A stretch of 64,000 bases of DNA from a bacterium. GTDB lineage: Bacteria; Vulcanimicrobiota; Vulcanimicrobiia; Vulcanimicrobiales; Vulcanimicrobiaceae. Position 1 is the first letter of the stretch; every line of letters starts with the position of its first letter. Of the stretch, positions 1-64,000 are shown piece by piece. The stretch lies in contig JAJZED010000004.1 in assembly GCA_021805775.1 (NCBI GenBank), forward strand, positions 64,001 to 128,000. The letters are read 5' to 3'. A program made the position numbers and the translations under genes. The notes under the pieces were generated by a model, which had not been told where the DNA came from, did not search any database, and was given only the letters and a program-made list of their open reading frames with translations.

Positions 1-833
1 GCTTCACGCTCGCCGAAGCCGAGGCGCTCCGTTCGAGCGATCCTGCGGAGTACGAACGACGCAGTTATGAAACCGCCGGTCGCCATGTCGAAGCGATGCT
101 GCGATTTCTCGACGCCGGTTCGATTGTCTTCGATTACGGAAACAATCTGCGAGAGGCGGCAAAGAAAGCCGGCGTCGCGCGAGCATTCGATTTTCCGGGC
201 TTCGTTCCGGCCTTTATTCGCCCGCTCTTCTGCCGAGGGAGCGGCCCGTTCCGCTTTGCCGCGCTCTCGGGGGATCCGGCCGATATCGCACGTTGCGATC
301 GCGAGTTACTCGCCCTTTTTCCGAAAGACGCACATCTGCATCGTTGGCTAACGATGGCGCGCGAACGGATCTCCTTTCAAGGGTTACCGGCACGCATCTG
401 TTGGCTCGGTTACGGCGACCGAGCGAAGGCCGGGCTAGCGTTTAACGATCTCGTACGTCGCGGCGAACTCTCCGCACCGATCGTTATCGGTCGCGATCAT
501 CTCGATACCGGTAGCGTCGCTTCGCCGTATCGGGAGACCGAAGGTATGCGCGACGGGAGCGATGCGATTGCCGACTGGCCGATTCTGAACGCGCTGCTTA
601 ATACCGCAGCCGGTGCGCATTGGGTGAGTTTCCATCATGGAGGCGGCGTCGGCATCGGATACAGCCTCCATGCAGGCATGGTCGTCGTCGCCGATGGTTC
701 GCGCGACGCCGAGGAGCGCCTCGGTGCCGTACTCGCGACCGATTGCGGAATGGGCGTGGTGCGCCATGCCGATGCCGGGTACGAGATCGCGATCGAGACC
801 GCCGACGAGAAGGGCATCGATTGGCGTCTCTAG
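1..833 (+). CDS. hutU: Urocanate hydratase, C-terminal part (5' end outside window)
   Basis: Urocanase converts urocanate to 4-imidazolone-5-propionate, the second step of histidine degradation, using tightly bound NAD+. About 276 residues are present, with the open frame running off the left edge; the family is about 550 residues, so roughly the C-terminal half is seen. The segment [11 protein letters not shown] (Cys codon near 399) matches the region of the family's essential cysteine. It is followed by the family blocks [30 protein letters not shown] and [13 protein letters not shown]. The stop overlaps the hutI start by 13 bases, so the two are probably translationally coupled. Identity is very secure. 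Confidence 0.97.
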
Positions 834-2062
834 CAGCGGCACCGCCGCTGCTGGTGCGAGCGCGCGCCTTAGTAACCTGCGATACCGATGCACCGCAGCA
901 GGGGATAACCTTCGACGATCTTGGGTTCGTCGAACGCGGCGCGATCTTCGTTCGCGACGGACGCATCTCGGCACTCGGCGAGCGCGCGTCGGTCGAGCGG
1001 GTCGCGGCGGGAATCGACTGCGAGATCCTCGACCTTCCCGATACGGCGCTCGTCCCTGGTTTTGTCGACGCGCACACGCATCCGCTGTTCGCGGGTAACA
1101 GAGAGCCCGATTTTCGAGCGCGTCTGCGGCACGAGCCCGCTCCGCTCGGGATGCTCTATACCGTCGAACGTACGCGCGAAGCGTTGCTCGCGCCGGAGCG
1201 TTTTTGGAGCGTGCATGTTGCCCCGCGCCTGCGATCGATGCTCGAACATGGAACGACGACCGTCGAGGTGAAGACCGGATACGCGCTCCATCGCCCCGGT
1301 GAACTCGAATTGCTCGATTTGCTCGCCGATGCTCGCTCCGATGACACGCTGCCGCGAATCGTTGCGACCTTTCTCGGCGCTCATGCGCTGCCGCCGGAAT
1401 TCCCCGACGCCGACGGATACGTCGACTACCTCATCGATCAGTGCTTACCGTTTGCGCGCGTGCACGGCGCGCGTTATGCCGACGCATTTTGCGAACCCGG
1501 GTTTTTCTCGGCGGCGCAGACGGAGCGCTATCTCGAAGCCGCTCGCCGTCTCGGGCTGCGCCTGCGCGTGCATTGCGACGAAATGCAGCATGGCGGCGCT
1601 GCGACGATGGCGCTCGCGCTCGGCGTCGATGCAATCGACCACGGAAATTACATCACCGACGGCGACATCGAATGCTTGACCTCGGGGCAGAGCGTTCTCG
1701 TCGCGTGCCCGGCGACGATCGATTACCTCGGGCTCGCGCGGCACGCTCCGGTTCGCAGGGTACTCGAAGGCGGCGGTCGCGTCGCCTTCGCAAGCGACTT
1801 CAATCCCGGAACTTCGCCCTGTCTCAATCTCGCACACGTCGCCTATCTCGGACGAAAGATCTTTGGATTGAGCGCCGCTGAAGCGCTCGATGCGGTAACG
1901 CGCCAGGCCGCTCGCAGCCTCCATATCGAGCGCGGCGCCCTGCGCCTCGGCGCCGATGCGGATTTCGTGGCTTTGGGGATCGAAGAACTAGATGAATTCG
2001 GATGGTTGCACGGCGGCAATATCGCCGTTGCGGTGGTTCGTTCGGGCCGGGTGCTGAAATGA
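821..2062 (+). CDS. hutI: Imidazolonepropionase
   Basis: Metal-dependent amidohydrolase that opens imidazolone-propionate to N-formimino-L-glutamate, step three of histidine degradation. With a TTG start at 821 the protein is 413 residues, the usual family length. That start has a good ribosome site (AGAAGGG, 808-814, six bases upstream) and overlaps the hutU stop; GTG at 854 is an alternative, and the far upstream ATG at 620 would read antisense-like arginine-rich sequence. Metal-site motifs are DAHTHPLF (H85, H87), HCDEMQHGG (H251) and SDFNPGTSP near residue 327. The stop overlaps the next gene's ATG. Confidence 0.95.
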
Positions 2063-3354
2063 GCGAACTCTTTATCGCCGCGCGCGCGCTCGTCGCCGGA
2101 GAGGAGCGTCGCGAGGTTGCATTCCTCGTCGAAAAGGGCCGCTTTTCGAAGATCGGCGATGCGAAGAGCCTGGCGATCGAGGCCGCGCGGCGCGGCACGA
2201 AGACGCGACGTTTTCCGGAGGACCGTTTGCTGGTGCCCGGCTTTATCAACGGGCACAGCCATGCTTACCAGGTATTGTTGCGCGGCTGGGCCGATGACTG
2301 GAGCTTCGATCGATGGCGCAGCGATGCGCTCTATCGCGTCGTGCCGCAGCTGACTCCGGAGGATATTTACTGGGTCTTCGTCTTTGCGTTCAGCGAGATG
2401 CTCGCCGCGGGAATTACCACCGTCGCCGAATTCTTCTATCTGAACGGCGCGGGGAACGCCCATGCCGAAGCCGCGATCCGAGCCGCCCGTGAGACCGGTA
2501 TCCGCCTCGTGTTCGCGCGGACGTGGATGGATGCCGCTTACGCTCCGGATGCCTATCGCGAGACGATTGAAGAAGCGCAATCGCGCAGCGAGGAACTTCT
2601 CGCAGCGCACGCCGATATCAATTTTTGCGTCGCACCGCATTCGTTGCATGCCGCATCGCCGGCGATGATCGAGGCCGCGGCAGCGTTTGCAGCCGAGCAC
2701 GATTGCATGCTGCACGTCCACGTAGCCGAAGCCGCTTACGAAGGTGCGGCGACGCTCTCCGAGCACGGAGCGACGCCGATTCGACTGCTCGATCGCCTCG
2801 GTGCGCTCAACGAACGGTGCGTCGCGATTCACGCCATTTACATCGACGAAGAGGAGCAGGCGTTGCTCGCCGCGCGCGGGGCGCGCGTCATTCACAACCC
2901 GATGACCAACCAATATCTCGGCGACGGAATCTGCGATATATCGGGCCTGCGTGCGCTCGGGGTCGCAATCGGGCTTGGAACCGATGCCGATGTGAAACCC
3001 TCGGCGATCGACGAGATGCGCGCGGCCTCCCTGTTGCAGAAGATCGCTCGTACCGACGGAGCGGCATTCGGCGCGCGTTCGGCGTTCGACTTGGCAACGG
3101 CGAGCGGCGCGCGCGCGCTGCGCCTCGACGCGGGGCGCTTCGAGGAGGGGGCATTCGCCGATTTCGTCGTGCTCGACGCTCGGGCGATCGACCCGTGGGC
3201 ACCGGCCGTGAACGCGCTGGTCTACCGGGGCGAGGATGCGTGGGTTCAGGGAAGCTTCGTCGGCGGAAAACGCGTTGCCGGACGCGAGCCGAGCCCGGCG
3301 GCGATTGCGGCGCGCGAGCGCTTACGTGGAATCGCCGAACGCCTCATTCCGTAG
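2059..3354 (+). CDS. Amidohydrolase-family deaminase, candidate formimidoylglutamate deiminase
   Basis: 431-residue member of the cytosine deaminase/ATZ-TRZ amidohydrolase group. Metal ligands are visible as NGHSHAYQ (H66, H68), HVHVAE (H219 and H221), HAIYID (H258) and GTDAD (D309). It directly follows hutI with an ATGA overlap, so by position it is a candidate HutF, which deaminates formiminoglutamate to formylglutamate. The text around the first His pair differs from the HutF sequences I remember (usually SHAFQRAMAG), so another deaminase substrate is possible. A glutamate formimidoyltransferase at 30503-31360 offers an alternative route for the same intermediate. The 3' end overlaps the convergent gene by about 30 bases. 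Confidence 0.72.
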   Translation: MSELFIAARALVAGEERREVAFLVEKGRFSKIGDAKSLAIEAARRGTKTRRFPEDRLLVPGFINGHSHAYQVLLRGWADDWSFDRWRSDALYRVVPQLTPEDIYWVFVFAFSEMLAAGITTVAEFFYLNGAGNAHAEAAIRAARETGIRLVFARTWMDAAYAPDAYRETIEEAQSRSEELLAAHADINFCVAPHSLHAASPAMIEAAAAFAAEHDCMLHVHVAEAAYEGAATLSEHGATPIRLLDRLGALNERCVAIHAIYIDEEEQALLAARGARVIHNPMTNQYLGDGICDISGLRALGVAIGLGTDADVKPSAIDEMRAASLLQKIARTDGAAFGARSAFDLATASGARALRLDAGRFEEGAFADFVVLDARAIDPWAPAVNALVYRGEDAWVQGSFVGGKRVAGREPSPAAIAARERLRGIAERLIP

Positions 3355-4119
3355 GAGCCGCATGAAGGTACCGAAGCGCGCGTTATTCTCCGGAGTCGAC
3401 GGCATCTCGGTGTAGACGACGATTACCGCGCGCCGCCCGTCGCCGGTCGTCAGGATGCCGCCGTCGTGGGTGACCTCGCTCGTGTCGCCGGTCTTGTGGG
3501 CGAACCGGTCGCCTGCGGAGAGTCCGAGGCTCAACTTATCGTTCCAGCGCTGCTCGCCGAGCCAACCCTCCAGGAACTCCGCTCCCGGGAACGCACGCTC
3601 CGCGATCAGCCGGAAGAGGCGCGCCGCGTCGCGGACGGGGTGGGCGTTGCGATGCTCCCCGTCCCACTGCGGGTCGGCGATGAGCGGATCGCTCCCCGAG
3701 AGCTTGCGGTGGAATGCCGTGCCGGCGAGGCCGAGCTCCTCACGAACGATCGCCGTGGCGCGTTCGCGCCCGAGGCGGTCGAATAGCTCGTTGGTCGCGA
3801 CGTTGTCCGAGCGATCGATGGCGTAGCGGCAGAGCTCCTCGAGGCTCGCTGCGTAGCCTGGCTCGATCGGCGAGGGGGCGTCGTTGAGGGTGAGGTTCTC
3901 GGCGCGGACGGAGCGCCGTTCGTCGAGCCGGCGCTCGCCGCGCGCCGCGAGCAGAAGAGCCGCCGCCGCAAGCGGAGTTTTTATCGTGCTCGCGGGGTAG
4001 ATCGTGCGCTCGGCGTCGAGGGCGAGCGGCTCCCCGCCGGGTTCGAGAGGCTCCCAGATGACCGCCGGACGTCGCAGCCCGGCGCGACGGGCGCACTCTT
4101 GAAGCAATGAACTCTCCAT
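3322..4119 (-). CDS. Beta-lactamase-fold serine hydrolase
   Basis: 265 residues from the ATG at 4119, chosen because residues upstream of it are arginine-rich and not family-like. The penicillin-binding/class A motifs are all present and correctly spaced: STIK (S44, K47), RSDN (S104-N106) and HKTGD (K209-G211). The class A general base motif ExxLN before the omega loop is not recognisable; the corresponding stretch reads SGSDPLIADP. No signal peptide or membrane segment is visible at either start, which is odd for an enzyme acting on peptidoglycan or antibiotics. It is divergent from the efflux operon and shares a 133-bp intergenic region with twin repeats. It may be a DD-peptidase-like esterase rather than a true beta-lactamase. 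Confidence 0.75.
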   Translation of the reverse strand: MESSLLQECARRAGLRRPAVIWEPLEPGGEPLALDAERTIYPASTIKTPLAAAALLLAARGERRLDERRSVRAENLTLNDAPSPIEPGYAASLEELCRYAIDRSDNVATNELFDRLGRERATAIVREELGLAGTAFHRKLSGSDPLIADPQWDGEHRNAHPVRDAARLFRLIAERAFPGAEFLEGWLGEQRWNDKLSLGLSAGDRFAHKTGDTSEVTHDGGILTTGDGRRAVIVVYTEMPSTPENNARFGTFMRLLRNEAFGDST

Positions 4120-4182
4120 CGGCTCTCGCGCTTCCAAGGGGCGCTGCCGCAACCCTCGCCGCCGGGATGGGTTAAAACTGCG

Positions 4183-4245
4183 TGTAAGCACTTGCATGCA
4201 GTTCGGAAAAAGAGTAATCTGCTCGTGCAAGTACTTGCTTGCAGT
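4183..4245. promoter_or_regulatory. Twin 20-bp direct repeats, candidate operator pair
   Basis: Two copies of a 20-mer, at 4183-4202 and 4226-4245, agree at 17 of 20 positions (core ACTTGC[A/T]TGCAGT) and lie 43 bases apart, about four helical turns. The second contains a perfect 12-bp palindrome, GCAAGTACTTGC (4227-4238). A weak promoter, TTGCAT (4192-4197), 17 bases, TAATCT (4215-4220), would put transcription start near 4227. The first repeat would then cover the -35 box and the second the start site. The likely binder is the TetR protein encoded in the same operon; that link is inference. Confidence 0.55.
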
Positions 4246-4251
4246 ATATTT

Positions 4252-4548
4252 ATGAGAACAAAAACGACCAAAATCCAGATTTTTTCAAGCGATCTCCTCG
4301 ATATCGGTCGGGACGAGGCTCACCTCGACTCGATCGTCGATCGCCATACCGAACGCGTCGTCGTCGATCTCGCCGACCTCGCCAGCCTCGATGTTGGACG
4401 GATGCGCAGCCTCGTGGCGCTCTTGCGCCGCAGCCGCGCCCACGGCATAGAGTTCTCCGTCCGAACCGCGCACGAGGACGTGCGGCGGCAACTCGCGCTC
4501 ACGGGGCTCGACCGCATCCTCGAGGTCGAGGGGGGGAACGCGGCATGA
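4252..4548 (+). CDS. STAS-domain protein, anti-sigma-factor-antagonist-like
   Basis: 98 residues from ATG 4252. The sequence has the STAS pattern: an initial beta strand, then RVVVDLADLASLDVGRMRSLV, a helix, and a second strand with ALTGLDRILEVEGG. In SpoIIAA-type proteins the phosphorylatable Ser/Thr follows the central strand (usually D-S-S-G); here the loop is LASLDVGRM, so S or D in that loop would be the candidate and canonical phosphorylation is doubtful. It leads a six-gene efflux operon and its stop overlaps the next ATG. Only about 20 bases separate the predicted promoter start from the ATG. Its role is unknown; partner switching or membrane-lipid binding are possibilities. Confidence 0.65.
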   Translation: MRTKTTKIQIFSSDLLDIGRDEAHLDSIVDRHTERVVVDLADLASLDVGRMRSLVALLRRSRAHGIEFSVRTAHEDVRRQLALTGLDRILEVEGGNAA

Positions 4549-5204
4549 TCGCTCGGCTGACGCTCGCGCTCGCTCTCGCTCCTGGGCTGCTCGGGCTCTC
4601 CGCTCCCACGAGCTCTTCGCTTCACCCGATGACCGCTGCGGCAATCGTCAATAAAATGCTCGACCGAAATCCCGGGCTCACGAGCTATCGTGCGCGCGTT
4701 CACGTAACGACGCGCATGCTCTCGTTTCCATTTCTCTCACCGACGCTCGACGGCACCTCGTATTACAAGCGCCCGAGCAAATTCGTCGTCGTCTTCGACC
4801 GGGTTCCGGCATACGCGGCGGGCTTCTCGAAGATCTTCAACAACGTCGGCGATCCCGGCGCTTGGTCGAAGGATAATGTCGTTTCGTACGCCGGAACGCG
4901 GATCTGGAGCGGGCGTCAAGTCTACATGCTAACCGTCGCGCCGCGGCAGTACAGCGATATACTTGCCTACGCTCACGCCATCGTCGACCCTGCGACCTGG
5001 GAGTTGGTCGAGATGACGTGGCATTATCGCGACGGCGGCACCATCTCGATGCGTCAATGGTATCGTCGCGAGAACGGATACGACGTGCTTTCCGAACAGA
5101 GCGCGGAGATCAATTTCCGCGTTCGTGCGAGCTCCCATGCGACGTATGCGAATTATCAACTGAACGTTCCGATTTCGAACGCCGTCTTCACGGGCGCGAA
5201 GTGA
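4545..5204 (+). CDS. Secreted LolA-like / outer-membrane lipoprotein-sorting family protein
   Basis: 219 residues from the ATG at 4545 (ATGA overlap with the STAS gene). An N-terminal hydrophobic stretch (residues 4-20) followed by small residues looks like a signal peptide. The mature part is rich in alternating beta-strand patterns and contains YYKRPSKFVVVF and STRMLSFP-like strands plus a late MTWHYRDGG block, as in the LolA/LppX-like half-barrel proteins that bind lipids. It sits between a STAS gene and a TetR regulator of an efflux system, so it may serve the cell envelope side of that system. The family assignment is by overall pattern, not by a diagnostic motif. Confidence 0.55.
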   Translation: MIARLTLALALAPGLLGLSAPTSSSLHPMTAAAIVNKMLDRNPGLTSYRARVHVTTRMLSFPFLSPTLDGTSYYKRPSKFVVVFDRVPAYAAGFSKIFNNVGDPGAWSKDNVVSYAGTRIWSGRQVYMLTVAPRQYSDILAYAHAIVDPATWELVEMTWHYRDGGTISMRQWYRRENGYDVLSEQSAEINFRVRASSHATYANYQLNVPISNAVFTGAK

Positions 5205-5824
5205 GCGCACACGTCGCGCCCCGCACCGAGGAGCGGCGTGCTGCAGGAACCGATACGACGCGCGAGCGGATCCTTCACGCCGCCCGCGAGGTCGTTGCTC
5301 GGAAAGGGAAGCGCGCGGCAACGACTCGTGAGATTGCCGAGGTTGCGGGAGTAAACGAAGCCACGCTCTTCCGCCATTTTGGAACGAAGGAAAAATTACT
5401 CTACGAACTCGTGGAGTATTGCTGTCCGAGTGTCTCGATCGACGAATTTACAATAGCGTTACGTGGGCCGATCGATAGCGACCTTATGACGATGGGGCGC
5501 TTTCTTATGGAACGACTTTGGAACATGCGCGATATGGTGCGATGGTCGATGGTCGAGGATGACTACGAAGCGAACGTTTACGGATCGGCAACGTGGCGTC
5601 CGCAAAATGCGGTTCGAGAGGCGCTGGTGGCATTTATGGCCTCGCGAGTCGAAAGGGGAGAGCTTGCCGGCAACCCTGAGGATCTCGCCGCGGTCTTTGG
5701 ATCGATGATCTTCGCGCACGTGATGGGAAGGCAAAAGTATCCCGATGTGCGTTTTTACGCAGACCAAGAGTACGGTTTACGGATGTACATTCAAATCTTC
5801 CTCAATGGAGCAAGGAAAAATTAA
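5201..5824 (+). CDS. TetR-family transcriptional regulator
   Basis: 207 residues from GTG 5201 (GTGA overlap with the upstream stop). The N-terminal helix-turn-helix is clear: TTREIAEVAGVNEATLFRHFGTKEKLLYEL, about residues 40-70, with the classic LFRHF and K-E-K-L elements. The C-terminal ligand-binding half is variable, as usual. It is the third gene of the operon and joins the HlyD gene by a TAATG overlap. TetR regulators in pump operons commonly repress their own promoter, so the twin repeats at 4183-4245 are the natural candidate site. Confidence 0.93.
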   Translation: MSAHVAPRTEERRAAGTDTTRERILHAAREVVARKGKRAATTREIAEVAGVNEATLFRHFGTKEKLLYELVEYCCPSVSIDEFTIALRGPIDSDLMTMGRFLMERLWNMRDMVRWSMVEDDYEANVYGSATWRPQNAVREALVAFMASRVERGELAGNPEDLAAVFGSMIFAHVMGRQKYPDVRFYADQEYGLRMYIQIFLNGARKN

Positions 5825-7068
5825 TGGCAACGAATTTGCAGGAGAGCCCAAAGGACTCAACGGTTGACGGAGCCGATGCAAGTGAAGAGTCTTCTTCGAA
5901 TCAACCTCGAAAACGAATAATTTTCGGCGTCCTTGGGACGATTCTCGCAATCGTGTTGTTGATTTACGGCGGACGCTGGTATGCCTACGCGCGCGTACAC
6001 GCGGGAACCGAAGATGCAATGATCGATTCAGATGTCGTTGCCATTACCAGCAAAATCGGTGAAAAAATCGATTCGATACCCGTCCAGACAAACCAATACG
6101 TCCGCAAAGGGCAACTCTTAGTAATTCTCGATAATCGCGACGAACGGCACCGCCTAGCACAGGCGCAAGCGGCCTACGACCAGGCGCTCTCGACGGAGAC
6201 GACGTTGGTGCAGCAGAGCCAAGGTGGCATCGCGCAGGCGCAGGCCGGCGTTGCAAGCGCGCTTGCGTCGGTTCCGCAGGCCGATGCGGCGTTAGCGCAA
6301 GCGCGGGCACAACTCGCTGCCGCGATTGCCGAGGTGCCGGCCGCACGAGCGAACTACGCGAAAGCCTCTGCCGATCTCGCCCGTGCCCGGTCGCTCGTTC
6401 GTACCGGCGACGTCGCACGCCAAGATCTCGATTCCGCGCGTGCCGAGGAAGGGGCCGCCGCGGCTCAACTTGCAACGGCGCAAGCCGATGTCGGGGCGGC
6501 GCGCGACGGCGTGCGCGCGGCCATCGATCGCGTCGTAGCCGCAAAAGCGGGTATAGCCGGGGCGCAGGGCAGCGTTACCACGGCGCAGGGAAAACTTGCG
6601 CAATCGAGCGACTCGAGCCAAGTCGTCGCGGCAAAAGCGGCGCTCGACCTCGCAAAACTCAACTTGCAATATACCCGAATTTATTCGCCTATCGATGGAT
6701 ACGTCGGGGAAAAAAGCGCTCAAATCGGCCAAACGATCGGCGCCGGTATGAACCTTATGACGGTAATTCCGTCAAAAGATATCTTCGTAACGGCAAACTA
6801 TAAAGAAACGGCGGTCGGTGCGATACATGTGGGCCAAGAGGCGGACATCTTCGTTGATGCCTATCCCGGGCACACGTTCCACGGGCATGTAATTTCGATA
6901 AATCCGGCATCGCAAAACACTTACGCGCTAATTCCTTCGCAAAATGCGACCGGAAATTTCGTCAAAGTGACACAGCGAATTCCCGTGCGCATCTCCATCG
7001 ACGATCTTAATCCCAAAATGCCGCTGCGTCCGGGCATGAGCGTTGAAGCGGATGTAAAGGTTCGCTAA
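5824..7068 (+). CDS. HlyD/EmrA-type membrane fusion protein
   Basis: 414 residues. A cytoplasmic head of about 35 residues is followed by a single membrane segment (about residues 37-57) ending in YGGRWYAYARVHAGTEDAMID, the typical EmrA start of the periplasmic part. Then come the lipoyl half-motif (ITSKIGEKIDSIPV), a long alanine/glutamine-rich coiled coil (about 105-275), the second lipoyl half (RIYSPIDGYVGEKSAQIGQTI) and a beta-barrel domain. It bridges the EmrB transporter and the TolC channel encoded next. Overlaps both neighbours by TAATG. Confidence 0.94.
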   Translation: MATNLQESPKDSTVDGADASEESSSNQPRKRIIFGVLGTILAIVLLIYGGRWYAYARVHAGTEDAMIDSDVVAITSKIGEKIDSIPVQTNQYVRKGQLLVILDNRDERHRLAQAQAAYDQALSTETTLVQQSQGGIAQAQAGVASALASVPQADAALAQARAQLAAAIAEVPAARANYAKASADLARARSLVRTGDVARQDLDSARAEEGAAAAQLATAQADVGAARDGVRAAIDRVVAAKAGIAGAQGSVTTAQGKLAQSSDSSQVVAAKAALDLAKLNLQYTRIYSPIDGYVGEKSAQIGQTIGAGMNLMTVIPSKDIFVTANYKETAVGAIHVGQEADIFVDAYPGHTFHGHVISINPASQNTYALIPSQNATGNFVKVTQRIPVRISIDDLNPKMPLRPGMSVEADVKVR

Positions 7069-8615
7069 TGTCGGCTTTGCCGCAAAGAAGCGATTCGCCG
7101 TTGGTCGAGCACGGCTGGCGGCTTGCGGTGATAACGGTCGCCGTCATCACTGCAACGCTTTTGGAAATCGTCGATACGACGATCGTGAACGTCGCTCTGC
7201 CGAACATTCAGGGAAATTTTGGCGTCGCCGTCGACCAAGGTGCCTGGATCGTTACCGGCTATATTATCGCCAACGTTATCGTAATTCCAATTACGCCGTG
7301 GTTGCAAGGGCGTTTCGGAAGACGTCAATATTTCACGGCATCGATTGTCATTTTCACCATTGCGTCGCTCATGTGTGGGCTCGCTCCGACCTTTAGTACG
7401 CTCGTTTTTTGGCGCATCGTACAGGGGCTCGGCGGAGGCGGGTTGATCTCGACATCGCAGGCGATTCTTCGGGATGTTTTTGGCGTTCGTCGGCAGGGGC
7501 GCGCGCAAGGCATTTTTGCGATGGGCGTGATCGTAGGGCCCGCGCTCGGTCCGGTGCTCGGCGGATTCATCACCGATAATTTTACCTGGCGCTGGGCGTT
7601 CTTCATCAATCTTCCCGTCGGCATTATTGCCGCGACGCTGACGCTGTTATATATGCGAAATCCATCCAAGCCTCGTGCGATGGCGCTCGATTGGGTCGGG
7701 TTGGCGTTTCTGGCGATGGGGCTGGGATCGATGCAGTACGTGCTCGATCAGGGACAGCAATACGACTGGCTCAGTAACCCCGCCATACGAACTTTTGCCG
7801 GCCTTGCCGTTCTTGGAATCATATCCTTCGTGCTCTGGACTCTGCGATCGCGCCGCCCGGTGGTCGATCTTCACGTGCTGAAGATCCGTCAGGTTGCGGT
7901 TGGGAGCGTGCTGGGGGCGGTACTCGGCATCAGTCTCTACGGCTCGATCCTCGTGCTTCCGCAATATCTGCAGAATTCTCTCGGCTTTACCGCGACGCTC
8001 TCCGGATTGACGATTTTGGTTCGAGCGCTTGCGGTCATGCTCTTCACGCCGCTCACTGCGGCACTCGCCGGACGCGGTATCGTCGACGTGCGGATATCGA
8101 CGGGGATCGGCTTCGTCCTGCTCGGGATTTCGAATTGGTTGCTTGCGGGGGTAACGACGCCCGAGTCGCAGTTTGGAACCTTGGTGCTCTCGCTGGTGAT
8201 CAGCGGGATCGGACTTTCGCAGATCTTTGTACCGCTGTCGATCGCCGTTATCGGCGGCGTCGCAGATAAAGATGTGGCCTCAACATCGGCGTTCTTCAAT
8301 CTCTCTCGTCAGGTCGGCGGCAGCGTCGCGACGGCAATCCTGGTAACGATTTTGGTGCGCGGCGTTACCTATCATCAGGCGGAACTCGCCGGCGTCGAGA
8401 CGCTGGGGCGCCCTGCTACCGCGCTCTATCTCCAGCGCGAGGGGGGCGAGCGCTCGACCAAAGCGTTGATAAAGCTGGAAAACATGGTTGGCGCTCAGGC
8501 GCAGGTTCTTTCGTACGCCGATACATCGCGTTGGGTTGCGATCATGACGATCGGCCTCGCCCCGCTCGTCCTTTTACTTAGAAAACCGCGGACTGCCGCG
8601 GTAGCAGTGGAATAG
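7068..8615 (+). CDS. EmrB/QacA-type multidrug MFS transporter (DHA2)
   Basis: 515 residues, with about 14 hydrophobic helices as expected for the 14-spanner DHA2 drug:H+ antiporters. Diagnostic blocks are LEIVDTTIVNVALPNIQ in helix 1, the loop 2-3 motif QGRFGRRQYF, and GPALGPVLGGFITDNFTWRW in helix 5 with the following loop. It is an inner-membrane pump that exports hydrophobic compounds through the EmrA-like adaptor and the TolC-like channel from the same operon. The substrate cannot be read from sequence. Confidence 0.95.
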   Translation: MSALPQRSDSPLVEHGWRLAVITVAVITATLLEIVDTTIVNVALPNIQGNFGVAVDQGAWIVTGYIIANVIVIPITPWLQGRFGRRQYFTASIVIFTIASLMCGLAPTFSTLVFWRIVQGLGGGGLISTSQAILRDVFGVRRQGRAQGIFAMGVIVGPALGPVLGGFITDNFTWRWAFFINLPVGIIAATLTLLYMRNPSKPRAMALDWVGLAFLAMGLGSMQYVLDQGQQYDWLSNPAIRTFAGLAVLGIISFVLWTLRSRRPVVDLHVLKIRQVAVGSVLGAVLGISLYGSILVLPQYLQNSLGFTATLSGLTILVRALAVMLFTPLTAALAGRGIVDVRISTGIGFVLLGISNWLLAGVTTPESQFGTLVLSLVISGIGLSQIFVPLSIAVIGGVADKDVASTSAFFNLSRQVGGSVATAILVTILVRGVTYHQAELAGVETLGRPATALYLQREGGERSTKALIKLENMVGAQAQVLSYADTSRWVAIMTIGLAPLVLLLRKPRTAAVAVE

Positions 8616-8623
8616 GAGTCATC

Positions 8624-10312
8624 GTGAAACATCAATCTCTGCGTCGCGCGGCGTTGACGGCAATAGCAGTGGCGAGCTCGCTCGCCCCGGCTGTATCGCT
8701 CGCCGCGTCGACCGGCGCTTCGGCGATTCCGGTGGTCGCTCGCGGCTATCGTGCTCCTGCGATTCCCGCAGCGGCGTCGACGATCGTTGGAATTACCGGT
8801 CAGCCTTTTGTCGGTATCCGACTCCACGATGCGATCGCGATGGCGCTTCGGAAAAATCCCTATCTCGCCATCGCCGGAGAGAACGTCAAAATCGCGCGCT
8901 ACGCGGTCGTCGCGGCCAAGGGTAATTTCGATCTGCGCTTCCAAATTGCACCCTCGGTAGCGCACGTCACTCAGGCGCCGACGAACGCTTTTTTCGCCGG
9001 ACCGAACTTTAGTCCGATCGTACAGAACCAGCAGAAGGTCGCGGGAACGCTCAGTGCGTTATTGCCCGGCGGACAGAGCGTGAGCGTCGGATTATCGCAG
9101 AGCAAAACGATCGATAATACCTCCATCAACGCTTTTGACCCGAGCTATGCAACTTCATTGAATGTCGGGCTCGACCAACCATTGCTTCGCGGTGCCGGAA
9201 TGAACCCCGCACGGGAACAACTTCAACTCGCCGTCGCCGGCTCGCGCGCCGCGCGCGCGCTAGCACGCGCGCAGGCAGCTTCAACGATAGCGTCGGTTGA
9301 ATCGACGTATTGGCAGCTCGTTGCTGCGTGGCGAAGCGTCGCTATCGCACAGAGCGCGCTGCGCGAAGCGATGTTGCAGGAAGGCAGTGTCGATCGCCTC
9401 GTTTCGCGCGGTGCGGCAGCGCCGATCGAACGAACCGAAGCGCAGTCGCAGGTGGAGAGCTTTCGAGCAACGCTCGATAGCGCTCTGCAACAGGTAGCCG
9501 GGTTGCAGAACGCATTGAAGGCGCAGATTCTCAGCGAAAGCAACGACCCCATCTGGCGCGCCAATCTCGTGCCCACCTCGCCGGCGCGGGCTTTGCCAAA
9601 AATTGCGAAACTCAATGCTCTCGTCACGCGGGCACTGCGCGACCGTCCGGAGATCGCGCAGAGCGCGGCGACTCAAGAAGAAGCGGCGATCGCATTAGCC
9701 GGCGCAAAGAACGGCGTCTTACCGAAAATCGATTTAACGCTCGGCTATCAGAGCAACGGTTTTGCCGGCATTCCCACCAACGTCAATCCCTTTGGCGCGG
9801 GGCCGGCAACCCCCGTTCCAGGGTATTTGGCGGGAGCGATGGCACAGTCGTACCATAATCTGTGGGGTGGCCGTTTCCCGGTCTACAGCGCGCAAATTAC
9901 CTACTCGACGACCTTCGGACACCGCACTTCGCATGCCGCCCTTGCAACCGCTCGCGCAAAGGCGCGCATCGCGGAGTTGCAATCGAAGGGCCTCGTCGAC
10001 CAAATAGTCATCGAAAATCGCAATGCGTTGCAGGCCTATCGCTCGGCGCTCGCTCGCCTGTCGGCAACGCGAGCCGCGCGTATTGCGGCAAAGGCCGTCT
10101 ACCAGTCGGAGGTCCGTAAGTATAAGAATGGTGCGTCGACTACCTTTCTCGTGCTGCAACGGCAAGTTCAACTCGAGCAGGCGCGTGGGGCCGAATTGCA
10201 GGCGCAGACCGATCTCAATATCGCGGTGGTGGAGATCGAGCGAGCGAGTGGAACGATCCTCACGAAGAATCACGTAAAGCTCGCCGCGCTCGGTTCTGGG
10301 GTGGCGCCATGA
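8624..10312 (+). CDS. TolC-family outer-membrane efflux protein
   Basis: 562 residues from GTG 8624, with AGGAG about eight bases upstream. A signal peptide is visible (residues 1-29, ending SLAAS). The protein then shows the two-repeat outer-membrane efflux (OEP) layout: long heptad-like helices around residues 215-310 and 420-540, with beta-strand hairpin segments before each. RLHDAIAMALRKNPYLAIAGEN near residue 66 is the typical opening helix. It completes a tripartite pump with the preceding two genes and shows that the host has an outer membrane. Confidence 0.93.
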   Translation: MKHQSLRRAALTAIAVASSLAPAVSLAASTGASAIPVVARGYRAPAIPAAASTIVGITGQPFVGIRLHDAIAMALRKNPYLAIAGENVKIARYAVVAAKGNFDLRFQIAPSVAHVTQAPTNAFFAGPNFSPIVQNQQKVAGTLSALLPGGQSVSVGLSQSKTIDNTSINAFDPSYATSLNVGLDQPLLRGAGMNPAREQLQLAVAGSRAARALARAQAASTIASVESTYWQLVAAWRSVAIAQSALREAMLQEGSVDRLVSRGAAAPIERTEAQSQVESFRATLDSALQQVAGLQNALKAQILSESNDPIWRANLVPTSPARALPKIAKLNALVTRALRDRPEIAQSAATQEEAAIALAGAKNGVLPKIDLTLGYQSNGFAGIPTNVNPFGAGPATPVPGYLAGAMAQSYHNLWGGRFPVYSAQITYSTTFGHRTSHAALATARAKARIAELQSKGLVDQIVIENRNALQAYRSALARLSATRAARIAAKAVYQSEVRKYKNGASTTFLVLQRQVQLEQARGAELQAQTDLNIAVVEIERASGTILTKNHVKLAALGSGVAP

Positions 10313-10476
10313 TCTCGGCATCTCCGGCGCGCCGCCGAATGAGTTCTGCGATGCAACGAAGCATCTCCGAACGCATTGCCGTCCTATACGGCCGTGAATT
10401 AGAGCAATGGAACCGACGTCGACCGGTGGAGATCGATCAGCCCAGAACGCTCCGCTCGACCAACCACGTCAACTGA
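10309..10476 (+). CDS. Possible 55-residue small protein downstream of the TolC gene
   Basis: An ATG overlaps the TolC stop (ATGA), the same coupling seen throughout this operon, and opens 55 codons rich in Arg and Ser (starts MISASPARRR). It runs 40 bases into the 3' end of the convergent pgl gene. No family resemblance was found. It may be chance. Confidence 0.2.
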   Translation: MISASPARRRMSSAMQRSISERIAVLYGRELEQWNRRRPVEIDQPRTLRSTNHVN

Positions 10477-11156
10477 CCGTCGATTGGCGCGATCGCTTCG
10501 ACCGGATAGACAAGCGGTCCGCCCGCACCGCGTTCGACGGCAGAGTAAACAGCGGCCTTCTCGCTTCCGGCGAGCGCGATGGCGACGAAGCGAGCCGCGT
10601 TGATCGCCGCAGGCGTTAGCGTGAGGCGCCATTGTTGTTTACTCTCCGAATAGACCGCGCGAACGAGCGCATCGTCATCGACGAACGGATCGCTCCCGGG
10701 AAAGAGTGAGGCCGTGTGCCCGTCGGGCCCCATCCCAAGAAGAACGAGATCGAACCGGGGCGAGGATCCAAAACGTTCGCGAATCCGAGCCGCATATTCG
10801 GCTGCGGCAACGAGCGGCGGTGCTTCGCCGCGCATGCGAAGAATAGAGGACTCGGGTAGCGGAACGTGGGCGAGCAGCGCTTCACGGGCCATGCGATAAT
10901 TGGAATCCGCATCGGTCGGTGCGACGCAACGTTCGTCCCCAAAAAGCACCGTTACGCGCGTCCAATCGATGGCATTGCGGCGCGGTGCCTTGGCGAGCAG
11001 CGTATATGCAGCACGCGGTGTCGTTCCCCCCGCGAGAACGAGCGAGCCGTCGCCGCTCCGAGCTTGCGCTTCGCTGAGACTCACGACTACGAAATCGGCG
11101 AGCCGTTCTGCCAGCGCCTCGGGATTCGAAAGAACTTCCCGATGCACGTTGCTCAT
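10437..11156 (-). CDS. pgl: 6-phosphogluconolactonase
   Basis: 239 residues from ATG 11156, which overlaps the opcA stop (ATGA). The NagB/DevB fold motifs are LAGGTTPRAAY near the N-terminus, VLFGDERCVAPTDADSN and LLGMGPDGHTASLFPG; the GPDGH His is the catalytic residue region. It hydrolyses 6-phosphogluconolactone made by Zwf. Last gene of the pentose phosphate operon. Confidence 0.95.
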   Translation of the reverse strand: MSNVHREVLSNPEALAERLADFVVVSLSEAQARSGDGSLVLAGGTTPRAAYTLLAKAPRRNAIDWTRVTVLFGDERCVAPTDADSNYRMAREALLAHVPLPESSILRMRGEAPPLVAAAEYAARIRERFGSSPRFDLVLLGMGPDGHTASLFPGSDPFVDDDALVRAVYSESKQQWRLTLTPAAINAARFVAIALAGSEKAAVYSAVERGAGGPLVYPVEAIAPIDGQLTWLVERSVLG

Positions 11157-12127
11157 GCGACTCCTATCGATAGCTGTTTTGCAACGATCGCGAGTATCTC
11201 GCGATAATACGGGTCGATACGCCCGGCGAGCAATGCCTTCTCGACCAGCGACATCGTGTCGAGCGGGACGAATGGCAGCGAAGCCGTATTTGTGCGCTCG
11301 CCGATCTTTGCAGTTACGTGCGCGCAATGCGTAGGCTCGTCGAAAAGAAATTCATAAGAACAAGCCGCACTCGCAAGAACGCAGCGAGCGACGCGACGAA
11401 CTTGTCCCTTACGCGTTAATGCGACCGCGCCCGCTCCGAAGGTACGATCGAGCACGCGCCCGAGCCACGCACGGAGGTAGATCGCTTCGGAGAGCGACCC
11501 GGCGTCGATCTCCAGGCGATCGATATCCGACAGCTTCGTACCGTGCGCCGGGTCGTCAAAAAAGCCGGCGAGTACCTCCTGAACCGAGCGAATGCGCAGG
11601 TATGCCAAGTCGATGGGGGGGCGAGAACCGAGGGCGTCGGGGAGATCGATTAATTCGCGAAGGTTTTCAACATCGCTCGAACTACCCGAGGAGTCGATTA
11701 TTGCAGGAGCGGCGAATCGAGCGAGCTCTTCAAAGAGCTGCTCGACGCCGATCGTCGACCCATTCCACCAAAGCACCTCCGGGACATCGGGAATCGTCAG
11801 CGCATCGAGCAGGGAGCGAACGGTTTGCGGCGCGCAGTCCTCGATGCCGAAGCGAACGATCTCCGATTGCGAACCTCCGCCGGTCTGCGGCTGAACCGAA
11901 GCCGTCATCGGGTCGCCGAGCGACGTTCCGTCCAACAGAATAATCCGCGTTGGATATTTTCGCGCTACGCCCTCGACCCGTTCGGTGACCCACTCTTCGC
12001 GCTCCGGCTCGTTGGTATAGACGATGAGGTTCATCATCGTCGTGCGCGCGAGCCCGCCGGCGCACCGCGCTTCATCGAGCAATTGTTTGATCTTCGATAC
12101 GTTGACGATCGTACCCGTCTGCTCCAT
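11153..12127 (-). CDS. opcA: Glucose-6-phosphate dehydrogenase assembly protein OpcA
   Basis: 324 residues. It matches the OpcA family known from cyanobacteria and actinobacteria, where it is needed for assembly or redox activation of Zwf. Features are an N-terminal ARTTMMNLIVYT strand, an EVLWWNGS block near residue 120, a central LAYLRIRSVQEVLAGFFDDP stretch, and a C-terminal receptor-like region. It begins just after zwf and overlaps pgl by four bases. Presence of OpcA implies that the first committed step of the oxidative pathway is regulated as in those phyla. Confidence 0.88.
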   Translation of the reverse strand: MEQTGTIVNVSKIKQLLDEARCAGGLARTTMMNLIVYTNEPEREEWVTERVEGVARKYPTRIILLDGTSLGDPMTASVQPQTGGGSQSEIVRFGIEDCAPQTVRSLLDALTIPDVPEVLWWNGSTIGVEQLFEELARFAAPAIIDSSGSSSDVENLRELIDLPDALGSRPPIDLAYLRIRSVQEVLAGFFDDPAHGTKLSDIDRLEIDAGSLSEAIYLRAWLGRVLDRTFGAGAVALTRKGQVRRVARCVLASAACSYEFLFDEPTHCAHVTAKIGERTNTASLPFVPLDTMSLVEKALLAGRIDPYYREILAIVAKQLSIGVA

Positions 12128-12129
12128 TG

Positions 12130-13695
12130 TTAAATCCTTCGCCAGATATTTCCATCATCGTGAGTGAGAATATCGGCTTGTTGCGGGCCTTCCGAGCCTG
12201 CGGGATAATTCGGAAAACTGCGGTCCTTCGTCGAACTCCAACGTTCGAGAACCGGAGTGACGATTTCCCAAGCGAGTTCGACTGCGTCCCAACGCGTGAA
12301 GAGCGTTTGATCTCCGCGGACCGCGTCGGCGATCAAACGCTCGTACGCAGGCGCGGATGCGACGCCGAACCCGGTGCCGTAGTTGAAATCCATCGTAACG
12401 GCGCGAATATGGTTCTTCGGGCCCGGGACTTTTGCATTAAAGCGCAGCGAAAGCCCTTCGTCGGGTTGAATCTTCATAACGAGGACGTTTGCCTCGATCG
12501 CGTCGCTCGCCTCACCGAAAAGCCGGTGCGGAATCGGTGCGAAGGTAACGGCGATCTCGGTTGATTTTCGTGCGAGTCGCTTGCCGCTGCGGAGATAGAA
12601 CGGAACCCCGGACCAACGCCAGTTATCGATTTGGAGTTTGAGCGCGGCAAATGTTTCGGTATTCGATGCCGGATTGACGTCGGGTTCGTCGCGATAGCCC
12701 GGGACGCTCTGCCCCTCTATGGTGCCGGGTCCATATTGCCCGCGTGCGGCAAAGCGATCGAGGCGGTCCGGGTCGAGAGGCCTCATCGCCGAGAGCACCT
12801 TAAATTTTTCGTTGCGAATAGCGTCGGCACTCGATGTTGCCGGCGGCTCCATCGCAACGAGTGCGAGAAGATTCATGACGTGGTTCTGCAACATATCGCG
12901 GAGCGCACCGGAGCTCTCATAATAGCCTCCACGCTGTTCTACCCCTAATGTCTCCGAAGCGGTAATCTGTACCGAGCGAATGTATTGCCGGTTCCAAATC
13001 GGTTCGAAGATCGTGTTTGCAAACCGAAGCGCCATGATATCTTGGACCGTCTCTTTGCCGAGATAATGGTCGATACGATAGATATGCCGCTCGTCGAATA
13101 CGCTATTGATTTCTCGTTGCAACGCACGTGCCGTGGCAAGATCGGTCCCAAACGGCTTCTCGACGATAATGCGCGTCCAACCTGCAGTATTTGATTTCGG
13201 GTCGAGCTTCGCCGTTGCAAGGCGCTCGACGATCGTCGGGAATACCGATGGCGGCGTTGAAAGATAGAAGAGGCGATTGCCGACGGTTCCGAGTTGTGCG
13301 TCGCTGCGCTCGAGCACCGTTCGAAGATCGTGAAAGTGGGCGTCGTCATCGAAATCTGCGGTGATATAGGAAATGCGGCGCGAGAATTCAGCCCACATCG
13401 ACTCTTTGGTCGGACCGGAACGCGAAAACGAATCGATGCTTTCCTTACAGTAGGCACGGAAAGTATCGTCGGTAAAAGAAGAACGGGAAAACCCGACTAC
13501 GGAAAAGTTCGCGGGGAGAATCCCTTCAAGGCGCAAGTTGTAGACTGCCGGCAAGAGCATGCGCTTAAAAAGGTCACCGCTTGCGCCGAAGAACACGATG
13601 CTGCATGGGTCTTCAATTCGGTCGCTCTCCAGTAACGAACGCAATGGGTTTTCGAATTGCGACGGAAGATCGGTCGAGACGACGGCTTCAGGCAT
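12130..13695 (-). CDS. zwf: Glucose-6-phosphate 1-dehydrogenase
   Basis: 521 residues from ATG 13695, which overlaps the gnd stop by eight bases; an in-frame ATG at 13719 is possible. No clear ribosome site is seen before either. The nucleotide loop is GASGDL (37-42), the substrate lysine motif EKPFG (179-183), and the active-site block RIDHYLGKE (207-215). It oxidises glucose-6-phosphate to 6-phosphogluconolactone, reducing NADP+. It sits between gnd and its assembly factor opcA. Confidence 0.96.
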   Translation of the reverse strand: MPEAVVSTDLPSQFENPLRSLLESDRIEDPCSIVFFGASGDLFKRMLLPAVYNLRLEGILPANFSVVGFSRSSFTDDTFRAYCKESIDSFSRSGPTKESMWAEFSRRISYITADFDDDAHFHDLRTVLERSDAQLGTVGNRLFYLSTPPSVFPTIVERLATAKLDPKSNTAGWTRIIVEKPFGTDLATARALQREINSVFDERHIYRIDHYLGKETVQDIMALRFANTIFEPIWNRQYIRSVQITASETLGVEQRGGYYESSGALRDMLQNHVMNLLALVAMEPPATSSADAIRNEKFKVLSAMRPLDPDRLDRFAARGQYGPGTIEGQSVPGYRDEPDVNPASNTETFAALKLQIDNWRWSGVPFYLRSGKRLARKSTEIAVTFAPIPHRLFGEASDAIEANVLVMKIQPDEGLSLRFNAKVPGPKNHIRAVTMDFNYGTGFGVASAPAYERLIADAVRGDQTLFTRWDAVELAWEIVTPVLERWSSTKDRSFPNYPAGSEGPQQADILTHDDGNIWRRI

Positions 13696-14599
13696 TGTTG
13701 TTTTCGTGTTTGACGGCATGGCCGCCAAATTGATTGCGCAATGCGGCGATGACTTTAGCGCTAAACGATTCATCTTGGCGCGATGCAAAACGTGCGAGCA
13801 AAGAGAGCGTTATAACCGGAGCGGGTACGTTTTCGTCAAGTGCGGCCTGTACCGTCCATCGCCCCTCGCCGGTGTCGTCAACGTAGCCGCGAATGCTTTC
13901 TAGTTTCGCATCGTCGTCGAAAGCTAGGACCGCAAGTTCTAGAAGCCAAGAACGCACGACGCTTCCATGACACCAAATTGAGGCGAGTTGCTTGAGGTCG
14001 AATGGGAACGGCGACTTTTCCAGGATCTCAAAGCCCTCGCCGTATGCTTGCAGCATACCGTATTCGATGCCGTTGTGGACCATCTTCGAGAAGTGACCGG
14101 CGCCGGCAGGACCGACGTGCGCGTAGCCGTCGGCCGGCGCGAGGCTGGTGAAGATCGGTTCGCAGCGGCGAACTGCATCGTCGTCGCCACCGACCATCAG
14201 GCAGTACCCCTCGCGCAGTCCCCAGACGCCTCCGCTGGTGCCGGCGTCGACGAGTGAGACGCCGTGCGCCTTGGCGCGTTCGTACGCAGCAAGGCCGTCT
14301 TTGTAATTGGTGTTGCCGCCGTCGACGATAATATCGCCGCGGTCGAGCAGATCGAGAAGATCGTCGATCGTTTTGTCGGTCGGCGCTCCCGATGGAACCA
14401 TGATCCAGATCGTACGAGGCCGATCCGTAACCTTCGCAACGAGTTCGGAGAGCGATGCTGCGGCCGTCGCTCCACCTGCAGCGGTGGCCGCAACGGCTTC
14501 AGTACTGCGGTCATAAGCGACGACTGCATGCCCGTGTTGGAGTAGACGCGTCACCATGTTGGCGCCCATTTTCCCTAAACCTACCATTCCAATTTGCAC
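13688..14599 (-). CDS. gnd: 6-phosphogluconate dehydrogenase, short form
   Basis: 303 residues, the length of the short (GntZ/YqeC-like, often NAD-preferring) form rather than the 470-residue enzyme. The Rossmann motif GLGKMG is at 7-12, the substrate block GTSGGVWGLREGYCLM is near 118-133, and the catalytic lysine region is HFSKMVHNGIEYG near 165-177. It produces ribulose-5-phosphate and CO2. Coenzyme preference cannot be settled from what I see; the residues after the first loop (AYDRST) include an Arg typical of NADP binding. Confidence 0.94.
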   Translation of the reverse strand: MQIGMVGLGKMGANMVTRLLQHGHAVVAYDRSTEAVAATAAGGATAAASLSELVAKVTDRPRTIWIMVPSGAPTDKTIDDLLDLLDRGDIIVDGGNTNYKDGLAAYERAKAHGVSLVDAGTSGGVWGLREGYCLMVGGDDDAVRRCEPIFTSLAPADGYAHVGPAGAGHFSKMVHNGIEYGMLQAYGEGFEILEKSPFPFDLKQLASIWCHGSVVRSWLLELAVLAFDDDAKLESIRGYVDDTGEGRWTVQAALDENVPAPVITLSLLARFASRQDESFSAKVIAALRNQFGGHAVKHENNNA

Positions 14600-14633
14600 G
14601 CGTACGCTCGCTTTCTCGATCGGTTTGTGATGT

Positions 14634-17477
14634 TTATTTTGCTATAGATGCGGTAAGTGATGATTCGACGCTCGCTATAAACTGCTGCAACGCCGTGTCG
14701 ATCGTTCCATTGAGGTGAACGCGCGCGCCCCGACGCGCGCGTTTGTCAAGAGATTGCAGGTCGCCGAGCGCTTGGGCCGCAATTAACGTGCGAAAGCTGA
14801 CATTCATCCCTGGGATCGTTCGATCTTCGGGCTCGTCGGCAACGATCTGAATGAAGAAAACGTTCGACGGGCCGCCCTTGTGCAGTTGTCCGGTCGAATG
14901 AAGAAAGCGCGGGCCAAAGCCCACGGTCGTAGCCACGCGCAGTGCGTTGCGAATCGCCACGCGCAGTGTATCGAGCGATGCGATGTGATGACTATCTCGT
15001 TGCAAGTATGCGGTAATTGCAACATAGTCGTTCGGGCGGATCTGTCCGATGAGCGATTGCAGAACGGCCGATGCGTCGTTTCCGGCTATCCCGGCACTTC
15101 CGGCGAGCAGCGTGAGATCGAAGCTCTCGCTGCGTACGTTGGGAGCGGGGAGATCGATCCGACCGCTCTGTGCGTAGCTCGCGAGGAGGCTCTTCGTGTT
15201 GTCCTTCGATTCCTGAACGTTGGGTTGGTCGAACGCATCGATGGCGAGCAGGGTGCCTACCGTTGCGGTCGCGATCTCCCATAAGTAAAACTGTTCGCCA
15301 ATGTCGTAGAGATCGTTCATTGCCAGGCGTACGACGGGGTGACCGGCGGCCTCGAGTGCCGCCAAGCGCTCGAGGTCTTCGCTACGAGGACTTGGGAGCG
15401 TGTCGCCGACGTAGACGAAGAGGCGGTCGTTACCGTAGTCTCCGGGAGCGCCGAGCGCCTCGCCTTCAATCGGAATGACTCCGCGTCCGAGTTTACCGGT
15501 CGATTCGGCGATTAATTGTTCGCACCAGGTTCCAAACGATGCGATCGACGGATGGCAGACGATCGTGAGTTTATCGCGGCCCGCAAGCGCGAGGGCGCCG
15601 ATTGTCGCTCCGAAATGGACGCCCGGCGCGACGCGTGGATCGACGACGCGATCGTTGGCATGCATGGCGCCGAGCGCTCGATCGAGCAGTAGCGGGACGT
15701 TGAGGCCGGAGAGGGCTGCGGGGAGCATACCGAAATAGGAGAGCGCGGAGTAGCGCCCGCCGATATTGGGGTCGTTGAGATAGATCGCGAGAAAGTCGTG
15801 TTGCTTCGCCACGCTCTCCATCGTCGTTCCGGCGTCGGTGATAGCGACAAAATGCGAACCCGCCTTCGCCGCGCCGACGAGTTTGGTAATCCGATCGTGG
15901 AAGTACGCGAAGTAAGCGTTCGGTTCCGTCGTCGAGCCGCTTTTGCTCGCTACGATAAAGAGCGTCCGTGCGAGATCGAGCTCCGCCTCGAGTCCGACGA
16001 TCTGCGCCGGATCTGTGGAATCGAGAATATGCAATTGTGGAAAACCCGGTTGCCGACCGAAGGTCGCTCGCAACACGTCGGGCGCGAGCGAACTTCCACC
16101 CATGCCGAGAACGACGACGTGTGCGAACCGTTGACGGACTTCGCCTGCGAATGCAGCGAGGTTGGGTGTCGATTCCAACAGATGCTGCGGAATGTCGAGC
16201 CACCCGAGCGCGTGCTTAATAATCTCGGCATGCTCGGGCGCATCGGACCAGAGCGTGGCATCTTTTGCCCAGAGCCGTTTCAAGAAGTCGATTCCATTGA
16301 GCTTCTCGATAGCGAGGTCGACGTGCGGGCGGAGCTCGCCGAGCGAAGCAACGACGCGTTCCTTCGACTCGGCGAGCATTTTTTGTTTATAGACGATCGC
16401 CCCGAGAAGGGCGGCATACGAATCCGAGAAAAGCGAGACGCCCTCGACCTGTAACGCATGCGTTACGTCGAAGAGCGAAATGCCGACCTCGCGCAGACGC
16501 TCCATCAGGCCGCGCGCCTCGTCGAGCCCTTCGCGCACGGTCGCTGCCCGCGGGTGCCCGTGGTCGAGAAGTGCATCGAGCGTGGCGGGCGGCATCGTAT
16601 TGACGGTATGCTCGCCGACGACGCTCTCGACGTACATCAGATCGGGGTATTGAGGATTTTTCGTCGAGGTGCTCGCCCAGAGAGGGCGTTGCACGCGAGC
16701 TCCGGCGGCTCTTGCTTTTGCAAAGGACGCGCCGAGAAAAAGTTCTTCGAATTTTTGGTAGGTTAGTTTTAAATTCGCGATGCCGGTTTTCCCGAGCAGG
16801 CTCTCGAGGCGCTCGCCCTTGTCGATACGCCCTTGAATCAACTTGTCGATTGCCGAGTCGATGCGACTGACGAATACGCTGTTCACCGAAGCGATCGAAT
16901 CGACCGGGAGCCCGGCGGCAATGCGGCGCTCGATGCCGCGCACGTAGGCCATCGCGGTTTTTTCGTACATTTCGATGGAAAAAATCAACGTAACATTGAT
17001 GTTGATGCCGGCGAATATGCACTCTTCGATCGCCGGAATGCCTTCGTTCGTTCCGGGAATCTTTACCATAAGGTTTGGGCGATCGACGCGTTTCCAAAGC
17101 GATTTGGCCATCGCAATCGTACCTGCGGTGTCGCGCGCCAAGAGCGGAGACACTTCGAGGCTGACAAAACCGTCGCCGCCCTTCGATGAAGAATAGACCG
17201 CGGAGAACTCATCGCAAGCGCTCCGAATATCGGCAACTGCGAGATCCCAAAAGAGCGCGTCGGCATCGCGCTCGCTGCCGATGAGCGATCGCAGCTGTTC
17301 GTCGTAATCGTTGCCCGCTCCGATCGCTTTCTCGAAAATCGTAGGGTTGCTGGTCATCCCACGAAGACCGTTCTCAATGAGGCGTTTGAGCTCGCCCGAG
17401 GCGAACATCGAGCGGCGCAAATTATCGAGCCATACGCTTTGTCCGTAGTCGAGAAGTTGTTGCATCGAGTTGGGCAC
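14634..17477 (-). CDS. Bifunctional transaldolase / glucose-6-phosphate isomerase fusion
   Basis: 947 residues. Residues 1 to about 370 are a transaldolase: TSNPTIFEKAI near 43-53 and the Schiff-base lysine segment LMVKIPGT (K139), then GININVTLIFS. Residues from about 390 to 947 are a phosphoglucose isomerase with SIS folds, including VLGMGGSSLAP and ASKSGSTTEPNAYF near 512. Tal-Pgi fusions are known in several phyla. The fusion links the fructose-6-phosphate made by transaldolase to glucose-6-phosphate, feeding Zwf in the same operon and supporting a cyclic oxidative pathway. Confidence 0.95.
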   Translation of the reverse strand: MPNSMQQLLDYGQSVWLDNLRRSMFASGELKRLIENGLRGMTSNPTIFEKAIGAGNDYDEQLRSLIGSERDADALFWDLAVADIRSACDEFSAVYSSSKGGDGFVSLEVSPLLARDTAGTIAMAKSLWKRVDRPNLMVKIPGTNEGIPAIEECIFAGININVTLIFSIEMYEKTAMAYVRGIERRIAAGLPVDSIASVNSVFVSRIDSAIDKLIQGRIDKGERLESLLGKTGIANLKLTYQKFEELFLGASFAKARAAGARVQRPLWASTSTKNPQYPDLMYVESVVGEHTVNTMPPATLDALLDHGHPRAATVREGLDEARGLMERLREVGISLFDVTHALQVEGVSLFSDSYAALLGAIVYKQKMLAESKERVVASLGELRPHVDLAIEKLNGIDFLKRLWAKDATLWSDAPEHAEIIKHALGWLDIPQHLLESTPNLAAFAGEVRQRFAHVVVLGMGGSSLAPDVLRATFGRQPGFPQLHILDSTDPAQIVGLEAELDLARTLFIVASKSGSTTEPNAYFAYFHDRITKLVGAAKAGSHFVAITDAGTTMESVAKQHDFLAIYLNDPNIGGRYSALSYFGMLPAALSGLNVPLLLDRALGAMHANDRVVDPRVAPGVHFGATIGALALAGRDKLTIVCHPSIASFGTWCEQLIAESTGKLGRGVIPIEGEALGAPGDYGNDRLFVYVGDTLPSPRSEDLERLAALEAAGHPVVRLAMNDLYDIGEQFYLWEIATATVGTLLAIDAFDQPNVQESKDNTKSLLASYAQSGRIDLPAPNVRSESFDLTLLAGSAGIAGNDASAVLQSLIGQIRPNDYVAITAYLQRDSHHIASLDTLRVAIRNALRVATTVGFGPRFLHSTGQLHKGGPSNVFFIQIVADEPEDRTIPGMNVSFRTLIAAQALGDLQSLDKRARRGARVHLNGTIDTALQQFIASVESSLTASIAK

Positions 17478-17480
17478 GAA

Positions 17481-19478
17481 TTACCTCCTAAGTGATTCGA
17501 AATGTTGCCGAGCGAGATCGGCGAGATGTGCGGGAGTAAACTGAAGTTCGGCTATTGCATCGGCCATCGGCGCCGAGAGCCCGAAGCGATCGACGCCCAA
17601 GGAAAAACCATCGAGACCGACGTAGCGCTCCCATCCCAGCGTTGCCGCAGCCTCGACGCTCGCGCGTTCGCGTACGTCCGAGGGGAGAACGCTTTCGCGG
17701 TAGTTCTTCGGTTGCGCGTCGAAAAGTTCCCACGAAGGCATCGAAACGACGCGGATGCGTTTGCCCTCTGCGCTCAGCAACGCCGCCGCGTCGCGCGCGA
17801 GCGCAACCTCCGATCCGGTGGCGATGAAAATACAATCCGGTTTTCCTTCGCAATCGACGAGAATATAGGCGCCGCGTTCGACCGGAGCGGCGCGTTTGCC
17901 GAGAAACGGCACTTTCTGTCGCGTGAGAACGAATATCCAAGGGCGCCCTTTATCGGCGAGCGCTACCTCCCACGCATTGCGCACTTCGAGGGCGTCCGCG
18001 GGCCGTACGACGACGGCATTGGGAAGTGCTCGCAAGCTCGCTAGTTGCTCGATCGGCTGGTGGGTCGGCCCGTCTTCACCGAGCAGAAACGAATCGTGCG
18101 TAAAGATTAAAAAAGCGTGAAGATGCGAGAGCGCGCTCAGACGCACCGCCGGCTTGCAGTAGTCCAGGAAATTGAAAAAGGTCGCGGCAAAGGGGAGCAG
18201 GCCGCCATGAAGGGCGATGCCGTTGACGATCGCCGCCATCGCATGCTCGCGCACGCCGAAGTGAATGTTCCGGCCGGCGTAACTCGAAGGCTGAAAATCG
18301 CCGCAATTTTTGAGGTAGGTCTTCGTAGAAGGGTCGAGATCGGCAGAGCCGCCGACGAGTTCCGGCAGCGCAGCGGCGATAGCGTTCATCACGGTTCCGC
18401 CGGCGTCGCGGGTGGCTACCGTGCCGTTACTTTCATCGAACTCCGGGAGCGGAAGATTTTTCGGTACGTCGCCGCGTAGCGCGCGCTCGAGTTGCGCGGC
18501 AGCCTGCGCGTTTGCCGTTTTCCATCGTGCAAAGCGCGCGCTCCACTCGGCATGCATCTCCGAACCGCGTTCGCCGCAGGAACGGAAGAATGCGAGTGCT
18601 TCCTCGGGTACGTAGAAGGGAGGTGTCAACGGCCATCCGAGATGCTCTTTGGTCTTCGCGACATTTTCGGCGCCGAGCGGCTCTCCATGCGCCTTAAACG
18701 AATCCGCGAGCGGAGACCCGTAACCGATATGCGTTCGCACGCAGACGAGCGACGGACGATCCTCGACGGCTTTGGCCGCCGCGATCGCCGCATCGATTGC
18801 CTCGACGTCGTTTCCATGCTCGATGTCGACGAATTGTACGTGCCAACCGCACGCTTCGAAGCGCGCGATGTGGTCGTCGGTAAACGTAATCTCGGTCGGA
18901 CCCGCGAGCGAGACGCGGTTGTCGTCGTAGAGTACGATGAGGCGACCGAGTTGCAGGTGTCCGGCGAGCGAGATCGCTTCCTGACTGATCCCCTCCATAA
19001 GGTCGCCGTCGCCGACGATCGCATAGGTGTGGTGGTCGCAAATGCGCTCGGTGCGATTGTAGGTCGCCGCCAGGTGGGCTTGCGCGACGGCGATGCCGAC
19101 GGCATTGGCGATGCCCTGGCCGAGCGGGCCCGTCGTTGCCTCGACGCCGGGTGTATGCCCGACCTCCGGATGGCCGGGCGTCTTGCTCCCACGTTGACGA
19201 AAGGACTCGAGGTCGGCGAGCGAGAGCTCGTAGCCGGTGAGATAGAGAAGCGCGTAGAGCAACATCGAGCCATGCCCGGCCGAGAGGACGAAGCGGTCGC
19301 GGTCGAACCACGATGGATCGCGCGGATCGAAGCGCAAATGGCGCGTCCAAAGCGTAAAGGCCATCGCCGCCGCACCGAGCGGCATTCCGGGATGGCCGGA
19401 GTTTGCTTTTTGGACTGCATCGACGGCGAGGAAGCGAATGGTGTCGATACATTGCTCCTGCGCTGGCGTGTTTGGCAC
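17481..19478 (-). CDS. tkt: Transketolase
   Basis: 665 residues, full length. The start is GTG at 19478 with a strong ribosome site (GGAGGA) six to eight bases upstream. Thiamine diphosphate site: GDGDLMEG near residue 155, followed by NNR-type [10 protein letters not shown]-terminal [10 protein letters not shown] and the pyrimidine-domain block [14 protein letters not shown] are present. First gene of the minus-strand pentose phosphate operon (tkt, tal-pgi, gnd, zwf, opcA, pgl), with only three bases to tal-pgi. Confidence 0.97.
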
Positions 19479-19591
19479 GGATCCTCCTCATACTGCATGC
19501 TGCAATGGAAACGATCCGGCAACGAGCCGGAGGCTTTTCATTCGCCGTGCGGAGCGGTTTTCTTACCAAGCGCGCCGTAATGAGGGCGGAG

Positions 19592-20422
19592 ATGGACGAA
19601 CGTGAACTCCAACGACGCATCGAAGCGCTCGCTGCCGGTGAGGGCGACCCACGCGGGAGCGAAGGCGCTCCGATCGATGAGGCGATCGCCGCGCTCGACG
19701 AAGGGCGACTGCGGGTAGCCGAGCCCGACGGAACCGGAGGCTGGCGCGTCAATGCATGGCTGAAGTCGGCGATTTTGCTCTATTTTCGAAGACGGGAGCT
19801 CGCTTGGGTCGGCGATCCGATGGGTGAGATGCCGGCGTGGTTCGATAAAGTGCCGATCAAACGCGACTTCGAAACGCGCGGAGTGCGAACGATTCCTCCC
19901 GCGGTCGCGCGATACGGAAGCTATCTTGCGCCCGGCGTTATCCTCATGCCGAGTTATGTAAATATCGGCGCGTATGTCGGCGAGGGAACGATGGTCGATA
20001 CGTGGGCGACGGTCGGTAGCTGCGCGCAGATCGGCGCGAACGTGCATCTCTCCGGGGGCGTCGGCATCGGTGGGGTGCTCGAACCCGCACATGCCCGACC
20101 GGTTATCATCGAAGAGGGCGCCTTCGTCGGATCGCGCTGTATCGTCGTCGAGGGGGTCTGGGTGGAACGGGAAGCCGTACTCGGTGCGGGGCTCACGTTG
20201 ACGGCGAGTACGCCGATTATCGACGTTCGCGGCTCCGAACCGGTGACGACGTACGGTCGAATCCCTTCGCGCGCCGTCGCGATCCCCGGCATCCGCGATC
20301 GCTCCTTTCCTGCGGGGAATTTCGGCGTTCCCTGCGCGTTGATCGTCGGCGAGCGGGGCGCCTCGACCGATCGCAAAACGACACTCGAACGGGCGCTACG
20401 CGATTTTGGAGTCTCGATATGA
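19592..20422 (+). CDS. dapD: Tetrahydrodipicolinate N-acyltransferase (succinylase type)
   Basis: 276 residues from ATG 19592, matching the 274-residue E. coli DapD; ATG 19580 has no ribosome site, whereas GAGGG lies just before 19592. A helical N-terminal domain is followed by a left-handed beta-helix (about residues 105-235) with hexapeptide repeats such as VILMPSYVNIGAYVGEGTMVDTWATVGSCAQIG, and then IPSRAVAIPG and the GNFGVPCALIVG ending. It acylates tetrahydrodipicolinate in lysine and diaminopimelate synthesis. Overlaps the aminotransferase gene by four bases. Confidence 0.95.
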   Translation: MDERELQRRIEALAAGEGDPRGSEGAPIDEAIAALDEGRLRVAEPDGTGGWRVNAWLKSAILLYFRRRELAWVGDPMGEMPAWFDKVPIKRDFETRGVRTIPPAVARYGSYLAPGVILMPSYVNIGAYVGEGTMVDTWATVGSCAQIGANVHLSGGVGIGGVLEPAHARPVIIEEGAFVGSRCIVVEGVWVEREAVLGAGLTLTASTPIIDVRGSEPVTTYGRIPSRAVAIPGIRDRSFPAGNFGVPCALIVGERGASTDRKTTLERALRDFGVSI

Positions 20423-21564
20423 ACGAATTTCTCCCCCTCAACCCGCGCGTTGCGGAGATCCCCGCATCGATGATTCGCGAGATCGCAGCGCGCAAGCGGC
20501 CGAGTTCGATCGATCTCGGCCTGGGCGAACCTTCTCTGTCACCGACGAGTGCATTTTTGGAGTCAGCCCTTCGCGAGACGCTCGAACGTGGATTGCGGTA
20601 CTCCCACAACGCGGGATCGCCGGAACTCCGAACGGCGATCGCCGCACACTATCGCTACCCGAATATGGATAGAGCGGAGAACGTCTGCGTGACGACCGGA
20701 TCGCAAGAAGCGATGTACGTCGCGCTAAAAACGCTGCTCGATCCCGACCGCGACGAGTTGCTCGTCGTCGAACCGTGTTTCCCGTCGTATGCAAAAATGG
20801 CCAAACTCGAGGGCGTGGCGGTGCGCAGCGCGGCGATGCTTGAGGAGAACGACTTCGCATTCGACGCGCGCCGAATTCTCGGTGCCGTCACCGATCGCAC
20901 TCGCGCCATCGTGATCTGCTCGCCGAATAATCCAACTGCACGCGTGCTCGGGCGCGGCGAGGCCGCGCGCCTCATCTCGGGGCTTGCGGCACGCGGCGGG
21001 GAACCGATTTGGTTGATTCACGATGAAATCTATCGCGAGCAATGCTTCGTCGACGATGCTGCCGAGCTCGCGCGCGAATATCCGTACACCATCGTCACAA
21101 ACTCGATATCGAAGAGCAACGCGCTAACCGGGTTACGTCTCGGATGGATCCTCGGCCCGGAGCGCTTCATCGATGCGGCGATCAAATGCCATGCCTGGGT
21201 GACCTCCTGCGCCGATACCTTCGCCCAGCGCGTCGCTCTCCAGATCTTCGCGCAGCCCGATGGGATCGGCGAACACGCGAACTGGTATCGCGAACACCGG
21301 CGCGGCGTCGTCGACGCGCTTAAAGCAAGCGCGCTGCGTTTCATCGAACCCGAAGGTGCTTTTTACGCCTGTATCCGCCTTCCCGACGGCCGTCGTTCGC
21401 TTCCCGCAGCGCTGGAGTTATTGGAACGAGAGGATGTCGTCACGATTCCCGGTGCGGCGTTCGGATCGGCGTTCGACGGTTGGCTGCGCTTGAGTTGGGT
21501 CGCTCCGTTACCGCAGGTGCGCGAGGGCATCGAACGGATCGCGAGCTATATTACGTCGCTGTAG
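20419..21564 (+). CDS. Class I/II PLP aminotransferase, probable N-succinyldiaminopimelate aminotransferase
   Basis: 381 residues of the fold-type I aspartate aminotransferase family. Motifs are the N-terminal SIDLGLGEPS, the cofactor pocket SPNNPTARVL, the H-D-E-I-Y block, and the PLP lysine in ISKSNALTGLRLGW (K232). Coupling to dapD by an ATGA overlap argues for the DapC step of the succinylase route to diaminopimelate. Family sequence alone does not fix the substrate. Confidence 0.85.
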   Translation: MNEFLPLNPRVAEIPASMIREIAARKRPSSIDLGLGEPSLSPTSAFLESALRETLERGLRYSHNAGSPELRTAIAAHYRYPNMDRAENVCVTTGSQEAMYVALKTLLDPDRDELLVVEPCFPSYAKMAKLEGVAVRSAAMLEENDFAFDARRILGAVTDRTRAIVICSPNNPTARVLGRGEAARLISGLAARGGEPIWLIHDEIYREQCFVDDAAELAREYPYTIVTNSISKSNALTGLRLGWILGPERFIDAAIKCHAWVTSCADTFAQRVALQIFAQPDGIGEHANWYREHRRGVVDALKASALRFIEPEGAFYACIRLPDGRRSLPAALELLEREDVVTIPGAAFGSAFDGWLRLSWVAPLPQVREGIERIASYITSL

Positions 21565-22885
21565 CGCGCTCTCGGCGATAGCGAACCGTCTGCACGTTCG
21601 CGAACTCCAAGAGCGCGTTTCGCCCCAGTTCTCGGCCGAATCCGCTCGCTTTCACGCCGCCGAACGGTAAGCGCGGATCGCTTGCGAGCATCGTTGCGAT
21701 GGCGAGTGTCCCCACTTCGATCTTCGCGGCGATCTCGCGCCCACGATCGTTACCACCGGTAAAAATCGTCGCGCCGAGCCCGTAGCGCGAGTGATTTGCA
21801 AGGGCGATCGCATCCTCGGCATCGGCAGCGCAGACGAGTGCAGCGAGCGGGCCGAAGCTCTCCTCGTCGAAGGCCGGCATGCCGGGGCGAACCTCGGCGA
21901 GCACCGTCGGCGCGTAGTAATTTCCGGGTCGATCGAGTGCGTGGCCGCCGAGCAAGAGGCGTGCCCCGGCGGCGAGGCTCTCGCGAACCTGTCGGTCGAG
22001 CTGGTCGCGCAGATCGGCACGCGCCATCGGCCCGATCTCGGTGCTCTCCTCGAACGGGTCGCCGACGCGAAGTGCCGCTGCCGCGGCAGAAAAGCGCGAG
22101 CAGAACGGTTCGTAGATCGCCTTCTCGATGATGAAACGCTTGGCGGCGATGCAACTCTGGCCGGTGTTTTGAAAGCGCGATGCGACGCCGATGCGCACCG
22201 CCTCGTCGATATCGGCATCGGCGAGGACGATGAACGCGTCGCTGCCGCCGAGTTCGAGCACGAGTTTTTTTAACGCCGCGCCCGCCGCCGCGGCGACCGC
22301 ACGTCCGGCGCGTTCGCTCCCGGTTAGCGTGACCGCTGCAATGCGCGGATCGCCGATCGCCCGATCGGTGCGCTCTTCGTCGATATCCAACGCCGTGAGA
22401 AGGCCGTCGGGAAGCCCCGCTTCGCGTGCGATTCGTTCGAAGGCTTCGCCGATGCGCATCGTGATCGGCGCGTGTTTGAGCGCGACGGCATTGCCGACGG
22501 CGAGGGTAGGTGCGATGGCGCGCGCAACTTGCCAGTAGGGAAAGTTCCACGGCACGATCGCCAGCAGCGTTCCGAGTGGGCGATATTCGATCGAAGCCTG
22601 GAGATCCTCATCGAGCACCTGCGTTTGCGGAGCGAGCGCGCGCGGGGCGATCTCGCTGTAATAGCGAAAGGCGGAGGCGGATTTTTCAACCTCCGCGCGC
22701 GCCTGTACGATGGGTTTCCCCATCGTCTCGGTCGCTAGTCGCGCCAGTTCTTCGCGTTCGCGCAGGAGCGCGGTGGCGAACTCCGCCAACGCGGCGGCAC
22801 GACTCTCGACCGATCGGCTCGCCCACAGCACCCCGGCGCGTCGAGCGGCATCGAGTTTTTCGTCGAGTCGCTCTGATTCGTTCAC
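21551..22885 (-). CDS. NAD(P)-dependent aldehyde dehydrogenase, succinate-semialdehyde type
   Basis: 444 residues from GTG 22885, which overlaps the M16 peptidase stop (GTGA). Catalytic residues are E211 in LVLELGGSD and C245 in NTGQSCIAAKRF, with the cofactor lysine in VALKHAP (K137). The short length and IVPWNFPYWQVARAIAPTLA block resemble the roughly 450-residue succinate-semialdehyde dehydrogenases. Conserved C-terminal FGGVKASGFGRE is present. The substrate is inferred only from subfamily resemblance. Its 3' end overlaps the convergent aminotransferase gene. Confidence 0.88.
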   Translation of the reverse strand: MNESERLDEKLDAARRAGVLWASRSVESRAAALAEFATALLREREELARLATETMGKPIVQARAEVEKSASAFRYYSEIAPRALAPQTQVLDEDLQASIEYRPLGTLLAIVPWNFPYWQVARAIAPTLAVGNAVALKHAPITMRIGEAFERIAREAGLPDGLLTALDIDEERTDRAIGDPRIAAVTLTGSERAGRAVAAAAGAALKKLVLELGGSDAFIVLADADIDEAVRIGVASRFQNTGQSCIAAKRFIIEKAIYEPFCSRFSAAAAALRVGDPFEESTEIGPMARADLRDQLDRQVRESLAAGARLLLGGHALDRPGNYYAPTVLAEVRPGMPAFDEESFGPLAALVCAADAEDAIALANHSRYGLGATIFTGGNDRGREIAAKIEVGTLAIATMLASDPRLPFGGVKASGFGRELGRNALLEFANVQTVRYRRERATAT

Positions 22886-25599
22886 AGCGAGAAGTCGCCG
22901 GTGTCCCAAGGACCGTGTGGGCCGGTATAGACCGCGATCAGGTGATGCGGACGCAGGTAGCGGATCGCGACTCGCTGGATGGTGCGCGGCGTAATCCGTG
23001 CGAGCCGTTGCTGCAGCGTCGCGTAATAATCCGCCGGGACGCTCCCGTCGGCGATGCTCAATGCCTGTGCGGCTTGCCCGCCGCTCGATTCTTCGCCGAT
23101 CAACGCATCGGCAAGGAGGCGTGTCTTCGCTTCCTCAAGCGAGGTGGCGCTGGGGGGCGTCTTACGCATCGCATCGAGTTGCGTGCGAACGATCCGCACG
23201 GCAGCTTCGACGTTGTTCGGCGAGGCGGCGAACTCAATTTGCAACGCGCCGCGCGAGCTATCGGCTTGCAGTTCGCTCGCAACGCTGTAGACGAGGCCGC
23301 TGCGTTGTCGCAACGATTGCCAGAGCCGCGATTCGAAGGCGCCCTGCGCGCCGAGCAATTGATTGAGCAGACGAAATGCGAGAAACGATCGACTATCGAG
23401 ACCGACCGCCGGTTGTCCGAGTTTCACGTAGACCTGGTTTGCGTCGGTAATGACCCCCGCGCTCTCTTCGTGCGCGAGCGGTAAGGGCGCAAGCGAGGTC
23501 TTTGGCCGTGGGCCGCGGTTTTTCCACGATCCGAAGGCGGCTTCGAGCGTGCGTTCGACGATACTCGGCGCGATGTCGCCGGCGACGGCGATCGAGGTGA
23601 GATCGGGTCGCCACGCGGAGCGAACGTACGCGAGCAAATCGGCGCGACGAATCGAGGAGATCGAAACCCGCGTCGGGATGCGCAGTGCCGGGTCGCCGGG
23701 CGGAAGCAGCATTTTGTTATACGCTTCATCGGCGAGGACGCTTGCGATATGCGATCGCGTGCCGACGCTGTTGGCGAGTTGCCCTCGCTCCTGGTCGAGC
23801 CAGGGTTGCGCGAAGGACGGATGCCGTTCGCCGTCGGCGAGAATATCGGCGAGCCGAGCGAAATCCTCGATTCGTCCGCGAGCGCTGAACGAGCTGCCGA
23901 AGTTGATGCTCGCGCCCATATCCTCGATCGTTTCGGTACGGCGCGCAAACGGCATCGAAACGCTCCCGAAGTTTGCCAGATCGGAGGCGAGGCTTGCGAT
24001 CCCGACGAGCGCATCGGGTTCGAGGCTTGGGACCGAAGCGATCTGCCCGCGCAGCACGAACGTCGGCCGATCGGGTTTGTATTGCACCACGATATGAATG
24101 CCGTTCGGTAACGTAAAGCGCACCGGTTTCAGGACGCTCTTCGCTTGGGAAGGCTTGCGGATCGCGCGGGCGATCCAGGCCGGCTCGCGGATCGTTCCCT
24201 GAGGAGCGCGCGCGGTGAAATTATCGCTTGCGGTCGTGCTCGTCGCCGTGCCGGTGCCGCCGGGGCGATCGCTTGGGCTCAAGCGTCCGATAACGTTGGG
24301 TGCGCGCAGATAGCGACGCGCGACGGCGAGTAACGATGTCGGCGTAATCGAGGCGAGACGAGCGTCCTCCGCACCGATTTTCTCCCCAACGACGCCGTAG
24401 GTATAGCCCGCAAGGTCGCCGATGCCGACGATGGAATCGCCGGCCTCGACGCGCTGCGCAATCGTAATTCGTTTGGCGGTGCGCACGAGACTCGGCGGGA
24501 AACCGGCGCTCAGCATGGTCGCCATCGTTGCGTTATAGATTGCCGTCGCCTCGGCGGGCGAGTGCCCCGGATTGAGCACGACCAACACATCGAGCAGCCC
24601 TTGGTGTAACTGCGTGTCGGCCTGTGCTTGGACTTGCAGCGCGACGTTACTCTGCACGAGGGCGCGATAGAACGGCGAACGAGCGTCGCCGATTAACGTG
24701 GCAAGCGTGCTGATCTCGGGTTCGCCGGGATCGCGGTCGCCGGGAACGACATAGGCGAAATCGAGCACCTGAAACGGAAATGGGAAATCGGCGCGAACTT
24801 TCTTTCCGGTCGCCGGCGTTCCGGTCGTTATCGGATGCGGCGGAAGCGGGCGCGACGGAATCGCACCGAAGTAGCGCTTCGCGAGCGCAAAACCGTGTTG
24901 CGCGGAGATATCTCCGGCGATCACCAAGGTCGCGTTATTCGGTGCGTACCATTCGTGGTAATACGTGCGGAGATCGCCGACATTGGCGGCTTCGACATCG
25001 GCGAGCGAGCCAAGTGCGGTTCTTCCCATCGGCGATCCGGGAAAAGCGGCGGCACGAACGCGGGAGAGCAGGCTATAGAACGGCGAGCTTAAGTCGCCGC
25101 GAATTTCGTTGATGACCGCGCGCCGTTCGATCGCCCACTGCGCGGGTTTGAGATCGAGGTGCGCCATGCGGTCGGCTTCGAGTGCGAGTGGGACGGCGAC
25201 TTTGTCGGCCGGAACGACGAAATAGAATTCCGTGTAGTCGTAACTCGTCTGCGCGTTCATCTGCGCGCCGAGTCGCGCAGAGATATCGTCGATTCCTGCC
25301 GCCGAGATATGCTCCGAGCCGCGAAACATCATGTGCTCGAGTGCGTGCGCGAGGCCGGTCTTGCCGGGCGTTTCGTAGAGCGAACCGAAATCGTACCAGA
25401 CGCTCGTCTGCACTACCGGTGCCGCTCGATCGACGGCGACGACGACGCGCAGGCCGTTCGTAAGGCGGATCGTCGAGATGCCGCCGTCGCCGGGGCCGCG
25501 ATCGTAGGGCGACGGAGTCGTCGCCGCTCGCGCGATTCCGGCGAGGAGAAGCCCGCACGCGGCGGCGAGGACGAGCGCACGTTGAAGCAATGATTTCAC
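22882..25599 (-). CDS. M16-family zinc metallopeptidase, two-module, secreted
   Basis: 905 residues with a signal peptide (residues 1-26, ending ARAAT). The inverted zinc motif HxxEH is HALEH (85-89), and the third ligand E165 lies exactly 76 residues on, in INEIRGD, as in pitrilysin/processing-peptidase enzymes. The second half is an inactive-type M16C module without HxxEH. N-terminal module plus C-terminal module in one chain is like periplasmic PqqL-type proteases. It probably acts in the periplasm on peptides. It heads a two-gene minus-strand unit with the aldehyde dehydrogenase. Confidence 0.93.
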   Translation of the reverse strand: MKSLLQRALVLAAACGLLLAGIARAATTPSPYDRGPGDGGISTIRLTNGLRVVVAVDRAAPVVQTSVWYDFGSLYETPGKTGLAHALEHMMFRGSEHISAAGIDDISARLGAQMNAQTSYDYTEFYFVVPADKVAVPLALEADRMAHLDLKPAQWAIERRAVINEIRGDLSSPFYSLLSRVRAAAFPGSPMGRTALGSLADVEAANVGDLRTYYHEWYAPNNATLVIAGDISAQHGFALAKRYFGAIPSRPLPPHPITTGTPATGKKVRADFPFPFQVLDFAYVVPGDRDPGEPEISTLATLIGDARSPFYRALVQSNVALQVQAQADTQLHQGLLDVLVVLNPGHSPAEATAIYNATMATMLSAGFPPSLVRTAKRITIAQRVEAGDSIVGIGDLAGYTYGVVGEKIGAEDARLASITPTSLLAVARRYLRAPNVIGRLSPSDRPGGTGTATSTTASDNFTARAPQGTIREPAWIARAIRKPSQAKSVLKPVRFTLPNGIHIVVQYKPDRPTFVLRGQIASVPSLEPDALVGIASLASDLANFGSVSMPFARRTETIEDMGASINFGSSFSARGRIEDFARLADILADGERHPSFAQPWLDQERGQLANSVGTRSHIASVLADEAYNKMLLPPGDPALRIPTRVSISSIRRADLLAYVRSAWRPDLTSIAVAGDIAPSIVERTLEAAFGSWKNRGPRPKTSLAPLPLAHEESAGVITDANQVYVKLGQPAVGLDSRSFLAFRLLNQLLGAQGAFESRLWQSLRQRSGLVYSVASELQADSSRGALQIEFAASPNNVEAAVRIVRTQLDAMRKTPPSATSLEEAKTRLLADALIGEESSGGQAAQALSIADGSVPADYYATLQQRLARITPRTIQRVAIRYLRPHHLIAVYTGPHGPWDTGDFSL

Positions 25600-25658
25600 G
25601 AAGCTTCCATTCGGCGCTGCGGGGGCGCCGTCCGTCCGAAGCGAAGCGGGAATTCGTT

Positions 25659-25946
25659 ATGGCAGAGCCGCGAGCGATGACGACGCTCGAAATCAAGGTG
25701 AAACCTGGTTCGAGACGCCCCGGCGTCATTCGAGAGGGCGAGCGACTCCTCGTCGCCGTCGCCGAGCGAGCGGTTGAAGGCGCGGCGAACGAAGCGACGA
25801 TTGCGGCGCTCGCGAAGGCTCTGGGGATCGCGCCATCGCGGCTCGCGATTCTTCGCGGTCATCGGGGGAGGCTGAAGATCGTCGGCGTCACAGGGCTCTC
25901 CCGCGAAGAGATGCGCGACCGGCTCGCGAGCATCGCGCTCGCTTAG
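25659..25946 (+). CDS. DUF167 (YggU-like) small protein
   Basis: 95 residues from ATG 25659; ATG 25677 is an alternative. The family pattern LEIKVKPGSRRPGV, then A-V-x-A-x-A-V-E-G-A-A-N-E-A and LRGHRGRLKIVGV is complete. The function of this widespread family is not established. It is divergent from the M16 peptidase, whose start is 60 bases away. Confidence 0.9.
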   Translation: MAEPRAMTTLEIKVKPGSRRPGVIREGERLLVAVAERAVEGAANEATIAALAKALGIAPSRLAILRGHRGRLKIVGVTGLSREEMRDRLASIALA

Positions 25947-25980
25947 ACCGGCCGCATCCTCTCGGCGATGTCGGCGATGC

Positions 25981-26793
25981 CTACTTCAAATAGTGCAGCG
26001 GGTCGACGTCCACCAAGTGGGGGTTGAGGCGAACGAATTGGCGCAAGAGGTACTCGTGCCCCTGGCCCATGAGCACGACGACGCGATCTCCGGGGCGAAT
26101 GACGCTCAGCAGATTTGAGAAGATGAAACAATTGCGCGTGTACCATCCTGCCACGTACATGCTTCCCGCGCCATCGGCTTGCCGCCCCATGCCGTCGAAG
26201 ACGCTGTACCAAGACGCATTTGCTCGAATTGCCTTCGCGGTGTTGAGGTAGCGCAATTCATCGAGATAGGTGCCGTGCAATTGTATTTCGCGGTCGCGCT
26301 CGATGTCGGCGCTCGCCTCGGAATCGCTTACGTCGGTGAAGTGGGCCTTGAGGTAGGCGTCGATGCGCTTTCCCTTCGCTGAATTATCGTCATAAATCGA
26401 CGGACCCCAGGTGTCGATCGGATAGATCGCTCGATCGCCGGAGCGTTTCGCCAGTTTGAATCCGAATTGGTATGCTTCGTCCGCGGGAAGCGTAAAATCA
26501 CCGGCGAGGTAGCGAAGGTATTGGGTTTGATATTTCGGGTTTCCGAAGGGCTCTTCGATCAGCACTTTTGTGGGATGGAAGCGCTCGAGTCGATCGACGA
26601 CCTCTGAAATTTGCGCTTGTCGGTTTGCCGAGAGCGGAGAATCCGTGTATGCGCTATCATAGATGTCGCGCTTTGCTACGAAGTGGGCGACGCCGACGAT
26701 CATAACTTGCGTCTTCGGCGGCTGCGCGGCACGGACGACCGTACAGACCAGCGAGAGAACGATCGCGGCGCACAATGCGCGAACTAGTTTCAT
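25981..26793 (-). CDS. DUF5694 / TraB-like secreted protein
   Basis: 270 residues from ATG 26793, which has GAGAGGAT upstream; the longer frame to 26895 lacks support. A signal peptide is visible (KLVRALCAAIVLSLVCTVVRA). The mature protein has the TraB/PrgY-like elements IVGVAHF, a KVLIEEPFG strand and VVLMGQGHEYLLRQFV near the end. TraB-type proteins are proposed metalloproteases or peptide-binding proteins; the role here is unknown. Confidence 0.75.
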   Translation of the reverse strand: MKLVRALCAAIVLSLVCTVVRAAQPPKTQVMIVGVAHFVAKRDIYDSAYTDSPLSANRQAQISEVVDRLERFHPTKVLIEEPFGNPKYQTQYLRYLAGDFTLPADEAYQFGFKLAKRSGDRAIYPIDTWGPSIYDDNSAKGKRIDAYLKAHFTDVSDSEASADIERDREIQLHGTYLDELRYLNTAKAIRANASWYSVFDGMGRQADGAGSMYVAGWYTRNCFIFSNLLSVIRPGDRVVVLMGQGHEYLLRQFVRLNPHLVDVDPLHYLK

Positions 26794-27035
26794 TTTTGGT
26801 ATCCTCTCGTATGGGAGAACCGTTATGCTGAATCTACGCGTGCGGCTTGATGCTTCGTCGATCGATTTGTTTGCCCGGGCTTGAGTTTGCCGCAATATCG
26901 ATGACGGATTTCACAAGCGGCTGCAAAGCGGTGCCGAATGAATATAACGCAAATAGTTCCCGTCTGCGTCGCGGACGTCGTGATTTTTGACGTATTCGAG
27001 AACAGCACTTAGCGGTAAAACGCCGGTCCTCGCCG
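26794..27035. other. Intergenic region, 242 bases
   Basis: Between two minus-strand genes, noticeably richer in A and T than the neighbours. It should hold the promoter of the DUF5694 gene, but I could not pick a convincing -35/-10 pair. No RNA gene or repeat recognised. Confidence 0.4.
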
Positions 27036-27896
27036 TCACTCACCGTTAAGCTGCGCGCGCGTCGGGCTCGGCGATGGGCGTGGCCCCACAACGAAGAGTG
27101 CGTCGGGCAACGCCGCGGGGAAGGCCATCGCACGGTACGCGACGCCAAGCGTATCGTGCGCCACCTGCACACCGAAGGAGCGAGCGCCGATAAAAATGCG
27201 AGCGTCACGCACGAGCCAGTAGCGGTCGATCGCTCCAAAATGAAGGTCGATGTAGCCGGTAAGCCCGAGTGCGATGACCGAGGCCCCGAACGCAAACCGC
27301 ATCGAACAGAAGCGCCCCGTCGCACTTTCGATAACGACGTACGAGAGCATATGCTCCTTCGGATCGCGAATCGCATCGAGATGTAACGCGTGTCCGGGCG
27401 CACCATTCGGGCAGAGCGCCGCACCGCGGTCGCTGATGCGATACGCAGATGGTGCGACGGCACTAACGATAGCGATGACTTTCATGCCATCGACTTTTGC
27501 ATGCGGCATCGGCGAAGGTGAGGGCGCCTTTGTTCGATCGTTGAACGCCTTGAGCCCATACTGCACGAGATCGTACGCGCCCGCCCAGGTTGGATCGAAG
27601 AGGTGGCCGGGATCGAGTTGCCACGCTCCTCGTGGAAGAAGACGATCGACCGCACGCCCGTCACGCGTGCGTAGCCGATATTGGTAGCGATCGGGCTTCT
27701 TCCCGTTTTCGAGAATACGGACGCGATAGGTGAGGTACGGCGGCACTGGGAGCCGCCCCATCGTGCGCACGGCCTCGGCGTAGTAACGCGCCGCCGAGGG
27801 TGGCGCATCGGCGCGTGCGGCATGCGGCGCGAGAGCGCTCACGACGATCGCACATGCGAAAAAGGCGTGAAGAAGACGTCGTACAATGCAGATCAT
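27036..27896 (-). CDS. Secreted protein of unknown function
   Basis: 286 residues from ATG 27896, where a signal peptide begins (MICIVRRLLHAFFACAIVVSALAPHAARA, about 29 residues). The longer upstream frame is arginine-rich and unlikely. The mature part contains YLTYRVRILENGKKP, a proline/serine spacer (APSPSPMPHAKV), two cysteines near the middle, and ends in a PSPSPTRAQ tail. Similar-looking proteins lie in the DUF-type outer membrane protein-processing families, but I do not recognise this one. Confidence 0.7.
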   Translation of the reverse strand: MICIVRRLLHAFFACAIVVSALAPHAARADAPPSAARYYAEAVRTMGRLPVPPYLTYRVRILENGKKPDRYQYRLRTRDGRAVDRLLPRGAWQLDPGHLFDPTWAGAYDLVQYGLKAFNDRTKAPSPSPMPHAKVDGMKVIAIVSAVAPSAYRISDRGAALCPNGAPGHALHLDAIRDPKEHMLSYVVIESATGRFCSMRFAFGASVIALGLTGYIDLHFGAIDRYWLVRDARIFIGARSFGVQVAHDTLGVAYRAMAFPAALPDALFVVGPRPSPSPTRAQLNGE

Positions 27897-28069
27897 GGCT
27901 CTCGTACTGCGCGAGGCTAGATTTTGTTTCACCGGTCGCTCGCACCGTACCGGCCATCCTCGAACGCAAGGCTGAGTCCCGCGCCTAACGGCACGATCGC
28001 GCGCTTCCATCCGGTGAAATCCGAGACCGGCGCGCTCGCATGTTCGCGCTCCACGTAGCTGGGATTCCC

Positions 28070-28924
28070 CATATGACCAACCTTTTCCAGCGGCCGCCGC
28101 GCAGCTTTTAGGGCTATCTCCAAGTCGCGCCGTTGGTTTGGCGCGGGGCGATGCGGGTTAAGCAGATGGCCGATTCGCGCTTGGAGAATCTGATTTGCCG
28201 GAAGGCGGATCGCGTACTCGATGCCTTCGGCTTCTAAGAACGCCTACATGTTTGGCTGGGCGAAGGCGGCGTCGCCTCGAAAGGAGATGCTTGCTGCGGT
28301 TCCTCGGTAACGTGCGACGACCGGCTTGAGGACCGCTGCCCATCCATCGGCACTATGCACATTACCCGGCCTCAACCCGCATCGTTCCAGGTCGCCGTGC
28401 TGATTGAACACGAAAAGCGGACAGTAGCAGATGCAACCGAAGTGCCCGTTCCAAACGCTGCTCTCGTGATCGCCATGCGTTGGGCTAACGGATGAATCCA
28501 TGTCGAGTACGACGCGATCGCGTGGACGACGTTTCGCAACCTGGTCAATCCAATGACCGGAGAGATCGGTGAGCGTTGCGAGGTTTTCAGGCTTCGCCAG
28601 CCGGTTCGTTTCGAACCGCCTCATCTGGCTCGGTGACGCTCCCGAGCCCTTCGCGGCTTTGCCACCGAGGATCCAGCGCATGGCTGAGTCACGGCGTAAG
28701 CGCAATGCGTCGTTCACGTCTTCGTATCCCGCAAGTCTGCCGAAGACGGATTGACGAAACATGTCGACGAACGCGTGCCGACCGTTCTTGCCCGTGCGTG
28801 CATCTGTGAGAAGTTTACCAACCGCCGGAGTCAATCCCAGCGCGTCGTCAAGTTCGCGATACGCGAGCAACCCCGCATCCGACGTGACGACCGACCCGCG
28901 AAACTCAAGGATGAATCGATGCAT
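28070..28924 (-). pseudogene. IS1380-family transposase remnant, interrupted by a nonsense codon
   Basis: The N-terminal 226 residues match IS1380 transposases: VVTSDAGLLAYRELDDALGL, AGYEDVNDALRLRRD, the first catalytic Asp in VVLDMDSSVSPTHG, LRPGNVHSADGW and the second Asp in FRGDAAFAQP. A TAG codon at 28244-28246 replaces what is usually a Tyr or other residue. The same frame then continues with AFLEAEGIEYAIRLPANQILQ and HLLNPHR, which is also transposase sequence, up to about 28070. The C-terminal third, including the final catalytic Glu region, is missing. The element is therefore dead. No terminal inverted repeats were identified. Confidence 0.88.
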
Positions 28925-29298
28925 ACACCGCGTCGCTTACACTTCCCGCACCGCAAAATGTCGTCTCTTATCGCAGCGGCTATTCCGCAACCAATCATAT
29001 CCATCATTGCTTCTGAACCAAGGTTTGCCGATGCAGGTAAAACGGTTATCGAAGGTGCAACGGTTTGCGATGGGCAAAAACGTGGCCGTCATGTCGTTTT
29101 TCCTCCGGAGGGAAGCCTCGAGGCCGGGGTTAGGGCGGATGATTGTTCAGAGCGAATCTTCGGGTCGAATGACTATATGACATACCCGTCTTGCGCCGAC
29201 GGAGGCGGCCTCTTCGCGCGGCTCTCCTGTAAATTGGAGACTATGCGAAAACATATGCGACGCGAAGCTGACCCTACGGCCGCGGTGCTGTCGGCAGT
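28925..29298. other. Non-coding stretch holding a relic of the downstream secreted-protein gene
   Basis: About 375 bases without a credible intact gene. In the plus-strand frame, 29015-29115 encodes EPRFADAGKTVIEGATVCDG and a following H-V-V-F-P-P-E-G. This closely matches the C-terminus of the gene at 29299-30027 (APRFRDAGKSVVEIATVCDE ... VLFPVRG, 29920-30027). The segment therefore looks like the 3' remnant of a second copy whose 5' part was lost next to the insertion sequence. The rest shows nothing recognisable. Confidence 0.55.
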
Positions 29299-30027
29299 AT
29301 GTTAGCGAACGCATGCCGGTTGCTTCTTGCCTTTTCGTGCATCGTGGGTTTGGCGAACTGCGCTGGGATAAGGTCATGGCAGGCGACGTTGTATGCAAAA
29401 TCGCAGAGCCCCCGGATTGCGTTGGCGATTCGAAGGTTTCTTGCGGAGAACCCAATAAAGTATTACTTCGCTGTGGGCCCGGCTACGCGCGTTCAAATTC
29501 GAGGAAATTCGGCCATGATCCGAAATGGAATTGTTTCCGTCGCTCGCTTGTCGAAACGCGATTATATTCCAGGGAGTAGCGATACGTTTGCTATTCGATT
29601 TACTCCTAAGGGGAGGGCGCTTGCGCGAAAAGACCATTGGAAATTTATGGGAGCTGGTCCTCGCGGTCAGTTCTTCACCATCCGAGTCGGCGAATTGCGT
29701 CTTAAAAAGTTCATTTCCGTCACTTCGTTATTAGCCAGAGTACCGTGGTGGTCAAACAGAGCGGATCCGCAGCACTGTTTCGCCGTGAAATACTCTGCCA
29801 GCTTCGTTCTGACGAGAGCAGGGCTTCATCTCAGTCGCGTCAATGGCGGCGACGGTGGACCGTTTTTTGGTGGTAGCGAATGGGCTTTCACAAGATCGAT
29901 GTCGGATACCGTTGCCGCTGCACCTCGGTTCCGCGATGCCGGGAAATCGGTTGTCGAAATTGCTACTGTTTGCGACGAGGCGAAACAGGGCTGGCGCGTG
30001 TTGTTTCCCGTACGAGGAGTCTGGTAG
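29299..30027 (+). CDS. Hypothetical exported protein
   Basis: 242 residues. The N-terminus (RLLLAFSCIVGLANCAG) resembles a lipoprotein signal, but Asn before the Cys is not a standard lipobox. The remainder has strand-rich segments (VQIRGNSAMIRNGIVSVARL, DTFAIRFTPKG, FFTIRVGELRLKKF) and no recognised domain. Codon use and base composition are more AT-rich than the flanking core genes, which suggests recent acquisition. Its last 35 residues are duplicated in the relic at 29015-29115. No strong ribosome site precedes the ATG. Confidence 0.5.
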   Translation: MLANACRLLLAFSCIVGLANCAGIRSWQATLYAKSQSPRIALAIRRFLAENPIKYYFAVGPATRVQIRGNSAMIRNGIVSVARLSKRDYIPGSSDTFAIRFTPKGRALARKDHWKFMGAGPRGQFFTIRVGELRLKKFISVTSLLARVPWWSNRADPQHCFAVKYSASFVLTRAGLHLSRVNGGDGGPFFGGSEWAFTRSMSDTVAAAPRFRDAGKSVVEIATVCDEAKQGWRVLFPVRGVW

Positions 30028-30089
30028 ATTCGATATCGATCGAGCTCCTCTCCGCGCGGGGTGCCTCGCGCATTCATATACGGAGTGCA

Positions 30090-30506
30090 GTGGTTACCGC
30101 TCTTGTTGGGATGGGCATCATCGGTTGTTCGACCTGTCACCCAGTGAAGGCATTACCGGGATACGTGCTACCGCACGTTTTCGTGCACGAAAGGGAGGGT
30201 GGTGCTTCAGTGTTTTTGGGCCGACTCACTCCCAAAAGTCTCAACAGAGACTCGCCAACGTCGTTCGGCGAATCTCCGCGTCATTCTGACGCCGCATATC
30301 ATTGGAGTGCGTTCGGTCGAGCAACGCGTCGGCTTTCCCGGCGTCGTATCGCACTCGGGCAAAGGGGCGTTGCGAGAGTGAGCGCAATGCCTGACAACGC
30401 GACGTTTCTTCGTCGGCCGACGACGCACGTGTGCCGACGCCACATAGGGCTGGTCGTTCGTAGCCAACGGCTATGTTCGCTGATAGGTTCCTCAAAAAAC
30501 CGCTAG
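30090..30506 (+). CDS. Doubtful lipoprotein-like ORF
   Basis: GTG at 30090 with GGAG four bases upstream opens 138 codons. The start reads as a lipoprotein signal with a good lipobox (ALVGMGIIGCST). After about residue 50 the sequence turns arginine-rich and looks out of frame. A frameshifted or decayed gene in the AT-rich accessory patch is likely. The 3' end meets the convergent formimidoyltransferase gene. Confidence 0.25.
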   Translation: MVTALVGMGIIGCSTCHPVKALPGYVLPHVFVHEREGGASVFLGRLTPKSLNRDSPTSFGESPRHSDAAYHWSAFGRATRRLSRRRIALGQRGVARVSAMPDNATFLRRPTTHVCRRHIGLVVRSQRLCSLIGSSKNR

Positions 30507-31360
30507 ACGGAGCCACGTTCATCGAGCGAGAAAAACTCCGCAACCGCGTCATCGAGCGCGGCGCGCGGGAGCAGGCCGATCAGTTCGCTCTTTCCGAGAG
30601 CGATGCCGCGTTTCGCCGCCGCCGCAGCGGCGGCTCGCCGTAAGCGTAGCGGCGAGGTCGCGCGATACTGCGTGATATTGAACGATAGTTGCACGCGCCC
30701 GCTTTCGAGACGGAATGCCAGCGCGCGGATGCCCGGAAGCCCCCCTCCGCGCTCGCGCAACTCCGCAGCGATCGCCTTTCCCGCTGCGAGATCCTCACTC
30801 TCGAGTTCGATGTTCCAGGCAACGAGAATCTCGCGCGCGCCGACTGCAATGGCGCCGGCGCTCGGGTGCGCGGCGATATCGCCGATATCGGGGCGGTCGT
30901 TGCGATCGAAGCGTGCGGCGAGCCCCTCGAAGCCGTCGCGCCGCGCATTTGCGAGCAGACGGCGCTCGGGAATCAGCGCGGCTTCACCGTAAAGAAAACT
31001 CGGAATCCCCTCGCGTTCCCAAATCGCTCGCGCCGCCGTTTGCGCCAAGGTGACGGCTTCGGCGATCGGTGCATCGCCGAGCGGGACGAAGGGCAGCACG
31101 TCGAGCGCTCCGATACGCGGATGAAGTCCGCTGTGCGCCCGCAGATCGATCCGTTCGCGCGCGACCCGTGCGAGCGCGAGGGCGGCGTCGACGAGAACCG
31201 CTGCATGGCCGACGATCGTCAGCACGCTGCGGTGATGGGCGCTATCGGAGCTGCTGTCGAGAACGCGCGCCCCGGTCGCTTCGACCGCCGCGACGGCGTG
31301 GCGAATAGTTTCGTCATTACGCCCTTCGGAGAGATTCGGAACGAGTTCGAAGAGATGCAT
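30503..31360 (-). CDS. ftcD: Glutamate formimidoyltransferase
   Basis: 285 residues, the length of the stand-alone formiminotransferase domain without cyclodeaminase. Motifs: VPNLSEGRN at the N-terminus, SSSDSAHHRSVLTIVG, RIDLRAHSGLHPRIGALDVLPFVPL (the substrate-binding His cluster) and a central DIAAHPSAGAIAVGAREILVAWNIEL. It transfers the formimino group of formiminoglutamate to tetrahydrofolate, releasing glutamate. It lies five bases after radA, far from the hut genes at the left edge. A partner formiminotetrahydrofolate cyclodeaminase is not seen in the window. Confidence 0.93.
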   Translation of the reverse strand: MHLFELVPNLSEGRNDETIRHAVAAVEATGARVLDSSSDSAHHRSVLTIVGHAAVLVDAALALARVARERIDLRAHSGLHPRIGALDVLPFVPLGDAPIAEAVTLAQTAARAIWEREGIPSFLYGEAALIPERRLLANARRDGFEGLAARFDRNDRPDIGDIAAHPSAGAIAVGAREILVAWNIELESEDLAAGKAIAAELRERGGGLPGIRALAFRLESGRVQLSFNITQYRATSPLRLRRAAAAAAAKRGIALGKSELIGLLPRAALDDAVAEFFSLDERGSV

Positions 31361-31364
31361 CGAG

Positions 31365-32672
31365 CTATCCGAGCACCTCGGCGATCGCGCTGCCGATATC
31401 GGGGAATCGTTCGGCGCTCAAATGCCTCCCGTATCCGAGTCGCTTCGCTTCGGCGGCGCGACGCGATGCCGCGCTTACCGCGCGAATCTCACCGGAGAGG
31501 CCGAGCTCGCCAAACGCCACGACCTCCGAATCGATCGGGCGATCCCGTAGCGACGACGCAATAGCGAGTGCAATACCGAGATCGGCGGCGGGTTCGTTCA
31601 CGCGCAAGCCGCCGGCGACCGATGCATAGATGTCGTGCGATCCGAGCAGCATTCCCGCCCGTCGTTCGAGGACGGCAATAATCATGGCGAGGCGCGCCGG
31701 ATCGAGATTGTTGGCGAGTCGTCGCGGAGTTCCGAAACTCGTCTCACCGACGAGCGCCTGCACTTCGACCAGCACCGGCCGCGAACCGAGGATCGAGGCG
31801 ACGACGCAACTTCCGCTCGGGCGGGCTCCCCGCCCGGCAAGAAAAATCTCCGAGGGGTTCGAGACGTCGTGGAGCCCATCTTCGTGCATGGAAAAGACGC
31901 ATATCTCGTCGATCGATCCGAAGCGATTTTTATAGGCGCGCAAGATACGATACTCGCCTTGGAGATCGCCTTCAAAGTAAAGGACGGTATCGACGAGGTG
32001 CTCGAGCAGGCGCGGACCCGCGATGCTCCCGTCCTTCGTAACGTGCCCGACGATAAACGTAGCGCAACCGCTTCGTTTCGAGAACTCAACGAGTGCCTGC
32101 GTGCAATCGCGAACCTGCCCGACGCTTCCGGCGTAACTCTCGCTCTCGGGCAAGCGTACCGTTTGGATCGAGTCGACGATCAACGCGCGCGGTGCGATGC
32201 GCTCGGCGGCATCGAGCACCGCATGGAGATCGGTCTCGGGGAAGAGCAAGAGCGGTGAGTCGATCTTCAAGCGAGCGGCGCGCAATTTGACCTGTGCCGC
32301 CGATTCCTCGCCGCAGATGTAGAGGACGGGGCCTTTACTTTGGAGGCGTGCGGCGATCTGCAGCAGTAGCGTCGATTTTCCCGCACCGGGTGGGCCGCCG
32401 ACGAGGGTGACGCTGCCGGGAACGATGCCGCCGCCGAGAACGACGTCGAACTCCGGCAGCCCGGTCGTAATGCGATCGTGGTGCGCGCTCTCTACTTCGT
32501 GGAGCGGAATCGGCATCGTCGCCGATCCGCGCACGCGGCGCAACGGGCGCGAAGCCTCCCGCGGTCGCTCTTCGAACGTATTCCATGCCGAGCATTGCGG
32601 ACAACGCCCGAGCCAGCGCGCGGACTCAAATCCGCAGGCGCTGCAGAAAAAGACCGCGCGCGTTTTGGCCAT
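31365..32672 (-). CDS. radA: DNA repair protein RadA (Sms)
   Basis: 435 residues from ATG 32672. An N-terminal zinc finger (C10, C13, C24, C27), the Walker A loop GGPPGAGKST, the RadA-specific KNRFG motif near residue 250 and a C-terminal Lon-protease-like domain (from about 335) appear in the right order. RadA is a DnaB-like helicase that drives branch migration in recombination repair. In B. subtilis radA lies near yacL, but here the two are 24 kb apart. Confidence 0.96.
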   Translation of the reverse strand: MAKTRAVFFCSACGFESARWLGRCPQCSAWNTFEERPREASRPLRRVRGSATMPIPLHEVESAHHDRITTGLPEFDVVLGGGIVPGSVTLVGGPPGAGKSTLLLQIAARLQSKGPVLYICGEESAAQVKLRAARLKIDSPLLLFPETDLHAVLDAAERIAPRALIVDSIQTVRLPESESYAGSVGQVRDCTQALVEFSKRSGCATFIVGHVTKDGSIAGPRLLEHLVDTVLYFEGDLQGEYRILRAYKNRFGSIDEICVFSMHEDGLHDVSNPSEIFLAGRGARPSGSCVVASILGSRPVLVEVQALVGETSFGTPRRLANNLDPARLAMIIAVLERRAGMLLGSHDIYASVAGGLRVNEPAADLGIALAIASSLRDRPIDSEVVAFGELGLSGEIRAVSAASRRAAEAKRLGYGRHLSAERFPDIGSAIAEVLG

Positions 32673-32756
32673 CGTCGGGCTCTCTTCGCGCGCACGAGCC
32701 GTGCGTCCCGTGCGCCGGGCAACCGCCGACGCGGCATATGGGTTACGCGCTGCGGA

Positions 32757-34235
32757 ATGAACGCAGCGTCGTCGAGGCACATCGTCATCGTAGGGGCCGG
32801 GGTCGCCGGATTGACGGCAGCGGCGCTTTTATCGCATCGCGGCTACCGGGTGAGCCTCTTCGAAAAGCAGCGGACTCCCGGTGGGCGCGCCGCGTCGATG
32901 ACCGAAGAGGGCTTCACCTTCGATCTCGGCCCGACGTTATTATTTATGCCGGATGTCTATCGCGATACTTTCGCGCTTTGGGGCGGCGATTTCGATCGCG
33001 AAGTGCCGATGCAGCGACTGCGCCCAAACTATCGGCTGAATTATGCCGACGGCAAAACGTTGGAGATCTCGTCGCTGCTCTCCGAGACGATGCGATCGCT
33101 CGAACGCTTTGCGCCGGGATCGAGCCGCGGATTTCTCCGCTATCTTGCCGAGGCGGCCGACGCCTATCAACGCTCGCGGCGCCTCTTCGTCGGCGAGCGC
33201 ATTCGTTCGTTTCGACATTTTCTTTCGCGCGAACGGATTGCGGCACTGCTCTCCACCGGTGCCTTTCAGCGCTTGGGTGTTCGAGCCGAACGGAGCTTCG
33301 GTGATGCGCGTGTCGCCGGAGCCTTTTCCTTCCAATCGATGTATCTCGGAATGTCGCCCTTCGACGCTCCGTTGCTCTATCGATTGCTGCTCTTCACCGA
33401 ACTCGGCGAGGGAATTTTCTTTCCGCAAGGAGGTATCGGGGCGCTTCCGCGTGCGCTCGACCGGGCGGCGCGCGGGAACGGCGCGCGGATTCGTTACGAT
33501 ACGGAGATTGTCGCGGTGGAGCGCAATGCGCGACGCGTCGTCGCGGTACGCACCGGCGTGGGCGAACGCATCGAATGCGACGCCGTGGTACTCAACGCCG
33601 ACCTTCCGTATGCCTACGATCGTTTGCTCGACGAACCCACGCACCGTTCGCTACGCATGCGCCATACGCCGTCGGCCTTGCTCGTTTACGCCGCGCTTGA
33701 AGAACGATATGCAGATCTGCTCCACCATGAATTTCTCATGCCGGCCGATCTTCGCGCGACCTGCGACGACATTTTTCGACGCGGGCAGATTCCCGAAGAT
33801 CCGGCGATCTATCTCTGTGCGCCCGGGGCGACCGACCCGACGATGGCCCCGCCGGGGAAGGAGGCGCTCTACCTGCTGGTTCCGGCTCCTTCGCTCGCCG
33901 GTAGCGTCGACTGGGCGGGCGAGCGTGACGCCATCGTCGATCGTGCGCTGCGGATCGTCGAGGAACGGCGTCTGCCGGGGCTTCGCGCTCGCATCCGCTG
34001 GGTGAGAACGAGGACGCCGCTGGAATTTCAAAACGAGCTCTCGCTCGATCGCGGCTCGGCCTTCGGCCTCTCGCACGATATCATGCAGATCGGTCCGATG
34101 CGCCCCGATAATCGACATGAAAAACTCAAGAATTGTTACTTTGTCGGTGCGTCGACGCGCCCGGCGACGGGTCTGCCGCTGGTGACGCTCGGCGCCGTCC
34201 AAAGCGTGGAGCGTATCTGCGAGGAGCTGGGGTAA
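32757..34235 (+). CDS. CrtI-type phytoene/diapophytoene desaturase
   Basis: 492 residues from ATG 32757. The FAD-binding motif VGAGVAG (12-18) with the extended FEKQRTPGGRAAS block is typical of CrtI. The C-terminus has NCYFVGASTRPATGLPLVTLGA, the second conserved dinucleotide/substrate block of the family. A membrane-associating hydrophobic helix is expected in the middle. It desaturates the product of the neighbouring synthase. Whether the substrate is C40 phytoene or C30 diapophytoene is not decided by sequence inspection. Confidence 0.9.
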   Translation: MNAASSRHIVIVGAGVAGLTAAALLSHRGYRVSLFEKQRTPGGRAASMTEEGFTFDLGPTLLFMPDVYRDTFALWGGDFDREVPMQRLRPNYRLNYADGKTLEISSLLSETMRSLERFAPGSSRGFLRYLAEAADAYQRSRRLFVGERIRSFRHFLSRERIAALLSTGAFQRLGVRAERSFGDARVAGAFSFQSMYLGMSPFDAPLLYRLLLFTELGEGIFFPQGGIGALPRALDRAARGNGARIRYDTEIVAVERNARRVVAVRTGVGERIECDAVVLNADLPYAYDRLLDEPTHRSLRMRHTPSALLVYAALEERYADLLHHEFLMPADLRATCDDIFRRGQIPEDPAIYLCAPGATDPTMAPPGKEALYLLVPAPSLAGSVDWAGERDAIVDRALRIVEERRLPGLRARIRWVRTRTPLEFQNELSLDRGSAFGLSHDIMQIGPMRPDNRHEKLKNCYFVGASTRPATGLPLVTLGAVQSVERICEELG

Positions 34236-34258
34236 GCTTCGAGCAAAGAAGCCTCGAC

Positions 34259-35107
34259 GTGAACGATTCGGAGGATCTCGCGCGCTCGATTCGGTGGTGC
34301 GCGCAGGTAATGCGCGCGCACGCGAAGAGTTTCTACTTTAGCACGCGCGTGCTGCCGCGCGCGAAACGTGAAGCGGTCGAAGCGCTTTACGGTCTCTTTC
34401 GCAGTGCCGACGATCTTGCCGACGAGCCGGGGCCGACGCCCGAAGAACGGCGGGCGGGTTTTATTGCCCTGCGCGGCGCGCTCGATGCAGTCGCGCGCGG
34501 CGAGCGAACGAGTGAGGCGCCGTGGACGGCTGCGGTCGCTCGCGCGCTCGCGCGCTTTCCCATTGCAATCGAGGATATCTTCGCGCTCGTCGCCGGCTGC
34601 GAGGGCGATTTGGATCCCCGCCCAATCGCCACGTTCGACGAGTTGGAGAGCTATTCGCGCGCCGTCGCGGGAACGGTCGGGCGCTGTTCGATGGCGATTC
34701 TCGGTGCGAGCGACGAAGATTCGCTCGCGCGCGGCGAGCGTCTGGGGATTGCGATGCAGTACACGAATATTCTTCGCGATGTTGCCGAAGATGAACGGAA
34801 CGGTCGCTATTATCTGCCGCGGCACGAAGTCGATCGCCTGGGACGCGGCGAGGTGATGCGGGCGATCGCGCAGCTCGCACGCGCGCGATACGGCGAAGCC
34901 TTCGTGCTCGCCGAGCGCGTGCCGAACGACGGCTCCCGCTGGGCGCTGCTCGCCACCGCCGATATTTACGGCGGCATCGTCGATGTGGTGGAGCGACGCA
35001 AGTTCGACCCCGATGCCGGGCGAGCGGTCGTGAAGAGCCCGGCGAAAATCGGGCGCGCGCTCCGTTGTTGGCTGCGCGCTTATACCGGTTTGGCGAGCAT
35101 GAAATAG
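34259..35107 (+). CDS. Phytoene/squalene synthase family enzyme (CrtB/CrtM)
   Basis: 282 residues from GTG 34259. The two aspartate-rich motifs are DDLAD (51-55) and YTNILRDVAED (about 167-177), and the conserved arginine-rich ending is present. It condenses two prenyl diphosphates head-to-head; the prenyl synthase at 40100-41080 may supply the substrate. It follows the desaturase by 23 bases. Confidence 0.92.
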   Translation: MNDSEDLARSIRWCAQVMRAHAKSFYFSTRVLPRAKREAVEALYGLFRSADDLADEPGPTPEERRAGFIALRGALDAVARGERTSEAPWTAAVARALARFPIAIEDIFALVAGCEGDLDPRPIATFDELESYSRAVAGTVGRCSMAILGASDEDSLARGERLGIAMQYTNILRDVAEDERNGRYYLPRHEVDRLGRGEVMRAIAQLARARYGEAFVLAERVPNDGSRWALLATADIYGGIVDVVERRKFDPDAGRAVVKSPAKIGRALRCWLRAYTGLASMK

Positions 35108-35526
35108 ATGATAGAGAAGAGCGCGAGCGTGACCGCCCAGCCGACGATGCTCCAGGCGAGAAAGGGGCGAGCGAGCGCGGCATCGTCGCCCGCTTGGGCG
35201 CGGCGCTCCATGTGGATTTCGAGCGGGACGAGAACCGCGAGCCACACGACTCCGCTGCCGATCGCAATCCCGAGCGCATCGCGCGTCCATGCGGTCTGCC
35301 ACGGGGCGATTTTGAGGTCGGAGGCCAACGCGAGCCCGCTGGTAATGACCGCCGTTCCGAAAATCAGGGTAAAGATGATATCGGTGAAGAGAATCTCGCG
35401 AACGGCAAAACGCCGCAGCCGCTCGTCGCCGGAACGGAACGCGCGCGTCGCCCAGATTCCGGTTACGACGAAGTTCCCGAGCCAGAGAACGCCGGCTACG
35501 ACGTGGAGGCTTTCGAGAATAGGCAT
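35080..35526 (-). CDS. DUF2269-like integral membrane protein
   Basis: 148 residues from ATG 35526, with four hydrophobic helices. The opening SLHVVAGVLWLGNFVVTGIWA is typical of DUF2269/predicted copper-resistance-like small membrane proteins. It is the only minus-strand gene in the carotenoid cluster and overlaps the 3' end of the synthase gene by 28 bases. Function unknown. Confidence 0.72.
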   Translation of the reverse strand: MPILESLHVVAGVLWLGNFVVTGIWATRAFRSGDERLRRFAVREILFTDIIFTLIFGTAVITSGLALASDLKIAPWQTAWTRDALGIAIGSGVVWLAVLVPLEIHMERRAQAGDDAALARPFLAWSIVGWAVTLALFSIIYFMLAKPV

Positions 35527-35550
35527 GGCTCGCGCTTCGGAGCGCTCGGC

Positions 35551-36975
35551 GTGAAGTCCGCCTTGGTCGTCGGAGCCGGTTTTGCCGGGTTGAGCGCCGC
35601 GCTGCACTTGGCGCGCGCCGGCGTGGCGGTCGAGGTTCTTGAAGCTGCCGACCGACCGGGCGGACGCGCGCAGGCATGGAGTAGCGGTGGGTATCGTTTC
35701 GATCTTGGCCCGACGCTCGTCGTGATGACCGATCTCCTTGAAGAGGTATTGGGCGCCGATCGTTTCGCCGCGCTTGAATTGATGCGCCTGGAGCCGGGTT
35801 ATGAAGTGCGCTGGCCCGACGGCGAGCGTTTTGCGGTGCACTCCGATATCGCGTTGTCGCTCGCGGAGTTCGAGCGGATGGAGCCGGGCGTCACTCCACG
35901 AGCCCTCGATTACTTCGCGCGCGTCCATGGTGCATACCGCGACGCGCGCAAGGAAGTGCTCGAGCGCGATCGGTCGTTGCTCTCCTTTGCGGGCTTGCTC
36001 GCGCGCCCCGGTCGGATGCGGCCGTGGATCGCCGGATCGTTGCGGCGTTTTACCGAGCGGTTTTTTCATCGACAGCGACTCGTTGAGGCGTTGACGTTTC
36101 AATCGCTCTATCTCGGTACATCGCCGCTGCGCGCTCCGGCGATCTATGCGTTGCTCCCCGTCGTCGAAGCGATCGAAGGCGTGTGGTTCGCACCGGGCGG
36201 CATGGCGAGCATCGTCGATGCATTCGTGGAAGCGGCGCAATCATGCGGAGTCAGATTTTCGTACGAGCGGCGCGTCGAGCGCATCGAACGTCGCGCTGAC
36301 GGCAGTTGGAGCGCTTCGACGGCAGAGCGAAGCTATGAAGCCGATGCGGTTGTCATCGCGGCGGATCGCGAACCCTCCCTCGCGCTCTTAGGGGCGCAAC
36401 CTCCTCGCTTTCGCGCGATGCGGTACGGACATAGCGCGCTCTGTATCTATCTCGGCGTCCGTCGGCAGGTCGATCTCCCGTATCATTCGGTCTTGCTGCC
36501 CGACGATCCATGGCGCGCCTACACACAGCTCGACGGCGGCTCTCTGCCCGACGATCCGCTCCTCTACGCGTACAATCCGGTCGCACGCGATGCAAGCGCC
36601 GCCCCCGCCGATGGAAGCGCGCTGCTCGTCCTCGCTCCGGTGCCGAATCTCACCGCCCTTCGCGAAGCGGAGCTCGCGGCGTTTCGCACCCGCATCTTCG
36701 CGCGTCTGGAACGCGAGGTCGGCGAACTGCGAGAGTTTATCGAAGTCGAGCGCGTGCGCGGACCCGCTGAGTGGGCGAGCGAACTCGGCCTCATGCACGG
36801 CGCGGCATTTGGCCCCGACCACGGGCTCGATCAAATGGGGCCGTTTCGTCCACCGATCGTCGATCGTCGCTTTCCGGGGCTGGCTTTTGCCGGTAGCGGG
36901 ACGCGCCCGGGCTCGGGGGTGCCGATGGTGATCCTCTCCGGGCGTCTCGCCGCCGAGCATCTCTTGCAACGATGA
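35551..36975 (+). CDS. Second CrtI-family carotenoid oxidoreductase (CrtP/CrtNb-like candidate)
   Basis: 474 residues from GTG 35551, with GGAG about ten bases upstream. The FAD loop is VVGAGFAG with LEAADRPGGRAQAW following, and the C-terminus carries LAFAGSGTRPGSGVPMVILSG. It is a diverged paralogue of the desaturase at 32757. In staphyloxanthin-type clusters a second CrtN-like enzyme oxidises the end methyl groups; this is the likely but unproved role. ATGA overlap with the acyltransferase. Confidence 0.85.
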   Translation: MKSALVVGAGFAGLSAALHLARAGVAVEVLEAADRPGGRAQAWSSGGYRFDLGPTLVVMTDLLEEVLGADRFAALELMRLEPGYEVRWPDGERFAVHSDIALSLAEFERMEPGVTPRALDYFARVHGAYRDARKEVLERDRSLLSFAGLLARPGRMRPWIAGSLRRFTERFFHRQRLVEALTFQSLYLGTSPLRAPAIYALLPVVEAIEGVWFAPGGMASIVDAFVEAAQSCGVRFSYERRVERIERRADGSWSASTAERSYEADAVVIAADREPSLALLGAQPPRFRAMRYGHSALCIYLGVRRQVDLPYHSVLLPDDPWRAYTQLDGGSLPDDPLLYAYNPVARDASAAPADGSALLVLAPVPNLTALREAELAAFRTRIFARLEREVGELREFIEVERVRGPAEWASELGLMHGAAFGPDHGLDQMGPFRPPIVDRRFPGLAFAGSGTRPGSGVPMVILSGRLAAEHLLQR

Positions 36976-37685
36976 CGTGGCAGCGAGCGCACCGCGTTGC
37001 GGGCTTCGAAACAACGTTCGGATATTATCTGCGTTGGTTCATGCGGCGGAGTTTCGCGCGCGTTCTCGTGCGTAGCGAGCGGCCGTTTCCACGCGCCGGG
37101 TACGTCGCTGCGGCGAATCATCACTCGTGGTGGGACGGCTTTCTCGCGCTGACGATCCATCGCGCTTTTGCCCCCGAACGCCCGTTCAACCTGATGATGG
37201 ATGACGAGCAATTGCGCCGATTTCCATTTTTTCGATTCGGCGGCGCCTTCTCTGTCGATGCGCGTAGCGTGCGCGCCGCGTATCCCGCGATTCGATACGG
37301 CGCCGCCCGCGCGCGCGAGGGCGCGGGGCTCTGGATTTTTCCGGACGGCACGCTCCGTCCGTCGCTCTGCGAGCCCGCGTTTACTTCGGGCTTCGTGCAT
37401 GCCGCGCGCGCCGCGGAGGTTCCGGTGTTGCCGGTTGCCATGCGTTTTGTTTTTCTCGGCGAGCAACGACCTACGGCGATTGCGGCGCTCGGTGCCCCCT
37501 GCGATCCCCACGCGCGCACCGCCCAAAAGACGGTACAGGAGCGCGTCATCGCGCTCCTGACGTCGATCGACGACGATCTGCGCGCGCAACGCATCGACGA
37601 ACGGTATCGCGAGATCGTGCGCGGGAATGCGGGAATCGATGCGATCGTCGCGGCGTGCACCGCGCCGCTTCGCGGCAGGAAATGA
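36972..37685 (+). CDS. 1-acylglycerol-phosphate acyltransferase-like (PlsC fold)
   Basis: 237 residues. The catalytic HX4D motif is HHSWWD (H50, D55), and a FPDGTLRPS block near residue 120 stands in for the usual FPEGTRS. Both neighbours are carotenoid-tailoring genes and the overlaps are four bases each side, so it probably acylates a carotenoid glycoside rather than glycerol phosphate. That is inference from context. Confidence 0.8.
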   Translation: MTWQRAHRVAGFETTFGYYLRWFMRRSFARVLVRSERPFPRAGYVAAANHHSWWDGFLALTIHRAFAPERPFNLMMDDEQLRRFPFFRFGGAFSVDARSVRAAYPAIRYGAARAREGAGLWIFPDGTLRPSLCEPAFTSGFVHAARAAEVPVLPVAMRFVFLGEQRPTAIAALGAPCDPHARTAQKTVQERVIALLTSIDDDLRAQRIDERYREIVRGNAGIDAIVAACTAPLRGRK

Positions 37686-38836
37686 CGGCGGCTCTCTGGT
37701 GCTGGCTTGGGTTCGCTCTCGCCCTCGCTTTCGGGGGAGCGGCGATGACGTTACTCAATCGACGCTTCTTTCTTCGGCTCGCGCCGCAATCGGGTGAGCC
37801 CGGTAGCATCGATCTCTACATTGCGATGCGCGATGAAGCGGAGAACGCACGCGCATGCATCGAGAGCTTTCTCGCTCAGCCGGAGCTGCGGCGCGCGACG
37901 ATCGTCGATGACGCTTCCTCGGATGATACCCGCGCGATCCTCGACCGGATCGCTCGCGAGGATTCGCGCGTGCGGGTCTATTCCGTCCCCGCCGATTCGC
38001 CGATGCGGGGATCGCCGAAGGCACGCGCGCTCGCTGCCGCGGTCGCCGCCGCGCCGATCGAAGCGCCCTTCGCGCTCTTCGCCGATGCCGACGTACGGGC
38101 ACTTCCGGGGGCGCTCGGGGCGACGTTGAAGGCGCGGGGCGCGCTTCGCGTCGGCGCCGTGACGGGCTTTCCGCGCATACGCGTGCGCGATCTCGCGGCG
38201 GCGGGCTGCGCGGTGCTTCCGCGTATGCTCTTACTCACGGTTTTTCCGATGCATGCCGCGCGCGGAAACGATCCGCGATTCGCCGCCGGGAACGGGCAGT
38301 GGTTTCTCGTCGAGCGAGAGGCGTATGCGCGTAGCGGCGGACATGCCGCGATCGATGCGCTCGTTGAAGATATCGCGTTGGCGCGAGCGCTCAAACGGAG
38401 CGGAACGTGCGTCGCTTGTGTCGATGCTCGCGAGATCGTCGTCGTCGAGGGCTACGCAGGGCTGCGTTCGAGCCTCGACGGATTGGGGCGCTCGTTGCTC
38501 GGCGAACTCGGCATTCTCGGGAGCCTCGGCTATGCGCTTTGCTCGCTCGCCGTCGCGACGCTGCCTTTCGCCGCGCTCGGCGCTTGGGTTCGCGCCATTG
38601 CCATCGGCTCGGAGGCGAACGTGGCCGCCGCGTCTTTGCTAACACTCGGTGCGCTCGCGCCGAGTATCGCTTGGCTCGCGGCCGTCGCAGCGGTCGAACG
38701 GCCCTCGGGAATGCCGCAACCGCCGGCTACGCCGTTTGCACTCGCGCTCGGCCTCTGGGCGATGGGGCTGGGGTTGCGTGGCAGCATGGATTGGCGGGGG
38801 CGAAGGATTGGCCGGGCGAACCCCCGGCCGCTGTGA
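37682..38836 (+). CDS. CrtQ-like membrane glycosyltransferase (GT2)
   Basis: 384 residues. N-terminal membrane helix (residues 5-25), a GT-A domain with the metal motif FADADV (D135, D137), a GNGQWFLVEREAYARSGGH block and C-terminal helices. The layout agrees with CrtQ of the staphyloxanthin pathway (FVDADV, then YYATGGH). It probably transfers a sugar to a carotenoid carboxyl or hydroxyl. Starts and ends with four-base overlaps. Confidence 0.85.
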   Translation: MTAALWCWLGFALALAFGGAAMTLLNRRFFLRLAPQSGEPGSIDLYIAMRDEAENARACIESFLAQPELRRATIVDDASSDDTRAILDRIAREDSRVRVYSVPADSPMRGSPKARALAAAVAAAPIEAPFALFADADVRALPGALGATLKARGALRVGAVTGFPRIRVRDLAAAGCAVLPRMLLLTVFPMHAARGNDPRFAAGNGQWFLVEREAYARSGGHAAIDALVEDIALARALKRSGTCVACVDAREIVVVEGYAGLRSSLDGLGRSLLGELGILGSLGYALCSLAVATLPFAALGAWVRAIAIGSEANVAAASLLTLGALAPSIAWLAAVAAVERPSGMPQPPATPFALALGLWAMGLGLRGSMDWRGRRIGRANPRPL

Positions 38837-39519
38837 CTCCTCCCCACCTCCAGATCGCTATCGATGGGCCCGCCGGCTCCGGGAAAACGACGGTCGCCCG
38901 TCGCCTCGCCGAGCGCCTTTCGTTGCTCTACCTCGATACCGGCGCGATGTACCGCGCACTCGCCGTGCTCTCTCTGCGCGAACGGGTCGATGCCGACAAC
39001 GAGCCGGCGCTCTTACGCCTGCTCGAGGTGCGTCCCATCGACGTCCGTCTCGATGCGAGCTCGCCGATGGGTTTTGCGGTTCTCGCCGGAGGCGAGACGC
39101 TCTCCGAAGCGGATCTGCAAGCGAACGCGACCAGCGTGGTCGTCTCGACGATCGCGGCGCATCCAAAAGTTCGCGAACGGATGGTCGCTAAACAACGCCG
39201 GATCGCCGAGCTTGGCCCGGTCATCATGGCCGGACGAGATATCGGAACGGTCGTGCTGCCCGACGCGCAGGTCAAAGTCTTCCTCACGGCAAGTATCGAC
39301 GCGCGCGTTCAACGGCGACGCGAACAATTCGCGCTCTCCGGTACGGCGATCGACGCGCACGCGCTCTATACGGAGCTAGAAGAACGCGACCGGCTCGACG
39401 AATCGCGGGCAAATTCGCCCTTGCAAATTCCCGCCGACGCGCACGTGGTCGATTCGAGCGATCTCGGTATCGACGAGGTCGTCGCGAAAATAGCCGCCTT
39501 CGCACGTGCCGCCGCGTGA
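38833..39519 (+). CDS. cmk: Cytidylate kinase
   Basis: 228 residues from GTG 38833 (GTGA overlap with the glycosyltransferase). P-loop GPAGSGKTT (12-20), LDTGAMYRALA, and MAGRDIGTVVLPDAQVKVFLTAS are the family landmarks. It phosphorylates CMP and dCMP. The cmk-plsC pairing seen here is common in bacteria. Confidence 0.96.
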   Translation: MTPPHLQIAIDGPAGSGKTTVARRLAERLSLLYLDTGAMYRALAVLSLRERVDADNEPALLRLLEVRPIDVRLDASSPMGFAVLAGGETLSEADLQANATSVVVSTIAAHPKVRERMVAKQRRIAELGPVIMAGRDIGTVVLPDAQVKVFLTASIDARVQRRREQFALSGTAIDAHALYTELEERDRLDESRANSPLQIPADAHVVDSSDLGIDEVVAKIAAFARAAA

Positions 39520-40103
39520 CGCGCTTCTATCGGTTCGGTCGGGGCGTCTGTCGGCTCGCACTGCTGCCGTGGAGAGTGCGTGCGATCGGCGTCGAACGCG
39601 TTCCGCTTCATGGGCCGCTCATCGTCGCGGCGAATCACATTTCGTATCTCGACCCTCCGGCGCTAGGGATCTATCTCCCGCGCATGTTGCACTATATGGC
39701 GAAGCGCGAGCTGTTCTCCGTCCCCATCCTCGGCGCGGCGATCGCGGCCGTCGGTGCGTTTCCGGTCGAACGGAGCGGAAATGCCATGAGCGCAATTCGA
39801 CGCTCGGTCGAGGTGTTGCGGGAGGGGAAAGCACTCGCGATATTTCCCGAGGGAACGAGAAATATCACCGGGGATGCGCCGATTCAGATGGGGGTTTCGA
39901 TGCTCGCGTCACTCGGACGTGCCCCAGTCGTGCCGGCCTGTATCGTCGGCACCGATCGTGCGCGGAGTTTCGCCCCGGTCACGGTCGTTTACGGCGAACC
40001 GATCCGCGATGCGTGTGCAAACGGCCTCGCTCGTTCGGAGATCGAGCCGTTCGCGCAACGCGTGATGGCGGCGATTCGCGCGCTTCGCGCGGAGGCCGCA
40101 TGA
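39516..40103 (+). CDS. plsC: 1-acyl-sn-glycerol-3-phosphate acyltransferase
   Basis: 195 residues from GTG 39516 (GTGA overlap with cmk). HX4D is HISYLD (H41, D46) and the phosphate-binding FPEGTRN is near residue 111. It makes phosphatidic acid at the inner membrane, working after PlsX/PlsY. A plsX gene lies at 52447. Ends with an ATGA overlap into the prenyl synthase. Confidence 0.92.
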   Translation: MTRFYRFGRGVCRLALLPWRVRAIGVERVPLHGPLIVAANHISYLDPPALGIYLPRMLHYMAKRELFSVPILGAAIAAVGAFPVERSGNAMSAIRRSVEVLREGKALAIFPEGTRNITGDAPIQMGVSMLASLGRAPVVPACIVGTDRARSFAPVTVVYGEPIRDACANGLARSEIEPFAQRVMAAIRALRAEAA

Positions 40104-41080
40104 ACGCAGCGCAAGTCAACGAAGCGCTCGCGGCATTCGAGTCGCGGCTCGCGGAGCGAGTCGGCGAGCATCGCTCGTGCGCGCTTCTACGCGAAGCAAT
40201 CGAATATCATTTTGGTTTCGGTTCTTTCGGGCCGACGCGTCGAGGCAAGCGGCTTCGCCCGCAACTGCTCTTTCGCTTTGCGTTCCAACGAGACGCGAGC
40301 GTAGAGCGCGCGCTCGACGCAGCAGTCGCCATCGAAATCCTTCACAACTATTCGTTGGTTCACGACGATATCGAAGATCGCGACGAACTTCGGCACGGCC
40401 GCCCGACCCTCTGGGCGCGATACGGCGTCGCGCAGGCGATCAATGCCGGCGATGCGATGTGCGCGATCAGTTTTCTTGCGCTCGCTCGGAGCGAGAAAGA
40501 ACTCGGGGCGTCGCGTACGCTCGCCGCGGTGCAACTGCTCCACGAGGCGCATCGCGAGATGTGCAACGGGCAAGCGCTCGATCTCGCGTTCGAATCGCGC
40601 GCCGCCGTATCGTTCGAGGAATATATCGAAATGATCGTTGGAAAGACCTCGGCACTCTTCGGCGCGGCATCTGCATTGGGGGCGATCTGCGCCGACGCCG
40701 ATGCGGCGACCGTCGAGCGCGCCCGCGGCTTCGGCCGCGAATACGGAATGGCGTTTCAGATTCGCGACGATATCTTCGGCGTCTGGGGCGAGGAGATCGT
40801 GACTGGGAAAAGCAGCGCCGGCGACCTCGCGCGGCGCAAGTGGAGTTTCCCGATCGTGTGGGCGCTCTCGCAGCCCGATAGCGCAGCCCGCAGTACGATC
40901 GCCTCGATGTATGCAAGCGGCCGCAGCCTCGACAGGGATGAGGTAGAAGCGGTCCGGAACGCTCTCGACGAACTCGCTGCCCGGTCGGCATGCGAACGTG
41001 CCATCGCAGACCGCCTCGACATGCTACAACGTTTCGGCGATAACGATCTCTATCGCTTCGCCGCCGATTCCCTGCGCTAG
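40100..41080 (+). CDS. Polyprenyl diphosphate synthase (trans-isoprenyl)
   Basis: 326 residues. The first aspartate-rich motif is DDIED (89-93), and the second is RDDIFGVWG near 222, that is DDxxG rather than the usual DDxxD. GKTSALFGAASALGA near 180 is also conserved. Chain length depends on residues before the first motif (EILHNYSLV); I cannot assign GGPP or longer with confidence. It could feed carotenoids or the lipid carrier used by the adjoining GT-C enzyme. Confidence 0.9.
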   Translation: MNAAQVNEALAAFESRLAERVGEHRSCALLREAIEYHFGFGSFGPTRRGKRLRPQLLFRFAFQRDASVERALDAAVAIEILHNYSLVHDDIEDRDELRHGRPTLWARYGVAQAINAGDAMCAISFLALARSEKELGASRTLAAVQLLHEAHREMCNGQALDLAFESRAAVSFEEYIEMIVGKTSALFGAASALGAICADADAATVERARGFGREYGMAFQIRDDIFGVWGEEIVTGKSSAGDLARRKWSFPIVWALSQPDSAARSTIASMYASGRSLDRDEVEAVRNALDELAARSACERAIADRLDMLQRFGDNDLYRFAADSLR

Positions 41081-41098
41081 GAAAGGATCATCGACCGC

Positions 41099-44000
41099 GT
41101 GACTACCCGTCTTTCACTGCTCCGCGATCGGATCGAGCCCATCGCTCGACCGCTGCTCTACCTCCTCCTCGTGCTTGGGCTCGGGATCCGGCTCCTATTT
41201 ATCCGCGAGCACGGCTTTTTGAACGATATCGAAGCGTTTGCGTCGTGGGCGATCACGCTCGCATCGCACCCGCTCTCGCAGTTTTACGGCACTGCCGGTT
41301 TCGCCGATTATCCGCCCGGCTATTTCTATATCTTGCGCGCCATCGGCGTGCTGTGGGCGCATCTCTTCGCAGCTCGCGATGCAGGTTACGCGATCCTCGA
41401 CGTTCTGGTGAAGATACCGGGTATCGTCGCCGATCTCGCCATCGGCGCGTTGCTCTATGCGTTGGTGACGCGCTTCGCCGGAAAGGCCTTCGGGTTGCTC
41501 GCCGCCGCGCTCTACGTTCTCAACCCGGCAACGATCTTTATCTCCGCGGTCTGGGGGCAGGTCGATGCAGTCGCGGCGTTCTTTGCGTTGTTGGCGATCT
41601 ATTCCATCTTGCGCAGCGGCGACGATGAAAGCGGCACGCTGCGCTGGTCGCTGCTGGCATGGACGGCGTTTTCGTTTTCGTTACTCGTGAAGCCGCAGGC
41701 CGCCGTGCTCGCACCGCTGCTTATCGCGTATGCCTTCGTCGGCACGCGCTGGCGCGCGACGAGCGTTCGCGCCGCCGGCGCGGGAATTCTTGCCGCGTTC
41801 GGTTTGGCGTGGCTGGTCGCGCTCCCGTTTCATCCGGCGCTCGATCCGCTCTCGGTCTTCGCGTGGCTCTACAAACAATATCAGTTCGGCGCGAGCGTCT
41901 ATCCGTATAACTCCGTAAATGCGATGAATTTGTGGACGATCACCGCACCTTTCTGGCAGTCGGATTCCGCAACGATCTTCGGCATACCGCAAGGGTTGTG
42001 GGGAATCGGCCTCGTCGTTGCCGCGACCTCCCTGGCGACGTGGCGCTATCTCCAGGAACGGAGCGAGGGAGCGCTGCTTGAGGGCTCGGCGATCGCCCTA
42101 CTAGCGTTTTACATGCTCGCCACGCGAATGCACGAGCGTTATAGCTTTGACGGCGTACTTTTTTGCATCGCCGCTATCGGCGTTGCGCGGCGATATATTT
42201 GGGGGGCGCTCATCCTTTCGGTCGTGCTCTTCGTAAACTTAAAGTACGCGTACGCCTATCTCACCGTCGTTACCAATCACACGACCGGGGTCGATACGAT
42301 GAATCTCTGGCCGACGGTCACGCATCCGCTCTCGCTCGTTGCCGTTCTGACCTTCTTCGCACTGAGCTACGGGTTTCTCTCGCTCTCGGGGGAGAGCGAG
42401 CCCGGTAAGCGCGACGCCGATCCTACAGTCGAGGCGATTAAAGCCTGGTTCGCTCGGGGCGGGCGTAAGTGGTTCGCGCCCCGTAACGGGTTAGCCGCCC
42501 TTGCTTGGCCGCTCGACTATCTGATTTCGGCCGCGCTGACCGTCGCAAGTTTCGTGCTTTCGTTCGTCAATTATTGGAAGCCCGGGCAGAAAATCTTCGA
42601 CGAAATTTATTTCGCTCGCGCGGCAGAAGAGTATCTTCGCAACGTGCGCATCTACGAAAACACGCACCCGCCGCTAACGAAGTTGCTCATTACCGCCTCC
42701 ACCTGGCTCTTCGGCGGCCTCCCACGCGGCGATAACGCTCACGGATGGCGTTTCGTCGACGTGCTTTTCGGCGCGCTGGTCATACCCATCGTCTACGCCT
42801 TCGCGCGGCGAGTCACGCGTTCGACGCTCTTCGCAACGATCGCCACGACGCTGTTTCTCTTCGACGGCATGCATTACGTGCAATCGCGCATCGCAACGCC
42901 CGAAGGGATCGTCATTGTCTTTTCAGTTGCGGCCGTCTATGCGTTCTACCGCTTCTGGATCGCCTCTCAAGTCAACGAACGCCGCCACGTCGATCTGCCG
43001 TGGTTGGCCTATCCGATTACCATTGCGATATCGCTGGGCATAGGTTCGCTATTCGGAGTCTTCTACGGCGTCGTATTCACCAAGCTCAATCCGATGGCGA
43101 ATCCCACCGTGACGACGATCGCCGAGATCCTCATCGCGCTCTACGTCGCAGTCGGGCTCTATCTGATCGCGCGCCTAATCGTGCTCCCGAAGATGTTCGG
43201 CGATGGCCTCACCGAGCGCAGCTTTCCGGATGGATCGTTTGCGCTCATCGGCCCTGACGGAGTTCGCGTCACGACATTTGACGGCGGACGCATCGAGCCG
43301 GGCAGCAAGACGCCGGTGCGAGGCTCGCAGACGACCGTGCGGAATGGAAATCTCGTTGCCCAGATCGAGCCGGGAGTGGAATTCGAATATCGCCGCGACG
43401 GCAGCGTGCAGTACGCGACGCCCGATGGAAGGGTTACCTATCGGGATAATCGCATCGAGAGCGAAGCCGGGGAGCGCGAAGACGGGCGCAGCGCCGGGCT
43501 CTGGCTGATCGCCTTTACCGTCGCCTTGGGATGTTTGATCGCCAGTAAGTGGTACGGCGTCATGGGCTTCGGCGTCAGTTGGTTGGTACTGATCCTCGTC
43601 GCCTCGCAACGTTTTGGGAAGAAGAAGATCGCGCTATGGGGGAACCCGCGCGGCTTCCGCCTCGACGTTGCGCTGCTCTCGATCGTTTTTATTAGCATGA
43701 CCGTCTATATGTTGGCATGGGTGCCCGACATCGCGCGAAATGCAAAATCGGTCAACGAAATACACAATTTCAATGACGTTGTTTACCGCCAGTACACGAT
43801 GTTCGAATATCACGATCATCTCAAAGCGACCCATCCGTACTCTTCAAAGTTCTGGGAATGGCCGCTCGATATGGTTCCGGTCGCCTATTACTACAAGGAT
43901 ATGCGGAGAAATCCGGCCGATCCGAACGGCTGCTGCGTTCGCGAGATCACCTCGATGCCGAACCCGTTTATTCTCTGGTTCGGTTTGCTGGCGATACCCA

Positions 44001-44359
44001 TCGTCGGCGTTCTTGCCTGGCGAGAACGACATAAGGGCTACGCTCTTTTGGTGCTCGACTACCTCCTGCAATGGCTCCCGTGGTCGCTCTCGCCGCGCAT
44101 CGCCTTCGAATATCATTATTACGTCGATATTCCGTTGGTCTGCATTTGCAACGCTATCGTTCTGCAGCGGCTTTGGCAGTGGGGCGATCGGCAGGAGGAG
44201 AGTAAGAAGTTCGTCGCACGAGGGCTCGTGGGCGCCTACGTTCTGCTCGTCATCGCCGGGTTTATGTACTTCTTCCCGATCCTCTCGGCGACGCCGATCA
44301 CCTGGAATGCCTGGCACGAGCGGATGTGGTTCTCGAAATGGATCATCGGGCCGGGGTAG
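41099..44359 (+). CDS. Two-domain GT-C glycosyltransferase ending in a PMT (O-mannosyltransferase) domain
   Basis: 1086 residues from GTG 41099 (AGGAAAGG upstream), with about 20 hydrophobic segments. Residues 1 to about 440 are one GT-C unit, with FLNDIEAFASWA and ADYPPGYFYIL in the first loop. Residues from about 470 are a second unit of the protein O-mannosyltransferase type, with FDEIYFARAAEEYLRN near 500, THPPLTKLL near 523, MHYVQSRIATPEG and SKWYGVMGFG. Between them, and inside the second unit at about 700-800, is a hydrophilic, glycine-rich strand region (FALIGPDGVRVTTFDGG ... VQYATPDGRVTYRD). Such enzymes use polyprenyl-phosphate sugars; a prenyl synthase is the neighbour. Confidence 0.85.
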   Translation: MTTRLSLLRDRIEPIARPLLYLLLVLGLGIRLLFIREHGFLNDIEAFASWAITLASHPLSQFYGTAGFADYPPGYFYILRAIGVLWAHLFAARDAGYAILDVLVKIPGIVADLAIGALLYALVTRFAGKAFGLLAAALYVLNPATIFISAVWGQVDAVAAFFALLAIYSILRSGDDESGTLRWSLLAWTAFSFSLLVKPQAAVLAPLLIAYAFVGTRWRATSVRAAGAGILAAFGLAWLVALPFHPALDPLSVFAWLYKQYQFGASVYPYNSVNAMNLWTITAPFWQSDSATIFGIPQGLWGIGLVVAATSLATWRYLQERSEGALLEGSAIALLAFYMLATRMHERYSFDGVLFCIAAIGVARRYIWGALILSVVLFVNLKYAYAYLTVVTNHTTGVDTMNLWPTVTHPLSLVAVLTFFALSYGFLSLSGESEPGKRDADPTVEAIKAWFARGGRKWFAPRNGLAALAWPLDYLISAALTVASFVLSFVNYWKPGQKIFDEIYFARAAEEYLRNVRIYENTHPPLTKLLITASTWLFGGLPRGDNAHGWRFVDVLFGALVIPIVYAFARRVTRSTLFATIATTLFLFDGMHYVQSRIATPEGIVIVFSVAAVYAFYRFWIASQVNERRHVDLPWLAYPITIAISLGIGSLFGVFYGVVFTKLNPMANPTVTTIAEILIALYVAVGLYLIARLIVLPKMFGDGLTERSFPDGSFALIGPDGVRVTTFDGGRIEPGSKTPVRGSQTTVRNGNLVAQIEPGVEFEYRRDGSVQYATPDGRVTYRDNRIESEAGEREDGRSAGLWLIAFTVALGCLIASKWYGVMGFGVSWLVLILVASQRFGKKKIALWGNPRGFRLDVALLSIVFISMTVYMLAWVPDIARNAKSVNEIHNFNDVVYRQYTMFEYHDHLKATHPYSSKFWEWPLDMVPVAYYYKDMRRNPADPNGCCVREITSMPNPFILWFGLLAIPIVGVLAWRERHKGYALLVLDYLLQWLPWSLSPRIAFEYHYYVDIPLVCICNAIVLQRLWQWGDRQEESKKFVARGLVGAYVLLVIAGFMYFFPILSATPITWNAWHERMWFSKWIIGPG

Positions 44360-44388
44360 CGGGAGGGGCGAGGGCGAAGCCCTAGGGT

Positions 44389-45141
44389 ATGTCGGGGCAT
44401 AGCAAATGGCACAACATCCGCCTGCGTAAAGGCAAAGTCGATGCACAGAGGGGCGCGCTCTTCACGAAGCTCAGTAAGGAGATCATCCTTGCCGTGCGCG
44501 GCGGCTCTCCCGATCCCGAGGCCAATTATCGCCTGAAGATGGCGATGGAGAAGGCGCGTGCAAACAATATGCCGCGCGAAAACATCGCGCGCGCCGTCGC
44601 GCGCGGCAGCGGATCCGGGAACGAACGCGAGATCGAAGAGATTCGCTACGAAGGGCACGGTCCGCATGGGCTCGCCGTCATCGCCGATGCGGCGACCGAT
44701 AACCGCAATCGCACCGCCGGCGAGTTACGTTTTCTCTTTCAGAAACAGAAGGGCATCCTCGGCGAGACGGGGAGCGTCGGCTGGATGTTCGACCGCCTGG
44801 GGATCGTCGAGGTCGATACGACGGGCTCCGATGAGGACGGCTTTCTCGAGCGCGCCTTAATCGACGGCGTGATCGATATCGAATTCGGCGAGCCCGACGC
44901 GACGCTCTACTGCGAGATCGAGGCACTGCGCAACGTTCGCGAAGCGCTTGGAGCCGCCGGTTTTACCGTGCGCGATGCCTACCTCGGGGTGCGGGCAAAG
45001 AACCCGATCGCCCTGGAAGGCGAAGCGCTGGGTCAGGCGCTCGCCTTTTACGACGCTCTGGAAGAGCATCCCGATATCGTCCGCGTCTATATGAACTTCG
45101 ATGTCAGCGAGGCCGCGTTGGAAGAGTTGGCGGTGGGATGA
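44389..45141 (+). CDS. YebC/PmpR family regulator (TACO1-like)
   Basis: 250 residues. Starts with the family signature MSGHSKWHNIRLRKGKVDAQRG and has KARANNMPRENIARA and YEGHGPHGLAVI. Members act as transcription regulators or help ribosomes through proline stretches. In many genomes yebC precedes ruvC; here it precedes rpe. ATGA overlap with rpe. Confidence 0.95.
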   Translation: MSGHSKWHNIRLRKGKVDAQRGALFTKLSKEIILAVRGGSPDPEANYRLKMAMEKARANNMPRENIARAVARGSGSGNEREIEEIRYEGHGPHGLAVIADAATDNRNRTAGELRFLFQKQKGILGETGSVGWMFDRLGIVEVDTTGSDEDGFLERALIDGVIDIEFGEPDATLYCEIEALRNVREALGAAGFTVRDAYLGVRAKNPIALEGEALGQALAFYDALEEHPDIVRVYMNFDVSEAALEELAVG

Positions 45142-45791
45142 AGTTTGCACCTTCGCTCCTTTCGGCGAACTTCGCGCGGATAGCCGAAGAGATCTCCGCA
45201 GTGGTCGATGCCGGGGCCGATTACTTACACCTCGACGTGATGGATGGACGCTTCGTTCCCAATATCACCTGGGGGCCGAAGATCGTCGGCGACCTGCGGC
45301 CTTTAACGAAACTGCCGTTCGATGCCCATTTAATGGTCGTCGAACCGGAGCGCTACGCCGAGGCCTTCGTCGCTGCGGGAGCAAACATCATTACCTTCCA
45401 CATCGAGGCGACGCCGCACGCGCAGCGATTACTCGCGCACGTGCGCGACCTCGGCGTTAAGGCCGGCATTGCAATCGATCCGCAGACGCCGGTCGGCGCA
45501 CTCGTCGACATCGTTGAAGACTGCGATCTCATCCTCATCATGAGCGTGAATCCCGGCTTCGGCGGACAGAGCTTCTTGGAGCGATCCCTCGCGAAAATTC
45601 GCGAAGCTCGTGCGTTAGTCGCCGAACGAAATCCGCGCTGCGAGATCGAAGTCGATGGGGGAATCAATGCGCGGACGCTGCCGCTGGTTGCAGCCGCCGG
45701 CGCCGATGTTGCGGTGATGGGCTCGGCGCTTTTTGACGCCGTCGATCCGGGCGCGCAACTTCGCAACTTGCGCGCACTCCTCGCGACGTAG
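45138..45791 (+). CDS. rpe: Ribulose-phosphate 3-epimerase
   Basis: 217-residue TIM barrel. MKFAPSLLSANFARI, HLDVMDGRFVPNITWGP, FDAHLMV and MSVNPGFGGQSF, then VDGGIN, form the metal and phosphate sites. It interconverts ribulose- and xylulose-5-phosphate, the one pentose phosphate step missing from the operon at 10437-19478. Confidence 0.97.
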   Translation: MKFAPSLLSANFARIAEEISAVVDAGADYLHLDVMDGRFVPNITWGPKIVGDLRPLTKLPFDAHLMVVEPERYAEAFVAAGANIITFHIEATPHAQRLLAHVRDLGVKAGIAIDPQTPVGALVDIVEDCDLILIMSVNPGFGGQSFLERSLAKIREARALVAERNPRCEIEVDGGINARTLPLVAAAGADVAVMGSALFDAVDPGAQLRNLRALLAT

Positions 45792-45794
45792 GGT

Positions 45795-46796
45795 ATGGGG
45801 TTCTCGGAGAACGCGGCGATCGCAGCGATTCGCCAAGAGCTCGGCGCGGCGGGGGATTCGCGCATCGAGGTCGGTATCGGCGATGACGCCGCGCTTTGGC
45901 AGCCCTCGCGAAGCGATCGCAGTGCGATAAGTACCGATGCATTCGTCGACGGGGTGCATTTTCAGCGACGCGTTACCTCGCTCGATCGAATTGGCGTACG
46001 CGCGATGCATGCAAGCCTCAGCGATCTCGCCGCCATGGGGGCGCGTCCGCGCTTGGCGACGATCGCCCTCGGCGTTCCGCCCGACGTTACGCTCGACGAT
46101 GTGCGCTTGCTCTATCGTGGGGTCGCGCGGGTAGCAAACGCATTCCATTTCGCGGTTGCGGGGGGCGATTGCACCGCCTCGCCGGTTCTCTCCCTTGCGG
46201 TCACCGTGCTCGGTGAGGTGCGTTCGTCGCACGCCAAACGCCGCAGCGGTGCTCGCATCGGCGACACGATCGCGGTGACCGGGGCGCTCGGGTCGAGTGC
46301 GGCGGGTTTGCGCGCTCTCGCCGACCCGCATCTGCTCGACGATCGGCTCCGTCGTTCGGCGCTCGACGCCTACGAACTCGCGCGCGCGCGGCTCCCGGAG
46401 GGAAGGTGGCTCGCGGGAAGCACGCACGTCCGTGCGATGATGGATTGCTCCGATGGTCTCGGACGCGACTGTGCTCGCATGGCGCAGAGTTCGGGGCTCG
46501 GAATTCTCCTCGAGCATATTCCCGTCGCGCCGGAGATGGCGGCGCTTGCCGGGGCGACCGGTGAGGATGCCGAGGAACTCGCGCTTGCAGGCGGTGAGGA
46601 TTACGAACTGATCGTGGCGATAGCGACGCCGGCGTTCGCGCACCTCCAAGCACGATTCCACAAACGCTTCGGGGAGCGGCTCGTAGCGGTTGGGCGTTGC
46701 GATGCGCAGGCCGGAGTCCGCTGGCGGAGAAGCGGGAATACGATTCCCGTCGATCGATGCGGTTGGGATCATTTTGAGGTAGGAGAGACGCGATGA
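45795..46796 (+). CDS. thiL: Thiamine-monophosphate kinase
   Basis: 333 residues. GIGDDAALW at the N-terminus, STDAFVDGVHF, AMHASLSDLAAMGARP, VAGGDCTASP and MMDCSDGLGRD match the ThiL/PurM fold. It makes thiamine diphosphate, the cofactor of transketolase. Four bases after rpe, and overlaps the next gene by ATGA. Confidence 0.94.
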   Translation: MGFSENAAIAAIRQELGAAGDSRIEVGIGDDAALWQPSRSDRSAISTDAFVDGVHFQRRVTSLDRIGVRAMHASLSDLAAMGARPRLATIALGVPPDVTLDDVRLLYRGVARVANAFHFAVAGGDCTASPVLSLAVTVLGEVRSSHAKRRSGARIGDTIAVTGALGSSAAGLRALADPHLLDDRLRRSALDAYELARARLPEGRWLAGSTHVRAMMDCSDGLGRDCARMAQSSGLGILLEHIPVAPEMAALAGATGEDAEELALAGGEDYELIVAIATPAFAHLQARFHKRFGERLVAVGRCDAQAGVRWRRSGNTIPVDRCGWDHFEVGETR

Positions 46797-47752
46797 ACGG
46801 CGACCGCGACGAAAATCTTTCGTATCCGCTCATTGGAAGCATCCAAAACAGCGTCGGCATGGGCTTTATCGGGAATCAGGCCTTCGCTGCAGTCGCACAC
46901 GGGCTCGGCCTTCGCGTCGTCCATGCAGATTCGATGTTTGCAAATGCTCACGGCGGGTTCTCGGGGCGAACGATGCATTACGCCGACCCGACGAATTTCC
47001 GGCGCGACGTCCGATTTCTCGTCGAGCAGGAGCCGCGCGTCATCCTCGTCGGATTTCTACCCAAGGCGATCTACGTCGATATCGTCGCGCAGGCGCTACG
47101 TGATTTTTCCGGCATCGTCGTGCTCGATCCCGTTATAGGTGACGGGAAAAAAGGGCTCTACGTCAGCGAGGAAACCGCGCGCGCGATCGTCGAGTTACTG
47201 CTTCCCGTCGCGCAGATCATCACTCCGAATCGCTTTGAAGCCGACGTTCTTGCCGGCGGTACGGGCGATACTTCGACGGAGTTCGGTTTTCTTAACGCGC
47301 TTTTCGATCTCGGGCCGAACGGCGTCGTCGTAACTTCCTACGAACGCGATGCCGAGAAACATCGCAGTCGCTTACTGTTTACGAACGGATATAACTACGC
47401 GCGTGTCGCGGCACCCTATTACCCCGCATATCCGGCGCACGGGGTCGGCGACGTGTTCGCGGCATCGATGGCCTGTTTCGTGGCCCTCGGAGCATCGCCG
47501 TTCGCAGCCACGCTACTTGCAACCACGCTAGCGGCGCGCGCGGTCGCAAACACCTCGCCGTACGGCGGCGCGACCGTCGATCCGGTCGCCGCACTCGAGA
47601 AATGGAATCCCAGCGGGTATCAACTCGACGACCAACGCACGATGGGATTTTGCGAACGATCGAATGTGAAGAGCGAACTGATGAAAGCGACTGCAGTCGA
47701 CGCACCACGCCTAAAGTTTGCTCCGCCGAAGCATAAAATACTCTACGGATGA
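46793..47752 (+). CDS. Pyridoxal kinase-like protein (ribokinase superfamily)
   Basis: 319 residues. The PdxK/PdxY-type features are SIQNSVGMGFIGNQAF (substrate side), VVLDPVIGDGKKGLYV, ITPNRFEADVLAGG and the anion-hole block AHGVGDVFAASMACF with the catalytic Asp. Pyridoxal and hydroxymethylpyrimidine kinases are hard to tell apart; the neighbouring thiL would suit a ThiD role, but the DPVIGDGK pattern favours pyridoxal kinase. The last 45 residues extend beyond the usual fold. Confidence 0.8.
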   Translation: MNGDRDENLSYPLIGSIQNSVGMGFIGNQAFAAVAHGLGLRVVHADSMFANAHGGFSGRTMHYADPTNFRRDVRFLVEQEPRVILVGFLPKAIYVDIVAQALRDFSGIVVLDPVIGDGKKGLYVSEETARAIVELLLPVAQIITPNRFEADVLAGGTGDTSTEFGFLNALFDLGPNGVVVTSYERDAEKHRSRLLFTNGYNYARVAAPYYPAYPAHGVGDVFAASMACFVALGASPFAATLLATTLAARAVANTSPYGGATVDPVAALEKWNPSGYQLDDQRTMGFCERSNVKSELMKATAVDAPRLKFAPPKHKILYG

Positions 47753-48171
47753 ACCCGGGCAGCGTACCGTTCGGGGAGCGCGCGAATGGCGCCGCGCTCG
47801 AGATCGATATTCTCGGGTACCGATATCCCGACGTCGCCGAGCCCGACGGCCTCGATCTGCTCGAAATCGCGGCACGTCTCTTCGCCCCGCCGGTGGAGAC
47901 GGAATTTAAACTTGCGGTCCGAGTACGCGAACTAGAGGGTTTGCAATCCTATTTGGTACGCATCTCCGGCGGAAACGGGCCGCGCGAGGTCGTGAAACTC
48001 GCCGACGGGCTCTTCGAACTCACCTTTGCGCCGACCCGACGTGGGCCGGTATTGATGGGAGTGATGCTACGCGACGTCGAGCGAGCGCACGTTCGCGTCG
48101 AGTATCTCGTCACGCTCGAACCGCACCACATCGGAAGAGCGGCAGCGAAGCTCCATGAAAGCCTAGGGTAA
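47749..48171 (+). CDS. Hypothetical protein, WapI-immunity-like pattern
   Basis: 140 residues, ATGA-coupled to the kinase gene. The opening ALEIDILGYRYPDVAEPDGLDLL, and the later strands FKLAVRVRELEGLQSYLV and LADGLFELTFAP, recall the WapI family immunity fold (LEIxIxGYxxP...). The resemblance is only in pattern and no toxin gene is adjacent. Function unknown. The end overlaps a convergent gene by nine bases. Confidence 0.45.
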   Translation: MNPGSVPFGERANGAALEIDILGYRYPDVAEPDGLDLLEIAARLFAPPVETEFKLAVRVRELEGLQSYLVRISGGNGPREVVKLADGLFELTFAPTRRGPVLMGVMLRDVERAHVRVEYLVTLEPHHIGRAAAKLHESLG

Positions 48172-48960
48172 GCCGCGCTCTATCAACCAGCGGTCGATGC
48201 GTTCGACCAACGGAGCGAAAGCCGTTCGCTGTAGGTTATGGTCGCCGCCGGGGAGCGTCGCAACTGCGGTTTTGCGGGCCCCTTCGCGGACGAGCAATCG
48301 GTACGTCGCCTCCGGAATGATGCTCTCCGCAACGTTGGGCAACGCGAGCAGGAGCGGTAGCGGATAATCGAGGGCGAGCGCGCGCAGATCCCACGTCTTC
48401 GGTGGATTTTCGTCTCGCAATCCGACGATCGGTGCAACGCTCATCGTTGCAACGGCGTGCACCTTTCCTTCGATATCGAGTGGATGCCACGAAGAGTACG
48501 CGCTGCGAATCGATTGCGCGCGTGCCTCACCGTGAAGCGAAAATCGAGCGGTAAGTTCGCTCAGAAATTCATCGTACCAGCGATCCGAGAGTTGCACGAG
48601 CATTGGGTCGATGGCGATCGCGCCGCGCGCCTCGATCTGCTCTGCACTCGCAAGCGCAACGGCGCCGCCCCACGAGTGCCCGACGAGCACCTCGATCGGT
48701 TCGCCGATCGCACGCGCGACCGCGGCGGCATCGGCGGTGCACTGGGCGAGCGTCATCGGTGCCGGGGAATAGGCGAGATCGCCGTGCCCGCGTTGATCGT
48801 AGGCATAGATACGATAGCGCGAACCGAGATGCTCGGCGAGCCTGCTCCAGGAGCGTCGCGAACTCGTCATGCCGTGGATGCAGAGGATTGCGGGGCCGTC
48901 GACGCCCCAGCGTTCGAGGATCGTTTCGCGCCCGTCGTCGAGCGCGACCCGTTCATGCAT
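48163..48960 (-). CDS. Alpha/beta hydrolase
   Basis: 265 residues from ATG 48960. Oxyanion block CIHGMTSSRRSW, nucleophile elbow GHSWGG, late Asp region and the final catalytic His in PGGDHNLQRTAF are all present. It is a single-domain lipase/esterase-like enzyme without a signal peptide. It overlaps the preceding dehydrogenase gene by eight bases. Substrate unknown. Confidence 0.88.
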   Translation of the reverse strand: MHERVALDDGRETILERWGVDGPAILCIHGMTSSRRSWSRLAEHLGSRYRIYAYDQRGHGDLAYSPAPMTLAQCTADAAAVARAIGEPIEVLVGHSWGGAVALASAEQIEARGAIAIDPMLVQLSDRWYDEFLSELTARFSLHGEARAQSIRSAYSSWHPLDIEGKVHAVATMSVAPIVGLRDENPPKTWDLRALALDYPLPLLLALPNVAESIIPEATYRLLVREGARKTAVATLPGGDHNLQRTAFAPLVERIDRWLIERGLP

Positions 48961-49852
48961 CGTCGTCGGCGTGCCGCGAGCGAAACGTGAGTTCGGAGAT
49001 CGCCGATTTGTCGAGCGCTCCGAGGCCGAGACGTTGCAGACGTTCGTATTGTTGATGGGTCGCTTCGGCGACCGGAAGGCGCAAGTCTGCTGCATGCGCG
49101 AGCCGAAGGGCGATCCCCGAGTCTTTTGCCGCATGTTCGGCGGAGAAATACGTTTCGTGATCGCGAGCGATCATATCGGCGCCATCGGTCGCGCGCACCC
49201 GCGAATCGGCACCGGTGCGAGCGAATACGTCGAGTACGAGTTGGAGATCGAGGCCGAGTGCGTCGGCGAGCCCCAGCCCTTCTGCGAGCGCGGCGGTGTT
49301 GGCGTTCATCACCATGTTCACGAGGGCTTTGAGTTGCGCGGCGCGACCCGCCTCGCCGATGTAGAGCAACGACGAGCTCATATCGCCCAACAACGGCGCG
49401 CAGCGGTCGAAAACTTCGCGCGAACCCCCGACCATGAGAAAGAGGCTTCCCTCGCGGGCTTGAACGATCGAACTCGCCATGCACGCCTCTATAGCATCGG
49501 CGCCCGCCGCGCGAGCGCGTCGTTCGACCTCGATATGGGTCGACGGAGCAACGGTGGCGCAGTTGACGAAGGTGCGACCGCTCGCTTCTCGCAGCAACGA
49601 GCGATCGTCATCGGCGAAAAGACGCAGCATCGCCGCGTCGTCGCTCACGACGGTGAGGACGATCTCGCAGAGCGGGGGAAGATCGGAAGGGAAGGCGGCG
49701 ACGGCCGAGCCGGTCTGCGCCGCGAGTCGTAGCGCGGCAGCGGTGTCGATATCGTAGATCGAGGGGATCGGGTATCCGAGATCGTGGAGGCGGAGCGCGA
49801 TATTCGCGCCCATCCGTCCCGCTCCGACGATGCCGATGCGTTGCTTCGACAC
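48953..49852 (-). CDS. 3-hydroxyisobutyrate dehydrogenase family oxidoreductase
   Basis: 299 residues. N-terminal Rossmann loop VGAGRMGANIALRL; the substrate block FVNCATVAPSTH and the catalytic lysine region GRAAQLKALVNMVM follow. The second residue set DIDTAAALR suggests NAD preference. The family reduces or oxidises beta-hydroxyacids such as 3-hydroxyisobutyrate or tartronate semialdehyde. The exact substrate is not evident. Confidence 0.88.
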   Translation of the reverse strand: MSKQRIGIVGAGRMGANIALRLHDLGYPIPSIYDIDTAAALRLAAQTGSAVAAFPSDLPPLCEIVLTVVSDDAAMLRLFADDDRSLLREASGRTFVNCATVAPSTHIEVERRARAAGADAIEACMASSIVQAREGSLFLMVGGSREVFDRCAPLLGDMSSSLLYIGEAGRAAQLKALVNMVMNANTAALAEGLGLADALGLDLQLVLDVFARTGADSRVRATDGADMIARDHETYFSAEHAAKDSGIALRLAHAADLRLPVAEATHQQYERLQRLGLGALDKSAISELTFRSRHADDDA

Positions 49853-49870
49853 GGCCGGTACGCGGCGAGC

Positions 49871-50062
49871 TTAGACGGCGCGGGTAACGCGCTTGGCGCG
49901 CAGACAGCCGGTGCAGACGCGAGCGGTGCGGTGGGTGCCCCGGACGTCGATCTTGACGGACTGGAGATTGGGCAGCCAGCGACGCCGCGTCTTGTTCATG
50001 GCGTGGCTAACGTTGTTGCCGGCCATCGGCCCTTTGCCACAGACTTCACAGCGCTTCGCCAT
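49871..50062 (-). CDS. rpmB: 50S ribosomal protein L28
   Basis: 63 residues. Four cysteines in two pairs (CEVCGKGP and VCTGCLRAK) give the zinc-ribbon form of L28. [19 protein letters not shown] is the family core. It has its own promoter upstream (50144-50172) and is followed 18 bases later by the dehydrogenase gene. Confidence 0.96.
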
Positions 50063-50143
50063 TTGAGTCGGTTCCTTACAACGGTGGTGCGACGAAAGTC
50101 GCGGGAGGTAGCGGGCCGCAGTACGGCTCGCAAAAGCCTGAGC

Positions 50144-50172
50144 AGTTTACCACGAGGTGCGACGAACTTCAA
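50144..50172 (-). promoter_or_regulatory. Candidate promoter of rpmB
   Basis: Read on the minus strand: TTGAAG (50167-50172), 17-base spacer, TAAACT (50144-50149), four of six matches in each box. Transcription would start near 50137, giving a leader of about 75 bases before the rpmB ATG at 50062. Confidence 0.55.
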
Positions 50173-50266
50173 GCATCGCGAGGGCTCCACTCCCCGGCAC
50201 GATTCCGCTCCCGGATGCGTTCCATCGACGATATCTTTCCCATCTTGACTCTCGAAGGGAGTTCTC

Positions 50267-50791
50267 GTGCATAAAGCCCCTCTCGTACTCTTCGCCGCCT
50301 TCCTCAGCCTCGCGCTCGCGGGCTGCGCCTCGTCGCCTGCGGCGACCACCGGCGCCACCGCGCCGATCTATATCCACATGAACGGCGGGAACGAGTTTCT
50401 CGAACCCACCGTCGCGGTCGCCCCAGGCGAGCCGGTGGTCTTCGTGAACGAGGATACCGAGCCGCATACCGTCCTCGGCTACCATCCCACGACCGGAAAA
50501 CTCAACCCGCTCATCAACGGCGACCCAGCGGGTACACCGGGGGCCGGACACCCCGTCGCGACGTATACCGTGAAACTCGCGAAGCCGGGGATCTATGCGT
50601 ACTACTGCTCGGTTCATGCGGTGCTTGCCAAGACCTACGGCACGGCGGTCCAGCCGGCGCACCGCCCCGGCGTTCACGGCTACCCCGGCGCGATGGCCGG
50701 GGAGATCATCGTCACCACCGACCCCAAGCTGATTGCACAAAATCCGGCGACTAGCGCGAAGAAGGTCCTAGCCGGATATTTCGGCGGGTAA
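50267..50791 (+). CDS. Cupredoxin-like lipoprotein
   Basis: 174 residues from GTG 50267, with GAAGGGAG about ten bases upstream. A lipoprotein signal with lipobox LALAGC is clear, so it is anchored to a membrane. The copper ligands of a type 1 site are recognisable: His in TEPHTVLG, Cys and His in YYCSVH, and Met in PGAMAGEIIV. About 26 residues, rich in His, Pro and Gly, separate the ligand His from the Met, where most relatives have only a few. It probably transfers electrons or binds copper outside the cytoplasm. Confidence 0.82.
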   Translation: MHKAPLVLFAAFLSLALAGCASSPAATTGATAPIYIHMNGGNEFLEPTVAVAPGEPVVFVNEDTEPHTVLGYHPTTGKLNPLINGDPAGTPGAGHPVATYTVKLAKPGIYAYYCSVHAVLAKTYGTAVQPAHRPGVHGYPGAMAGEIIVTTDPKLIAQNPATSAKKVLAGYFGG

Positions 50792-50861
50792 TTCCCTCTA
50801 GAGGAAGCCCCGCCGAGCCCGGGGACAGGATTCGACCGGGAGAGCCCAAAGGAGCGCGGCC

Positions 50862-52454
50862 ATGGATGTGACCGCGCTCGATGGGCGCGCCTTCGCGAAG
50901 TTCATCGCCGCGGGCAGCTACTTTCTCAAGAAATATCGAGGCGTTCTCAACGATCTGAACGTCTTTCCCGTCCCCGACGGCGATACCGGGACCAATATGT
51001 TCCTGACGGTGCGCGCGGCCGGCGTTGCGGCTGCAAAGTGCGCGGATGCCCCGCTCTCGGAGGTCGCCGCTGCGGCGGCGGAGGGCAGCCTGATGGGTGC
51101 TCGCGGAAACTCGGGCGTGATCGTGTCGCAGATGCTCCGCGGCTTCGCCCATCACGTTCGGCACCGTCGGGAGATCGATACCTTCGTCTTTGCGACTGCG
51201 CTTCGCGAAAGCGTCGCAGCGGCGCGTCAGGCACTGCTCCGTCCGGTCGAAGGGACGATTCTCTCCGTCGCCGATGCCGCAGCGGAGGCCGCCTATCGCC
51301 TCGCCTTGCACGAGCCGGATTTTTATCGTTTGTTGACCGGGGTCGTTCGCGCAGCCAACGAAGCGCTCGACCGCACGCCCGAGCAACTCGCAGCGCTCAA
51401 GGAGGCCGGCGTCGTCGATGCAGGCGGCGCGGGCTTTGTGTACTTTCTCGAGGGGATATCGAGTTTTCGCCCCGAGATCAAGGTGCGAGCGACCGCCTTC
51501 CCCCGCCGTCCGGCGAAGAAAACTGCCTTCGCCAAAACGCAGCAAATCGGCGAAAATAAATTCTGTACCGAATTCATCCTTGAAGATGCGTCGGTCGGCG
51601 TCCACGAGGTTCGGGCGACGCTCGAGAGGCTCGGCGAATCGCTCCTCGTCATCGGCGAGCGCCCGCGGATAAAGGTGCATATTCATACCGACGTGCCGCA
51701 GCGAGTTACGGAGAGCGTCGAGCGTTTCGGAACGGTAACGCACCTCAAAGTGGACGATATGGAGCGCCAACATCACGTGCTCGTCGTCGATAGCGTTCCC
51801 CACGAGCGCTCGATCGTCGTCGTCGCTCCCGGCGACGGGTTCGAAACGATCGCGCGCGAGTTGGGAGCAGAAGTTACGGTGCCGGCAACGATCAATCCCA
51901 GCGTGCGCGACCTGTTGCTGGCGATCACCAAGACGCTCTCGAATGAGGTCGTACTCTTCGTCAACGATAAGAACGTGGAGATGGCTGCGCGAGAAGCGGC
52001 CGATCGAAGTGAGAAGCACGTTACGATCGTGCCTACTCCGAATATCGTAGCCGGAATCGCGGGGCTCTTTGCCCTGCGCTCGCTCGGCGAAGCGACGATT
52101 CCTCCGGCGGAGAGGATTCTTCGCGAGGCCGCGCGCGTTCGAGCGGCTCAACTGTTTTTTGCGGGGAAAGATGCCCTGCACGGGAACCTTCGCATCGCAC
52201 GCGGGAAGCCGGTCGCCCAACTCGACGGCGAATTATTCGTTGCCGAGACAATAAAAGATACGCTCGTAGCCGTGGTGAAGACGATGGGGGGTGAACGCGG
52301 GTCGTTACTCACCCTTTACTACGGCGGCGTCCAACGCGAACGCGATGCAAAGGTGCTCGCCGAGGCAATGCACGAAGCCTTCCCTGATCTTGATGTGGAG
52401 TATTATTACGGCGGAATGAGCAACGCAGAGTACTGGATTGCGCTCGATGAATGA
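50862..52454 (+). CDS. fakA: Fatty acid kinase subunit FakA (DAK2/YloV)
   Basis: 530 residues. The N-terminal DhaL-type kinase domain has NVFPVPDGDTGTNM (metal ligands) and GARGNSGVIVSQMLRG. The C-terminal half is the FakA middle domain and the DegV-like tail (GGERGSLLTLYYGG). FakA phosphorylates a fatty acid presented by a FakB protein; PlsX then passes the acyl phosphate into lipid synthesis. The plsX and two fakB-like genes follow at once. Confidence 0.92.
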   Translation: MDVTALDGRAFAKFIAAGSYFLKKYRGVLNDLNVFPVPDGDTGTNMFLTVRAAGVAAAKCADAPLSEVAAAAAEGSLMGARGNSGVIVSQMLRGFAHHVRHRREIDTFVFATALRESVAAARQALLRPVEGTILSVADAAAEAAYRLALHEPDFYRLLTGVVRAANEALDRTPEQLAALKEAGVVDAGGAGFVYFLEGISSFRPEIKVRATAFPRRPAKKTAFAKTQQIGENKFCTEFILEDASVGVHEVRATLERLGESLLVIGERPRIKVHIHTDVPQRVTESVERFGTVTHLKVDDMERQHHVLVVDSVPHERSIVVVAPGDGFETIARELGAEVTVPATINPSVRDLLLAITKTLSNEVVLFVNDKNVEMAAREAADRSEKHVTIVPTPNIVAGIAGLFALRSLGEATIPPAERILREAARVRAAQLFFAGKDALHGNLRIARGKPVAQLDGELFVAETIKDTLVAVVKTMGGERGSLLTLYYGGVQRERDAKVLAEAMHEAFPDLDVEYYYGGMSNAEYWIALDE

Positions 52455-53457
52455 GCCGCGCATCGCGGTCGATGCTATGGGGGGCGACCGCGCGCCCGAG
52501 GAGGTCGTCGCAGGTGCCGTGCTGGCGGTAGAAACCTTTGGCGCCAACGTCGTCCTCGTCGGCGACGAGGCTCGCATACGCCCGCTCCTTCATGGAACGA
52601 CGGGCGACCGCATTGCCGTCGAGCACGCGCCCGAGGCCGTGCCGATGGATCAGCCCGCTTCGCAAGCACTGCGCGGGTCGGAGCGAACCTCGCTTGGACG
52701 AGCTGTTGAAATGATGAAATCCGGGGAGGTCGACGGCGTCGTCTCGGCCGGCAACAGCGGAGCGTTTCTCGCAATATCGTTGGTAAAACTGCGCACGATC
52801 GAAGGCATCGCACGCCCGGCGATAGCGACGGTATGGCCCGCGCTCAAGGGCCCCTCGGTGCTGCTTGACTCCGGAGCCAACGTCGATTGCCGTCCGGAAT
52901 GGCTCGTGCAATTTGGAATAATGGGGAGCGCGTATGCGCGCGCTGCGTTAGGCATCGAACGCCCGCGCGTCGCCGTCCTCTCCGTCGGCGAGGAACGAAC
53001 GAAGGGCAACGCATCGGTTCTGGAAGCGGCCGCGTTGCTCGACCGAGCGCCGGTACACTTCATTGGGAATATCGAAGGGAAGGACATGTTCCATAACGTC
53101 GCCGACGTCATCGTGGCCGACGGATTCGTCGGGAACGTCGTCTTGAAGACATGCGAGGGCATGATCGGCGATCTCGGTTCGATTATGAAAAAAGAAGTTT
53201 TGGGCGGCGGGCTCGCCGCGAAGCTCGGTGCGGCTCTGCTATTGCCGCGCCTTCGTGGGCTGCGCAAGCGGTACGATTACGAGACCTACGGGGGAGCGCC
53301 GCTCCTCGGTCTGCGCGGCAACTGCATCGTCTCGCATGGTCGCGTGAGTAGAAACGGCATCAAACACGCAATTCGAGCCGCCGTGGAAGAAGCGCGCGCC
53401 GACGTAGTAGGAAAGATCGCCGCACTGGTTGCCGGCGAAGCGGTGACGCAAGCGTAA
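52447..53457 (+). CDS. plsX: Phosphate acyltransferase PlsX
   Basis: 336 residues from ATG 52447, overlapping fakA by eight bases. IAVDAMGGDRAPEEVV at the N-terminus, VSAGNSGAFLA and the long GANVDCRPEWLVQFGIMGS block define PlsX. It interconverts acyl-ACP and acyl-phosphate, supplying PlsY and, with plsC at 39516, phosphatidic acid synthesis. It joins the next gene by a TAATG overlap. In many bacteria plsX is followed by fab genes; here it is followed by two DegV proteins. Confidence 0.96.
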   Translation: MNEPRIAVDAMGGDRAPEEVVAGAVLAVETFGANVVLVGDEARIRPLLHGTTGDRIAVEHAPEAVPMDQPASQALRGSERTSLGRAVEMMKSGEVDGVVSAGNSGAFLAISLVKLRTIEGIARPAIATVWPALKGPSVLLDSGANVDCRPEWLVQFGIMGSAYARAALGIERPRVAVLSVGEERTKGNASVLEAAALLDRAPVHFIGNIEGKDMFHNVADVIVADGFVGNVVLKTCEGMIGDLGSIMKKEVLGGGLAAKLGAALLLPRLRGLRKRYDYETYGGAPLLGLRGNCIVSHGRVSRNGIKHAIRAAVEEARADVVGKIAALVAGEAVTQA

Positions 53458-54341
53458 TGCCGATTCACATCGTCACCGATAGTACCGCCGATATCGACCC
53501 GGCGCTCGCGCTCGAACTAGGCGTTACCGTCGTTCCGCTCTTCGTTGTCTTCGGAAATGAATCGCTTCGCGATTATATCGACATTTCAAGACAGCAATTT
53601 TTCGAGCGACTTGAAAAGGACCCGGTCTTACCGACGACCTCTCAGCCGAGTGCGGCGATGTTCCGAGAGACGTTCCTGCAAGCTGCCGAACGCGGCGAAG
53701 ATATCATCTGCATTTCTATATCGTCGGTTCTCTCGGGAACCATCAACGCGGCTCGCGCCGCCGCAGAAAACATCGAAGGGGTTCGAATCGAACTCTTCGA
53801 CTCGCTCAATGCGGCCGGCGGCTTGCGATTTTTCGTCGAAGATGCCGTCCGCATGGCGGCGGAGGGCGCGTCGGTCGATGAAATTCTCGCCCATCTTACC
53901 GAAATGCGCGATCGCACCCCGCTTTACGCGACGTTTCCGGACCTCTCGCACGTGCAACGCACCGGTCGCATCGGGCGAGCGGCAGCGGTACTCGGCGGTT
54001 TAATGAAAATCGTCCCGATTTTGACGCTCGATGCAGGCGCGGTCGTTTCGCGCACGCAGGTTCGAACGTTCAAACGCGCTCAAGAAACGATGGTCGATCT
54101 TGCCTGTGCCGACGATCGTGGCGGGGCGGCAATGCGCTATCGCGTCATTCACACCAAATCCCCGGATATTGCAGAACGTATGCGCGAACAAATAGTCGAG
54201 CGATGTTCCGGGCGCGATGTATCGGTCGATGTCGTCGAGGCCGGGCCGGTCCTTGCCGTGCATGCCGGTACCGGAGCGATCGGCGTCGTCCTAACCGACG
54301 CCTACCCCGCCGGCTCTACAGCGAAAACTCGCTCGGACTAG
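53457..54341 (+). CDS. DegV family fatty-acid-binding protein (FakB type)
   Basis: 294 residues. TDSTADIDPALALELG at the N-terminus, the fatty-acid carboxylate motif TTSQPSAAMF near residue 60, SSVLSGTINAARAAAE, the LSHVQRTGRIGRAAA block, and a C-terminal AVHAGTGAIGV with the conserved His. All elements expected of an active FakB are here. It would present a fatty acid to FakA. Follows plsX in the same operon. Confidence 0.9.
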   Translation: MPIHIVTDSTADIDPALALELGVTVVPLFVVFGNESLRDYIDISRQQFFERLEKDPVLPTTSQPSAAMFRETFLQAAERGEDIICISISSVLSGTINAARAAAENIEGVRIELFDSLNAAGGLRFFVEDAVRMAAEGASVDEILAHLTEMRDRTPLYATFPDLSHVQRTGRIGRAAAVLGGLMKIVPILTLDAGAVVSRTQVRTFKRAQETMVDLACADDRGGAAMRYRVIHTKSPDIAERMREQIVERCSGRDVSVDVVEAGPVLAVHAGTGAIGVVLTDAYPAGSTAKTRSD

Positions 54342-54364
54342 AGCCATAGAAAAGGAGAATATCG

Positions 54365-55213
54365 ATGCCCGTTTCGGTTGTCACCGATAGCACCTGCGAT
54401 CTGTCGCGCGAGATGGCGGCGCGATACGGTATCGTACAGGTTCCGCTCTACGTGATCTGGGGGAGCGAACGTTTTCGCGACGGAATCGACATAACGATGG
54501 AAGAGTTTCACCGTCGGCTCATGAGTTCGAAAGAGAATCCGGTCTCCGAACCTCCTTCAGTCGATGATTTTGCGGCGGCGTTCCAAAAAGAGATCTCCGC
54601 CGGCAATGAAGTCATCTGCCCGACGATCGGCTCGAAGCTCTCGAAAACCTTCGAATCGGCCGGCGCGGCCGCGCGCAATTTCCCCGGAAAAGTGGAGGTC
54701 GTCGATACCGAAACGTTCTCCGGCGGTCTGGCATTGCACGCAATGCTCGCATCGGAGTTAGCGAGATCCGGGGTGCCGTTACAGGAAATTGCGGCTCGTA
54801 TGCGCTCCAAGCTTTTGACTCAGCGCGGAAACATGGTGCTGCCGGACGTCACTTTTCTCGGGCGTAGCGGTCGGCTCAATAAAGCGGTCGTTTCGCTCGC
54901 GCAGATGATGCGCTTGAGCCCGATTCTCCAACTCAATCGCGGGATCGCGGAATCTTCGACTCAAACCAACGATTTCGAGAAGTCGCGCCGACAGTTGATT
55001 GGAATTGCATTGCGTAGCCTTCCGGATACCTCGAAAATTCGCATCATGGTCGGGGCGGTCGATGCACCGGAGTTGGCCCTGGAATTCGAAAAGGAGATCC
55101 GCGAAAAATTAATCGGCGGCTGCGAGTCGCTCTTCGTCTACGCCTGTGGCCCGACCGTGGCGGTGAATTCCGGGCCACGCGCCTGTGCCGTCTTCTCGAT
55201 GCCGGTTGGGTGA
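54365..55213 (+). CDS. Second DegV family protein, divergent at conserved sites
   Basis: 282 residues from ATG 54365, with AAAAGGAG ten bases upstream, the only gene here with its own clear ribosome site in the cluster. TDSTCDLSREMAARYG, GSKLSKTFESAGAAARNF and FLGRSGRLNKAV are DegV features. The carboxylate motif TSQPS is replaced by SEPPS, and the C-terminal H-x-G-x-G segment reads VNSGPRAC, without the His. Its lipid binding or its partnership with FakA may differ from the preceding paralogue. Confidence 0.85.
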   Translation: MPVSVVTDSTCDLSREMAARYGIVQVPLYVIWGSERFRDGIDITMEEFHRRLMSSKENPVSEPPSVDDFAAAFQKEISAGNEVICPTIGSKLSKTFESAGAAARNFPGKVEVVDTETFSGGLALHAMLASELARSGVPLQEIAARMRSKLLTQRGNMVLPDVTFLGRSGRLNKAVVSLAQMMRLSPILQLNRGIAESSTQTNDFEKSRRQLIGIALRSLPDTSKIRIMVGAVDAPELALEFEKEIREKLIGGCESLFVYACGPTVAVNSGPRACAVFSMPVG

Positions 55214-56348
55214 CGAGGCGCTCGGCGGCGTCTACGTCCACCTGCCGTTTTGCCCGTATATCTGCCCGTACTGCGACTTTGCGAAGTGGCCGTTGCGCCG
55301 GAGCGATGCCGCTCGGTATTTAAGCGCACTCCATCGCGAGATCGCCGAGAGCGAGCCGCGCCTCGCCGAAAATATTTTTCTCGGCGGTGGAACGCCGAAT
55401 GCATACGATGCGGCCGCGATCGTGGAACTCGTCGCACGTTTGACGGAACGTTTCCCGGAAGTCGACTCGCAGCGGGAGATCACTATTGAGATAAACCCCG
55501 ACGCGGTTCGTGCGGGCGACATCGATGCGTACGCGCGCGCAGGTATCAACCGTCTCTCGATCGGCGTGCAATCTTTCCGTGAGGAAGAAACGCGAGCGCT
55601 CGGCCGCCGTCACTCCAATGCCGACGTCGAGCGTTGCGTGCGGGATGCTCGGAAATCCGGGATACGTTCGCTCTCGGTCGACCTCATTTTTGCGCTTCCC
55701 GGGCAGAGCGAGGCCGACTGGATCGAGTCGCTCGATGCTGCAATCGCACTCGGCGTCGAGCATTGCTCGACCTACGGCCTCACCATCGAACCCGGAACGC
55801 GCTTCGAGCGGCTCTACGCACGCACTCCCGAGCGATTCGCCGAGGAAGATCACGAAGCGCGGCTCTATGAAATTGCGATGGACCGTTTGGGTGCAGCCGG
55901 TTTCGAGCAGTACGAAATTAGTAATTTTGCGCGTCCGGGTCATCGCAGCCGTCATAACGGTAATTACTGGCGGAACGGGAGCTATCTCGGGCTCGGCGTC
56001 GGGGCGGCTTCCTATCTTGAGGGCGAACGCAGCACCGCAACCCGGCTTCTCGCCGAGTATATGGAGGCGGTCGAACGGGGGGAGCCGGTGCCGCGCGAAC
56101 GGGAACGCCTCGAAGGGCTCGCTCGGCTCGGCGAGGCGATGATGCTCGCGTTGCGGACCGCACAAGGGGTCGATGCTTCGGCCTTTAAACAACGGTACGG
56201 CATCGATCCGCTCGTTACGTATGCCTCGACCATCGCCGGGTTCATCGAGGCCGGAGTGTTGGAACGCAGCGACGAGCATCTCCGTTTAACGCGGCGTGGC
56301 CGATTGCTCGCCAATACCGTCTGTGGGGCCTTTGTGACGCTCGAGTGA
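55206..56348 (+). CDS. hemW: Radical SAM heme chaperone / coproporphyrinogen oxidase-like HemW
   Basis: 380 residues from TTG 55206, which overlaps the upstream stop by eight bases and puts the family start YVHLPFC ten residues in; GTG 55185 is an alternative. The iron-sulfur motif is CPYICPYC (C16, C20, C23), HemW-like in having CxxxCxxC but no extra Cys after it. GGGTPNAYD, INPDAV, LSIGVQSF and VDLIFALPGQ follow. HemW delivers heme to respiratory enzymes; HemN acts in heme synthesis. ATGA-type (GTGA) overlap with yacL. Confidence 0.9.
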   Translation: MGDEALGGVYVHLPFCPYICPYCDFAKWPLRRSDAARYLSALHREIAESEPRLAENIFLGGGTPNAYDAAAIVELVARLTERFPEVDSQREITIEINPDAVRAGDIDAYARAGINRLSIGVQSFREEETRALGRRHSNADVERCVRDARKSGIRSLSVDLIFALPGQSEADWIESLDAAIALGVEHCSTYGLTIEPGTRFERLYARTPERFAEEDHEARLYEIAMDRLGAAGFEQYEISNFARPGHRSRHNGNYWRNGSYLGLGVGAASYLEGERSTATRLLAEYMEAVERGEPVPRERERLEGLARLGEAMMLALRTAQGVDASAFKQRYGIDPLVTYASTIAGFIEAGVLERSDEHLRLTRRGRLLANTVCGAFVTLE

Positions 56349-57433
56349 AAACGACGACTCTCTCCTCGACGCTCCTGCGCGCGATCTTCGCGGTTCTTTT
56401 TGCCGTCGCCGGCTTTCTCGTCGGGCAAGAAGCATATCTTCGCATTCTCACCTTTCATACGGCGGGTTCGGGAGTACAAATTCTCTTGGATATCGGCGCA
56501 TCGGTCGTCGGCGCGGTCTTGGGAATCTTCCTCGCGCCGGTAGCGCAGTCGCTCTTCGAAGAAGAGGCGCGTGCGGTCGAACGCTCGGTCGAACGGCTCG
56601 CTCCCTCCGAACTCGTCGGCGGAGCCGCAGGGCTCATCGTCGGCTTGGTGATCGCCTACCTAACGAAAAGCATTTTTTTCGAATTTGTCGGGGTCGCCGG
56701 AAAAACCGGGAGCCTGATCGCGATTCTGCTCTATCTCATCGTCGCCATGTTTATCGCATACCTCGGCGCGCGTATCGGCGCAAAATTGCGAATCGTTCCG
56801 CTGCCGCCGTCGTTGGTATCGGGGCTATCGCCGAAGGTCCTCGACACGTCGGTCATCGTCGATGGGCGCATCGTCGAAGCGATTAAGAGCGGTTTCCTCG
56901 AAGGGCCGTTCGTACTCCCACGATTCGTCTTGCGAGAACTTCAACAGATCGCCGATTCGGCCGATGCGCTCAAGCGCGCTCGCGGTCGCCGCGGCCTCGA
57001 CGTCCTAGGGCGATTGCAGGAAGTCGCCGGTCTCGAAGTCGTGGATCGAGATTATCCAGAACTCGCTCCCGGAAACGTCGATGCGAAGCTCGTTCGCTAC
57101 GCGCGGGAGTTCGGTGCCAAGTTGGTAACCAATGACTACAACTTGCAACGCGTCGCGCGCGTCGAAAACGTGCTGACGCTCAACCTTCACGAATTGACCG
57201 CGGCGCTCAAGCCGGTCGTCCTTCCGGGTGAAGAGATGCGCGTGCACGTCGTGCGCGAGGGGAAGGAAGCGCATCAAGGCGTTGCCTATCTCGACGATGG
57301 AACGATGGTGGTGGTCGAACGCGGGCGGCGCCACCTCGGCGATCGCCTCGATGTCATCGTTACCAGCGTTCTGCAAACTGTGACCGGTCGGATGATTTTC
57401 GCACGCCCGAAGGGCGAAGAGGGCGACGAATGA
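56345..57433 (+). CDS. yacL: YacL-like PIN/TRAM membrane protein
   Basis: 362 residues from GTG 56345. Four hydrophobic helices (about 10-30, 40-65, 90-110, 122-145), then a PIN nuclease-like domain starting at KVLDTSVIVDGRIVEA near 165 with the acidic residues, GNVDAKLVRYAREFGAKLVTND, and a C-terminal TRAM domain ending TVTGRMIFARP. The PIN-TRAM membrane protein lies upstream of ispD in Firmicutes as well. Likely membrane-tethered RNA binding or cleavage. Confidence 0.92.
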   Translation: MKTTTLSSTLLRAIFAVLFAVAGFLVGQEAYLRILTFHTAGSGVQILLDIGASVVGAVLGIFLAPVAQSLFEEEARAVERSVERLAPSELVGGAAGLIVGLVIAYLTKSIFFEFVGVAGKTGSLIAILLYLIVAMFIAYLGARIGAKLRIVPLPPSLVSGLSPKVLDTSVIVDGRIVEAIKSGFLEGPFVLPRFVLRELQQIADSADALKRARGRRGLDVLGRLQEVAGLEVVDRDYPELAPGNVDAKLVRYAREFGAKLVTNDYNLQRVARVENVLTLNLHELTAALKPVVLPGEEMRVHVVREGKEAHQGVAYLDDGTMVVVERGRRHLGDRLDVIVTSVLQTVTGRMIFARPKGEEGDE

Positions 57434-58137
57434 TGCGTTGGGCCGGCTTGGTCGTGGCAGCGGGCGAAGGGCGGCGTTTCGGCGGGTTCAAACAGCTCGT
57501 CGAGATCGCCGGGCGTCCGATGCTCGCGTGGTCGCTCGATGCGCTCGCCGCGATTACGACGTTCGATCTCTTCGCCGTCGTGACGGCACCCGAGGCTTTC
57601 GACGATGTCGAATGCGTTGCGCGCCCCATTCTCGGCGAGCGCCTGTTACCGCTGATCGCCGGCGGAGCGACGCGCCAGGAGAGCGTTCGAAACGGCCTGA
57701 ACGCGCTCGCAGGGCGATGCGAGGCGGTAGCGATTCACGATGGGGCGCGCCCCTGCGTGCAGGCGGCGGAGATCGTTGCCGGAATGCGCGAGACGGCGCC
57801 GGGACAGGCAGCGCTGCTTGCAGCTCGCGTCGTCGATACGCTCAAAAAAACCGAGCCCGGGTCGACGTTGGTGCGCGCGACGTTACCGCGCGAAAATGTC
57901 TGGGCGGCGCAGACGCCGCAGTTTGCAACCTACGGCGATCTCGTGGCCGCGCACGATCGCGCGGCGCGCTCGGGCGTCCGGGCAACCGATGATATCGAGC
58001 TCTTAGAGGCGATCGAGGTGCGTTGCACGATCGTTCCTTCGTCGGCGGAGAACCTGAAGGTGACGCAGCAGAGCGATCGCGAGCTGGCGGCGGCGATTCT
58101 CAGCGCGCGCATGCGGCGCGCGGAGTGCTCGCGATGA
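57430..58137 (+). CDS. ispD: 2-C-methyl-D-erythritol 4-phosphate cytidylyltransferase
   Basis: 235 residues. The nucleotide-binding GLVVAAGEGRRFGG with the conserved Arg and Lys-like residues, GGATRQESVRNGL, VAIHDGARP and the C-terminal ATDDIELLEA block are complete. It is the third step of the MEP route to isoprenoids, which supply carotenoids and polyprenyl carriers made by genes at 32757-44359. ATGA overlap with ispF. Confidence 0.95.
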   Translation: MMRWAGLVVAAGEGRRFGGFKQLVEIAGRPMLAWSLDALAAITTFDLFAVVTAPEAFDDVECVARPILGERLLPLIAGGATRQESVRNGLNALAGRCEAVAIHDGARPCVQAAEIVAGMRETAPGQAALLAARVVDTLKKTEPGSTLVRATLPRENVWAAQTPQFATYGDLVAAHDRAARSGVRATDDIELLEAIEVRCTIVPSSAENLKVTQQSDRELAAAILSARMRRAECSR

Positions 58138-58616
58138 TGCGGGTCGGACACGGTTTCGACGCCCATCGCCTCGTCGAGGGCCGTCGGTTGGTCCTGGGCG
58201 GGGTGCAGATCCCCTTCGAGCGCGGCGCGCTCGGACACTCCGATGCCGATGCACTCGCGCATGCCGTCGCCGATGCGCTGCTCGGGTCGCTTGCTCTCGG
58301 CGACCTCGGGTCGCATTTCCCCGATAGCGACGAGCGTTGGAAAGACGCGGACTCGTTGGAATTATTGGCGGCGTGCGTGGCGCTCGTTCGCGAGCGCGGC
58401 TACCGCGTCGGGAATATCGATGCGACCATCGTCGTAGAGCGCCCGCGTCTCGCGGCCTTTACCGAACGCATGCGATGCAACCTTGCCGCTCGATGCGGCG
58501 TCGATGCAAGTGCCGTGAGTGTAAAAGCAAAAAGCAGTGAAGGCATGGGATATACCGGCGACGGAACCGGTATCGCCGTCTATGCCGTCGCGACCGTGGC
58601 GCCGGTGGACCCGTGA
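58134..58616 (+). CDS. ispF: 2-C-methyl-D-erythritol 2,4-cyclodiphosphate synthase
   Basis: 160 residues from ATG 58134. The metal ligands are GFDAHRL (D9, H11) and the His of LGHSDADALAHA. FPDSDERWKDADS, VVERPRLAAF and VSVKAKSSEGMGYTGDG are also conserved. It forms the cyclic diphosphate in the MEP pathway, downstream of IspD. GTGA overlap with the next gene. Confidence 0.96.
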   Translation: MMRVGHGFDAHRLVEGRRLVLGGVQIPFERGALGHSDADALAHAVADALLGSLALGDLGSHFPDSDERWKDADSLELLAACVALVRERGYRVGNIDATIVVERPRLAAFTERMRCNLAARCGVDASAVSVKAKSSEGMGYTGDGTGIAVYAVATVAPVDP

Positions 58617-59158
58617 GCGGAAACGTACCCGCGCTCGCGCGGCGGATGCAGGAGTGGGGACTCTTGGAGAGCCCGGTTCCCGACGCGGCGTACCGCTGGA
58701 TCGAGACGTTTCTGGAGGCGTACGGCGAGCGCGTCGTCGATCTCGAGCTCGCACGCCCTCTCGTGCTCGCGCTGCGCGCGGAATCGTGCGTCGTGCCGGC
58801 GCTCGAACTCGAACGCCTACGTTCGCGCGAGGTGCTCTTTTTTCTCGACGCCGTCGCGCAGTACGTTGACGCTCAACCCGAATTACGCGGGCTACCGCTC
58901 GCTCACGACCTTCCGATTCTCGGCGACGAGTTCGGCCTCACCGCAGAGGATGCCGTCGACAGCGTGCGCATGGCTCTCACCGGAGTGCGCGACGCAGTCC
59001 CCCTCGAACTCCTTTTTTCGTTACTCGGGCACGATCGCATCATGATTCGCATCGGAGCGATCAACGCGCGGCTCCTTCACGGGCGCGGCTTGGAACCGAT
59101 CGCCTTCGGCCCCGACGGCTCGCCGTTCGAGCCGATTCATGGAAAGCGCCCGGAATAG
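58613..59158 (+). CDS. Stand-alone GluRS-type C-terminal anticodon-binding domain
   Basis: 181 residues from GTG 58613. There is no catalytic core: neither an HIGH-like nor a KMSKS-like motif. Residues about 20-155 follow the C-terminal anticodon-binding region of bacterial glutamyl-tRNA synthetase: a helix bundle, then VRMALTGVRDAVPLELLFSLLGHDRIMIRIG (about 118-148), which lines up with the GluRS VALTG, FEIL and LLGKERxLxRL landmarks. The gene sits between ispF and cysE, the position of gltX in Firmicutes. The frame is intact and coupled at both ends, so it is likely expressed. It may bind tRNA or be a fading relic. Confidence 0.7.
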   Translation: MSGNVPALARRMQEWGLLESPVPDAAYRWIETFLEAYGERVVDLELARPLVLALRAESCVVPALELERLRSREVLFFLDAVAQYVDAQPELRGLPLAHDLPILGDEFGLTAEDAVDSVRMALTGVRDAVPLELLFSLLGHDRIMIRIGAINARLLHGRGLEPIAFGPDGSPFEPIHGKRPE

Positions 59159-59839
59159 ATGCGATTATTACAAACGATAGCAGCGGATTTTCGCGCTCCG
59201 CTGGAGCGCGATCCGGCGGTGCGCGGTCCGCTCGACGTGCTGCTCTCCTACCCGGGCTTTCACGCCCTTTTCGCGCATCGTTTCATTCACATCTTGCATC
59301 GCTGGAGAATCCCGCTCCTACCGCGGTGGCTCGCGCACGTCGTGCGCTTTTTCACCGGAATCGAAATCCATCCCGGGGCGACCGTTGGGAACGGCGTTTT
59401 CATCGATCACGGCATGGGAGTCGTGATCGGCGAAACTGCGGAGATCGGGGATGGCTGTACGATCTATCAAGGAGTGACGCTGGGCGGCACGAGCCTCTCC
59501 CACGGCAAGCGCCACCCGACGTTGGCGCAAAATGTCGTCGTCGGAGTTAACGCTGCGGTGCTTGGCGCGATTACCATTGGCGAGAACACGAAGATAGGCG
59601 GCGGCTCGATCGTCGTTCGCGACGTTCCCGCTAATGCAATCGTGGTCGGGGTACCCGGGCGCGTCGTTTTCATCGACGGCGAACCGGTGCGCAACGTCAA
59701 CGAGCCTCCGCGCGTTGTCATGCCCGATCCCGATGCCGTGCAGATCGCGCAGTTGCAGACGCACGTAGCCCAACTTGAGGGGCGCCTTCGGGCGCTCGAA
59801 CGCTCGCAAGGAAACGACGATGCCGCTGCGGCTCTATAA
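59159..59839 (+). CDS. cysE: Serine O-acetyltransferase
   Basis: 226 residues; the ATG follows the previous stop with no gap. N-terminal helices, then hexapeptide beta-helix: IEIHPGATVGNGVFIDHGMGVVIGETAEIGDGCTIYQGVTLGGTSL, KRHPTL, and GGGSIVVRDVPANA. It makes O-acetylserine for cysteine synthesis. A C-terminal coiled tail (from about 200) is longer than in the minimal enzyme. Overlaps cysS by 20 bases. Confidence 0.96.
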   Translation: MRLLQTIAADFRAPLERDPAVRGPLDVLLSYPGFHALFAHRFIHILHRWRIPLLPRWLAHVVRFFTGIEIHPGATVGNGVFIDHGMGVVIGETAEIGDGCTIYQGVTLGGTSLSHGKRHPTLAQNVVVGVNAAVLGAITIGENTKIGGGSIVVRDVPANAIVVGVPGRVVFIDGEPVRNVNEPPRVVMPDPDAVQIAQLQTHVAQLEGRLRALERSQGNDDAAAAL

Positions 59840-61277
59840 TACGCGTACTCGCAAAATCGAAGCATTCCAGCCTCGCCGCGAGGGGCAGGTTTCGATCTAT
59901 GTCTGCGGGTTGACCCCTTCGGCGCAAGCGCACCTCGGCCACGCACGCTCGTTTCTCTTTTTCGATATTTTGCGCCGCTATCTTGCGTTCTCGGGATACC
60001 ACGTCACTTACGTGCAGAACGTCACCGACATCGACGACCGGAGTATCGCCGCCGCACATCGGCTCGGCGTCTCGTGGCGCGAAATCGTCGCCGGATATTA
60101 TGCGGAGTTCAAGCGCTCGATGCAGCGTTTGGGCGTTCGCGAACCGGATAAAGAACCGTACGCTACCGACTTCATTCCGCAAATACGCGAGACGATCTCC
60201 GCCTTGATCGAGCGCGAGTATGCCTACGTTGCGAGCGATGGAATTTACTACCGCGTCGGGAAGTTCGCAAACTACGGCGCGCTCTCCAATCGCAATATCG
60301 CCGAACTCGAAGCGGGTGCGCGAATCGAAATCGACGAGGCAAAAGAGGAGCCGCTCGATTTTGCGCTCTGGAAATTTGCAAAACCCGGGGAACCGCATTG
60401 GCCCTTCGAACCCTATGGCGACGGACGCCCGGGTTGGCACATCGAATGTTCGGCGATGTCGCACGCGCTGCTCGACCCGGCCGGAACGGGGTTCGATATT
60501 CACGGTGGCGGAGCCGACCTTATTTTCCCGCACCACGAGAACGAGATCGCACAGAGCGAACCGTTGATGGCGCGGCCGCCGATGGCGGATTTCTGGCTGC
60601 ACGGTGGATTATTGTTGTTCGATAATCGCAAGATGAGTAAGTCGCTCGGCAACTTCGAACCGCTGAGCGAGGTTCTCGACCGATACGATCCGCAGGCGAT
60701 CCGGTTGCTCTTCTTACGAACCGGCTACGGGAAGGTGATGAACTTTACCGAGGAAGCGATGGCGGGAGCGGTCGCAACGCTGAGTCGCCTGAGGCGCGAT
60801 TATCGCCTCCTCCATGAAGCCGCAGCGAGCGCCGACGGCACCGCGGGGGGCGGCGGCTCGTTGACCGAGCGCGTCGTCGCGGCGCTCGACGATGATATGA
60901 ACACCGCGGCTGCGTTACGCGAGGTACTCGCCGCCGCGAGCGCTCCTGCGGCGGGCGATGCGCGGGAACGGTTGCGCGAGCTCCGCAGCGTCTTGAATCT
61001 TTTAGGGATCGAACCCGACGATCGTTGGCTTGCCTCTCCGGAGGAATTGCCGCTCCCGGCGGATCTTGCCGGCGCGCTTCGGGCCGAGATCGGCGAGCCT
61101 TGGCTCGACGGAATCGACGATGGACGCACGGCTCTCGAGCGTGTCGTTGCCGAGCGGCTCGCCGCGCGAGCCGATAAAGATTGGTCGCGAAGCGATCGTC
61201 TTCGTGACGCGCTTGCGCGCTGCGGAATTGAAATCAAAGACGGTAAGGAGGGTTCGGCATGGAGCGTCGTCCGATAG
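59820..61277 (+). CDS. cysS: Cysteinyl-tRNA synthetase
   Basis: 485 residues from ATG 59820, with AAGGAAA upstream. Class I motifs are HLGH (38-41) for HIGH and RKMSKSLGN for KMSKS; C29 and GWHIECSAM plus FPHHENE provide the zinc ligands. The first loop is YVCGLTPSAQ, where Thr-Val-Tyr is more usual. C-terminal domains are full length. Follows cysE as in Firmicutes. Confidence 0.96.
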   Translation: MPLRLYNTRTRKIEAFQPRREGQVSIYVCGLTPSAQAHLGHARSFLFFDILRRYLAFSGYHVTYVQNVTDIDDRSIAAAHRLGVSWREIVAGYYAEFKRSMQRLGVREPDKEPYATDFIPQIRETISALIEREYAYVASDGIYYRVGKFANYGALSNRNIAELEAGARIEIDEAKEEPLDFALWKFAKPGEPHWPFEPYGDGRPGWHIECSAMSHALLDPAGTGFDIHGGGADLIFPHHENEIAQSEPLMARPPMADFWLHGGLLLFDNRKMSKSLGNFEPLSEVLDRYDPQAIRLLFLRTGYGKVMNFTEEAMAGAVATLSRLRRDYRLLHEAAASADGTAGGGGSLTERVVAALDDDMNTAAALREVLAAASAPAAGDARERLRELRSVLNLLGIEPDDRWLASPEELPLPADLAGALRAEIGEPWLDGIDDGRTALERVVAERLAARADKDWSRSDRLRDALARCGIEIKDGKEGSAWSVVR

Positions 61278-62062
61278 CTCGAGGGCGGGTAAAAGCTCCG
61301 CTCGATTTCGACGATGTCATCTACGGCATTCACGCCGTCTCAGAAGCGTTGGAAGCCGGGGAATCGATCCTCGCGCTCCACGTGGCCGGCGATCGGGCTC
61401 GCGACCCGGCGCTTCGTGCGCTGCTCTCCGTCGCCGAAGAACGCGGTTTGCGAGCGCGCTTCGAAGGGCGAGATTTCTTTGCCCGGCTCCCCTATAAAGC
61501 GCATCAGGGCGTCGTCGCGCGTAGCGCGCCGTTTCCCTACGCCGATATTGAAGCCGTTTTAACACCGCGCGACGGCGCTCCGCTGCTCGTCGTTATTCTC
61601 GACCACCTCACCGACCCGCATAACGTCGGTGCGATCGTTCGCACGGCGGCATGCATCGGCGCAAATGGGATCGTTCTCCCCGATCGCCGTAGCGCCGGCG
61701 TGAACGCGACGGTGCGCAAAGCGGCGGCGGGGGCGACCGCGCACATTCCGATCGTGCAGGTGACCAATATCGCGCAGACGATCGCCGGACTCAAAAAACG
61801 CGGCCTCTGGATCGCCGGGGCGGAGGCTGGGGAGAGTGCGACGCCGATGTACGAGGTCGATCTCAACCGGGACCTCGCGCTGGTCATCGGGGCGGAGGGG
61901 AGCGGGCTCGCCCCGTTGGTGGCGAGGAACTGCGACTTCCTCGTAAAGATTCCGATGCCCGCCGGCGTCGCCTCCCTCAATGCCTCGGTCGCGGCCGGGG
62001 TGCTCCTCTACGAGGCTCTCCGCCAGCGTCGATCCGAGGGTGCGGCGGTTCGCGAACGCTAG
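61259..62062 (+). CDS. rlmB: 23S rRNA (guanosine-2'-O-)-methyltransferase RlmB
   Basis: 267 residues. N-terminal substrate-binding domain (IYGIHAVSEALEAG) and the SPOUT/TrmH knot with LDHLTDPHNVGAIVRTA, PDRRSAGVNATVRKAAAGA, VIGAEGSGLAPLV and IPMPAGVASLNASVAAGVLLYE. It modifies G2251 of 23S rRNA. It overlaps cysS by 19 bases, so the mini-RNase III gene found between them in Bacillus is absent. Confidence 0.95.
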   Translation: MERRPIARGRVKAPLDFDDVIYGIHAVSEALEAGESILALHVAGDRARDPALRALLSVAEERGLRARFEGRDFFARLPYKAHQGVVARSAPFPYADIEAVLTPRDGAPLLVVILDHLTDPHNVGAIVRTAACIGANGIVLPDRRSAGVNATVRKAAAGATAHIPIVQVTNIAQTIAGLKKRGLWIAGAEAGESATPMYEVDLNRDLALVIGAEGSGLAPLVARNCDFLVKIPMPAGVASLNASVAAGVLLYEALRQRRSEGAAVRER

Positions 62063-62089
62063 AAAATCGGGAAGATACGGCAAAAACGC

Positions 62090-62118
62090 TTGACGCTGGA
62101 GGGGAGCCCTCCTATACT
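62090..62118 (+). promoter_or_regulatory. Strong promoter of sigH with an inverted repeat in the spacer
   Basis: TTGACG (62090-62095), a spacer of exactly 17 bases, TATACT (62113-62118): five of six matches in each box. The spacer is filled by a perfect inverted repeat, GGAGGG GAG CCCTCC (62098-62112). The start of transcription would be near 62125 and the leader about 70 bases. The repeat is a good candidate repressor or activator site. Confidence 0.75.
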
Positions 62119-62195
62119 CCGACCCGTGCGACGCGCTCGACGGGCTCCGGCCCGCGTCATGCGTCCACGCGTCCCAGACGAGGCAGATACCACCC

Positions 62196-62843
62196 ATGGC
62201 AATGACCCAGCCGGCCCCTGCAGGGCTGGACTATCACGAACGCGGCGACGAAGATCTCGTTGCGACAGCGAAGAGCGGCGATAGCCTTGCGATGGAGTTC
62301 TTACTCAACAAATACAAGAACTTCGTTCGCATCAAGGCTAAGAGCTACTTCCTCATCGGCGCGGATCGTGAAGATATCATCCAAGAAGGCATGATCGGCT
62401 TGTATAAGGCCGTCCGCGATTTCAAAGCCGATAAGCTCTCGAGCTTTCGCGCGTTCGCCGAACTATGTATTACGCGTCAGATCATTACCGCGATTAAGAC
62501 CGCGACGCGTCAGAAGCATATTCCGCTGAACCAATATATATCGTTGAACAAACCGATCTACGACGAAGATAGCGAACGGACGTTGCTCGATGTGATGCCG
62601 GCGCAAAAGTCAGGCGATCCCGAAGAACTCGTCGTGACGCAGGAAGTCTCCGACGATATCCGGCAGCGCATTCGCCAAAATCTCTCGGATCTCGAATCGC
62701 AGGTACTCGAATCGTACCTCGAAGGAAAGAGCTACCAGGAGATGGCGCGCGACCTCGGCCGCCACGTCAAATCGATCGATAATGCGCTGCAGCGCGTCAA
62801 ACGGAAGATCGAAAAAAACCTGGCGGAGTTCGAGTTTAAGTAA
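62196..62843 (+). CDS. sigH: RNA polymerase sigma factor SigH (Spo0H-like)
   Basis: 215 residues. Region 2 is LLNKYKNFVRIKAKSYFLIGADREDIIQEGMIGLYKAVRDF, followed by FAELCITRQIITAIKTATRQKH. Region 4 has LSDLESQVLESYLEGKSYQEMARDLGRHVKSIDNALQRVKRKI. Region 3 is reduced, as in Bacillus SigH. In Bacillus sigH controls entry into stationary phase and sporulation; no sporulation gene is otherwise visible here. It lies after rlmB, as in Firmicutes, without the intervening rae1/yacP. Confidence 0.92.
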   Translation: MAMTQPAPAGLDYHERGDEDLVATAKSGDSLAMEFLLNKYKNFVRIKAKSYFLIGADREDIIQEGMIGLYKAVRDFKADKLSSFRAFAELCITRQIITAIKTATRQKHIPLNQYISLNKPIYDEDSERTLLDVMPAQKSGDPEELVVTQEVSDDIRQRIRQNLSDLESQVLESYLEGKSYQEMARDLGRHVKSIDNALQRVKRKIEKNLAEFEFK

Positions 62844-62917
62844 GAGCCTGTAGGCGGCAGTGTGGGGCGGCTGCGCTGAGAACGATTGAACTCGTTCGGT
62901 CGGCCCTGCGCTGCAGG

Positions 62918-63262
62918 TTATTTTTCGCGCCGCGATCCAAGGGTTGCGACGATCCGTTCGTAGATCGCCTCGCGGTCTTCGAGCGGATCGACGACGAAAG
63001 TTTCGCTGTCGCGGCCGTTGCTTGGAGCGATGCAGACGGTTACGAGGCCCTTCGCGCAGAGGTCCATACACGATGTCGAAATTGCCCGTATCGGCCCCCA
63101 CCGGCCGCGCTCCTTGAGCGCGGCTTTGAGCCAATCGCGCAAGCGCACGTCGCCGTGTCGCCGTGCGATCTCCGGCGTTTCGTCGGGAATGCGCTCCGCG
63201 GAACAGCGGTCGCAGACGAGTGCGAGGCCGCCCGCGCGCCACTTGGGACGTACGCTTTGCAT
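62918..63262 (-). CDS. Thioredoxin-like [2Fe-2S] ferredoxin-type protein (probable)
   Basis: 114 residues from ATG 63262, with GGAGATCC before it. CDRC near residue 17 and SCMDLCAKG near residue 70 supply four cysteines in the arrangement of thioredoxin-like ferredoxins (usually CxGxCxxGP). GPIRAISTS and the acidic ending DPLEDREAIYERI fit the fold. It lies between sigH and the tRNA genes on the opposite strand. A simple zinc-binding role cannot be excluded. Confidence 0.55.
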   Translation of the reverse strand: MQSVRPKWRAGGLALVCDRCSAERIPDETPEIARRHGDVRLRDWLKAALKERGRWGPIRAISTSCMDLCAKGLVTVCIAPSNGRDSETFVVDPLEDREAIYERIVATLGSRREK

Positions 63263-63285
63263 GGAGGATCTCCCGGGCGAAGCAA

Positions 63286-63361
63286 TGGAGCCGACGGTGG
63301 GACTCGAACCCACGATTGGCAGTTTACAAAACTGCTGCTGTAGCCGCTGAGCCACGTCGGC
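63286..63361 (-). tRNA. tRNA-Thr (UGU)
   Basis: Acceptor stem GCCGACG pairs with CGTCGGC. The anticodon stem GCAGT/ACTGC region gives the loop TTTGTAA with anticodon TGT; the T loop is TTCGAGT. CCA is encoded (63286-63288 on the plus strand as TGG). It is opposite in direction to the next three tRNA genes. Confidence 0.95.
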
Positions 63362-63444
63362 GGAGAGCGCGAGCTTCCACGCCTCTCGCACGCACCCTCC
63401 GCGGCGCTGCGGGAGGGCGGTGGCGAGGATTTTGTCGAGAGTCG

Positions 63445-63473
63445 TTGCGAGGAGTCTTGGGGTTTGGTATCGT
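63445..63473 (+). promoter_or_regulatory. Candidate promoter of the tRNA Tyr-Gly-Thr cluster
   Basis: TTGCGA (63445-63450), 17-base spacer, TATCGT (63468-63473); four of six matches in each box. The predicted start, near 63480, lies 25 bases before tRNA-Tyr. No other promoter-like pair is visible in the 143-base gap. Confidence 0.45.
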
Positions 63474-63504
63474 ACCGTCCGGAGCCGTCGAGAGATGGCC
63501 GCGT

Positions 63505-63592
63505 GGGTAGGTGGTCGAGTGGTTAAAGGCACCGGACTGTAAATTCGGCGCGCGAAAGCGCTACGCTGGTTCGAATCCAGCCCTGCCCACCA
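63505..63592 (+). tRNA. tRNA-Tyr (GUA)
   Basis: Acceptor GGGTAGG pairs with CCTGCCC (one T-G pair). The anticodon loop CTGTAAA carries GTA. A long variable arm (GCGCGCGAAAGCGC region) and the T arm GCTGG/CCAGC are present. CCA is encoded. 88 bases in all. Confidence 0.96.
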
Positions 63593-63593
63593 C

Positions 63594-63667
63594 GCGGGCG
63601 TTGCATAGTGGTAGTGCTTCTGCCTTCCAAGCAGACAGCGCGGGTTCGATTCCCGCCGCCCGCTCCA
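63594..63667 (+). tRNA. tRNA-Gly (UCC)
   Basis: Acceptor GCGGGCG pairs with CGCCCGC; anticodon loop CTTCCAA gives TCC; T arm GCGGG/CCCGC. CCA is encoded. It starts one base after tRNA-Tyr. Confidence 0.96.
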
Positions 63668-63676
63668 AGTGGGAAC

Positions 63677-63751
63677 GCCGTTGTAGCTCAGTGGTAGAGC
63701 ACGTCCTTGGTAAGGACGAGGTCATGGGTTCAATCCCCATCAACGGCTCCA
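63677..63751 (+). tRNA. tRNA-Thr (GGU)
   Basis: Acceptor GCCGTTG pairs with CAACGGC; the anticodon stem CGTCC/GGACG encloses TTGGTAA with anticodon GGT; the T loop is TTCAATC. CCA is encoded. The integrase gene lies 78 bases downstream, so the 3' half of this gene is the likely attachment site. Confidence 0.95.
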
Positions 63752-63828
63752 TCTAAAGCCCATAACCACGGGATTTTTCTTTTCTTAGCCGTTTGATTGG
63801 CCCACATTTGGCCCACGGAGCCTGTTTT
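63752..63828. other. Candidate attachment-site region between tRNA-Thr and the integrase
   Basis: 77 bases, AT-rich for this genome, with a direct repeat TTGGCCCAC at 63797-63805 and 63808-63816 (11-base period). The position next to a tRNA 3' end and an integrase is what is expected for attL or attR with arm-type sites. The other junction is outside the window. Confidence 0.45.
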
Positions 63829-64000
63829 TCATCGCCTCGATAGGGCCTTCTCAAAGGCTGCGTCGAGCCGATCGGCGGCCTCGCTGTTCATCCCTCGGAG
63901 GACGTGGGCGTATACGTCGCCCGTAACCCCGACCGTGCTATGGCCGAGTAGCCCCGAAACGACCGTGAGGGGCGATCCGGCCTTTATCTGTATCGACGCA
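63829..64000 (-). CDS. Tyrosine recombinase (phage-type integrase), C-terminal end only
   Basis: The frame enters from the right edge and ends with TGA at 63829-63831. About 56 residues are present, including the catalytic C-terminal motifs GLLGHSTVGVTGDVYAHV, with the conserved His and the nucleophile Tyr of the H-x-x-R...Y arrangement. The remainder lies beyond the window. It marks one end of a prophage, integrative element or genomic island. Confidence 0.92.
   Translation of the reverse strand, partial: ASIQIKAGSPLTVVSGLLGHSTVGVTGDVYAHVLRGMNSEAADRLDAAFEKALSRR

Follow-up and report, generated by a model that had tools for sequence, protein, structure and literature searches.

A fakA-plsX-fakB-fakB operon

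The window, by which we mean the whole 64,000-nucleotide stretch of DNA analysed, carries four consecutive genes on its plus strand, and the fakA-plsX-fakB-fakB operon proposed here by an earlier, sequence-only reading was borne out, with all four products scoring above their family cut-offs. The first gene, fakA (50862–52454), encodes a DhaL-type kinase domain, a zinc-binding middle domain and a DegV-like C-terminal domain. It is followed by plsX (52447–53457), encoding an acyl-ACP:phosphate acyltransferase, and by two DegV-family genes: fakB1 (53457–54341), for a canonical fatty-acid-binding DegV protein, and fakB2 (54365–55213), for a divergent paralogue placed in a clade that we call B2 on the basis of TIGR00762, its residues, a tree, selection and the predicted fold. 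Reading of the sequence placed the plsX ATG at 52447, giving an 8-nt overlap with fakA; TAATG is common to the end of plsX and the start of fakB1; and fakB2, preceded by AAAGGAG, lies 23 nt beyond fakB1. Terminator-like sites were absent from the plus strand between the four genes, and a promoter scan was uninformative (1 found versus 1.6 expected). Upstream, roughly 70 nt separate fakA from the end of a plastocyanin-like gene, and a hemW-like gene, in its longest reading, overlaps the end of fakB2. Because plsX sits between fakA and fakB1 in overlapping frames, the two acyl-phosphate-making enzymes are probably co-produced, and the overlaps presumably tie PlsX to FakA.

The window comes from a 2.59-Mb genome (95.9% complete) of the phylum Eremiobacterota, named Vulcanimicrobiota in current NCBI usage. 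Among named records, the closest relatives of FakA belong to an Eremiobacterota metagenome-assembled genome (MAG) and two other MAGs (60–64% identity). That the host has an outer membrane, as the earlier reading held, agrees with an OEP/TolC-type gene in the window (8624–10312), with one Omp85 in the host genome by family search, and with electron microscopy of a relative that shows the outer membrane (PMC9758169, excerpt); an outer membrane in this phylum was already published (excerpts of PMC6664022 and PMC9758169). The same reading had placed plsC elsewhere in the window. A PlsC-type acyltransferase gene does lie outside the operon (36972–37685, plus strand; PF01553, E = 4.5e-13), and its assignment stops at that family; NCBIfam yielded no hit at E ≤ 1e-40.

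Other parts of the window hold a 947-aa frame on the minus strand (14634–17477) that matches transaldolase and then phosphoglucose isomerase, a transaldolase-isomerase fusion. It adjoins genes for transketolase (17481–19478) and G6PD (12130–13788) in a pentose-phosphate cluster. Two open reading frames, 47749–48171 (plus) and 27036–28010 (minus), gave no Pfam match at the thresholds used.

Family matches of FakA, PlsX and FakB1, with functional residues retained in FakA and FakB1

FakA scored 459 bits against TIGR03599 (YloV; cut-off 396.1), and its Dak2, FakA-like_M and FakA-like_C domains all exceeded the Pfam cut-offs; against the NCBIfam equivalog NF038248 it reached 288 bits, below the cut-off of 975. 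Nine residues linked to nucleotide, Mg and Zn binding in Staphylococcus aureus FakA (PMC9136124 and PMC11617999, excerpts) are all kept, these being Asn32, Asp38, Asp40, Thr41, Asn82, Asp185, Cys240, His282 and His284. The closest known system is the FakA/FakB fatty acid kinase of S. aureus and Streptococcus suis (PDB 7rm7, 6mh9 and 7w7h), whose FakA shares these functional residues; the window FakA aligned to 7w7h over its full length (E = 6e-78). The nine residues are also intact in 34/34 Eremiobacterota rows, a set made up of the window, three named loci and the 30 loci with the highest scores, in which at least one genome occurs twice, so that not all rows are independent. The loss of kinase motifs in relatives that would have undermined the earlier reading was not seen among these rows.

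PlsX exceeded the cut-offs of both the TIGR00182 equivalog (325 versus 243.4 bits) and PF02504 (338 versus 29.1 bits), and its best solved relative was the Bacillus subtilis-type PlsX 6a1k; the query for these family and structure searches began one codon past the ATG. The host genome also encodes PlsY (G000:C6:241732-242259) and, by family search, FabF.

The fakB1 product reached 283 bits against TIGR00762 (cut-off 99.7) and 168 bits against the NCBIfam FakB1 equivalog, below its cut-off of 350. By alignment, T61, S93, R171, R203 and H269 correspond to Thr62, Ser95, Arg173, Arg205 and His270 of S. aureus FakB1, so that five residues with ligand and docking roles in that protein (PMC8892158, excerpt) are identical in the window FakB1. 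This set is intact in 15/15 B1 rows. The relative Vulcanimicrobium alpinus contains chiefly iso-C14:0 and 3-hydroxy iso acids (PMC9758169, excerpt), and branched chains are for this reason likely ligands of FakB1.

In the established pathway, FakB draws a fatty acid from the bilayer and FakA phosphorylates it, PlsY consumes the resulting acyl-phosphate, and PlsX reversibly converts acyl-phosphate to acyl-ACP (PMC10146087, excerpt). From the sequences we infer the corresponding enzyme activities in the host. FakB1 would extract a free fatty acid, of outside origin or recycled, from the inner membrane; FakA would use ATP to convert the FakB1-bound chain to acyl-phosphate; and PlsY would acylate glycerol-3-phosphate with it. 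By interconverting acyl-phosphate and acyl-ACP, PlsX would also allow the chain to enter fatty acid synthesis or to reach PlsC.

Distribution and gene order across Eremiobacterota

Across 148 genomes of the phylum, matches above the cut-off were found for FakA in 88, DegV in 92, PlsX in 138 and PlsY in 138. FakA presence was scored more broadly: 95 genomes matched at E ≤ 0.001, two with weak, short matches (G039 and G045) were dropped and five with partial matches were kept, giving 93. On this scoring FakA and DegV occur together in 91 genomes and are both missing from 54, with FakA alone in two and DegV alone in one. Among the 90 FakA copies above the cut-off, to which the adjacency count was confined, plsX lies directly downstream on the same strand in 84, with 10–121 nt between the matches, and the order fakA-plsX-degV is found in 78. 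Five of the six exceptions to fakA-plsX adjacency have degV directly after fakA, all in family f15. A second, tandem degV follows at about 20 of the 90 loci; the automated count was 22, from which G089 and G117 were removed as pieces of one gene, and 15 of the 20, the window included, were read. The co-occurrence of FakA and DegV and the shared gene order are beyond chance, the Fisher test on the phylum counts being one that ignores the relatedness of the genomes.

FakA is missing from 55 of the 148 genomes, including all 18 of genus g4, in which PlsX is present in 17/18 and PlsY in 16/18. PlsX was rejected as a marker of the Fak system, as it is present in 47 of the 55 FakA-less genomes. Some FakA loci are irregular: the match is split into two neighbouring pieces at G060:C1:824285-825778 and G064:C99:12209-13775, possibly broken genes or assembly errors, and G078 and G140 each have two FakA copies, the extra copy being followed by only a short PlsX match.

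Comparison with Fak systems outside the phylum

FakAB was described as a Gram-positive strategy in a 2023 review (PMC10146087, excerpt), and the earlier reading had treated its occurrence in a diderm as noteworthy in itself. That part of the claim did not hold. The control genomes of Thermus composti, Deinobacterium chartae and Thermotoga maritima all gave FakA, DegV and Omp85 matches, and the titles of Thermus and Thermotoga DegV structures released in 2002–2007 already spoke of fatty-acid or lipid binding; novelty of Fak in diderms is thereby ruled out. The Thermus and Thermotoga proteins (2dt8, 1mgp and 1vpv) have the DegV fold, and these lineages the FakA, DegV and Omp85 families, in common with the host. 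What stood was the Fak/PlsX operon in a diderm, with intact kinase motifs, PlsY present and PlsB not found in the genome.

Three features set the arrangement apart from the S. aureus and S. suis systems: plsX is interposed between fakA and fakB, the head-group site of the second FakB is altered, and the host has an outer membrane. The yloV(fakA)-...-plsX cluster of Bacillales resembles it in keeping fakA and plsX in the same region. At 77 FakA loci from outside Eremiobacterota, picked by similarity, mostly from Firmicutes and some ending early, plsX was adjacent in none and lay 2.1–5.3 kb downstream in eight. Searches of the open-licence literature gave no description of Fak in Eremiobacterota, of the tight fakA-plsX-fakB order across most FakA-bearing genomes of this phylum or of clade B2.

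Alternative routes of fatty acid entry

PlsB gave no match in the 96%-complete host genome, in a search that matched the Escherichia coli control. Four AMP-binding proteins are encoded there. One is an acetate-CoA ligase above its cut-off; the other three, FadD11-like, benzoate-CoA-ligase-like and MbcS-like, each fall below the cut-off of their best family. The FadD11-like protein (L113) is a putative long-chain-type acyl-CoA synthetase and reached 314 of 950 bits. Of a complete PlsB/FadD route, which the earlier reading had named as the finding that would speak against it, the PlsB half was not found and the FadD half may be supplied by this synthetase. L113 relatives (E ≤ 1e-60) occur in 113 of the 148 genomes, 73/93 with FakA and 40/55 without it, a distribution that rules out replacement of Fak by a FadD-type synthetase within the phylum.

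Entry of fatty acids through such a synthetase, with the Fak genes otherwise employed, for example in regulation, would fit the presence of L113 and the spread of its relatives through FakA-bearing and FakA-less genomes alike. We consider it very improbable, since acyl-CoA would need PlsB to initiate phospholipid synthesis as it does in E. coli; moreover, the FakA motifs are intact, and family f3 has FakA, yet for 11 of its genomes no L113 relative is listed.

A serious rival to outside feeding is that the operon mainly recycles the cell's own acyl chains or tunes the acyl-phosphate pool. FadL was not found in the host genome, in a search that matched the E. coli, Caulobacter and Bacteroides controls; de novo synthesis is intact (FabF, PlsX and PlsY); and plsX as the partner gene suits internal balance. 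The Thermus, Deinobacterium and Thermotoga controls, however, match FakA and not FadL, and such FadL-free diderms with Fak mean that a missing FadL leaves uptake possible. Recycling is accordingly credible in our judgement, if somewhat short of an even prospect, and the Fak-PlsX-PlsY route outlined above could draw on either source.

FakB2 is a conserved DegV protein with an altered head-group site

The fakB2 product scored 201 bits against TIGR00762 (cut-off 99.7) and 76 of the 350 bits of the NCBIfam FakB1 equivalog, below the cut-off. In FakB1 numbering it carries S61, E62, P63, S93, K94, R171, N203 and N269, such that the FakA-docking Arg (203) and the carboxylate-network His (269) are both replaced by Asn. 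Both replacements are found in the window and in 3/3 genus relatives read. The earlier reading of this gene as a second fakB holds for its DegV family and fold and fails for these two residues, which are expected of a FakA partner.

In the DegV tree, which was midpoint-rooted for drawing only and has few outgroup rows, some long or partial, tandem and dispersed Eremiobacterota DegVs form clade B2 with support of 100/97. Its 21 rows have E62 in 19, K94 in 16 and N269 in 16, and Ser93 and Arg171 are intact in all 21. The His is retained in five and the docking Arg in 14, so a departure from FakA need not extend to all of clade B2. The clade was also sought outside the phylum among the best FakB2 matches from 30 genomes of the 77 outside loci, 32 proteins in total. 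E62 and K94 were each present in 0/32 and N269 in one, from the genome behind L061 (Caldiserica), and all 32 scored higher against FakB1 than against FakB2. A third DegV of the host genome, dispersed at C26:45742-46572 (L119), also belongs to clade B2, with the docking Arg kept and the His replaced by Asn; some 3.7 kb from it is a gene for an MbcS-like acyl-CoA synthetase.

Against three genus relatives, dN/dS was 0.070–0.075 for fakB2, 0.14–0.16 for fakB1 and 0.05–0.07 for plsX, values that are rough because dS is near or above 1. The gene fakB2 is under strong purifying selection, and a decaying copy is ruled out by a ratio that, even as a rough value, is below that of fakB1. The AlphaFold model of FakB2 has the FakB (EDD/DegV) fold (pLDDT 87.9) and is closest to the Thermus DegV 2dt8 (TM 0.89), followed closely by FakB structures of S. 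aureus. Model confidence is low at residues 161–180 (63 and 56 per block), and the matching region is mobile in S. aureus FakB1 (PMC8892158, excerpt).

The FakB1 and FakB2 proteins of S. aureus differ in chain selectivity. The two DegVs of the operon could likewise both serve FakA in the ordinary way and be distinguished by chain selectivity alone, with the altered residues tolerated. The tandem position of fakB2 in the operon, a predicted FakB fold with TM values of about 0.9 to fatty-acid-loaded FakB1 structures and the invariance of Ser93 and Arg171 in the clade would all suit such a pair, and several FakBs per FakA are usual (PMC10146087, excerpt). We nevertheless think it rather unlikely, as the docking Arg of FakB is described as invariant and central to the binding of FakA (PMC8892158, excerpt) and both this residue and the His are Asn throughout the host genus sample.

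Judged by its sequence, FakB2 is instead best read as a duplicated carrier that has been conserved and whose head-group site has changed, and in the host genus the usual docking on FakA is most likely absent. FakB2 may store or chaperone acyl chains, a role that has been proposed for Streptococcus pyogenes FakB4. Mutant analysis showed that FakB4 does not feed into phospholipid synthesis (PMC10138225, excerpt), a precedent for the role proposed here; FakB4 is FabT-regulated, and it is likened to clade B2 by role, not by sequence. A bolder proposal, which we hold to be improbable, is that the Glu62/Lys94/Asn269 clade is a second type of DegV carrier, evolved in Eremiobacterota, that has ceased to present fatty acids to FakA and binds a different ligand, such as acyl-phosphate or a hydroxy or branched acid.

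Implications for acyl-phosphate metabolism

Taking these data together, we consider it likely that the operon serves the standard Fak-PlsX-PlsY route and adds to it a FakB-like carrier, one that probably does not partner FakA in the ordinary way. This puts a route of fatty-acid activation commonly regarded as Gram-positive into an outer-membrane phylum, where the genes for the FakA kinase and PlsX are neighbours in a single operon. Close relatives without FakA and DegV, such as genus g4 for FakA, form a natural comparison group. Through the altered FakB2, the function of the 'invariant' FakB residues can be tested directly, as can the way in which cells handle unstable acyl-phosphate. If the carrier does hold acyl-phosphate, the operon would encode, along with the kinase, a carrier devoted to the unstable compound that the kinase makes.
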